From Nannochloropsis salina CCMP1776 (taxonomy: Eukaryota > Sar > Eustigmatophyceae > Eustigmatales > Monodopsidaceae), in contig SDOX01000008.1 of the NCBI GenBank assembly GCA_004565275.1, positions 9,014 to 56,478 on the forward strand: DNA of 47,465 nt. The letters run 5' to 3'. Below the pieces are notes generated by a model. That model was not told the origin of the DNA, searched no databases, and worked only from the letters and a program-made list of their open reading frames with translations. Made by a program: the position numbers and the translations under genes. The stretch's first letter is position 1. Each line of letters opens with the position of its first letter. Below are positions 1 to 47,465 of the stretch, piece by piece.

Positions 1-15
1 TCCCTCCCTCCCTAC

Positions 16-841
16 CAGCCTGGGGATCGAATCCCGGTAAGAATAAGCTGCCTGTGGAGGGTACAAAGACCCCTGTACGTCCTCCTATCCCCCCGGAGGG
101 TCCTTTCCACCCCGTGGGGATGCCCACGCCCGTGCCGAAGCGACGCGATGGGCCCGGTTTGGTGTTTGCTGGCTTGGGAGAAGGGAGGGGGGGGCCTGGT
201 GGAGGAGGAAGGGGGGAGGCCGAGGTAGAGGGAGGGCGGGCGGCAGCCTCCCGAACTTGACGCAGGGAGAGGATGCGGTCGACAAGAGAGGCGGAGGCCA
301 AAAATGGCACCGTGTCTGCGTCTTCCCGACCTGCTGGCTTTCTCAAATCCTTCTTTGAAGGAAGGGAAAAGCTTCCGGTGGTGTTTTCGGAGGAAATGTT
401 CAAGGAAAGGGGGGAAGGGCCTGGGGGGGGGGTCAGAGAGGGCGTGCAAAGTGGAGGGGCGAGTCGGTGCTGCCGAGTCGTAGACGGAGGCAGCAACCAG
501 AGGCAGAGCGTCGGTAGCTTTAAATACCACGGGGACGGTGGGCAGGATGAATGTTTGGTGCTGAGCGTAGCAGAGGTGAAGGTACGCCAAGGAGGGGGGA
601 GGAAAGTCGAGCTACAGGGGCCAATATTGGGCTTGACAATGCCACTACTGCCACTTGGTCGGCTCTGCTGCAGTCCCAGGTAAGATTTTGCTGCGGAGGT
701 GCAAGAGATACAGAATGATAGGATCAGCAATAGAAAAGAGGAGGGGTTGGCGCGGTTGGGAGGCAGGAAAGAGGAGGGCAGTAGCGAAGTTGATGTCCTT
801 CTTCTACGTGCTCGCGCTGGTTTGGAAATCCCCGCGTGCAT
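16..841 (-). CDS. Partial protein of unknown function with possible signal peptide (runs off left edge)
   Basis: The minus strand is open for 275 codons from an ATG at 841 down to a plausible splice donor (G|GTAGGG) at 15, so further exons should lie left of the window. Residues about 33-49 (PSSFLLLILSFCISCTSA) look like the hydrophobic core and cleavage region of a signal peptide, preceded by a basic Ser-rich stretch, so entry into the secretory system or plastid is possible. No Phe follows the presumed cleavage site, which weakens the plastid case. Most of the rest is Pro/Ser-rich; the only well-ordered stretch is a predicted helix, SLVDRILSLRQVREAAARP. I recognise no family. The strand is pyrimidine-rich and so poor in stop codons in every frame (another minus frame is open for 192 codons), and an acceptor-like tract near 424 could hide an intron. 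The start and exon limits are uncertain. Confidence 0.4.
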
Positions 842-3277
842 GCAAATGAAGGACGTCAAATGCTTTGGTGGTAGCTCTCGCGATGGTAGACACGGTTGAA
901 ACCCTCCAGCTTTAAATCTTTTCCTGCGTTAGACAAGAAGTAATGGGAATAGAGGTAGGGAGCATCAGACACCGGCGCTTATAGCTCGATTGCAGATTAC
1001 ACAAAGTGTACCCTTTGCAAGCCAACGGCGCTATGTAGGCGATGCTTCTGCCCATTGTTTTTCTATCAAATCTTCCTTTCGAAGCTTGTGAATGTTGCCT
1101 GCATCGTAGCTCATTAGATTGTTGTTTTCGATTTTGTGTGTGTCGACACGGTGTCGCTGATCGCGAGCTCTATCCGGCCACCCCTAGAACGCCCGTCGTT
1201 GTCGTATTCACAGTGCTTTACATTTCGGACATTCCTTCTTTATCTTGAAGGCTGTATCATATGTCTTTTAAAGTGTTTTTAAAATTTTAACTTCCATTGC
1301 GATCGATTTTTTTTTGCTTTCCTAAGATTTTTTTACCGATTTGACAGTAGCTTCAAAACGGTCAACGTTGTGGGGCTGTGACTTCAGCCACCATCGATGA
1401 AGCTCCCTACGGTTTACCACATATTTGACCCTCGCTATCTTTTTCCTATTTTTTGCGCTGGTAAAGAGCTGGTTTAGATAATCAATATAATCATCAGGAG
1501 ATGGTGGGAGCCAATTTAGCGTTCCTAAGTACTTCGCGAATGGCAGTTAGCCGGCGGAATGTGTCCAACAGGACCTGGATCATTGAATTGAGCTTGTAAG
1601 CCATAGATACTTGTGTAGTTTTCCAAACATGCTTCAAAAAAGAAGATGATGGACGGTTTATGCATTTTTCATGCGTAAATGAAAGCATATCGATGTGGAG
1701 GATCATCCCGGTTTTAAGTCGGACAAAGAAACATGGAAAGAAGCGCCATGAACCTTTTCTTCCTGGAAATTTAAGCGCATCGCAGACTTAAGTATAATTT
1801 ACGGGAAAAACATGGCACAATGATGTTCAGCTTTTGGACTTATTTTATTTTTTGACTGGCAATAGAGGCATCTTTTCGACTGTTTGCTTCTACCACTTGG
1901 TCGCTTTAGCGTTTAAGTCGCCCGCATAACAGCATAGCAGTGAATTAAGAATAGCATAGGAGTCATAAGGTGAGACAAAGTCTGAGTTATGCGACTTCGT
2001 GTTCTTCCTTGAGGAAAAACGTGTGCTCCTTTGGTGATGATACCCTGCAATCCACCCGCATCCCTTGCACGGATTCGCCAAGGTTTGCGTGACCGACGCT
2101 GAAAAATTCCGACATTACCAGGCAGTCATCACTATTGCATAGTCCAGTGCATATAAACATTATATCTTGATGCACCGAGTACTAGATGCAGGTATTACGC
2201 GTAGGTCGTTATTTTCAAGAGATTTCGCGGGATTGCAGGTGGCCCTCCAGAAGCCTGACCTCGACAAGGGAGCAAAGAAGGGGTCTGCGTCAGGGTACTT
2301 GCTACCCGGGACCCATCGGTCCTGCACTAAAGAGACAAAACAGCACGTTCGCAAAATGTTCCACTGGTCCATGTTTAATTATTCGACTCTCGTTCAAGCC
2401 CTTACCTCATGTCATATGTTCTACCATTTGTATTTGTATTCTTGTCTCCACGTCAAACTCAAGCAACCTTCAGGCGCTCCCTCTCGGTCGGGCGGAGCAG
2501 TTACCGCACTGCCACTCACCCCTTAATTACGACAAGCCCCACAAAGCCAATCACGAGCACACCAGAATGGTCTTGCCCTGCCTCAGTACGGACAAGGGTC
2601 CTAGCGGCCCACCCTTATGATGCGAGGTGTTCCATGTTTGGGACATGGACATATGAAACATAAATGTATGCCTCGCCACTTTCCATGACACCTCGCCCGA
2701 CCGCTTCGGACGCTAGTAGTCCGGAAATTCACTTCTATTTTGTCCGAGACCCGGGAGTCATGTGTTTTTGGGCAAATGGACTTTGGTATATGCACTCAGT
2801 GTCTGAGTATGAGGGAGAAGTGCATCATTTAGGGATGTGAAATCATCAAAGTTTGTTTTTTCTTTGAAGTCCGTCCCTGTCGGTTGGTCTTCTACACCTG
2901 ATGGCATAAGCGCCCAACTTTGAAGGAAGTGTCGCACATTTTCCTTTGGACATGTGCACGTAATTCCAAGCAGAATGTATAAGATGTGATAAAAGCGCGT
3001 ATAGTAATGGAATGCTGGATGGATGGTGTTGGAAGCGGTGGTTTTAACTTATGGGTGGGACATCCAGGAAGCCCGGTACAATCCCCGGGAAAAATCGTTA
3101 TGGAAGGTCCCCACGAAGGGTCCGCTACACAACCCAAGCCAAGTAATAAAGCCCATTTGGGCTCATATATATCTTCATAAACAACAGATTATACTTGTGT
3201 AATCTTTCTTTCTGAAAGGGTATCTCTGGAAACCGTCAATTTTGACCTCGACGTTTCCGCTGCCGGGTCAGGTTGGG
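842..3277. other. Intergenic region upstream of the zinc-cluster array
   Basis: About 2.4 kb without a supportable gene. Open frames here are short, mostly start without ATG, and overlap on both strands (for example around 2160-2526), which is typical of non-coding sequence. The one element I single out is a perfect inverted repeat at 2707-2723, listed separately. Confidence 0.6.
2707..2723. promoter_or_regulatory. Candidate zinc-cluster binding site, CGG-N11-CCG inverted repeat
   Basis: The 17-mer CGGACGCTAGTAGTCCG has perfect 5-bp arms (CGGAC/GTCCG) around a 7-bp centre, which makes it a CGG-N11-CCG site. Fungal Zn(2)Cys(6) dimers such as Gal4 bind inverted CGG triplets with exactly this spacing. 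It lies about 555 bp before the start of zinc-cluster copy 1. Function is inference: a bare CGG-N11-CCG is expected by chance several times per 47 kb, though the extended arms make this example much rarer. Confidence 0.25.
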
Positions 3278-6200
3278 ATGAAAGAGGAGGACAACAAAGG
3301 AGAACATCACGTCCACGAAGAGGAGGAACAAAAAAAGGCCATGAAGTGTGGGATAATGACATCATCCACAAACCCAAGTGCAGCATGCCGAACCTTCTGG
3401 ATGGCGGGTCAACCGCTCGATCCCATGGTGGCCCAAATGAAGGGAGATGCGCCGGGTGGTGGAGAAGTGCAAAGGGCGCCACGGAGAAGGTTGAGAGACG
3501 GACGGACATGTTTGGAATGCAAGAAAAGTAAGGTACGTGGACAATCTTGGGTCAGTGCCGGAGGTGGCGATGCGAATTCGAGAAGCGGCAGGCTGAAGCC
3601 CACAAGCAGGAGGCGGTGTGGAGGAGCGATTGTGTACACTGACGTTTTAAAAGAGAGGATGCTCCTTGCGCCTCTTAGGGAGGGTCTTTCCCATACATTT
3701 TCGCTCCATATTAAGGAGAACTTTTCATGTCTCGACCCTCTATTCTTTCTCTTCCCTTGCCAATTCCTCTTTTTCCTGCTACCTCTCTCGCTTCCTCTCC
3801 CTTTTCTCTCCCTTCCTATCTTCTCCAGACCTGCATTTTTCTTCCGCTCTTTTCTATTCCTTCCGCGTTTCCAAAGGTTGTCCTGGTTGTCATTTTTTCT
3901 AACCCCTCCCTCCCTTCCTCCTCTCCTGCTTGGCCACCTTGTCCTCTTCCCAGGTCAAGTGCGACAGAAAGCAGCCCTCCTGTACCCGGTGTGCGCGCAG
4001 CAATCTTAAATGCCTGCCTCAAGAGAGAAAACCAGGGCGTCCGCGATGGGGGTAAGAAGGGATGGAGGGAGGGACGGATGCAGGGGCTAGAGGAGGGAGG
4101 TCCGGGCAGGGCGATGGACGAGGGGTGAAGACCCCCCGGATGAGAACCTGCGTGTGGGATCTCCCCCCCCCCTCTTCCCAAAATAATAAATGTTTGACTC
4201 ACGCCCGATCATTGCGCATACGTGCAGCCCATACATCTCCATCATGGGTGACTCGAGGGGCAATGAGGAGGATTCAGAGGGGTCGGCGGAACCGCCCAAG
4301 CGCACGTTGTCCGAAGAAACTGCACAGCATTCCTCCCTCTCCCTCTCTCCCTCAGCGCCCCCACGTCTTATTCCAGCCGCCTCCTCCCATTTCACGCATC
4401 GTTCCTCCTCCGCTACCACCACCGCCACTTCCTCCACGACTTCCCACTACTCCTGCCCCCCCTCCTCCTCGACCTGCTCTCGGACCTCCTCAGGCAGCAC
4501 CAAGACCGTGCCGTACCCTGACTCCAAGGTAAGAAAGCTTCACCGTTCCCGCATTCACTCCTTCTCTTTATTTTTTTTACCTTGAACCCCCTGGATTGCC
4601 CCTTTCCACACACTCTTCCCCCCCCCCTTTTTTTTTTTCTCATCTCCCTCCCTCCCTCCCTCCCTCTCTCCCTTCCTCCTTTCCTGCCCGCAGCTCCAAG
4701 AAAAACATGCCCACGTCGCCCGCGCGCTCATTTGTCTGCGGCACGGAGGCCCTCGCCCTGCCCCCGCCGCGGCCCATTCCACCTCCTATCGGCAGACCTT
4801 ACAGGCTCCTCCAGCCAGTGCACATTTTCTTCCCCCTCCTATCTCCATATTTCCGTCCGAACGCCCTTCCTCCACATCTTTTCCTCCCCTTCGGACCTGG
4901 CTGGGACCCTCCGGCCCTACCCCTGGTCCGCCGTTGCCTTCTAGCGAGCGGCCGATGGGCATGACGGGAGGAAGGGAAGGAGGGCTTGATCGCTTACCTG
5001 TCTCGAACGCTGTCACACAAACCACTCCGGGGATGCACATGTTGTACCAGTTGCAGCAACAACAACAGCGACAGCAACAAGAACAACAACAAGGACAACA
5101 CCAGGAGCAGCACCACCACCACCACCAACAACAACAGCACCAACAACAACGACAACACCAGGAGCAGCAGCCGCGGCGCGGGGGTCCGACCCCACAGACA
5201 CAATCTGCGTGGCACAGAAATCCGTCCCACCCCTCCCTCGTCGCTGCCTCCGTAGCCCCGCGCACGCAAGCCCCACAGACGGGAGGAGGGCAGAGGATGG
5301 GGAGGGGAGAGGAAGGGGTAAGGAAGGAAGGTCGCGGGGATCAGGACGGGACGTTCCTCTCACGGATAGCGGCTTTCCTCCAGAAGAACACCCTCCAAGG
5401 GACCAAGCCTCGGGCCACACTGTGAGTATATCGCCCGGGTCATTTTGGCGACTTCTCTCTCGGCCCTCAACCTCGATCTTTCCTTCAACCCTCCTCTCTG
5501 ACCCTGTCCTCCTTCCCTCCCTCCCTCCCTCCCTCCCTCCCTCCCTCCCACGCGGGATTCCCCCCGTCTCCCCAGGCATACGTGGCACCACTGGGGTCAA
5601 TACCACGGACAGGACGGGACGAAGGGACTTCTGCCCCTCCTCTCTGTCCTCATGCAGGTGTCGCTCCCTCCTTCCCGCCCGCCCTCCACGGCGGCGAGGA
5701 CCTTCCATGCGAGCGGGGGGGAAGGGAGACAGAGAGGGTGCGAGGAAGTATCAAAGGGAGGGGACGGCGAGGGGATGGTGACGCAGAAGACCACCGACTG
5801 GGAAAGGGGGGGAGGGGAAGGGAGATTCGAAGGAAGGAAGATGCGTGAGATGATGCGTGCACGCTGGCTGGCCATCAAGTCGCAAACTCTTAGGCAGGAG
5901 AAAGGGAAAGGCGGGGGGGGAGGGAAGGGAGGAGGGAACAGGACAGACGCCAGTCCTTCGGACGAAGAGCGGATGCTGACCTTTCTGCGCGTGGGCAAGG
6001 TAGGATCGGGAAGTCTCACACACCCTCCTACGTTTTTCCCGCTTTCCCTCCTACGTTTTCCCCGCTTTTCCCTTTCCCTTTTGTTTTGGACAAGTTCGTT
6101 CGTGCTTTTTCTTCCACCTTGAGTGCCCTCCATCCCGCCCCCCCCGGGTCTTGTCCTGGCTGCCACCGCATGAACGAGCCCTGCATCCCTCGGCATATCC

Positions 6201-6869
6201 TGGATATGACCCATCCACTGATTGATCTCCCCTTCTCTCCCCCAGGGAATAAGCCATTGTGGACCGGCGTGCTGCACGATCGGCTTCCACCGTGACGCGG
6301 GCGTCTCTGTAGATGTTAATGGAGGGTTCGAAAACAGGTTCATGTCCAGGTAAGGCAGGAACGTATGAGGGACGGAAAGAATGGAGAAAAAAAAAGGGAA
6401 GCACACGTTTTTTCCCCCCTCTATTATACTCCGATTGAGAATACCCACAAGTACTCTGCCGCCTCCAACTTCCCTTTCGCCTCCTCAGGAACTCCCTCCA
6501 AGCCTCCACCCTGATCCCTCCCCTGCTGTGGCAGCAGTGCATCGCCTCGGAGTCCCGAGATGCGTACGTGGACATCTTTCTTAACCTGGTCTTTGGACCC
6601 TCCCCGGTGCCAACGGAGGTCCGCTCCGAGCTTTTGGTGAGAAAGAAGGCGAAGCTCTATCATGACCTGGACAGCGTGTCTGGTGGTTCTTTCCCATGCA
6701 AAATATTTTCATGGCAACTTACCTCCTGCATTCATATTCTCCTCGTCGTTTCGAGCAGGTACAAGATCGAGGAGGCGTCATTGTCCCCGCCCGGGTGTGC
6801 CTTCGGTACTTTGTCTCTGACAACGGGAATATGCACGCAATAATGCTCGCCATTGAGCCCTACAGATAA
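3278..6869 (+). CDS. Zn(2)Cys(6) transcription factor, copy 1, with C-terminal PAS-like module
   Basis: Eight predicted exons (3278-3532, 3954-4051, 4228-4528, 4694-5421, 5576-5999, 6246-6349, 6489-6636, 6759-6869) join in consistent phase into 722 aa. The cluster CLECKKSKVKCDRKQPSC...C..C......C has cysteines at 78, 81, 88, 95, 98 and 105 with C-X2-C-X6-C-X6-C-X2-C-X6-C spacing, the fungal-type binuclear zinc DNA-binding domain; a PGRP (AT-hook-like) core follows. Exon 4 opens with a divergent form of the array's helix motif (QEKHAHVARALICLRHG), then a Pro-rich stretch and a Gln/His-rich run at about 335-375. Residues about 585-722 resemble a PAS domain (VDVNGGFENRF near the start, RVCLRYFVSDNGNMHAIML at the end), as in the fungal Ert1/AcuK group. 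Expected role: nuclear DNA-binding regulator. If the donor at 5422 is not used, exon 4 reads to a stop at 5423-5425, giving a form without the PAS-like part. Confidence 0.75.
5056..5172 (+). repeat. CAA/CAG-type triplet tract encoding Gln/His run
   Basis: An imperfect purine-cytosine triplet tract (mainly CAA, CAG and CAC) inside exon 4 of zinc-cluster copy 1. It encodes a Gln- and His-rich stretch that includes five consecutive His codons. Such runs are common in transcription-factor activation regions and change length readily. Confidence 0.85.
5513..5549 (+). repeat. CCCT tandem repeat in intron 4 of copy 1
   Basis: About nine near-perfect CCCT units just upstream of the acceptor at 5574-5575. 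Here the repeat supplies the polypyrimidine tract of the intron, as in many other introns of this window. Confidence 0.9.
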
Positions 6870-8459
6870 AGTAAAAAATTGTGAGCCTATCCTGTGCTCT
6901 TTGGCGACCTTCACGGATCGCATTTAATTGAATGATTCTTCATGCAGGGCCACCTGTCAATATATAATGACACGAAATCGCCGGTGCTGCTGGCGCATAA
7001 TACGTAGAAGACATCTAATAAGGTTTAAGGACGTATGTTTTATTCTCTCCATATCAAGTCACGACTCCGTGACGGAAAGCACACGCGAGCGTAGCTCGTC
7101 AAAATACTGTATCCAAGAAACATACGAGCGTGCGTAATTCATAGTACATGCCACCATATACCAAATCCTACCATGTGGTCGAAAAGCTTTGTTTTATCGC
7201 GAATTACTTTGATAACGAGTTCCAGCTTTAGTCGGGCCTCGTACATTTCCCATCACAACCGTGAAGGGAACGCACAATCGTCTCTAATGCACGTATACAG
7301 CTCGACTTCACCCGCAGGAAAATATTGGCGGAATTTTTCCCGCTTCATCTCCAATGCATCTGCCAATTCAGCCTTCTCATTGAAGGCTCGCCAAGAATGC
7401 TTGAAGGAGCAATTGCACGCAACAAAATAAGCAAACAACTGCTTGTGACGAAACATGAGGGATGGTGGGCGTGCAACGCGGTGAAAAACGCCAGAATGGC
7501 AATGGGACGGGAGTGATCGCTCTTTTCTCTCGGAAGAATTATTAAACATGGGCCATGGCCCAGGGAGGGTGAGCCTAGCCACAAATTAATACACACTTGA
7601 CTGGGGCACCGTGAGACTCCTGGACAGACACGCCTTCTCATAAGAGGCTCTTATGTACATGCTGCCTCTGTCCTCCATTTGCTTGATCGCTGTAGGCATG
7701 GTCATTGTTTGTCAAGGTCTGTCGCTCTTGGCGTGGTCTTTGATACGCCACACGCACCGAATCTTGGAAGCGTCCCGAGAGGGGCCAGAGCACTAAACCA
7801 AAGCCATTATGCATCCATTCCCGCCCGTAAAATGCCTTGCACACGGATTACCAATTGATCGACTTACTTGTAACCGACGACGTGATTTGCTGACATGGAT
7901 GGGCAATTTGATTTTATATTGCGTAAGGTCCGATGATCGGGAGATGGAATGAATCGCGCGCCAGTATCGGAGGCCGAAGATTTCTCTGAAAACCAAATGA
8001 GTATAAACCCCGCTGTCACGCCCCTTTGTCCCATGCGGGAGTGTCCCGATTAAAGGTGGACGCGTGACATGATGAGCTGTATGGTAATGCAGAGCGTTCC
8101 TTGATACGCATTGGCACTCGGTAAAGACTTCGCATGCCTGTTGCAGGGAGGGAGCTTCCTCCGCCTCTCCCAGTCCTGGGATGGCCGATGAATACACATT
8201 TTGTCAAGAGTGCTTCCGGTGAATGGACGAAGTTAAGACATCAGTGGCAGGCAAACCGAAGCGTTGGCGACATTTTGTGCTATTTTGTGGATATTTTCCA
8301 TGTAAATGTTCGCCCTTTCTACTAGGTCGACCCGTTCGATTGGCCGAAGAGCGCCCGTCAATTACCGGATAATATGGGCGTCCGTAATTACGCTTCCGAG
8401 GCAATTCCACAAACTTACGGACATATAAACAATTTTTGAGACAGGTTACAAGTATTAAC
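6870..8459. other. Intergenic region between zinc-cluster copies 1 and 2
   Basis: About 1.6 kb with no convincing gene apart from a 67-codon minus-strand frame at 7253-7456, listed separately. The last 100 bp before copy 2 hold three TTACGGA-like sequences (near 8361, 8380 and 8413, the first with an extra C), two of them facing each other as AATTACCGGA...TCCGTAATT. Confidence 0.5.
7253..7456 (-). CDS. Small hypothetical ORF, possible gene fragment
   Basis: A 67-aa frame from an ATG at 7456, opening MFRHKQLFAYFVACNCSFKH. Its composition looks protein-like (a charged helical middle, then EVELYTCIRDDCAFP) and unlike the low-complexity chance frames nearby. I recognise no family and see no clear splice partner. 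It could be a short gene, a decayed exon or chance. Confidence 0.2.
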   Translation of the reverse strand: MFRHKQLFAYFVACNCSFKHSWRAFNEKAELADALEMKREKFRQYFPAGEVELYTCIRDDCAFPSRL

Positions 8460-10231
8460 ATGAAAAATTTGGAATCTCCTCCCGGGCATGCATCTCAAGA
8501 CGATCTGCCACGCTCCCAGAGTGAGCGGGAAGGAGGAGAAAACCCACAAAAGGAGAAGGAAAACTCGAACGACCACAAGGTGGATAAGGAGACACTGATT
8601 GCTTCTTTAGATCGCAGTGTAGGTGGACTACATGAGTTGAAGGGCGGAAAAGAGGGGTGGGATGACCTGCAGGGAGACACCCGGCCCATGGCGTCCGAAG
8701 CCGTCCTACCAGAGGGAAAGCATGCTGACGAGTGGGATGACGAAAGCCAGCATGCAGCACTACAAGGAGTTGCGACAGAGAGTAACGATGACAAGAAGAA
8801 GCCTAAGTATCAGGGTACCCGAGGACGGGCCTGTTTGGAGTGCAAGATGAGTAAGGTGCGTGGGAAGCGCAGGCCAGGCCTCGTTGCCTGAACGGCGGGC
8901 AGGGTGAGAACAAAAGGGCATAATGACCTTGAGCATGTGATATCAGTCTACATCCCAACCCACCCTTTTCTTCGACCTGCTCTCCTTCCTCTATCCCAAT
9001 TCCTCAGGTCAAATGCGACAGGAAGCAACCCCATTGTACCAGGTGCGTCAGTCATGGCTTCTTGTGTATACCGCAAAACCGAGGGCCCGGTCGCCCTGCC
9101 AAATGGAGGTAAGGAAGGGGGGAAATGGGAAAAGGAAAAGAGGGAGGACGGCAGTCGGGGACGTGCGGAAGCAAACAAGCTATGAAGCGAGGCTATCGCT
9201 CCCTCATATCATGAGGTATCCACTCTTTACGCTCACACATACAAGCATTACCTTCGTCTTTTTCTCCTCCGTGTAACAGGGTATATCTCGCCGACGAAGA
9301 TGCCTTGGACAGCAGCAGCCTTTGGGCGGGGCAGGCACGCGCCATGATCCGCCAAGGCTGCAAGCTGGAGCCGCCCTCCCTCCCTCCCTCCCTCCCTCCC
9401 TCCTTTCATGCCTCCTCCTACCGTCCCGACATGTCCCTGCCCGCGCCCATGTTGCCGCAATTGCGTGGGCCCACCTCTTCATCCTCCTCCTCGTCTTCGT
9501 CGTCCTCCCCGTGCCTCCCCTCCTCTTACCCCTCCACCCCCCTCCCGCTCCATCCCTCGGCCAAAAGGCGGGAGCGGTCCCTCGATGAGGTAAGTACCCT
9601 TTCCTTCGTCATCCGTCCTCCCCCCTCCCACCCCTTGCCGGAGTCTATGACGCTCCTTCCCCTTGGCCCCCTTCCTCACCCCTTTCCACACACTCCCACC
9701 ACCTTGGCTCCCTCTTGAAGCAACATCCACTTAGTTCTCCTCTCTCTCTCTCTCTCTCTTCCCCCCTCCTTTTACTATCAGAGGGAAGAACATTTGCTTG
9801 CGGCCCGTTGCCTCAAGTCCTTGAAAAAGTTGCAACACTTTCCTCCCCATCCTCCTGCCCTCCCCCCCTCCGGCCTTGGTGACCTCTCGTACACGACCTG
9901 CCCGCCCAGATATAACGCTGACGGCTTCGTGTACAACCGCAAGAACTATCCGGGTGCCTATCTACCTGGAATGGGCGTTAACTACCACGGTGACATTCAA
10001 CTGCACCATAACCCATCGACACAAAGTGAGCCCTCTTTCCCTCCCTGCTGGTACCCGTCCTTCCAACCCGCCGTGGCTCCCTCCCTCCCAGCGTACCATC
10101 CTGCGGCTCTGCCTGACCACCCTTCGTATCACATGCCCTGGGGGGGGATGGCTCCCTCTTATGGGCCGCGCCCGGCCTTGTCCGCTCCTTTCCTGCCGAC
10201 CCCTTCGTGGGATGGACGGCGGGGGCGATAA
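8460..10231 (+). CDS. Zn(2)Cys(6) transcription factor, copy 2
   Basis: Four predicted exons (8460-8855, 9008-9108, 9280-9589, 9782-10231) give 418 aa; the ATG at 8460 is the first in frame. A charged N-terminal region leads into RGRACLECKMSK, where intron 1 falls, then VKCDRKQPHC; cluster cysteines are at 125, 128, 135, 142, 145 and 152. IPQNRGPGRPAKWR follows, with an AT-hook-like GRP core. Exon 3 begins VYLADEDALD and carries a run of about 12 Ser. Exon 4 begins REEHLLAARCLKSLKK, the helix motif shared by the array. The C-terminal 130 residues are rich in Pro, Tyr and Ser, as in disordered activation regions, and stop without a PAS-like part. A nuclear DNA-binding role follows from the family; target genes are unknown. 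Confidence 0.8.
9740..9759 (+). repeat. CT dinucleotide repeat in intron 3 of copy 2
   Basis: About ten CT units followed by further pyrimidines lead to the acceptor at 9780-9781, acting as the polypyrimidine tract. Confidence 0.85.
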
Positions 10232-12135
10232 TTCCTGCTCTTGTTGCAATCCCTGCATACTGCTGTTCGTGCGAATGCAAACGTCGTGAAGTGTGTAATA
10301 TGCAAAAATGATAAGATACGACGGTGTTCACAAGCATATGTTGCTTGTGCCCAGTCTGTGCGCCGCGCGACGTCTTCAGATAGAGAAAATGACCCTTGGA
10401 GAGGATTCGTAACATCGGTAGCATTTTTGAAAGCTACTCGTGTGTTGTTGGAAAGTGGCACGTCTGACGTTGATAGCCAAAAGGGCACTTCTCCACAGAA
10501 TTCGAATAGCGTAATCAACTTCGAAAGTATTAGCTTTGACGCAGACATATAATCAAAGATACCCTGTCTTCTAGGAAGGTGGCATGTTTCACGTCGCTAG
10601 ACGAAATTGAATGGGAATCTTACCGTGCACCTCCTGGACTTCGCATTGCTTTTCGTTCTCAGTTGCTTTCAAACCTCCCTTGTCGCCTCCTCGACCCTCT
10701 CTCCAAGATACATTCCATAGAACCTAAATCAATACAATGCACATCGGTGCATCGATTGACCGTGGTGATGTCGCCTGTTTCTTCCAAAGTATAGGTACAT
10801 CCATCCAGCTCGGGACTTTTCGTATCCCTACCCCTGTGACTTTGTCTCCTCCAATCATTCAGGATATTCTGAAGAGGAGATATTCCCGGACTCGATTCCT
10901 TCAAGAAGCCAATATGACTCTAAGAAAGCAAACCTTGCAGCAATCCAGAATACAAGTTGAAGCCCACGTAAACGCTCCGAATGTGTTTAATGCACAACCT
11001 TCGCTAAGATTTCGGGTAGGCGGGCGTTTGAAGTCGGCGCTTTACCCGTGCTATCAGCGAGAGAGTAATTAACGATCCTCCTTTCCTTGATCTTGCCATT
11101 TTCCCCTACCATGCCATTGCACGCATATGCGCACAAAAACATGGTTGGTGATCGCATAAGGTTGCTTGATCTTAAAAAGACATAAAAAGCAAAGGCGGGA
11201 GCAGGAGTCGGAGCAGGATCTGCTTCCCTCTGCGACGCGGTGTTGATTATCTGATATTTTGCATCACTTTTGATTCTTGAAGCAAAAAATGATCACGATT
11301 TCCTTGCATGACCCTCCAAATCTCTCTTCTTTCCATTTTAAAGTTTATCTTGACGTTGTTGCCACCGCGGACATTTTTTGTGTGCTCCCAAATTCGGCGA
11401 GAAGGGGGGCTCGATAGTGTACCCATAAATTTCATAAATTTCACAAAGCAAAAATGCACACTCGGATGATAATATTCAATTTCCTCATGTCATCAGCACG
11501 ACCATTGTAAGAGTCAGAAAAGAAAGGACGAGTGAGATTTGCCCGCGGTTAGCCTATCTGCCACGCCCCTACTCTCTGTCAAATAAGGAAAGCATCTGTC
11601 TTGAGGCATTCGGTGGTTGGGGAGTTACTCCCGCGCCCCGGTGGATCTCTAGGTGTCAAACCCCCCTCCCGGATAATCACCGTGCAAAACAATAAAGACC
11701 ATATGGCACGCGTAATCATGCTTAGGGACCTTGTGGACGGACGTATGACTCTCGCGGTGTGCATGGGAGGGCCTGATTTTATCGTAGTGTGTGACATTTG
11801 CTGACTTATCCAGGACCGCGGTACTCGGCCAACCGTTCGAGTCATGTTTCAGCGTGTTAACGGAGAGACGTACTTAACATTGGGGACAGGAAAAAGCCTG
11901 TGCGGGATGGACGACTCCATACTCTAACATTCAAGTGCTTGATTTCTATTCTCTGGTTCCATTGGACGTGGGGCAGTCCGGCTTTGCATGGATATTCGGT
12001 TTCCTAAGCCGAGGCATGCCCGAGAAAGGGGGTTCTGCAACTCTTTACGAAATGTTCTGTCGCGCTGATTCCCACGCACCAAAAACTTCACCCACACAGG
12101 TGAAATCGTTGCGCCACACGTACACACTAACTCAA
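10232..12135. other. Intergenic region between zinc-cluster copies 2 and 3
   Basis: About 1.9 kb. It holds one protein-like ATG frame (10737-11072, listed separately) and a CGG-N7-CCG sequence at 11670-11682 that shares CCGGATAAT with the region before copy 2. Otherwise nothing supportable. Copy 3's frame is open upstream to 11935 with in-frame ATGs at 12016 and 12052, so its start could lie further left. Confidence 0.5.
10737..11072 (+). CDS. Hypothetical small protein, unrecognised
   Basis: An ATG-to-stop frame of 111 codons in a gap that otherwise has frequent stops. The sequence is of mixed composition (for example IQDILKRRYSRTRFLQEANM) and unlike the repeat-driven frames elsewhere. No motif or family is recognised, and I see no link to the zinc-cluster genes. 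It could be a small gene, a decayed exon or chance. Confidence 0.25.
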   Translation: MHIGASIDRGDVACFFQSIGTSIQLGTFRIPTPVTLSPPIIQDILKRRYSRTRFLQEANMTLRKQTLQQSRIQVEAHVNAPNVFNAQPSLRFRVGGRLKSALYPCYQRESN

Positions 12136-14754
12136 ATGTCGGAGCGGAGCGAAGAAAGGGAGGGCAACCCAGACAAAGATGGGGGGGAGAGTTCTCAGAG
12201 AAAAGGACAGAGTGCGATGAAGGTAAAGGAGGAAAGGAAGGTAAGAGAGAAAAAAACAAAGCGAAAAGATTCACAGGTTGGGAAAAGCAAGGTAAAGGAG
12301 TTGAAAGAGAAGTCGGATGGGAATGTAGAAGCGCCGAAGGACCAAACAGGGCACGAGACGAGGGAGGGCTCTGAGGCCGCCAAAACGGAAAGTCTTGTAT
12401 CCGCGGCGGATCAACAGCTGGATCGTGAAAAAACTGAGCCCGATGAGGCGATGGCACTTCCGAATATTCCGAAAGGCGGCACGTCCGAAGGCACCCAGCG
12501 CCTTGCCAGGGGCCGGGCTTGTCTGGAGTGCAAAACCAGTAAGGTAAGTGAAACTGCATGGTTTATGGGGCGAAAGGTGGTATGTCTCGATCACAAGTAA
12601 TTGGGAAACGGGACGGTGATTGGAAAGTAAATATTTGTAAAATAAGGGCGCACATTAGATTGTGGGACGGAATGACCGGGGAAAGCAGAGTTGTAGCACC
12701 AGACATAATTGAAGAAATTGGAGCCCATACTACCCGAGGAGCTTGCTTGATAGATTTGATGATTGACTTGTAGAGTCAGAAGAGTCAAAGAGAGAAGGTC
12801 ATTGTCGAGCAGGTCTTGGTCATTTTTACCGTACAAATCTCCCGGCTTCCTCTCTTTTTTTCTTTTTCCCCTCCCCCATCATCCTTTCAACCCATTTTGC
12901 GTAGGTCAAATGCGATAAGGCGCAACCGCGATGCCAGCGATGCGTTCGCCACGGCTTTCTATGCCTCCCTCAAACTCGAGGACAGGGACGGCCGGCAAAA
13001 TGGAGGTAAAGAGGTGTCGGGAGAGGAGGGAGAGGAGGCGAAACCCTGACTAGATTGCACATCGGTGGTCGCTTGTCTTCCTGTGCCAAAGTCTATCTCC
13101 TCGTCTTGGGCTGCTATAGATAACTCATTTTCTTATCTTTCACCGTGCAGGCTGTACCTGGCCGCCGACGACGCGGTCCAGGACGGCAAAGACGTGCTGG
13201 CCACGCAGTCGAAAGCATTGCTCCTCTCGTCTTCCCAACCACCCCCTCCGCCGACGTCAAACTCTGCCTCTTACGAGCCTGCCCTCCCGCCCTCCCTCCT
13301 TCCCTCCTTCCCTTCCTCTTTCCCACCCAATTCGGCGTCGGTGGGCCCTCTCCTTCAGCTTTCTTCCGCGGCCACCACCCCTCCTCTCTCCTCTATCTCC
13401 TCAGCTCCCTCCGTCTCCCCTCCCTACTACCCCAACCCTTTGGGGAAACGCGAAGAGCACCCCGTCAATGAGGTGCGTGGCGATGCCCTCCGAGGTCTTG
13501 CTTGTCCAGTTGCTGCTCCCTTGTCTCGTTCAGCCTTTTTCGCTCCTGGAAATGGATTTTTGTGGTTTTTTTCGGGGTTGGCGCTTTCTCGGGGCGTGGT
13601 AACTTCTGCGTTCCCCCCTGTTTTCGTGCTTGGTCCTTAAAGGTCTAATGAGCGCCTTTCCTCTTTTGAGCTTCATGTCTCTGGTACATTTTTTGGTGTC
13701 CTTTTACAAGCCTTGGTTTTTTTTCCCCCACCCGTTGTCGTGTGTGCCTCTTTGTTTTGCTTCTGCGCCTACAGCCTGACGTCCTGAGATTTTTATAAAC
13801 CCCTTTTTTTGTTGACTTTCCTCCTTTCTTGTTGCAGATGCTTGCATTTTTCTCCCCTATGTGGGACGTCCATATCATACTGTGCGTCCTAAATGTCGTA
13901 CTCAACGATCTTCCCATTTCCCTCGTCCTCCCTCTGGCCTCGTCCCACGTCCTCCACAACAACAGGTCGAAAGTCAAATGCTGGCGGCCCGTTCCCTCAA
14001 GCACTTGAAAGACGGGCATGCCTCCTTCCCTTCCTCCTCGGCTCCCGCCTACGCGTCCTCCTCCTTTCCATCGCTCGGTCCTTCCGCCACGGAGGGTCGT
14101 CTCCATGGCCCCATGCACGGCAGCGTGAACCCGAACCTCAGCAGCGGCTATGGGGGCAATTTCCAGTCACACCTGCTGCCGCCAGGATATCAAAATTACC
14201 CGAGCTACGGGAGCATGAGGGAGATGCATAGCTTAGCCCCGGCCTTCCCACCCTACCACCCTGGTCCGGGCGCTTTCCATATGCAGCATGTTTATCCGAA
14301 TAATGCCGGCCTGACCGATGTCCCGCCACCCTTGTCGGCGCCCTCCTCCTACCCTCCTTTCCCTTCCCCTTCTTCGGTGGCAGCTTTGGACGGGCCTGGT
14401 AGCATGGTTCGAGATACTTCCATGCCCGGACTAGGGCTCCGAGATGGGCGGGGGAATTGGGTCGATCCTCACCACCCGCCCCACCAGCACGCATCGATGC
14501 AATTTTTATCGCAACAGCAGCAGCGAGAGCAGCAGCTGCGACACGGACAGGGGCAGCCGTACCACCCACAGCAAGCAACACATTTCCATCAAGACGCGCG
14601 GCAGCCATGGTGGCAACAGCATCTGCGGCCTCCCCACCAGGTACCACAGGGAACATTCCAGTGCCAACAGCAACAACTCATATTTGAACGGCAACATGAG
14701 CTGCAGCAGGAGCGACAACGACAACAGCAGCAGCCACAGCTTGGACTGATGTGA
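12136..14754 (+). CDS. Zn(2)Cys(6) transcription factor, copy 3, Gln-rich tail
   Basis: Four predicted exons (12136-12543, 12905-13005, 13151-13472, 13966-14754) give 539 aa. The start at 12136 (MSERSEER) gives an N-terminus like the other copies; ATGs at 12016 and 12052 are also in frame. A Lys/Glu-rich N-terminal third precedes ARGRACLECKTSK|VKCDKAQPRC, with cluster cysteines at 129, 132, 139, 146, 149 and 156, and then GQGRPAKWR. Exon 3 begins LYLAADDAVQD and includes SKALLLSSSQ, a box shared with copy 4. Exon 4 begins VESQMLAARSLKHLKDG, the array helix motif. The C-terminus ends in Gln-rich stretches (about 460-539) with QQQ and RQQQQ runs, typical of activation domains. There is no PAS-like part. 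Intron 3 (493 nt) is the longest in this copy. Confidence 0.8.
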
Positions 14755-16260
14755 TCTCTTATATATCTTTTGTGCTTGGTGTGATCAAAAGACTCAGAAC
14801 AGAAGTGACACAGACGAATCCAAACGCATCACCCTAAGTACCGTTATCACGCCAATAGCGTACGTGAAGGCCGAGAGAGGTGCATAACCGCAATAACTCT
14901 GTTTTCGTGCTGGGAAGTCAGCGAGGATTAGTATTCATTGTGATGTGCTTAACAAGGGCCACGGCACGAGTTGTTCTTGAGACGCGAATGCATGAGTCGT
15001 GACGCGAAAAATGTCCAGAACCCACTACAATGCGCCCCAAAGTTATCGGTATGATTAGGGCAATATGTTACATCCCGTTAAAAAATGTGGTCAGCCTAAT
15101 CATGTACTACGACTTCTTTTCCTTTCTCCTTCCGATTCTATAAAACTTCGCAACATATCTAGATGTCTTCTTAAATCACTTTTCAAACGCGAACTGTGCG
15201 ACGATTTTGTGTGCAATTTCTCCTCTTACTCTTCCACGTCGTAATATGCACATACATTTTCCAGCCTCGATGCCTCTCTTCTATCGCTTCCAAACTTCTC
15301 TAGTTGTTTCAATGATTTTGCCTTGAAAGCCCTCAAATCGGGTGAAAAACTACACAGATCACGTCGCTTCTTTGCATGTCCGCGAGCTCAGCTTGAATAC
15401 AGACGTCTTCCAGCTCAAAGAATCATCTCGCGTTGTGCTTTGCCTAAAAGAGATCAATTTCAGGGACCGGATCAGTCTTAGCAATGGAAGTGCCAGGGGT
15501 CATCAAATAATTCACTAAATTTTTTTTTTAAAAAATCATTAAAAAATAAAGAACACACACATAAATAATGGCAACGAGCGATCGAGGCTTGCAAGCAAGC
15601 ACCACAATGTATGGTCTTGCACAATGACAGCCCGAAAATTTGTATAAGCGGTACACATTAGCCGTAGATGTGCTCGTTTATTCCGGAATAATCGGTCAGG
15701 GTTCTAGGGCTTACCACAGAGAGGTCGTCTGTATAGCTCGCGCAGTATCTTGGATTTCATGCTTGTGATTTGCATCGTTGGTTCGCGAAAAAGAAGAGAA
15801 AAATTTGTGCTAGAACGTGAACGTTAAGCAGACAAGATGATAACAAGAGGGCAGGGTCTTGGCGAGGATCAGTTCTGAAAAGGTATTTTGTGAGATATCC
15901 TTTTAAGAGTGTGCGGCTTGTACACTCAGGCCATTTAGAACATATGCTCATCCTGGGTATACTGCGAACAATTCAGTCGTATTTTCTCCAAATTTCTGAA
16001 ATTTTGACAAGGTCTTCATGGTGTGTTTGAATGTCGTAGTCATAGTGTTTTTATGTGAGTGTTTGCTCATCGTGACTTCATCTTTCAGCGATTGATATTC
16101 ATTTTCGCACCCTATAACAAGGCATGTCCTTCCACGACAAAAAAATTATTCCTATTCCCTCAATTCTGTATTTCATTTTTAAATTTGGCGTGACTGTCCT
16201 ACAACTCAAACCTTGATTTAACAAGTTCCGAAAAATCACACCTCAACGTTTCAACGTTGA
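14755..16260. other. Intergenic region, AT-rich
   Basis: About 1.5 kb between two convergent 3' ends (zinc-cluster copy 3 and the bZIP-like/PAS gene). No frame longer than about 65 codons and no recognisable element. A/T runs lie near 15520-15560. Confidence 0.6.
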
Positions 16261-17727
16261 TCATCTTGCAGCAAGAGTCACAATCACTCCCCAGGCGCAT
16301 GGAACCATCTTGATACCACCCTTGATCGGCTGCCTTCCATCTTCATGAATTTTCTCTTTCGAAACTCTGCCTGGTGCAGCGCCGTCGGGAAGCCAGATCG
16401 AGCACTGTACCGTGTGCGCGATCTTCGAGAGAACGCTTTTGCCCATCGCTTCAAGGACGACGCCATTATCCGTCAAGTCCAGCCACTCACTCAGATGACG
16501 GCCTATCAGGGGGCTTCTGACACCTTGAGTGGACACTGGATGCAACATGGTCTCTGCTTCCGCGTTGGCATACAGAATGCGCCCTCCTGCCTCGTACGAA
16601 AGCAAAAACATGGCAACTGGCGCCGCCTCTACCATTGCCTTGAAGACTTGAAGCCTTTCGAACTCCCTACATTCCTCTTCCTCCTTCATACGCTGCCGCT
16701 CGCGCGCCAATGCACTATATGTACGTGCCCGAGCCTTCTTGAAAGCAAGTTGTTCTTCAACTGGCATCGTGGAATAATCAATGTTAGGCCTTCGCTTCCT
16801 CTTCTTCTCTGACGCATCTGGAAGTCCACGTGCATCTTCACCTTTCACTTTCAAGTGGGCCCTAGACGCGCCGCTCCTTCTTGTGCTAGCCGATGCCGTG
16901 TCCTCACTGCCACGTTTATCAATCGACAGGGTGTAAGGCTTCAAGGCCGCTGAAAACTGGGTCATTCGGCCTGGTGCGAAGCTATCCGGACCGGTAGGAC
17001 TGATTCGTCCGGCCCCCGTGGGCAAGTTCATTTCTAAATGAGATCCAGGAGCCCGCCTTGCCATAGCTTCAGTCTTTTTGCAGTCACTCAGGTAGCTCTG
17101 ATCGCCTGGAAAAACTGACCCGAATTTAGGCGTGGGGACGTCCACCTCGTTCATCATGGACGAGGTAGAGGACAAAGGAGACGAAGACGATGATGCTTGC
17201 GAGGAGGTGCTGCACGACGAGAAAGATGAAGAGGAAGAAGAAGACAGGTATCTGATGTTTGTCCGTAAACGGTGAGAGTTGTCACCCTGATCGTGCCCAG
17301 AAGTTTGAGTGTCGATGTCCCAAGCTGGGCATGACTTCAAACCATCAGCAGTGAGCTGCTGCCAGGGACCAGTAGAGGCAGCGTTCAGGCTCTTTGGAAC
17401 GTATGTGGGAGCACCCTTCCCTGTATCGATGGACGCTCTTCCTGAGCATCTCTGCCGAGGCTCCTCATCGCGTTCTCTTCCGTTTTCATCTTCCCCCGGA
17501 GTATCCGACGTGTTGCACGCATTGTTACCGGATGGCGGCCCTGCTAACGACGATTCAGGAATCGACGTTTCCGAGGATGTGCTCTGACCTTGCGATGAAC
17601 GACATGTCTTTATCTTACCAGCGGCCTTTATAAGCGACAAGAAGCCACTCAACTTTTGTCGGCTGATGTTACTGGGAGCCGGACCGGAGATGGTAGAGTC
17701 TGTACGTGTCGTTTCCAAGAAAGACAT
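16261..17727 (-). CDS. bZIP-like basic region plus PAS domain protein
   Basis: An uninterrupted 488-aa frame from the ATG at 17727. The N-terminal 300 residues are Ser/Thr-rich and look disordered, with a Ser-run region near 165-190. KKRKRRPNIDYSTM starts a basic region (about 300-350) that continues as KKARARTYSALARERQR. This resembles a stramenopile bZIP basic region, but the canonical Asn is absent and the following helix is too short for a full leucine zipper. Residues about 362-488 form a PAS domain (AAPVAMFLLSYEAGGRILYA to the C-terminal GVIVTLAAR). I see no LOV photoreceptor motif (NCRFLQ with its flavin-binding Cys), so this is not a functional aureochrome. Expected role: a nuclear regulator that may sense a small molecule or dimerise through PAS. 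Unlike its neighbours it has no introns and no CCCT repeats. It lies within the zinc-cluster array on the opposite strand. Confidence 0.7.
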   Translation of the reverse strand: MSFLETTRTDSTISGPAPSNISRQKLSGFLSLIKAAGKIKTCRSSQGQSTSSETSIPESSLAGPPSGNNACNTSDTPGEDENGRERDEEPRQRCSGRASIDTGKGAPTYVPKSLNAASTGPWQQLTADGLKSCPAWDIDTQTSGHDQGDNSHRLRTNIRYLSSSSSSSFSSCSTSSQASSSSSPLSSTSSMMNEVDVPTPKFGSVFPGDQSYLSDCKKTEAMARRAPGSHLEMNLPTGAGRISPTGPDSFAPGRMTQFSAALKPYTLSIDKRGSEDTASASTRRSGASRAHLKVKGEDARGLPDASEKKRKRRPNIDYSTMPVEEQLAFKKARARTYSALARERQRMKEEEECREFERLQVFKAMVEAAPVAMFLLSYEAGGRILYANAEAETMLHPVSTQGVRSPLIGRHLSEWLDLTDNGVVLEAMGKSVLSKIAHTVQCSIWLPDGAAPGRVSKEKIHEDGRQPIKGGIKMVPCAWGVIVTLAAR

Positions 17728-20700
17728 TATTCTGTGTATGGCGTGAGCATGTGATAAGGCAAAGTGTGGGATTTAAAAGGGTTTCTCACTTTGAAATTAT
17801 GAAGACGGTACTTCGCGTTAGAACGGTGAAATGACGAAGCGCACCCGACGGAACGGTCAAATTCGCCAATTACCAAGGCAAGTTGTGCATGTGAATTTGG
17901 CACTAACTGAGCGCGACTTAAGTGCTCTTAGATGATGGCCATTCCGTCCGGCCTGGCAAAGACTGGAAAACAGAGGGCTTGGCCGCTGCCAAGCATGTGC
18001 TGTCAGAGGAGAACTTTCTGAAGCAGACGGGGTCTACCTGTTCGACTGAATATTCAGCGTTCGAGATGCGATCGGCCCCGGGCGAATTCACCCGAAAACG
18101 ACGGGGACTAAAAATGAATCTTACTATATTTTTCTCCCAACCTCGACAATGATACCAGTCGCTTCGCAAAGCAGCCACTTTGAGTGTAGTCACCTGCATG
18201 TATACAAAAAAACACAACACATATTGAACTGTGTGTGCCACATTTTGGTTGGCAGGCAAGGAAGGAGACTCGGCATTTCTCATGTCATTCTCGGGAGTTT
18301 ATATCTTGTCGTAGGACTTCTCGCAGCCACCTGTAGGGTGAATACCATGATCTTTCAAATAGAGACAGAACGGAACCTATCCTAGGTCAGATGACTTTCA
18401 GATGGTGGCTATACATGCATAGCGGGAGAAATAAGCTTTTAGCACGTTTCATGGACATCTCTCTTCTGAATGGAGATTGACGACAACGCAAGGCTCGAGA
18501 ACAACGCATTGCGTGGACAGCACCAAATGTGTCATGTCGGATCTCAGATCGAATCTTCCTAACATAGCGGCAGAAGATGTACCACGATGCACTTTGAGTT
18601 GAATAGTTATCTCTTGAAGATGCGACACCCAGGTTTGGGAGCACTGTGAGCACACTTCTTCATCTTTTGCCGTTCAACATGCTCCCCCATCTTGGCGCGT
18701 AGTGGGCTTAATTCGATATGGGCCAGAGAAACATCAGGAAAGAGCTTATTGTTCGATCCATGCGCGTAAATTTTGCTTCTAAAAGAAGATTATGGACGTG
18801 ATAAGGTTGGGAGAACTATTAGAAGAGCGAGTGACATGAGGAGACAGCACCGCAAAGTGGTCAGCGGTTGAAAGATGCGTCGACAAAGGGAGAAGTGCCA
18901 TGCTGGCATCACCTGATTTCTTTCTCGTGAAATTCTCGATCAAATTATGTTGCCTAATATGAAAGCAAGATCGCATGTACATTACAAATCGTAGTGAAAA
19001 TGACAAGGAAACTTGATGATAGATTGCGCAGAGAAGAGCGGCTCTCAGAAAGGCGAAGAACTTCTCTGTGCTTACATAGAGGGTGCTTCAAGCTTGCCTT
19101 GTTGATTCGCAATTCGAAATTTGATGCGATTCATTTTAAATGGGGTGTCATTATCTTCAAACTCAACCTGCAGCTGGATGCGTAGGAGGCGAAGTGAAGT
19201 AGGAGCGAAGCTGGCTCCTTGAGATATCGTAGTGTCGTGTAGCATCATAAAGCGCCATTTAAACACATTACAGCAAACGAAACTTGAAACAATCTCTTTC
19301 GTTCCTGGAGAGGGATTATGTCTGGACGTAGAAGCAATGAAGAAAAGAGTTGGCAGACACAAGGCTGGGGTGGACACACCAGAAAGGGTAGAGAAAGACA
19401 AAATAAAGGGGATAATAATGGGAGTTTAAGATTGAGAACTGTTAAGTGTCCGTCTATCAGCACCTGAAGAGAGGAGGAAGCGAAGAAATGGTCCAACGGC
19501 GGGCAGCCTGATCGTCTTCCCCTCAAATTTCGCGAGGCGAACAAACACTCAGATTTCTGGAGGCGAACGTTGGCCTTGCCCCTCAAGTTGACACGCAGAA
19601 AAAGACAGTTAGATATTACCGCTAACAGTGCTGTCGAAAGCCGCTGAATCACGTCTTCACCTCGAGAGCATGGTTGGACCTTACTGGCGATTCTCAATAA
19701 CCCATTTGGCGTCTATGCCCTCGCGTCTGACTTCTCTTTTCCCGTTAGGCTTTATACCACTCAAAGCATCATCGTCTTTCTTCTCTTCCTCCTCTTCTTC
19801 TTTCTCTTAAATTAGAGCAATCGTTTTTTATACAGGGTCGCAGATGAAAAAATGCCACCGCCCATTCAGGTATGATCTTTCCTCTGCTCTCTTCTTTGCC
19901 ATACGCCCTTTTCCTCTACTGCCATTCCGTTCCTCTATGCGCTTTTACGACTACTTTTCCACTACCTTCCGATCTTTTGCTTGCCACAAAGGTTTCACTC
20001 AAAGGTCAGTTTCGTACTTCTTTTACCCCTCGCTCCGTATCTTTCGTGTCTACATGCCTTCATAGGGAAGACAAGACACGTCGACTAGGAACAAGCGTTT
20101 ATCGCTTCCTATTTATTTTTCATTCATTACTTCGATGAAATGTGCTATCCTGTATTTTTCTGTGTCTCGCAAACCTCCCTCCCTTCCTTCTGTCCATACC
20201 TCCTCGGTCCCCTCTTTTGTGTCCTCATTTTTGCTAATAGAGCCCCCTCCAGTGTATGTGTCATCATTACGGTAATCTCGGCATCGACTGTAACAGAAAT
20301 ATGCACCCTTAGCCGCGGCAACCTTTGTGTCATACAAATGCATGCTATACCGCATAGGCTTGAAAGCCACCAGGTCTGGAAATTCCACACGGGAACTAGC
20401 AATGAAGTAAAGCGCAAATACTGCCACTCCTTACAAGTACTGCGTCTTTTTTATTGTTTATTGCATTTCCTAGCTCTATCCCACTGGCTGAGGAGACATT
20501 GGAAGTACGATAAGCTCCTAATTGAGGGAGCCAGATTATAATTAAGGTAGCCAGATTATTGCACTTCCTTCCTTCTTTTCTGGCTGTATCTCAATCAAAT
20601 GGTGGGTCGTTCTGAAGCTGGAAGAGAGCATGAATAAGATTCTTTAGAAAAAGAAACCGGCTCACAAAACGGATAATAGATGAGGGGCTTGTGCCCTTCA

Positions 20701-21791
20701 TGTCGCAAAAAAGATGGATAAGACTATTGGAAATCATGCACCCAACTCTTTTCTTAAGCCTCTAATGGTTTATTTATGCCTTCAAATATAATGAAAGCAC
20801 CTCAAGCTAGCATTTAATTATACCGATCAATGTTCCGTCTACTCTTTCCCACGGAAGAGCTTCTATCTCTCGGCCTATTTATTGACCGTTCACTCCTCTG
20901 CCAAAGTGAATCTCTAGGCAGGCATTATAAGCCGAAATTGCCCTGGATTTCGAATCTGCACGCAAAACCATGCATTTTTCCCAGCTCTTGTTCGATGTTT
21001 TCTACACGAGTTGTCGGCCCATGATTTCCCGCCATACTTTTTGTTTGCTCTTCCACAGAACCACGACAATGAGTCATAAAGTCACTAGATTCGCACGAAG
21101 CCAGGCAAAATATCCTTCACTAGTGAACTACCATAGAGGAATTATCGCGTCTTCAAAAGCCTAGGATGTTGCATATCAATTCTCTCGTGAAATTAGAAGT
21201 TGCGGACGTTCGTCCAGCACATGTTGGATAGCCTATCTAGATCGAATCTTTTTCTCGATAAAACTACCGGTGAAAATCTTCAACGCGCTGAATGCCGGAC
21301 ATCCCCCCTAGCTGGCCAGGTAATTTTTTTGAGGTGGAAATCCCGGAGCTTCCGCGGTAGAAGGAGGCAAGGATCTAGTTTAGGCGTACAGGACTTAAAG
21401 CGCGTGGGAAAGAATCAGTGTTGGGGTAGACTTTAAGGGTAATATATTTGGGGGAGCAAACATCCTAGGCCGACGATGTCGAAGAGGTCTCCTGGAGGCT
21501 CGGTCATTCCATGCCAGAAAAAAATAAGGCTTACACGCGCTTTTCACCTGTCAATTGATTACTCACGTGTCTTATTAAGGCCTGTTTCATGCTGGATGGA
21601 GGCGTTTCGGACGGCACACACAGACATTCAGGCTCTAATTGGTCTACGTCTGAATCGGTGGTATTCCGTCCGTGAATTCGGTGAATAGTACGAGCATGGC
21701 GCTATCGCGGGACTGATTATCACCATGAACTTATTCACCTCTCATACGCCGATGTTCTATCCACACATTCACCTAGATAGTGGAATATAAA
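17728..21791. other. Long intergenic region before zinc-cluster copy 4
   Basis: About 4 kb, the largest gap in the window. Frames are short; the longest with an ATG (20140-20541, 133 codons, hydrophobic start) matches nothing I know and is overlapped by minus-strand frames. A short direct duplication of AGCCAGATTAT lies at 20530-20558. A CGG-N7-CCG sequence sits at 21656-21668, about 125 bp before copy 4. Confidence 0.5.
21656..21668. promoter_or_regulatory. Candidate zinc-cluster site, CGG-N7-CCG
   Basis: CGGTGGTATTCCG lies about 125 bp upstream of copy 4's start; the same triplet spacing occurs at 11670-11682 before copy 3. Zn(2)Cys(6) dimers recognise CGG pairs at protein-specific spacings. 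With only triplets conserved, chance is a real alternative. Confidence 0.15.
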
Positions 21792-23932
21792 ATGAAACGG
21801 AAAGCATATAAGTTGAACGCTTTATTGGCACTCTCCGGGAATTCAAGAGAGCAAGACGAGGGCCGAAAAGGGACCGTGGCCGATGGCGGTGACATCAAGC
21901 TGCAGAAAGATAGTAAGGAGAATGGGGTGCAGGAAGAGGACGAAAGGGACGTTGATTCGTGTAAGGAGGTGAAAGCTGGCCTAGGGGTGTTTACAGATGC
22001 AAGAAAGATAAGGGAAGCGGAAGAAGGCAAGGGAGGCCTGCGGGGGCGGGAAACGAGAGAGGGAGCAACCGTTCTGTCAGCAGGAAAAGAAGCCGCCTTG
22101 TCCACAATGGAAAGCAAGAAAGCTTTGAGAGCCAGCCTCTGCAAAGACAACCGAGAAGATAAAATGGCAGGAGGAAAGGGCAAGACGACCTACCAATTGG
22201 CTCAGAGAGGAGACCGACCGGCTCCGAGAGGTGGAACCTGCCTGGAATGCAAGACCAGCAAGGTACGCGACAAGATTTTGAAAGGGAAAGGACCTACGCG
22301 ATCTTCAAACGTTGGAAAGGAAGATAGTCAGGGGACAATTTGTGATCAGTCTGGTGTCAGGATACAGGGCAATCTCCGAGTGGCGCCTAAGGGCGATTTG
22401 GCACCATGGGGACATGAATAAAATTGCAAATGCAGTTCCATGAACGCTTGGAAGGGGGATGTGTGACAATGGAGTACAGCCGTCGTACAAAATCTTCAAT
22501 CGGCAAAAGCCGTCCTCATGTAGATACAAGCCGTCTTCATCCCCCTCAATCATCTTCCCTCCTCTTCCACTCCATCCTTGTTCTTTTGATGTTATCCAGG
22601 TGAAATGCGATAAAGTACAACCGCGATGCACTCGATGTGCCCGCCACGGCTTCCTTTGTATCCCCCAGACTCGAGGCCAGGGACGCCCGGCAAAGTGGAG
22701 GTAAGGAGCGAACGAAAAGGCAGCAAAGGAGGGAGGGAAGCATGTCGGCAAGGCGGTTCGTGTGCATCAACACAGGCAAACCACTCCAACAGAGGATTCT
22801 TCGAGCGTGGTAAAAGACGTCGACGAGATGTTGACGTTCCGTATCTCTTCCATGTCCCCCATGGCACGCTCCCTACACAGGATGTACCTGGCGGAGGACG
22901 ACACGATCCAGAAAGAAGGGGACCTGTGGAACGCCCACTCGAAAGCTCTCTTGCTGAGCACGGCACAAGCTCGGTCCAAGGCAGAGTCCATCTCGGCGTC
23001 GTCAGACCCTGTGCGTCCTGCATACCTCCCGCCGTCCGGGCTCCTCGGCGTGACCTCCACCACGCGTGGAATGTCTTTGCCAGCTTCCCCGCCTCTTCCC
23101 GCCTCGTTGAGCCCTCCTCTCTCCGATATCACGGGTGTTTCATCCTCCTTCCGTCCTCCTCACTCCCAATTTTCGTCCTCCTTCTTGACGCGGGGTTCGG
23201 GCAAGAGACAAATGCCTCTTCTTAGCGAGGTTCGTGTTCCCTGCCCTCCCTTCTCGCCTATCTTGCCTGACTGGAGATGCGAGGAATCTTGGGCCATCGA
23301 TGTTTTGCTACTTGTGGCCTGGTGCCTCTTTTTCTTGTCTCCCTCAGTCCTTCCTCCCCTCCCTTCCACAGGCGGAGGATCGTCTGGTGGCGGCCCGGTC
23401 GCTCAAATTCTTGAAGAGCGGGGATGCCTCCCCCTTTCCCCCTCCCCACCCTATCGTCGCCTCCACCTCTCGTCCCGTCCACCCCTCCTTCCCTTCCTTC
23501 GCTCCCGTCGCGGGGACCGTAGGCGCGGGGGACAGAAACAACTACCTCGGCAACGGCATGGGTGGCTATTACAGCCATGGCTACCCTGGCAACACGCAAC
23601 CAAATCGACCGTATTCCACACCCCTGCGGGATATGAGTCTTGGCACCACGGACAGGGTCTCCTTTCTCCCTCCCAACGACGCTTTCCTCGACCCCGTTCT
23701 TCCCCGCTGCCCTTCTTCGGCCCATTTTTCTACGCTGCAGCACCCTTTCCACATGGGGAAGCCAGTCACCCCTCCCTTTGTCCCGTCCATGGGTGCCCCT
23801 CCTTCCTATCCTCCCCTTCATTCGTCGTGGGCACCAGCACTACAGCCTGTGGGTAAATTTATGCCTGTCGGTGCCCCCATGGCTATTTCTGAATGGCTGG
23901 GGAATGGAAGGGATGGCTGGAGGCAACATTAG
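21792..23932 (+). CDS. Zn(2)Cys(6) transcription factor, copy 4
   Basis: Four predicted exons (21792-22262, 22600-22700, 22881-23229, 23372-23932) give 493 aa. The ATG at 21792 is the first in frame. A Lys/Glu-rich N-terminus precedes GGTCLECKTSK|VKCDKVQPRC, with cluster cysteines at 150, 153, 160, 167, 170 and 177, then IPQTRGQGRPAKWR. Exon 3 starts MYLAEDDTIQK and carries HSKALLLSTAQ. Exon 4 starts AEDRLVAARSLKFLKSGDA, the clearest form of the array helix motif. The C-terminus is rich in Pro, Tyr and Gly, with no PAS-like part. Copies 3 and 4 are the closest pair in the zinc cluster and exon-3 box, although the bZIP-like/PAS gene and 4 kb of non-coding DNA separate them. A nuclear DNA-binding role follows from the family. 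Confidence 0.8.
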
Positions 23933-24792
23933 AAGCAGCAGTCCGGGTTCCACGACAGGCTGCTAGCAGAATATCGACAAAGTATGGCATGATCGGCGGT
24001 TTTAGTAGTACCGCATGGGCACAGAGCCAGGCAGGTCGGCTGAGGTTCATAGCCGGGCCCTGGTCTCCTCGTAACCCCTTGCCGTGTATCCTAGTGCTTC
24101 TACAAGACAGTGCACACGAATGTTAGATTACACATCTGCACGCATGGATATCATCTATTGCGTAAATATAGAACAGTATGATGCTAAGGGACTTGGCTTC
24201 GTCGTACTCAGGAGAAAGATGGCTTGGGTTATGAATTCTTGTTAGATATCCCCGCCGACCCCGTAGTATCAAAGAATTTTCAACGCTATCAGGCGTCGAA
24301 TCTCCATTCGTCTTACAGCAATTTATTGCCACACCGCGTCCCTACATCTTGCATGTGTTTAACCACGGAAATTTCAAGTAGATGAGCATGCTACCGACTT
24401 TTCTTTTAGCAGATTCGGCATCCCGTTTGCGTTCCCCCCTTCTCTCTACCTAATGCCTTCCACGCGCGCTTCTTGTCTACAACCTCGAATTTCTATTTTC
24501 TTTTCTCAAGCTCTCTTGCACTCTTCATCTTTCTCTCAACTTGCTACCGTAGATTGCTAGCAAGACGCGTGTCCTGCTTTCCTGCTAACCCTAGGTTATG
24601 GCTTTCCCCATCTCTCTTTGTCCGGGCTGCTGACTGGCTTGTTGACCTGTTATAATTTGCTTCCTGCACACTTTACCTTCACTGCCTGTCACACATATTA
24701 TTTCCCCTTTTATTGTCCTGGAGACATTCTAAAATTTTATGCTGTACCCCCTATTCTCCTTTTTTCCCCTCCCGCATTCATTATCCACTATG
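23933..24792. other. Intergenic region between convergent genes
   Basis: About 0.86 kb between the 3' ends of zinc-cluster copy 4 and the LRR gene. It is pyrimidine-rich on the plus strand and carries only short chance frames. Confidence 0.6.
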
Positions 24793-26986
24793 CTAATGCT
24801 TGATACTGAAGTACGGAGAGTAAAGGCGGGCTTTCTTGTGATTGCCCTCGCCCTCTCCCACCATCATCGTTCTTTCCCTCCTTCGCCGCCCCTCTCTTTT
24901 GTCTGTTTCCTCTTCCTCCTCCAATATGAGATAACGACTGACGTATGATTGTGGTCGGACAATGGCCGGTGCATCAAGCCATGCCTCTCCCTCCCTCCCT
25001 CCCTCCCTCTCCCCCTCCCTCCCTCCCTCTTTCCTCACGCCGACCCGAGATTTTGTGACGCTGGGGGTAGAGAAGAAGCGAAGGGATGGATATAAAGAGG
25101 ATACGGCGGAGGGGGCGGCCGAGGACGAGGAGGGAGAGGGGGTACTACAAGATGGGAGGAAGAAGTCCGGAGGCACAGGTTTGATAGACTCGTCCTCGTA
25201 TTTTCTCTGACGCTCCCAATCCTGGAGAATAGCCTCTTGCTTCCACAGTTTATCGACCTTTGTCCTCACCTTCTGTCTCGCTGGGGTGCATTCCTCTTGG
25301 TCTTCCTTTTCTTCATTCTCTATATTTCCTTCTTGCTTTTCTTCGATCCACCATCCCCTTTCTTCCTCCTCCTCCTCATCCTCATCCTCATCCTCCTCAT
25401 CCTTTGCTTCTTCTTTTTCCTCCCCTCCTCCTTGTACTTCTATATGTCCTCCATAATTTCCTGGATCCTTATCTATTCCCTCGTTTTCTTTTTTATCTTC
25501 TTCTTCTTCTTCTTCTTCTTCTTCTTCTTCTTCTTCTTCTTCTTCTTCTTCTTCTTCTTCTTCTTCTTCTTCTTCTTCTTCTTCTTCTTTCTCGCCACTT
25601 CCTTCCATCACGTCCATCTTTTTCTCCCACCTTTTCTCCTTTTCCATCAACCACCCGCTCTCCTGTCTCTTCTCGCTTATTCCCTCATGGTCTTCAGCAT
25701 CTCTCTGCCGGAGCTCCCCCTCCTCCACCGCCGTCCATGCCAGCATCATCAATGAAGTTGAAGGCGACGAAGGAGAGAGGGTAGAAGGAGGGAGGGACGG
25801 GGAAGACACGACAATTATTTGTGAAGACGGGTGAAGGGAGGATTGCGTCGGGCGGGAAAGGAGGAAGAACGAAGGATGGTGAAGACGTAGGTAGGGGCCC
25901 AGGGTGGTGTTGTTGACGAAATTGCGACTGACATGCAGTTTCTTGGGGAAAAGGTAAGAAGACATGGGAGGAAATGGGCAGGGTGAGATTTGGAGATCGA
26001 GAAAAGGATACCAGGGCGATGAAATGGTGAAAAGGGTGATAATTTCTCTGCTTTTTCGGAGTTTTCACCAAGATACACTTCTTGAATCTCCCCGTTTTTG
26101 CTCCCCTCCTTACCTGCAAACTTGGAAACTCCGTCAAAATAGCCCTTATACCAGCTTCCTCCTCAAGCAAGTTATCTGACAGGTTGATTTCCTCCACTCT
26201 CATTCCTCCCTCCCTCCCTTCTTCTTTCCTTCCCGCCTTTAATGCCTCAAGTAAAGTTACGAGGCCATGGTCATTCAGCTGGGCTTGTGGTATAGAAAGA
26301 GTACGAAGGGAGGGAGAGAGGGCAAGGAGGCGACCGAGGAGGGAGGGTGAGGGTGTCCCTTCTTCAAGCCCAATGTCTTCCAAGGTCAGCTTGTTGAGAG
26401 TGCACAAGAAAGAATTCTCTTTCTCGTTTCGAAAAAGAGCCTTTGTTTCTCCCTCACCGCCAAAAGCGAGATCCAGGAGGGCCCCCAGGAGGTGATCGTC
26501 GCCAAGAGGAAGGCACGAAGGAGTAGGAGGATGAGCTGTGAATTGTTCATCTTCAATTTTCAGTTGGTTCGAAAGGCGTCGGTATCGATTCCCTCGGATG
26601 TGGAGAGTGCACAGGGAGGATAGATAGGGAGCATAACGGAGGAAGAGGGCGAAGGAGGAGGAGGAAAGAGTGAAGGAGTGAAGCGCGCCGGCCATGGTGT
26701 AAGTATGGTCATCGATCGCGGGAGCGACGAGAGGAAGAGTGCGAAGAACAAAACTCCCTTCCAAGAAGGTGATGAGATGAAGGAAAGGGCCAAGAGAGAG
26801 GGAGAGAAGAGAAGACCCACGAGAGGGGACTACGCGGGCAGGAGGTGACATAGAGTACGATTGTGAAGAGGAACCTTGAAAAGACGTGCATGGGAAATAA
26901 ATTCTGCTGTTACCACCCATTGAATGACAGCTGGGGAAGTTCTGTGGTTTTGAGTATTGGTGAAGGTAGAGGTCGAAATGAGCCAT
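24793..26986 (-). CDS. Leucine-rich-repeat protein with long acidic Glu run
   Basis: Two predicted exons (26986-26114 and 25941-24793) joined by a 172-nt phase-0 intron give about 673 aa. Ribonuclease-inhibitor-type leucine-rich repeats occupy roughly residues 150-310 (for example SLRTLSIPQAQLNDHGLVTL and VEEINLSDNLLEEEAG). The splice itself continues a repeat (SLQ|KLHVSRNFV), which supports the join. The C-terminal half is highly acidic and charged, with about 30 consecutive Glu near 409-439 encoded by a GAA repeat, then DEDEDEEEEEE and a helical stretch, RQKVRTKVDKLWKQEAILQD. LRRs of this kind bind other proteins; the partner and site of action are unknown. The start is uncertain, since ATGs near 26920 and 26850 are also in frame. 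Acidic LRR proteins such as the ANP32 family are a loose analogy in layout only. Confidence 0.65.
25496..25589 (+). repeat. TTC/GAA microsatellite, about 31 units
   Basis: A pure TTC tract on the plus strand reads as GAA, encoding the Glu run of the LRR gene. GAA/TTC tracts of this length can form triplex DNA and tend to change length. Confidence 0.95.
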
Positions 26987-27892
26987 AAAGCAAGGGAAGA
27001 GAAAGGCATTATCTGGTAGTGGGCTCAGGAAGCAGGAAGATTTCACTGCGATGAAATAGAACTGCAAATGTCTGGTCGTATCTCGAAGGGATGATGCATA
27101 GCGATCAAGCGTGATCTAGCAACGCGAGAAAAGGTAAAAGAAGTGGAGGAGATGAGGAGAGAATGGAAATTTGAATAGGGTGGAAGATGAGGTACCAAAA
27201 ACAGGCAACAGCACTATATTTAACACTCTGATAGTTTCATACCTGTTAAAGTAGATTTTTAACCAATTATTCACATGAAACCAATTATTTCCATGAAACA
27301 AGTAGAATAAACAGGAAGTGAGTGACTTTCATACAATAGTGATGTGAATTGACATAAGAATCTCAAATGGAAGAAGCTATGCCAAGGAAGGACCTATACC
27401 ATGGCTACCATTTTATTATATTGTTACCCATTAGCCTCTCTCTTCTCTTCGGTAAGCATATGATTCAAAAGGAGGCTACTTCGCCCTGGTCCATCGCCAT
27501 GAAAAGTGAGAGAAGGAGAGAGGAGGTTGATGAGGAGGGAGGAGTGGACATGTTCCCAGCCCGCTCCCGTCCACGGATCAAAATTTGCACGTATGCGCCC
27601 GTATTTGAATGAAGCGTACTGTCAGTTATGACATCATATATATACGTTCAGAATGAGGTGCACATGCTACTTCGAGGGATGAAACCTTGGGCAGATGGGC
27701 ACGTATTTCAGAATGCCGCTGTGTCGCAACCTCCATCAACCCGGAAGTGTCACTTCTAATAGACTGCATTCTCCATCCATTCTCATGCTTTGATCAGCAT
27801 CTCCTTTTCTTTCAGGTTTTAATTTCTTATTCCACACCTATCCGGAAGACGTGGTCGCTCTGGGTTTGTCACATCGAGAACATTTTGTATCA
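26987..27892. other. Intergenic region between divergent genes
   Basis: About 0.9 kb between the starts of the LRR gene and the large charged protein, so it probably holds both promoters. A plus ATG frame at 27367-27612 (81 codons, one hydrophobic stretch HGYHFIILLPISLSLLF) may be a short upstream exon or chance. The frame of the plus gene is open back to about 27795, behind an acceptor-like CTTTCAG near 27815, so a further upstream exon is possible. Confidence 0.45.
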
Positions 27893-30800
27893 ATGCAGCC
27901 TGAACGTCTCCTCGAGGTACGTTCCGTCGGACCTCCCGAACCTCCCAGCCTTCAATTCTCACATTCTATCTGTACAAATGCATAATGTGAAATGTTTTCG
28001 CTGAATAATTGATGTTCATATTCACTTTTCCTCCCCACTTCTCCTCCCTTACATCCTCCTCTCATCCTTAGGATCTTCATTCCCTTTATCAGCAGGGAAA
28101 GTACTCTCTTTTTTTTCAACGCCTCGCTCACCATAGCATAAACGACCGCTCTGCTTTACAAGCGACCTTGGAGAACTCCTCCACTACCTCCCTCTCCTCC
28201 TCTCTTCCTGTCCTATTTGCCCATGCACTTCGACGCTCTATCCCCTTCCTCGACCCCGCCTTAGATCAAACCCTCTCCTCCTTTTTCACCACCTCTACGG
28301 CCTTCTTTTTCGATGATGATTTTATCCTCACCCGTCTGGGAGGTTTATCTCGATCCTCTTCTTCCCCAGCTCTCCAAAGTTCGTCCCTTGCGCTCCCGAC
28401 TTCCCTTCTTGAGTTGATCCTTTGCCCAGCTTCTACTTTCCGCTTGCGCCGCTACGCCTTCCATTTCCTGTTTTCCCTTATCCAACACCCCGGCTACCTC
28501 TCTGCCCTTGTTCGTGCCTTCTTGGCCATAGAAGATGGCAAGGAAAAGGAGCAGAGCAGGGAAGAAGACTTCCTACGACAGCAGCTTCACGAGCTGTTTC
28601 GCGCACTTTTCACCCAGCAGTTGGCCACGGCGGAGCTGCAAGAAGGAGTGGGAGAAGTAGCGTGGAGGTGGATCCGGATGGTGGAGAAAGAGCAGAAAAG
28701 GCAGTGCAGGAGTGAAGGAAGACTGAAAAATGGTTCCTTCCCGAAAAAGAAGGAAGGCGAAAGGTATTTGCTGAAGGGCGTCCTTCCAGCAGAAATTTGG
28801 TTACTGTGTGAAAGAGAAAGGAACTATGAAACGTATCTGAGAAAATTATCCAGTACTTTGGACGGTGCAAATAAAAAGAGGAGAAAGAAGGAAATAGCGA
28901 AAGGGCTAAAGGGTGAAGGAGTCGAAAGACTGGAAGAAGGAGGGTGGGTCTTGCCATTGCGGCCGCATCGGGTGTGCGTGACGCACGGGAATATCGAATC
29001 GGTATTGCTGTCACGTGACGAGGAAAAGAAATGTGCGCCTGCTCCTCTCTCTACATTGTTGGAGCAACGAGGAAAAATTCATTGGGGACAAGCTGAGGTC
29101 CGAATGTCGTTCTTTCCTCACAACGGCCCTGCTCAAAGGGCGGAGGAGGAAAAGGTCCGTGATCGGAAAGGAAAGGACGAGGAGGAGGCAGGAGAAGAGG
29201 AAGAGGAAACAGACATTTTTTTGGCCTACCCCAAACTCAAGGGGGTGCATTTTTTCCCTTCCTCCGTATCCGCGTCCCTCCGGCCGACCATGACCTTCTC
29301 CTACGACGATGTCCCCATCCGGAATGCCCTGCTTGGTCCGTTTCCCCCATCTTGCCTTCCTTCCCTCCCGCCTCATCTTTGCTCTTCCTCATCTGTGGGC
29401 TCTCTTGCTTCCGATCGGAGCATTTCTCGCGTCGGGAGGCGGGGAAGGGGGAATGAGAGAGAGAGAGATACAGGAAGAGTCTCGTTCACTGTGGAGTTCA
29501 GGAGTCAAAGGAAAATGGAGGACCTTAGAGTCTTTTTGAATGGGAAGCTGCGGAAGCACCAACTTGAAGACGCCGACTTCGAAAAAAGAAACGAAAAAAC
29601 AAGGAGCCATCCTGAGGCGGAAGATGGAGAGCTACCGGAAATGCGGGATGGGAAGGAGAAGAAGGAAAAAGAAAATACCAAGGAGAACAATAGCGATCAA
29701 AAGGGCAGTAAGGGCGAAGCAAAGGATGGTAGCGCTGCTCGGAGAAGAAATGGTGGCGCATGGTCGCCCGAAGCCACGAGATTCATGAAAGCCTCTGTCG
29801 CTTCGACTCACGCAATGCTTCTCTACCTAACACGAGGAGGCCGGGGGGGGGTAGATGAAGGGCGGGTAGGGGGGAAGGAGTGTGGGAAAGATAGTGGGAA
29901 GAAATCCATTCTCTCTGTGCGGGATTTGATGGAGGAAGCGACTCAGGCCGAAGACGAGGGAGGGGAAATAGATGAATTTGATAAGGAAAGGAGGAACGGT
30001 GGAGAATGTCGCACTGAGAGAAAGCAAGTCGCCCGACCACTCAAGCCCCTCTTCATAAATCATGTAGCGCACACAAGTGAAGAATGGAGGCAAAGAGGGA
30101 AAGCGGGGGGGAAGCACGGGATAAGAGCGGGCCATGATACCTCAAGTGTGTTGGCAACGGAGGCCTTGGATGTGTTTGCGGGACTTGAAGCCGAAAGGAA
30201 AAAAGAGAGGTATAACAGCCAGGATGTGGCAGAAGAGAGGAAGGACACCAGTCAGGAACATGATACGGAGGAAGCGAGAAAGCAACCGACGACCGAAGGG
30301 CGGCACGATAATGTCTTTCGTAGAAAGGAGGGGCGATGCAGAAAGAATGGTGCCAGAAACCTGCTCATTCTGCCCTCCGGATGGGAAGATGGAAGCGAAG
30401 GAGGGCGGAAGGCAAGTGGTGGCATCAAAGCAAAAGTTTCCAATAAGTGTGTGGAGCTCGAGCATTCCCTTGCAGATAGGGGGCGACAAAAGAAGACCAA
30501 AAGGGAAAGCGAGAATAACGAGAAAATTCGGAAACATATGGAAAGGATAAAGGTAGACAAGAAAATTGACAGTAAAGGAGAAAATGTGACGTTACAAGGA
30601 GAAGAGCTTTTGACAGACGAAGTTGAGGGGAAGTCGACAAGACAAGGTGGAAGGGTCAAGAACGAAGGAAACGAAGCAGAAGACCACAAAAACACGCAAG
30701 TGAAACGTAGGTGTGAAGACAACAAATCAGGGAAAGACCGAAAATTTTCACAAAAGAAAGTGAAAGAGGCTTCGGAGACCATGACTGAGGATGAGGCAGA

Positions 30801-31161
30801 GCTTGAGGAAGGAATCTCGGGCGAGGCGGAGGTTGCTGAGAAACAAGACGGACGGAATGATAGCGAAGCACGTGCACGGCGTCGAGTGAGTACAGGAAGC
30901 AGTAATTCTCTCGCACCGAGACCTGTCAAGGTCTGCAAGCATGGGACTCCTTCTCAACAGACAGCAAATGCTGGTCCTTACAACCTCCCAAAACCCATAA
31001 ATAGCCGAGTTGCAGATAATATGAAAAAAATCGAGAGTTCAGCAGCGCCTGTCATGCTCAAAGCCCGAGCGACCGAGGCTTTCGCCGCTTGCGAGCGATT
31101 ACAGGTAGCGCTTGAGGCCTGGAAGGAAGTAGGGGAGTCGGTTCTGGCGTGTCTTGATTAA
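27893..31161 (+). CDS. Large charged protein of unknown function, about 1037 aa
   Basis: Predicted exon 1 (27893-27916, MQPERLLE) joins in phase to one long exon, 28072-31161. The coding-like frame before the ATG (TYPEDVVALGLSHREHFVS) suggests the real N-terminus could extend upstream through another exon. Residues about 1-200 are helical and Leu-rich (SLYQQGKYSLFFQRLAHHS; RLRRYAFHFLFSLIQHP), like an armadillo-type helical repeat. About 350-520 contain beta-like segments (GRVSFTVEFRSQRKMEDLRV). The next 450 residues are very rich in Lys, Glu and Arg and look disordered, and the last 30 form a helix (AFAACERLQVALEAWKEVGE). I recognise no family. Helical N-terminus, beta domain, charged linker and terminal helix is also the layout of meiotic chromosome axis proteins (SYCP2, Red1), but no diagnostic motif is visible. 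Confidence 0.7.
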
Positions 31162-33432
31162 GAGGATAAGGGAAAGGAGTCAGACGAGGTAGGAACGGAA
31201 AGAGAAGGAAGAAGAATGTGCTTGTGGGAGAAAAGAGAAAGCTCGACATTAATTTTTCGAATTTGTCGAGGATATGATACAAAAAGAGGCTTAAAGTGAC
31301 AAAATATAGTTCACTAAAGAATGTCTTCAAGGAACGCTTCATTTTGTAAGTCTCTTTCAAAAAAGACGCACAGCTCATAGCACAACTCCTCTCATCATAC
31401 TTCGCAACAAATGAAAAAAGAAGTGTATATTCCGCGGAAGTAAATTTATATAGAAAGGAAGGATGTGGATAGAAGAGGTTGACGTAAAAAGCTGGCCTTG
31501 TCCAGACAGATGAAAGAAGGATAAAATACTTGGACTCACGTCACAAAGCAAAAAATACATCCAAACATAGACACGAGCACACAGAAATACAAAAGGAGCG
31601 CACGCAGTCATATAATTGAAAACATGCGCACAAAAAATGAAATACTCAGGCGCAGGCAAATTACTCGTGTAAACACACCTGAACTGTCAGACAGACAGGT
31701 ACCCCCCAGTGCAACCACACGTATGAGACCGCACGTCTACGCACGAGAACACGCAGGAAAGTCTTTCTTTCCACAAGGGCATACAAGTCCGCAAGACAGA
31801 CACCTACAACCAGCAAGGCGTACGCATAGTCCCATACGTTTTTATACCACATAGCATTTACGGAACCACAGAGAGGCAAACAGACAGTACACACCCGTGT
31901 ACATTCACTTTCAGGTCCCTATATAGAAATGAATAATCTGAATAAAACGCTCAGGCTTTACATAAAGAGACAAACAAAGAGAGACAGACATTCAGCCAAA
32001 TTAAGAAACACAAAGCTCGGACACATACAAACTAACACACTTAATACACAGAGGTGTACAACATAGAGAGACATAAAGTGTATTATTCCGCCCAAATTCC
32101 TACACACAGTCACACACAAATATGATAGGCAGATGGTCACATCAGCACACAAAAGCAAACAAAACACAGAAACAAGCAAGCGTAAAGGGACAGATACAGA
32201 TACAAATACAGGTGCAGACGAAGGCCCTCAAAAACAGAGTTTACTAGTGCGAACTCCGACAAGGGCTTATTCTTACATAATAGTGAATAACTTACAACAT
32301 ACATTAAGACCACACTCCTACACACGCTTACACACACATGCACACCGATGCAGGACGAACAGAATTTCCAAAAAAAGGATAGACGGATCACACTTCCAGA
32401 CATACTACTGACATAGAGCAAGTAGGGATTCTAGCAAGAAGAAGAGTCGAGATTCCTTTGGCAAGCGTTGTAGGAAAAATGTTGGAAGATATAACCGACG
32501 ACATAATGAGAATATCAGGACAAGTTTTATGAAAGGACACGATAAATATGATAATTGAAGCGGTATCCTCAATCTGAGAAGTGTGACGATCTTAAGAGGA
32601 GGTTTTCAAGAAAGTGACTGCGACAATTGAATTTTACGATCGGTGTAGGAGTGGTCCCTCCAGATAGCATGTGCCGTCTGAATTCTCCCCGTCTTGGTGG
32701 ACAGACACCTGCTCTTGTCATTGCCATTGTGTATCGCACACAGACGTGTTCCGTACCATGGGCCTATGATGGTCCTCAGGTGGAGTTGAAGACTTTGAAC
32801 AATTTTCCCATTACCTGACTAAAACAAAAATTAGGGTAGAATTCAAAAGCCTCTCAAGCTTGCTTTGTCCTTTCTTCATGCCCGACCAAAAACGTTCTCT
32901 CAAGTCATCATCCAGATCGATTAATGCCTAAAACGTGTTCCACTCTCGTCATTTTTCATCCATCTCTTCATTCTTCTCTTTTTCTCTGTTCTTCTTCTTG
33001 GATGTCCGCTTTAAATGCACTTGCTGTCGGTTTCCATGGCATTGCTTCTTCCATTTCTCCCCGAGCTGGTCTCATAGTCTTACTTTGTCTTTCCTTTCCC
33101 TCTCTCCTCGCCGTTTCACTGAGTCCATTCTTCACACCTCCCTTTGTACCACCAAAAAAAGATAATAATTTTAATATCGTCAATCGATGAGATGCACCAT
33201 TCTCTTTCGCCTAGCGACCTGTGTACCGTCACAAGTGAGCACACCATAAGCCTATATGAAGCTGTGAGGCCCCTCTTCCTCCACTGACAATTTTTTTCAT
33301 GGGGAAAAACATCAAGGGAAGGACATCTACCATCTTCATTTTCTCCCCCTCTCTCTTTCATCTATCTTCCTATCTGGATTTTGAATAATAATGTATCAAG
33401 GCCTCCTTCTCTCCACTTCGGTCCATTTTCCC
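31162..33432. other. Intergenic region between convergent genes with A/C-rich block
   Basis: About 2.3 kb between the 3' ends of the large charged protein and the ATPase. Its middle (about 31520-32420) is strongly A- and C-rich on the plus strand, listed separately. An 88-codon ATG frame at 32924-33190 encodes a hydrophobic peptide (ALAVGFHGIASSIS...LLCLSFPSLLAVSLSPF) and may be a small membrane protein or chance. Confidence 0.5.
31520..32420 (+). repeat. A/C-rich low-complexity block with CACA and CAGACAGA motifs
   Basis: About 900 bp of degenerate ACAC, AGACAG and CACACA-type sequence on the plus strand, so the minus strand is T/G-rich. It is not a clean tandem repeat, and the frames it creates (Cys/Val/Leu-rich on minus, Thr/His-rich on plus) are compositional artefacts. 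Its function is unknown. Confidence 0.6.
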
Positions 33433-36400
33433 TTACATAACATGATCTTCTATCACCGCCGCCGCCTCCTCTTTCTTCATCTCCTCCTCAGTTTCCTCAT
33501 CCTCCTCCCACCCACTTCGAACACCAAAACTGCTCGCCTCCCTCCTAAACACCCGTTGCATCATTCCCCCCTCCTTCCCGCCCTCTTTCGGCACCGCCTT
33601 CTCCACCCGCTCCCCGCCGTCCACAAGCTCGATCACATGCATCCTACGCTCCTTCCTTTGGTGGGCGAGTGCCTGGTCCCATTGCACGACCCTGGGCCGC
33701 AAGTACCTCTTGTAGGCCTCGGAAAGGAGGAGGAAGACCAGAACCGACCCCAGGACCAAGCCCCACTCCCAGTCGATGGGCGCCTGGTAGAAGACTTTGT
33801 CGTGGACGTAGGGGATGTAGAAGGTCGGGAGGAGGGTGAAGACGCCCAGACCCACGGCCAGGGCGAGAGGCTTGTTGTTCCTGGCGGGGTGGGAGGGACG
33901 GGGGAAGGGACAGGGGAGAGGAGAAGACGACACCGAGGGGGGTGAGATGGAGGATAGGCGACATGTATGATAGCGGTCCACGCGGAAAGAGAAAGTGGGC
34001 TTTTAGAACAGTAGTCTGCATCGACCAAGTCTTCCACTCTTAACAACATGTAGGACATACGACACAAAAGTCTCTCGGCACCTCGCTGTCGGCCTTTGCA
34101 ACCCCAACACACGTACTTGTACTTCACTCTCCTGAGCGACCGGGCGAGATCCTTGCAATTGTACGCGTGGAGGAGGAGGAGTAAGGTTGTAGAGGCGAAA
34201 CAGGCGGCCCGTGCTCGGAAAATATGTTCACATTCCGGGGTCAACGTCAAATTGCAGCCGCTCGTGTGCTGAACCCCATCTCCGTCCACGAAGGCGACGA
34301 TGAGGAAGTTCGTGATGGATAAGACCCCGATCAAAAAGCCGTACAAGGAGATGTCGACCAGGAGCGTCGGGTTTCGCAGAAGTCGGCCTTTCTCGACCGG
34401 ATCCTTCTGCATGCTGTCCACCTCTGGCGGCTCGCAGGCGAGGCCCAGAGCCTGGGGGTGGCAAGGAGAGAGGGAGGGAGGGAGGGAGGGGAGGGAGGGA
34501 GGGGTGGATAGGAAGAGGCGTGAGGATGAATGATAAGGGCGCAGGCGAAGACAGAGAAAGAAAGAAAGGAAACAGGGGAGGAAGGGAGGAAGGGAGGGAG
34601 GGAGGGTAGGGAGGAAAGGGGTGTACCGGTGGCGTGGAGGTGATCATGTTGATCCACAAGATTTGTAGCGTCGAGAGAGGGTAGACACTTCGGCCGTCCA
34701 TGCCGCGAAAGGACAAGCCGATCATAAGGATGATGACTTCGCCCACATTCCCACTCATCAAATGGCAGACGAATTTGACCACGTTGGTGCCGATCCGCCG
34801 GCCTTCCTCCACTGCGTGCTCGATGGTCGCAAAGTGATCGTCCATGATGATAATGTCTGCGGCTTTTTTGGTCACGTCGCTTCCGCACTTCCCCATGGCA
34901 ATGCCCACGTCCGCGGCCCGCAAGGACGGCGCGTCGTTCACACCGTCACCTGAAGGAAGGGAGGGAGGGAGGGAGGGAGGGGGGGGAGGGAGGAACGAGA
35001 GAATAAGCATGTCAGAGGCAGGGACGTGGGTAGGCCGGTGCCCCCCCGGCCCATTCTTCCTCTCGCCCTCTTATCTTTCCTTTGTTCCTCCCTCCCCACC
35101 TGTCATCGCCACGATCCTCCCACGCCGGTGCAAGGCCTTGATGAGTTTGACCTTGGTCCCGGGGGAACAACGCGCCACCACGGCGGGGAGGAATGGCATG
35201 TTGTCCAGGGCCTCGTCTGACAAGTGGTCAAAGTGGCCTGAGGTCATGACGATGTTGCCCCCCTCTTTCCCCCCCTCGGCCCGGTTTTTTAAGATGTTCA
35301 CTTGTTTCGCCAAGGCCGCCGCCGTCTGTGGGTGGTCGCCCGTGACCATGCGTACGGTAATGCCTGCCTCCCGACAAGTCTGAACCGCGCCCGGAGTGTC
35401 CCTTCGCGGGGGGTCTTGCAACCCGACAAAGCCCAAAAACACCAATCCTTTCTCCAATTCCTCCCGGCCTCCGTCTCCGTCCGCCCGCGCGTAGTTGAGC
35501 ACGGCGCCCTTTTCCTCGTCGGAAATGACTCGGGTGGCGAACGCCAAGACCCGCAGACCCCGCTGGGCCATTAAATCCACCCGGTATTGCATGACTTCGT
35601 CGCAGAAATCGTTGACTTTCACGTGTTCAATCAGTTGGTCCCGTCCGTCCACACGAATGTGGCTGCAGAGCGGGTACACGCTTTCAAACGCCCCCTTTGT
35701 GTACATGGTCATCTCCCCTTCCTCCTTACGGCCCTTGTCCCCTCCCATGCGGTTTCGAAGCGGGTTGAGTCGGTAGACTACGGACATGCGTTTCAGGATG
35801 GAATCGAAGCACATTTCCGTGATGAATTCGTGCCCGCGCTCCTTGATCAGCAGAGCCTTGTCTGTGGCAGAGGGGGAAGGCGGGAAGTGGAGGAGGAGGA
35901 AGGGAGGGAGGGAGACGTCAAAGGAGTCTGGTCTTCAATCAAAGCAAGGAGAAGAAGGCAGTAAGAGAGGGAGGGAGGGAGGGAGGAAGGGAGGGAGGGA
36001 GGGAGGGAGGACGTACCGAGGCGGGCTTTCTTGGCGAGGACGGTAAGGGCCACCTCGGTGGCATCCCCAACCCCATACCACTCGCCGTCACACTCCACCA
36101 AGGTGCTGCTATTGCAGAGGGAGGAGACCTTGATGAGCGCGGACAGGGCCGGCATGAAGGAGACGGAAGAGAGCTTCTCCAGCGCCATCATGTTTCCTTC
36201 CCGCCCGCTCACAAACATGGCCCCCACGGGTTCGAGTCCGTGCCCGGTCACAAAAACTTTGGCGTCCCGGGGGAGCCATATGTCAGCGGCCACCATTTTG
36301 CTGAGGGTTAAGGTGCCGGTCTTGTCCGAACAGATGTCGGTGACCGTGCCTGGGGACGGTGGGGAAAATGGAGGGAGGGAGGGAAGGAGGGAGGGAAGGA

Positions 36401-38958
36401 GGGAGGGAAGAGGAAGAATAATGTCATACACTGAGGGATCTCTTTAGCCTACGGAGGGAGGGAGGGAGGGAGGGAGGGAGGGAGGGAGCGGTCGTCTACC
36501 GCCCTTCGTACCTAGGGCCTCCAACGCCGTCAAGCGTCGGACGAAGGTGTTCGCCGCCGCCAGCCGTTTCACGCCGATCGCCATGGTCAAGGTGACGACA
36601 CTCACCAGCGACTCCGGAATCATGGCCACCGCCAACGCGGTGGCGTAAAGGATCGTCTCGTAGTCAGCTTCGAACCCGTTTGCGGCCCACACGACGACGC
36701 CCAAGACCAAAGCGAACAGGAAGAGACCCAGGGCGAGTTTTTCCAATTGTTTCTGCAGCTGGGTCCTCCCAGCCGGGCGTTCGCCGATGGAATGCGCGAC
36801 TTTCCCAAGCTCGGTATGCATGCCCGTGGCCACCACCACCCCTGTCGCGCGTCCCCGCGCCACCACACAACCGAAAAAAGCCATATTCTTCCGTTCCATC
36901 AAGGTGGGTTCCAGACCACGATGGCAATGGGAGAGGGTGTGCTCGTTTTTGTTCACCACGTGCGACTCCCCAGTCAACAGGCCTTCGTCTGAGGCGAATG
37001 CCACGCAGGTAACAAGCCGACAGTCGGCGGGGATTTGATCTGGGCCACCGAGGGAGGGAAGGAGGGTGAGAGAAGGGAGGGGGCCGCCAGCACGAGAAAC
37101 ATCGTCGTGGAAGGAAAAGGGAAAAATGCAGGGTGGTCGAGCAATCACATGGCGAATGCTCGGGACTTGGAGGGAGAGAGAGACAGGAAAGGAGGGGGGG
37201 GGGAGGAAAGTGCAGATGAGAGGCCGGTGTTTCTCGTACCTCCCGTGTCGAGGTAGATGACGTCCCCTGGGACCAGAAGGTCGGCATTCAAGTGTTGCAG
37301 ATGTCCGTCCCGCAAGACTCGTGCGTTGGGCGAAGAAAGCCGGCGTAGGGCTTTGATGGTTTTTTCCGAGCTGGCAGGATGAAGGGGGAAAGGAGGGGTA
37401 AAGGTTAGGGCGGGGAAAAGGGATAGGCAAGGGGCAAGGAGGGAGGCAATGTGAGGACAACACGGGAAAAGGAAGCTGCCTGCGCACGAAAAAAGCGCCA
37501 GCATAAATAGAGAGGCATGAAAAATAAGGGCACGCCCCGCAAGAAAGGGAAGAAAAGAGGGTAGTTTCGTGCCGGCCTGACATTACCTGTACGCTTGAGT
37601 GAACCCGATCACGGCGTTGACCAAAATGACGACTCCCAGCACGGAGGCCATCAGGTACTCGGAAACGGCCAGGGCGAGGGCGAAGGCAATGAAGAGGATC
37701 AGAGTCATGAAGTTGAAGAGGTGATGGATGAACAGGAAGATCTGTGGGGTGGGGAATGGGATGGAGGGAGGGAGGGAGGGAGGGCAAGGGGGAAGGAGGG
37801 GAGGAGGGAGGGCAAGGTGAGTCCCCAGCGTCTTGATAAGGGCGAGAAGAAAAGCATGCACCAATCGCCTCTACAATCCTTCAAGAGAAAAAAGATGCCT
37901 CCTTGTTTGAAATTCATGTATCTCCCATTAACATGCAGGCAGAGGCAAATACCCCGGGGCGAAGCAGGCTATGGCCGGCCACCACCAAAAACAGTTTTAA
38001 CAACATAGAAGACAGTACAGAGAAATCCTATGAAACATACTGCGAGAGTCTAAACGCTTGGCACCAGGAAGGCAGGAAAGCCTAGAGAAACCAAGGGTGG
38101 TCAGGCCAACCTCTTCCGGACCACAGTATCGGACAACATTCGAAATCGACAATCACGCGCCGAGGGAGGCCAGAACACAAAGACCTCATAATGAAAGACA
38201 GGCATCGAAACATGCCTTTTTCAGCAACGCAACAAAGGACTGGGAGAGAACGGGACCTTGCGTCCGAAAAACACCGCGGGGGGGTAGCAGCAGGCAAAGA
38301 TAGTGATACAACATCCCCCCTCCTCGTCTCTTCTTGGGCGACTCACCGGGTGCAACGATCGCCGTCCTTTGAGCGTGTTCTTCCCGCACAACCCTCGTCG
38401 TCTGTCTGCTTCCTGAGAAGTCAAGCCTTCCTGCAAGTTGGCTTTGTAAAAGGCCACCACGTCGTCGCCTTTAATCATGTAAGGGGCCGCCATGAGCATC
38501 CCCGTGAATTCCAACACACTTGTCGCCTTCTGCACCTTCACTTGCACCATTTCTTCATGTTCTGGTACTGGCATAGGACGAGGCGTGGTTGCTCGCCCAT
38601 CCGATGAGCCTGAGGCTGTTGTATCACTCCCCCATGTCTTGACCGAAGGGCTTCGCCCGGGGGCTTTAGGGGTAGGAAGACCCAAATGTCCTCCTTTGCT
38701 CTTGGAACCAATGCGGAGTAAAGATAAAATATCTTTTCCATCCTTGGTAACCTCTAAAGGCGCTAGCCGCCTGGGCGGAGGCATGGGTGAGGAACCGAAG
38801 GATGAAGGATGTGGTGTTGCTGATAATGCTTGTTGGTGAGCTGTACTTGTGACTGCGTGATATTGGGATGGGAAAACGTCTTGAGCAATAAGCACACTCG
38901 ACGTCACTGTATGACAACTAAGCACATAGCTAGAAAGGCAAGTAAGAATACAAACCAT
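33433..38958 (-). CDS. ENA-type (P-type IID) alkali-cation ATPase
   Basis: Nine predicted exons (38958-38347, 37741-37587, 37370-37240, 37039-36512, 36349-36017, 35861-35100, 34949-34627, 34451-34117, 33880-33433) agree in phase throughout and give 1208 aa. It shows the P-type actuator motif LLTGES, the transmembrane-4 PES segment, the phosphorylation motif ICSDKTGTLT (Asp near 483), RMVTGDHPQTA and the hinge MTGDGVNDAPSL (near 840). Details that point to the fungal/bryophyte/protist ENA (IID) exporters rather than Ca2+ pumps are FDHLSDEALDNMPFLPAVVA, ARCSPGTKVKLIKALHRR, YPLSTLQILWINMITSTPPA and the ending FYIPYVHDKVFYQAPIDWEW. ENA pumps export Na+ or K+ across the plasma membrane at high pH or salt. 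The N-terminus is about 100 residues longer than usual, Ser/Pro-rich, and a later start at 38784 is possible; the tail is acidic. Introns carry CCCT repeats on the coding strand. Confidence 0.9.
34460..34503 (+). repeat. GGGA repeat in ATPase intron
   Basis: Tandem GGGA on the plus strand (CCCT on the coding strand) within the intron between the seventh and eighth ATPase exons. It forms part of the polypyrimidine tract before the acceptor. Confidence 0.85.
36453..36488 (+). repeat. GGGA repeat, about nine units, in ATPase intron
   Basis: A pure GGGA tract on the plus strand in the intron between the fourth and fifth ATPase exons, next to the donor of the fourth. Other copies lie at about 34593, 34961, 35968 and 36372. 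Runs of GGG at this spacing can form G-quadruplexes. Confidence 0.9.
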
Positions 38959-39791
38959 CTTCAAACGATCATTTGACGGGGTTTTCTTGAAATTAGGACA
39001 CGCGCCTCGAGAACAGCGGGTCTCAGATCTCTAGATCGATAACGGAGCACCCTAGGCAACAGCCCCTCCGCCTAACCCCCAAAAGAAAAAGCTGTGGTCA
39101 ACATTGCCGTCTCGAACAACTCGCATACGGCTACGTCCTTGAGTACATGCGTCTTATGCGAGGTACATACTTGGCAGCGGCACGGCGTGTTTTTCTCATG
39201 TATTGCCTTTTGAGGAAGAGATACACACGTACGTCACATCGGAAGTACAGAAAGATACTTGCATGCAAACAGCAGAAACAACTCTCAGCGGCACTTGGGA
39301 TTCTCCCATTGCAAACTATGCAAAGCTTCATGTCAATAGCCAAAAGTAAGATGAAGGGGCCTTGAAAACTTTGGGCAAGGTCGCAATTCTAGTGGGATAG
39401 GTCCAATTGAAAAAGTCGTCGTAAACATCTCCTCCGGGTATGCTTGTGGACTCCCCGAGTTGCTTTGCCCGAACTACCATTACCTATGCTTTTACTTCCC
39501 CGTCCATCCTGGTTTGATAGGCTTTGAGCTCTTCTCTGCTCAATCATTTCCCGCGTGTACATTGTGCTGTGTCGATAAACGTGGAGACAGCCGACTCTTA
39601 GACTTCATACCTACCCTGCATTATTTCACCAACTTTCCGCTACTCTTGAGCAACCCTTCTCGAGCTTTTCAGCACAATATGTGGATAAAGAAACAACTGT
39701 GTCCATCTTGGTCTCTACGCAAATTAAAGTTTGAGTCGGTAACAATGATGACGACGACGCACAGAGATGACAAACTTTTCGACTTACAGCA
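38959..39791. other. Short intergenic region
   Basis: About 0.83 kb between the start of the ATPase and the 3' end of the methyltransferase-riboflavin kinase gene, both on the minus strand. It should hold the ATPase promoter. No gene or motif recognised. Confidence 0.6.
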
Positions 39792-41947
39792 TTACCTGGG
39801 ACCCCACTCCTCAAACGGCACCCACCTCCCTTTCCCCTTCGACGCTTCATTTCCTCTCTCCTCTTCCCTTGTGCCCTCCCCTTCTTCCTCTACCAATCGC
39901 CTCGCCCCTGCATACACAGGCAAGTCCATCGCCACCCTGGCGTCTTCCACGTCTTGCTGGATAGCTGCTACTAAGGCAGGAAAGCTCGGAAATTTCTGCT
40001 CGGGCCGTAGAAACCCTGTGAGAATCAATGTCATTGTCTCCCCGTAGAAATCTCCGGGAAAAGCGCCGTCAATCAAATGCGCCTCTACAATCTTCTCCTT
40101 GTTCTCCTCCCCCTGGAATGTAGGGGAATACCCAATATTCACCACTGCCTTACACTCACGCCCAACTACACGAGCCCAACCGCAATAGACACCCACGGGA
40201 ACATCTTCTATGAGCGATTTGACGACGAAAAGCGAGGATGGGAGGTTGGCGGTGGGGAAGCCCAGTTTTTTGCTTCCGCGTTTGTATCCTTGACTGACTG
40301 GTCCCTGGAGGAGGAGCGCCTGAGGGAGGGGTTGATCAGACCGACGGCAAAGGAGGGCGAGGTAGAGGGAAGATGTAGACTGCAGCGAGGTAAGCTGAAA
40401 GGGTGTTGTGACCAGAATGTCCTGGAAGAAGGAGCAGGGCAAAAAGGGAAAGGAGGGAATGGTTGGGAGCAGGGAAAGGAAAGACAAGGAACGACCCCGT
40501 AACCACATGTCATCCCTCTGCCTTCTTTCCCTCCTTCCCGCCCTCCCTCCGTCTCTCCCTCCGTCTCTCCCCTCCTTCCCTACCCTCCACGCCTTTTCGT
40601 CCCTGGGAAGGTCCGCGAGCACGACGGAGGGGGAACGCCGCCTCAATTCTTCCACGAAATCGGCACCTAAAGGATGAGAAATGACTACCCGGCCGCCTTT
40701 TTTGACCAGCTTGCCCACTTCCCGGAGGGCTCGTGCCTGGTCAAAGACGTTTCCAAAGCAGGCGTTGAAAAACACGGCGGTGAACAGCCCTTCCTCCTTC
40801 CCCCCCTCCCGCTTGTATATCATGGGGAGATCAAGAACGTCCCCCTGCCAAAAAGACGCACGCGGAAACCTCTCCCTCGCCACCACCAACATGCCCGCAG
40901 AGAGATCCACCCCGACAATGCGCTTCTCTCCGGCGTTCTCGTCCAGGTAGGGAAGGAGGAATGGGAGGAGGGCCCCGGTGCCTGTGCCCACGTCGAGGAC
41001 ACGATCGGTGGGACGGAGGGCAGCAGCCTCGGCGATACGTCGGAGACGAGGGATGACGTCTTCAGGGGTCGCTTCCTCGCTGGAAAAAAATCTGCGGGGG
41101 GGAAATAAGCCGGTCAAAGTACCAGTATAGGCGCACTTGTCAGTTTCTTATGCTAAGGTGCAGTCCTATTCATAGATGCTTCGTACTTCTTCCTTCCCAC
41201 ATGGCTGCTCCACTTTCCTTTCTTTTCCTCTCGTTTCTGTCCCTTACGCACTTTTTTCAACACGTGCTCCGCAAGTTTACCCAAGCATTTTCAAATCATT
41301 CTTCTCTACGATCACTTACTGCGCTGCTTCGTCAAATACACTTGCTTGCTTCTCATTGTGGGAAGCCCGTCGCTTTTCCTCCTCCGCCGAGTCCTTTTCC
41401 CATACCGTCGACGAAGCAGCGCGCCCTTCAAATGAGTCATGCATGCCGTACACTTTCTCCTTGTGGAAATCCAAAGATTCCGACGATTGCCACACCAGCA
41501 TCCTCCGCGAATGGTAGTCATGTACGAGGCTGCTAGTGGTATGAAACGGTGGTCTTGTGCAATGTAAAATTTGACAATAAAGTCAGATGCTTTTTTAATG
41601 GTCAGCATGCATCGTTTGAGTATATGGTCAAAATGACCATACCCTGACTTTGCACCGATTTATGTGAGGCAAGCGCTGAAAGCTGAGCCAGGAGGTTAGG
41701 AGTCTCACCTGCTAGTTTGACTTCCCAAAAGAGAGTGCGACGACGACATTGGGGGGCCCCATGCAAATGCAAGGGATGGTTGGCAGTTTAATGAGGCCAG
41801 AAGGACAGCACATACAGCCGCGTAGGTCCTGAAGCAGCAAGAGGCAGATCGTGACGCGAAACTTGATGCACTAGACGGAAACAGAAGGGGAATGACGGTC
41901 TTGAAGGAGCCCTGTTTGTTCGCACAGAGACGCGGTAGACGACGCAT
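39792..41947 (-). CDS. Plastid-targeted SAM methyltransferase-riboflavin kinase fusion
   Basis: Four predicted exons (41947-41709, 41529-41320, 41091-40584, 40421-39792) fit in phase and give 528 aa. Residues 1-65 look like a bipartite plastid leader: a basic start, a hydrophobic signal core (YAAVCAVLLASLNCQPSLA) and then FAWGPP, an Ala|Phe junction like the stramenopile ASAFAP motif. Residues about 150-320 form a class I methyltransferase with motif I VLDVGTGTGALLPFLL (181 on), VGVDLSAGMLVVARERFP, and QGDVLDLP. Residues about 348-490 are riboflavin kinase: GPVSQGYKRGSKKLGFPTAN binds the nucleotide, followed by GVYCGWARVV, VVNIGYSPTF, VEAHLID and GDFYGETMTLIL. This enzyme turns riboflavin and ATP into FMN. 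The methyltransferase substrate is unknown. The first join (41709 to 41529) is the least certain; without it translation could start at 41501, losing the leader. Confidence 0.8.
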
Positions 41948-43859
41948 ATCCCTAAAAATGTGACATTGTCTCCTCGTTATCAGTACAATTATCTTTATTC
42001 TGCGTGTTTGACGCACGTATTGAAACAAATCAGGTCAACGTGAGTTTGTTCGGTGGCAACAGCAACCAAAGAAAGGAGACGGCGACTTCAATTTGAAATC
42101 GCACAAAAAACCTCCTCTCTGTTTTTTGGGGGCATATTTCGCATGTGTAAAGAACTCTGGTAAACATTCATTGCCCCATTTTGGTAGGGAAAAAAAGAAT
42201 CATTCGGATTGCTAATGAGCTTTTCGCATGGAGACTTAGCTCGGAGACGTTTATTGACATTCGAGGGTATGGGGATGACACTTCGACACTCGTCTCCTTC
42301 TAAGGTTCCACCATTGCCTTCCCTTGATCTATGAGCCTTCAACCCCGCAGGAAGTTCTACAGAAAAAGACACGTCCATGTGGGTACCGGTATGTTTTGTT
42401 TCCAATTTTTCCCCCTCCCGATCAACTTACAAGTCTTTGTCACAATTTGATACATACTTCATAACTCGCGATGGACTGGCTGAAGACATGTCCGAATTCG
42501 GGTTACACATGATCTAAAGTGCGACCAAATATGACTCCCTAATATATGCTAGTCCTCTTCATTCCGCATCTCAAGCCTGGAGGGGTGCCCGTAAATTGGC
42601 CTTATCTGATTTTGGCATCATGTATTATACGTGTCCAGAGAATTTAATGATATTGCCCTTATTGACGACAGTGAATGGGCGCCATCCTATTTGTCCTCAA
42701 TGAATATGAAAACCAAAGCAGATGTTACAGAATGTAAACCTTGAGCAATAAAAAACTCCTGGGCCTAAGTTGCAACGTCGCTCTAAGTGAGTAGATCACC
42801 GAGAAATATCGGTTGCTTCTCCCCAAGCGGGCACAGAACGACTACATATATATATTTAGACGTTGACGATTGACAACATCACGAGTGAGATTACTTGTGC
42901 GAAAAATTAAGCCCTCTACAACCGAACTCTCGGTGTAAAAATTCATAATTGAGGCTAATTTTTGTCGTAAACAGATTATGCGTGCCGTGTTCTGGATATT
43001 AAGAGGAGCGTTTATTGATGAGAACCATCAGTAATCTGTTTCGTTGGCAAATTACCCCAAATTCTGAAACTTAAGCGCCTCCCAGGAATAACGAGTAGAA
43101 GTTGTGATGTTCATTTTTTTCCCATGGAACTTGTACATTGGCAAAAATAGGGGAGAGAACATCAGTGGTTCCCTACCACGTCTTTGTTTGTACGGAAATA
43201 TGCAATGGACGACTGAAGCATCGCGCGCATGTTGAAGGTTGAATATGAAAGCTTCGTGTCGAGGCACATTGTATGAAAAAAGGGCATCGTATGTACAATA
43301 TGGTGGCATTCGACATCAAAATGTTTTATTTGGTACAAAAAATATTCGAAAACAAAAAATTGTGATTGTTCACTTATCTTGTCGAGAGACGCTGTTGAGT
43401 AGCTTGCGATGTCGGGTATGTCTTGAGCTTAAGGAAAGATATATCCATGAAGGGAGGGAGGTTTTGACTTTTCATTCAAAAAGTCTGCCCTCCTCAAAAA
43501 TTCTACTTCTCATCAAAACGCAATATCTTTGCACACCTTATCCTATTAAAATATAGGGAAAGCGTGCATTTTGTCAAGCGTTAAGGGGGAAACCTTAAAG
43601 TTTCTTTTTTTTTTTAACGGCCGGCCGTTGGGGGCCCATATGACGATGATTACAGGAGCCTCAGTACCTCGAGAAGATAACTGGTCTGAGTAGAAGGAAG
43701 CATTTTCATGATCAGACTTCCATCACGTCCTCATTTTTGCCAAATTACATTCTTTCAAGCATCGCGCATTCCACAGGTTCCTCATAAGAAGCCTACGAGG
43801 TTGATCTTAGCCTGCGAATTGCAAAACTAAGCGCGAGCGTCTCGTGATCGAGCATCTCG
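41948..43859. other. Intergenic region between divergent genes
   Basis: About 1.9 kb separating the starts of the methyltransferase-riboflavin kinase gene and the potassium channel. A minus frame at 42088-42378 (ATG at 42378, about 96 codons, opening MDVSFSVELPAGLKAHRSRE) has protein-like composition but no recognised family. The rest is AT-rich with short chance frames. Confidence 0.45.
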
Positions 43860-46800
43860 ATGAAAGCCCCTGGAAAGCCTTTCCATGCCCGATTTGCAAA
43901 CGTGCCACCGTCCGTCAATACTCCAAATTCTACAACAAGCACGACTAGCATCAATTATGACGTAGCGTCCTCGCCCGTGCGTCTGAATGCATTCGCTTCC
44001 CGACTCGCCACCTCGTCCACCGTGGCATCTTCTTCCAAACGCATCGCTTTTTTACCCTTTGTACAACGCTTGGAGCGCGTTATCTTCCAAGGGATTCCAC
44101 CAACCTACCCTTTGCGTGCCAAGATGAAGATCACCCTGGACACCACCTCCTTTGGCATGGCTTGGGATATTTTCCAGTCTCTGGCCAGCCTACTTTCATG
44201 CATCACTTATGTGGCCTCCACATACCATTACATCTTTCCTCTTTTTCTGCAATGGACGCTTACGATAATATTTTCCTGCGAGCTTCTACTGCGCTACTAC
44301 ATCTCGGAGAATCGATGGGCCCACACCTTTGAATTCTTCACCCTGATAGACTTGTTGACCGTCCTTCCCATGTATATTCAATTTATCGTCGCACACACGG
44401 GAACGCCCATGGCGGGCCACAGATCCCTCTTCTTCCTCCGCTTTGCCCGCACCATGAACATCATGCGGATCGTCCGGACCTTCCGTTTCGGTGGGGTCCG
44501 GCGGATGCCGAAATCCACCCGACAGTGCTCCATTTTGGGCCTCACGGTCGTCTCACTCGTCTTTCTCTCTGCGGGCTTGGTGCAGTTGGTCGAGCGGGAT
44601 TTGACGTTTGGGAGGGCAGTGTACTTTATGATCGTGACCATGAGCACGGTTGGCTACGGGGACATCCATCCCACCAGGTATGCTGACTTTTCCTCCCTCC
44701 TGCCCTCCCTCCCTCCCTGCCTCTCTCCTTCTCTTCCTTCCTCACGACCTCAGTCCAATATTCCTTTACATCAAGTCATCATCTGTCCCTCTATCAACCT
44801 CTTTGCCGATGTCACAGAATGAGAAGCCAACTTCCGTAACAAGCTCTCCACTCTGTTTCTCCCCCCCTCCTTCTTTCCCTCCCTCCCTCCCTCGCTCTTT
44901 CCCGCCCTCCCTCCCCTTCCAGCCCCATGGGCCAGCTGGTCGTCTCCCTGATCATCGTCACATGCTGGGTGCTGGTGCCCTACGAAATTTCAAAACTCTT
45001 CGCCGTACTCTCCACCCGATCCCGCTACCGTACCTCTCTTCCCCGCCATCGCCAGGCGCACCGACAGCGGAAGCACGTCCTGGTCCTAGGTGAGGGGGAG
45101 AAGGAGGGAGGGAGGGAGCGAGGGAGGGTGGAATGGGTCGTCATGACGGGGTGGGAGAAGCCCATTTGGATCAAGGTAGCCCTCATGACGACCATTTTAG
45201 GACCCAAATTACAAGTAGACCCTCCACAGGCCCCATCTAACCTCCATCTGCATTCCTCGTCTTTTTCCATCCCCCCCCTCCCTCCTTCCCTTCCTCCTCC
45301 TCCCTCCTCCGTCCTTCTCCGCTCCTTTCCTTCTTTCCGGATTCCACAAGGGAAGTGCAAGACGTTTTCCGCCTGCAGCAGTGTTTTCACGCGACGGATT
45401 TTATCACCCCGGAATCGACCTGCGTGCTCCGTCGGATCCGTCTGGTCGTTGGGGGCCCAAATGAGCCCGTTCGAGAACTGAAAAGGTGTGACCCCCTCCC
45501 CCTCTTGCTCCTCCTTCCTCCGTCCTCCCGTCTTTCCTCCGTTTCCTCGTCGCCTCTTTCGGCTACCTCCTCCTCCTCCTTCCTACTCTGGCTCTTCCTC
45601 CCTTACTTTCTCTTCCCTCTCCTCCTCTTCCTCCTCCTTCCTCTCCCTCCTTTCTCCTTCCTGCCTTCCTGTCTCCCACCGTCCTTTCCTGCCTCCTCCT
45701 CCTTCCCTTCTCCTTCTCCTCCTCCTTTCCTCCCTTTTCCTTATCGTCTGCTTTCCTCCATTCCTTTCCTTTCCATTCGCGCCCGCGCCGTCTTTCTCAT
45801 CCCTCTCCTCCTTCCCCTTCCTCCTCCTCCTCCTCCTCCTTCCCCCAGAGCTCATGCTCCACCCCGTGCTGGAAGGCCTCGCGTCTCCTACATCAAAGCC
45901 TCCGTGCTCAAAGAACAACGACCTGACCGTCCCTCGCCGCCGAAGAAGCCCGGGCGGCTTTCGTCCTCTCCCAACTGGTTGAAGCGGCATCCCTGGGGAG
46001 ATGGACTCGAAGGCCAATCGTCCGCACCATCATGCTCAACAACTACTGCCCCCGGCTGCCCCTGTCTATGTCCAGCTTTCCGAACCTCAGTCTACCTTCC
46101 ACAGCTTTCGCTCTCTTCAGTCCTGGATCCTTTCCCTCCTTCCTCCTGCCTCCTCCCCTTTCTCCTCCTGCCTCCTTCCTTGCTCTTTTATCGTTCCTCT
46201 TGTATTCTCCTGATTTATTGTAATCATTGCGCATGCAAACCAATGCCCACTTTCTTCTCTTCCTCCCTCCTCCTCCCTCCTCCTCATCTCCTCCCTCTCC
46301 TCCTCCCCTCCTCCTCCAGAAACAACCAACGTCTCTGCGGGCCGACTCCCTGAAAATGACCCATCCTAGGGCTCTCTGTCGCCCACCCGGGAAGCAGCAA
46401 CTCTCCTCATCAACCTCCTTCACCTCCTCCACCGTCCCCGAGCCGCCTCTTGCAGCCCAGGAGGAGGTGGAGGCGGAGGGCGGGGGGAGGGCGGGGAGGG
46501 AGGGGCTGGTTGCCCTTATACAATCGCAGGGGACCAACTAATAATTTTACGTGGAAGATATGCCCGTCTGCGTCCGAGGCACGAGCCTTTCTGGACGCGG
46601 TGATTACCTTGTACGAGTGGGACCGAGGGCCGGGTGCTGTTGTGGGGGGTCGAGGAGGAAAGGCGGGAGGGAGGAGGGAGGGAGGAGGGAGGGAGGAGGG
46701 AGGAGGGAGGGCGCGGCGACCGGCTCTTTTTGCAACCCAGGCCCCCACTATGTCCTGCCAATGAGTGAGGAGGAGGGAGGGAGGGAGAGAGGGAAAGAAG

Positions 46801-46975
46801 GTGGGACAGGCGGTTGGGTGGCACCCTCGCTGATAACCGAACGAAATTATCGCGCAGGGAACGAGGGAGGGAGGGAGGGAGGGCGGGAGAAAGGGAGGGA
46901 CCGAAGCGGGCTGCGGGGGGTTTTTCTGGCGGCAGACATGGAAGAGCTGGAGCGGATGAAGTGGTGGAGGCCTAA
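43860..46975 (+). CDS. Voltage-gated BK-like potassium channel, RCK half disrupted
   Basis: Exons 43860-44677 and 44923-45089 join in phase and encode a six-helix channel. S1 is near residues 100-122, S3 reads FEFFTLIDLLTVLPMY, S4 is RFARTMNIMRIVRTFRFGG with regular arginines, and the pore is MSTVGYGDIHP, the K+ selectivity filter; S6 follows. The second exon ends RKHVLVLG, the first strand of an RCK (regulator of K+ conductance) domain as in BK channels, which open to voltage and cytosolic Ca2+. Downstream pieces look like the rest of the RCK: EVQDVFRLQQCFH (45350-45485), RVSYIKASVLKEQ and EEARAAFVLSQ (45850-46115), NNQRLC and EAATLLINLL (46320-46430), FLDAVITLYEWDRG (about 46580) and VFLAADMEELERMKWW (about 46930). 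They lie in changing frames with roughly six to eight shifts, so the gene is either decaying or this stretch contains sequence errors. The end may lie beyond the window. Confidence 0.7.
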
Positions 46976-47465
46976 GGTGCGACGGTCGGAAGGAGGGAGG
47001 GAGGGAGGGAAGGAAGGAGGGAGGGCACGGAGGAGAAGCAGCAGCGGCGGGTTGATGTCTCGCATTGTGGAAACGTGCGCTCCCGCCCCCGACACGGAGG
47101 AAGGGAGGGAGCGAGGGAGGGAGGGAGGTAGGGAGGTGGTAGGACAAGGTGGCAAAGACAACGTATTGAAGGTGGTGCCCGCCACACAGAGTGATGAGGA
47201 GGGAAGAAGAGGGGAGGTGCTGGTGGTGGGGGAGGAAGGGGCAGGGCCGAGGGAGGAGGGAGGGCGAAGGACAATGAGTGGAACGATGGGGGATATCCTG
47301 GGGAGGGAGGGAGGGCATGAGGAACGGGGGGAGGAGGGCATGAGGAAGGGGGGGAGGAGGGCAGGCCAGCGCGGTGTATGCCGTGTGCCCCTCCTCCTCT
47401 CCCTCCTCCACCTCCTCCACTGGTCGCCTCTTCCTCCTCCGGCCCTCCGTCCACTTCCGTCACCC
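46640..47465 (+). repeat. GGGA-rich, purine-skewed tract at right edge
   Basis: Repeated short GGGA arrays (about 46670-46710, 46774-46798, 46861-46900, 46990-47030, 47100-47135, 47270-47365) alternate with short protein-like pieces, probably introns and exons of the channel gene's 3' part. Here GGGA is on the coding strand, opposite to the CCCT orientation in other genes of the window. Confidence 0.6.

Follow-up and report, generated by a model that had tools for sequence, protein, structure and literature searches.

A riboflavin kinase fused to a class I SAM methyltransferase behind a putative plastid leader in an algal gene

Structure of the fusion gene

A class I SAM methyltransferase and a complete riboflavin kinase are encoded in one gene on the minus strand of the window, the 47,465-nucleotide stretch of DNA that was analysed. 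Splicing of the exons at 41947-41709, 41553-41320, 41091-40584, and 40421-39792 gave a 537-aa protein without interruption, closed by a TAA at 39792, in which a leader is followed by the methyltransferase (residues 135-353), a short linker, and the kinase (residues 362-490). A preliminary description of this DNA had claimed a complete riboflavin kinase after a class I SAM methyltransferase in one spliced frame, and the coordinates, the frame, and both domains agree with that claim. The sequence itself shows the two domains, the integrity of their motifs, and their joining in one exon, and the fusion of methyltransferase and kinase in one gene is confirmed as far as sequence can tell.

All three introns of the gene begin with GT and end with AG, with lengths of 155, 228, and 162 nt. 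Exon 1 (41709-41947, minus strand) opens with an ATG, has an open frame, and encodes the leader MRRLPRL...SLA/FAWGPP...SQTS (the slash marks the junction discussed below); it ends in phase 2 at AG/GTGAGA. A homologue of exon 1 was looked for and none was found, and we infer the assignment of this exon. Exon 2 (41320-41553, minus strand), assigned from its splice sites and containing the start of the bacterial-family profile match at residue 135, contributes a transit-peptide-like stretch and the first approximately 23 residues of methyltransferase homology. By frame arithmetic, the AG sites ending at 41554, 41533, 41530, and 41503 are all in frame, and the alternative 5' edges of exon 2 are 41532, 41529, and 41502. 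The 5' end of the gene is therefore less sure than the rest, with frame and splice signals as the sole basis of the join between exons 1 and 2.

The removal of intron 2 (41092-41319, minus strand; GTAAGT...CCCGCAG) unites two parts of the homology to bacterial proteins. Exon 3 (40584-41091, minus strand) encodes the main body of the methyltransferase, including VLDVGTGTG, FFNACFGN, and ISHPLG, as indicated by Pfam, the bacterial relatives, and AlphaFold. Intron 3 (40422-40583, minus strand; GTAGGG...TTCTTCCAG) is in phase 0, and its sequence is low-complexity and purine-rich. Because its 162 nt are a multiple of three and free of stop codons, the frame is open with or without its removal, and an open frame of 451 codons (451 aa) runs from 41147 to 39792 on the minus strand. 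If intron 3 were retained, the product would still contain the kinase, but its methyltransferase would be interrupted by 54 extra residues. Exon 4 (39792-40421, minus strand), assigned from Pfam, human RFK, the family profile, and pLDDT, encodes the final two methyltransferase strands (spliced residues 335-342 and 347-353), the linker, the kinase, a short charged tail, and the TAA. The end of the profile match and the Flavokinase match are 8 residues apart (354-361).

Methyltransferase and kinase in one protein

The 451-aa frame matched the Pfam Flavokinase model (113 bits, frame residues 277-405). It also matched several models for class I methyltransferases, among which Methyltransf_31 had the best E-value (51.1 bits, frame residues 47-169). 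In an alignment with 17 bacterial frames, the spliced protein matched from exon 2 through exon 3 and on to the final strand of the homology in exon 4 (...SLYLALLCRR). For a methyltransferase family profile, only the 14 bacterial rows of alignment A2 were used, with the window row excluded. This profile scored 203.5 bits against the spliced protein (residues 135-353, profile positions 7-211 of 213), 195.7 bits against exons 1 to 3 alone, and 174.1 bits against the unspliced frame, where the match broke off at frame residue 186, immediately ahead of the retained intron 3. When the first 30 residues of exon 4 were shuffled, none of 50 shuffles reached 203.5 bits (maximum, 199.2; mean, 195.5). The gain from exon 4 in the spliced protein is modest (about 8 bits), and exon 4 alone gave no significant match to the profile (-2.2 bits).

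The AlphaFold prediction for the read-through frame (17 rows) had a mean pLDDT of 59 and a pTM of 0.52 overall. Block means were 72 to 95 over frame residues 21-180 and 52 for residues 181-190, and the 54-aa translation of intron 3 (frame residues 189-242) mostly overlapped a segment with a pLDDT below 50 (185-238). The strands encoded by exon 4 (frame residues 250-257 and 262-268) lie in blocks with a mean pLDDT of 92 to 93; in our reading of the model, they complete the methyltransferase sheet. The kinase part was poorly modelled (block means of 25 to 63), and the alignment contained no other kinase row.

These results bear on the reading that the region holds two separate genes, with transcripts that end and restart near 40584/40421. 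The low-complexity, purine-rich sequence of intron 3 would be in keeping with such a break, but the last strands of the methyltransferase lie in exon 4 with the kinase, so that a split at this point would truncate the methyltransferase. Likewise, if the kinase started within exon 4, the remaining methyltransferase would be truncated, and the 451-aa frame is open throughout. We regard two separate genes as extremely improbable and ruled them out, because the methyltransferase homology and the predicted fold both extend into exon 4. This also contradicts the case that the preliminary description had named against its own claim, namely, separate proteins split at 40421/40584. A misassembly or a chance frame was ruled out as well, since each domain is nearly complete and exon 4 carries, unbroken, the last part of the methyltransferase and the whole kinase domain.

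Kinase domain and other flavin genes of the genome

The kinase half of the fusion scored 113 bits against the Pfam riboflavin kinase model (PF01687; cut-off, 19.6 bits), covering profile positions 4-122 of 124, and its domain matched human RFK with 102 bits over 134 query residues. PTAN at residue 383 and EAHLI at residue 440 were aligned with PTAN and METH of the human enzyme, and we take the Glu of EAHLI (440) to be the catalytic Glu of riboflavin kinase. PTAN is named as a conserved motif of riboflavin kinases in the excerpted text of PMC2972280. The kinase of the fusion is of the eukaryotic type and, judging from these motifs, looks active.

One other kinase gene was found in the genome, on contig C57, and its product is 43% identical to the fusion kinase over 135 columns. 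In our model of this gene, which has three exons with GT/AG sites picked by eye and a start ATG of our choosing, there is no evident leader. Among nine frames near it, no Pfam domain besides Flavokinase was seen at an E value of ≤0.01, and the C57 kinase is apparently stand-alone.

A FAD_syn domain (PF06574, RibF type) was found neither in the fusion frame nor, in an exon-by-exon search at an E value of ≤0.001, anywhere in the genome; the same search gave matches in 10 of 14 control genomes. Eukaryotic FAD synthases have the fold of the PAPS_reduct-type domain, and the genome gave five matches to such domains, with any FAD synthase counted together with other members. A PsbO-type match was present in the same intron-bearing genome, a sign of a photosynthetic eukaryote.

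Other genes of riboflavin biosynthesis were also seen in this genome (G000). A fusion on contig C35 (L096:1-2097) has GTP cyclohydrolase II (174-340) first and DHBP synthase (501-692) second, which is the reverse of the order given for ochrophytes in an excerpt of PMC5462543. For lumazine synthase, the main gene is on contig C72, and a second, weaker lumazine-synthase-like match of 46.9 bits lies at G000:C57:414462-414782 (L090).

Methyltransferase family and its relatives

The N-terminal half was recognized as a class I SAM methyltransferase by the SAM-binding loop VLDVGTGTG and by matches above the cut-offs to Methyltransf_31, Methyltransf_25, Methyltransf_11, Methyltransf_23, and Methyltransf_12, and the AlphaFold core agrees. 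In the alignment with the bacterial frames, the VLDVGTGTG, GVDLS, FFNACFGN, and ISHPLG blocks are all kept, including their invariant columns. A search of bacterial and archaeal genomes with the exon 3 region gave at least 80 loci. The eight best among the matches listed were 40 to 47% identical and were titled Melainabacteria, Obscuribacter or Obscuribacterales, and once Cyanobacteria. Melainabacteria are non-photosynthetic relatives of cyanobacteria. As judged from these searches, the methyltransferase belongs to a little-known bacterial family that is best matched, among the matches listed, in Obscuribacterales/Melainabacteria.

In three bacterial genomes, the family member scored 269 to 314 bits and other methyltransferases at most 46 bits, the three members being rows of the profile used; by these scores, the family is set apart from other methyltransferases. 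No second copy was seen in the algal genome, where the next match reached only 27.5 bits. In an even draw of 244 genomes from the phylum of genome G001, with at most 12 candidates scored per genome, only one matched at an E value of ≤1e-25, and this was G001 itself, a row of the profile; genome kinship is not given for this draw, and several known family members evidently lie outside it. Since only G001 matched, the methyltransferase seems not to be widespread in that phylum, and an origin from the plastid ancestor is, weakly, not supported. In a tree of 22 rows, the fusion stands in an open fork with Melainabacteria rows, and 9 of the 19 inner branches are open, with several long branches. 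We therefore do not claim a transfer from Melainabacteria. A search of viral contigs for relatives of the methyltransferase and a search for relatives of the kinase part gave none that was confirmed.

In alignment A1 (16 rows), the Obscuribacterales/Melainabacteria methyltransferases (e.g., L006 and L010) have 31 to 42% identity with the window frame, and identity by tblastn segment reaches 47% among the matches listed; they share the motifs and the C-terminal end of the fusion's methyltransferase. The 17 bacterial frames are 210 to 284 aa long and end soon after the methyltransferase homology, with no fused domain visible, unlike the algal protein. In a profile search of solved structures, the top matches were phosphoethanolamine N-methyltransferases (PDB 5wp4 and 5wp5; 68.7 bits), among the best 60 of 174 matches, with the resemblance limited to the SAM-binding core. 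A fold search gave 987 PDB chains at an E value of ≤0.001, and the best 50 of these 987 were mostly methyltransferases of many different small-molecule types. Because only the core was matched in the first search and many different small-molecule methyltransferases in the second, the substrate is not readable from the structure matches.

The neighbors of the bacterial relatives were scanned in 10 frames from 8 loci, chosen from 13 loci. A formiminotransferase-cyclodeaminase was found in five of the eight loci and an M50B-like peptidase in the other three, and of two further frames, one encodes an EamA-like transporter and one had no match. No riboflavin gene was seen among the 10 frames from the 8 loci; we thus deduce no substrate from the neighbors, which give no pointer to flavins. 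A formiminotransferase-cyclodeaminase gene is nearby and oppositely oriented in loci L006, L007, L013, L016, and L018.

The methyltransferase half could have ceased to be an enzyme and act as a scaffold or a SAM-sensing regulator of the kinase. Fused flavin enzymes of plants often lose one activity, such as the pyrophosphatase of AtFADS1 and the kinase part of AtRibF1/2 (excerpt of PMC9678776). However, the retention of all four blocks (VLDVGTGTG, GVDLS, FFNACFGN, and ISHPLG) argues for an enzyme, and we consider such a loss rather unlikely.

Leader sequence and possible plastid targeting

The leader consists of an N-region of about 40 residues, a hydrophobic core at about residues 40-54, and an Ala/Phe junction, SLA/FAW, at residues 58-63 (SLA/FAWGPP). 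If exon 2 starts at 41553, a following stretch of 37 residues includes 12 Ser or Thr, 3 Lys or Arg, and 1 Asp or Glu. According to an excerpt of PMC5462543, the N-terminal domain of ochrophyte plastid leaders is variable, spans 30 to 50 residues, and contains an ASAFAP-type motif; with its junction at about residue 60, the fusion leader would be long in comparison with this set. As a control, all 137 frames in the window that start with M and reach at least 70 aa were scored, the fusion's included. A fraction of 0.117 (about 16) of the 137 frames were as hydrophobic as the fusion leader, and six passed when hydrophobicity was combined with a loose cleavage motif, that is, the fusion leader and 5 of the 136 others.

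The fusion could be real but cytosolic, either by a start at the ATG at 41501 or because exon 1 lies outside the main transcript, and plastid FMN synthesis would then not follow. This ATG (MLVWQSSESL...) is in frame in exon 2, upstream of the homology, and a start there would yield a leaderless protein; moreover, exon 1 has no known homologue, and the leader is only modestly unusual, given the five other frames that pass. Against this, the core in exon 1 is followed by Ala/Phe and, with exon 2, by a Ser/Thr-rich stretch across an in-frame GT-AG join, like the ochrophyte plastid leaders described in the excerpt of PMC5462543. We regard a cytosolic fusion as unlikely, if well worth keeping in view, and plastid targeting of the fusion protein as fairly probable; the plastid leader is plausible but weak. 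The preliminary description had proposed a plastid leader with an Ala/Phe junction. The SLA/FAW junction and the transit-like stretch are indeed present, whereas plastid targeting is not established in view of the 5 of 136 other frames and the ATG at 41501. The lumazine synthase gene gave a cleaner example than the fusion leader, with an Ala/Phe leader, MVRLPTIVAVACLLQGIAAFVTPRP, in a frame just upstream of the frame that holds the domain, the two being taken unspliced.

Comparison with known systems and proposed function

The kinase domain resembles that of the monofunctional enzymes of human (RFK, PDB 1nb0) and S. pombe (PDB 1n05), with PTAN and the catalytic-Glu region, but here it forms the C-terminal portion of a longer chain that begins with a leader and a methyltransferase. 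The plant protein AtFMN/FHy consists of a HAD-type FMN hydrolase followed by a riboflavin kinase. It likewise comes from a photosynthetic eukaryote and carries an additional enzyme domain on a eukaryotic-type kinase (excerpts of PMC9678776 and PMC2972280); however, its partner domain is the HAD hydrolase rather than a SAM methyltransferase, and it is described as cytosolic (excerpt of PMC9678776). No HAD domain was matched by the fusion frame among the 12 families listed at an E value of ≤1. Bacterial RibF and the plastidial AtRibF1/2 have a kinase-type domain at the C terminus, as here, but FAD_syn was not found in the fusion or elsewhere in the genome, and AtRibF1/2 are without kinase activity, whereas the fusion kinase keeps PTAN (for AtRibF1/2, excerpt of PMC9678776).

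Kinase fusions of the RibF type in bacteria and of the HAD-kinase type in plants are described in excerpts of PMC9678776 and PMC2972280, and most eukaryotic kinases are monofunctional (658 of 755; PMC2972280, excerpt). In ochrophytes, chimeric plastid proteins have been reported, some with prokaryotic and eukaryotic modules (PMC5462543, excerpt). Against this background, the gene combines domains of known enzyme types in a new way and is not a new kind of system. The pairing of methyltransferase and riboflavin kinase had been called unfamiliar, and we agree: none was met in the literature searched, which has most subscription papers outside it. The methyltransferase partner is new to us, and its nearest relatives were found in non-photosynthetic relatives of cyanobacteria.

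As a whole, we lean slightly towards the following explanation. A single nuclear gene would give one chain with two enzymes, in which the C-terminal domain would be a working eukaryotic-type riboflavin kinase that forms FMN from riboflavin and ATP, and the N-terminal domain would be a working SAM-dependent methyltransferase of the little-known bacterial family. The two-part leader probably brings about import into the plastid, the likely site of riboflavin synthesis; the fusion would then be the FMN-forming enzyme of the plastid. We infer a division of labor in which the stand-alone kinase on contig C57 would serve the cytosol. The fusion would mainly co-deliver the two enzymes rather than channel a substrate; co-delivery is the simplest reason for it, and functional coupling is possible. 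That flavin supply might be linked to a methylation step, as the preliminary description suggested, is a conjecture. In a bolder form to which we give little credence, the missing FMN-forming enzyme of the plastid would be a laterally acquired Melainabacteria-like methyltransferase joined to a duplicated host kinase, and the methyltransferase would have as its substrate either a flavin or a compound formed in an FMN-dependent step of the plastid, physically coupling FMN supply to methylation.

According to PMC9678776 (2022, excerpt), experiments support the formation of FMN in plant plastids "by as yet unidentified enzymes." The kinase half is therefore a useful lead whatever the methyltransferase does, and a riboflavin kinase with its own putative plastid leader would be a concrete algal candidate that makes the question testable. 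Conservation of the fusion among related algae would be a pointer to the function of the methyltransferase; the fusion might also be private to one species and would then be a curiosity.

Neighboring genes in the window

Just downstream of the fusion gene and on the same strand, positions 33633-39030 (minus strand) hold an apparent cation-transporting P-type ATPase in several exons, with Pfam matches in the order N-terminus, E1-E2, Cation_ATPase/Hydrolase, and C-terminal. Upstream and in the opposite direction, a frame at 43848-44822 (plus strand) has the ion-channel matches Ion_trans and Ion_trans_2. Elsewhere in the window, a 503-aa frame at 16261-17772 (minus strand) has a PAS-type domain match.
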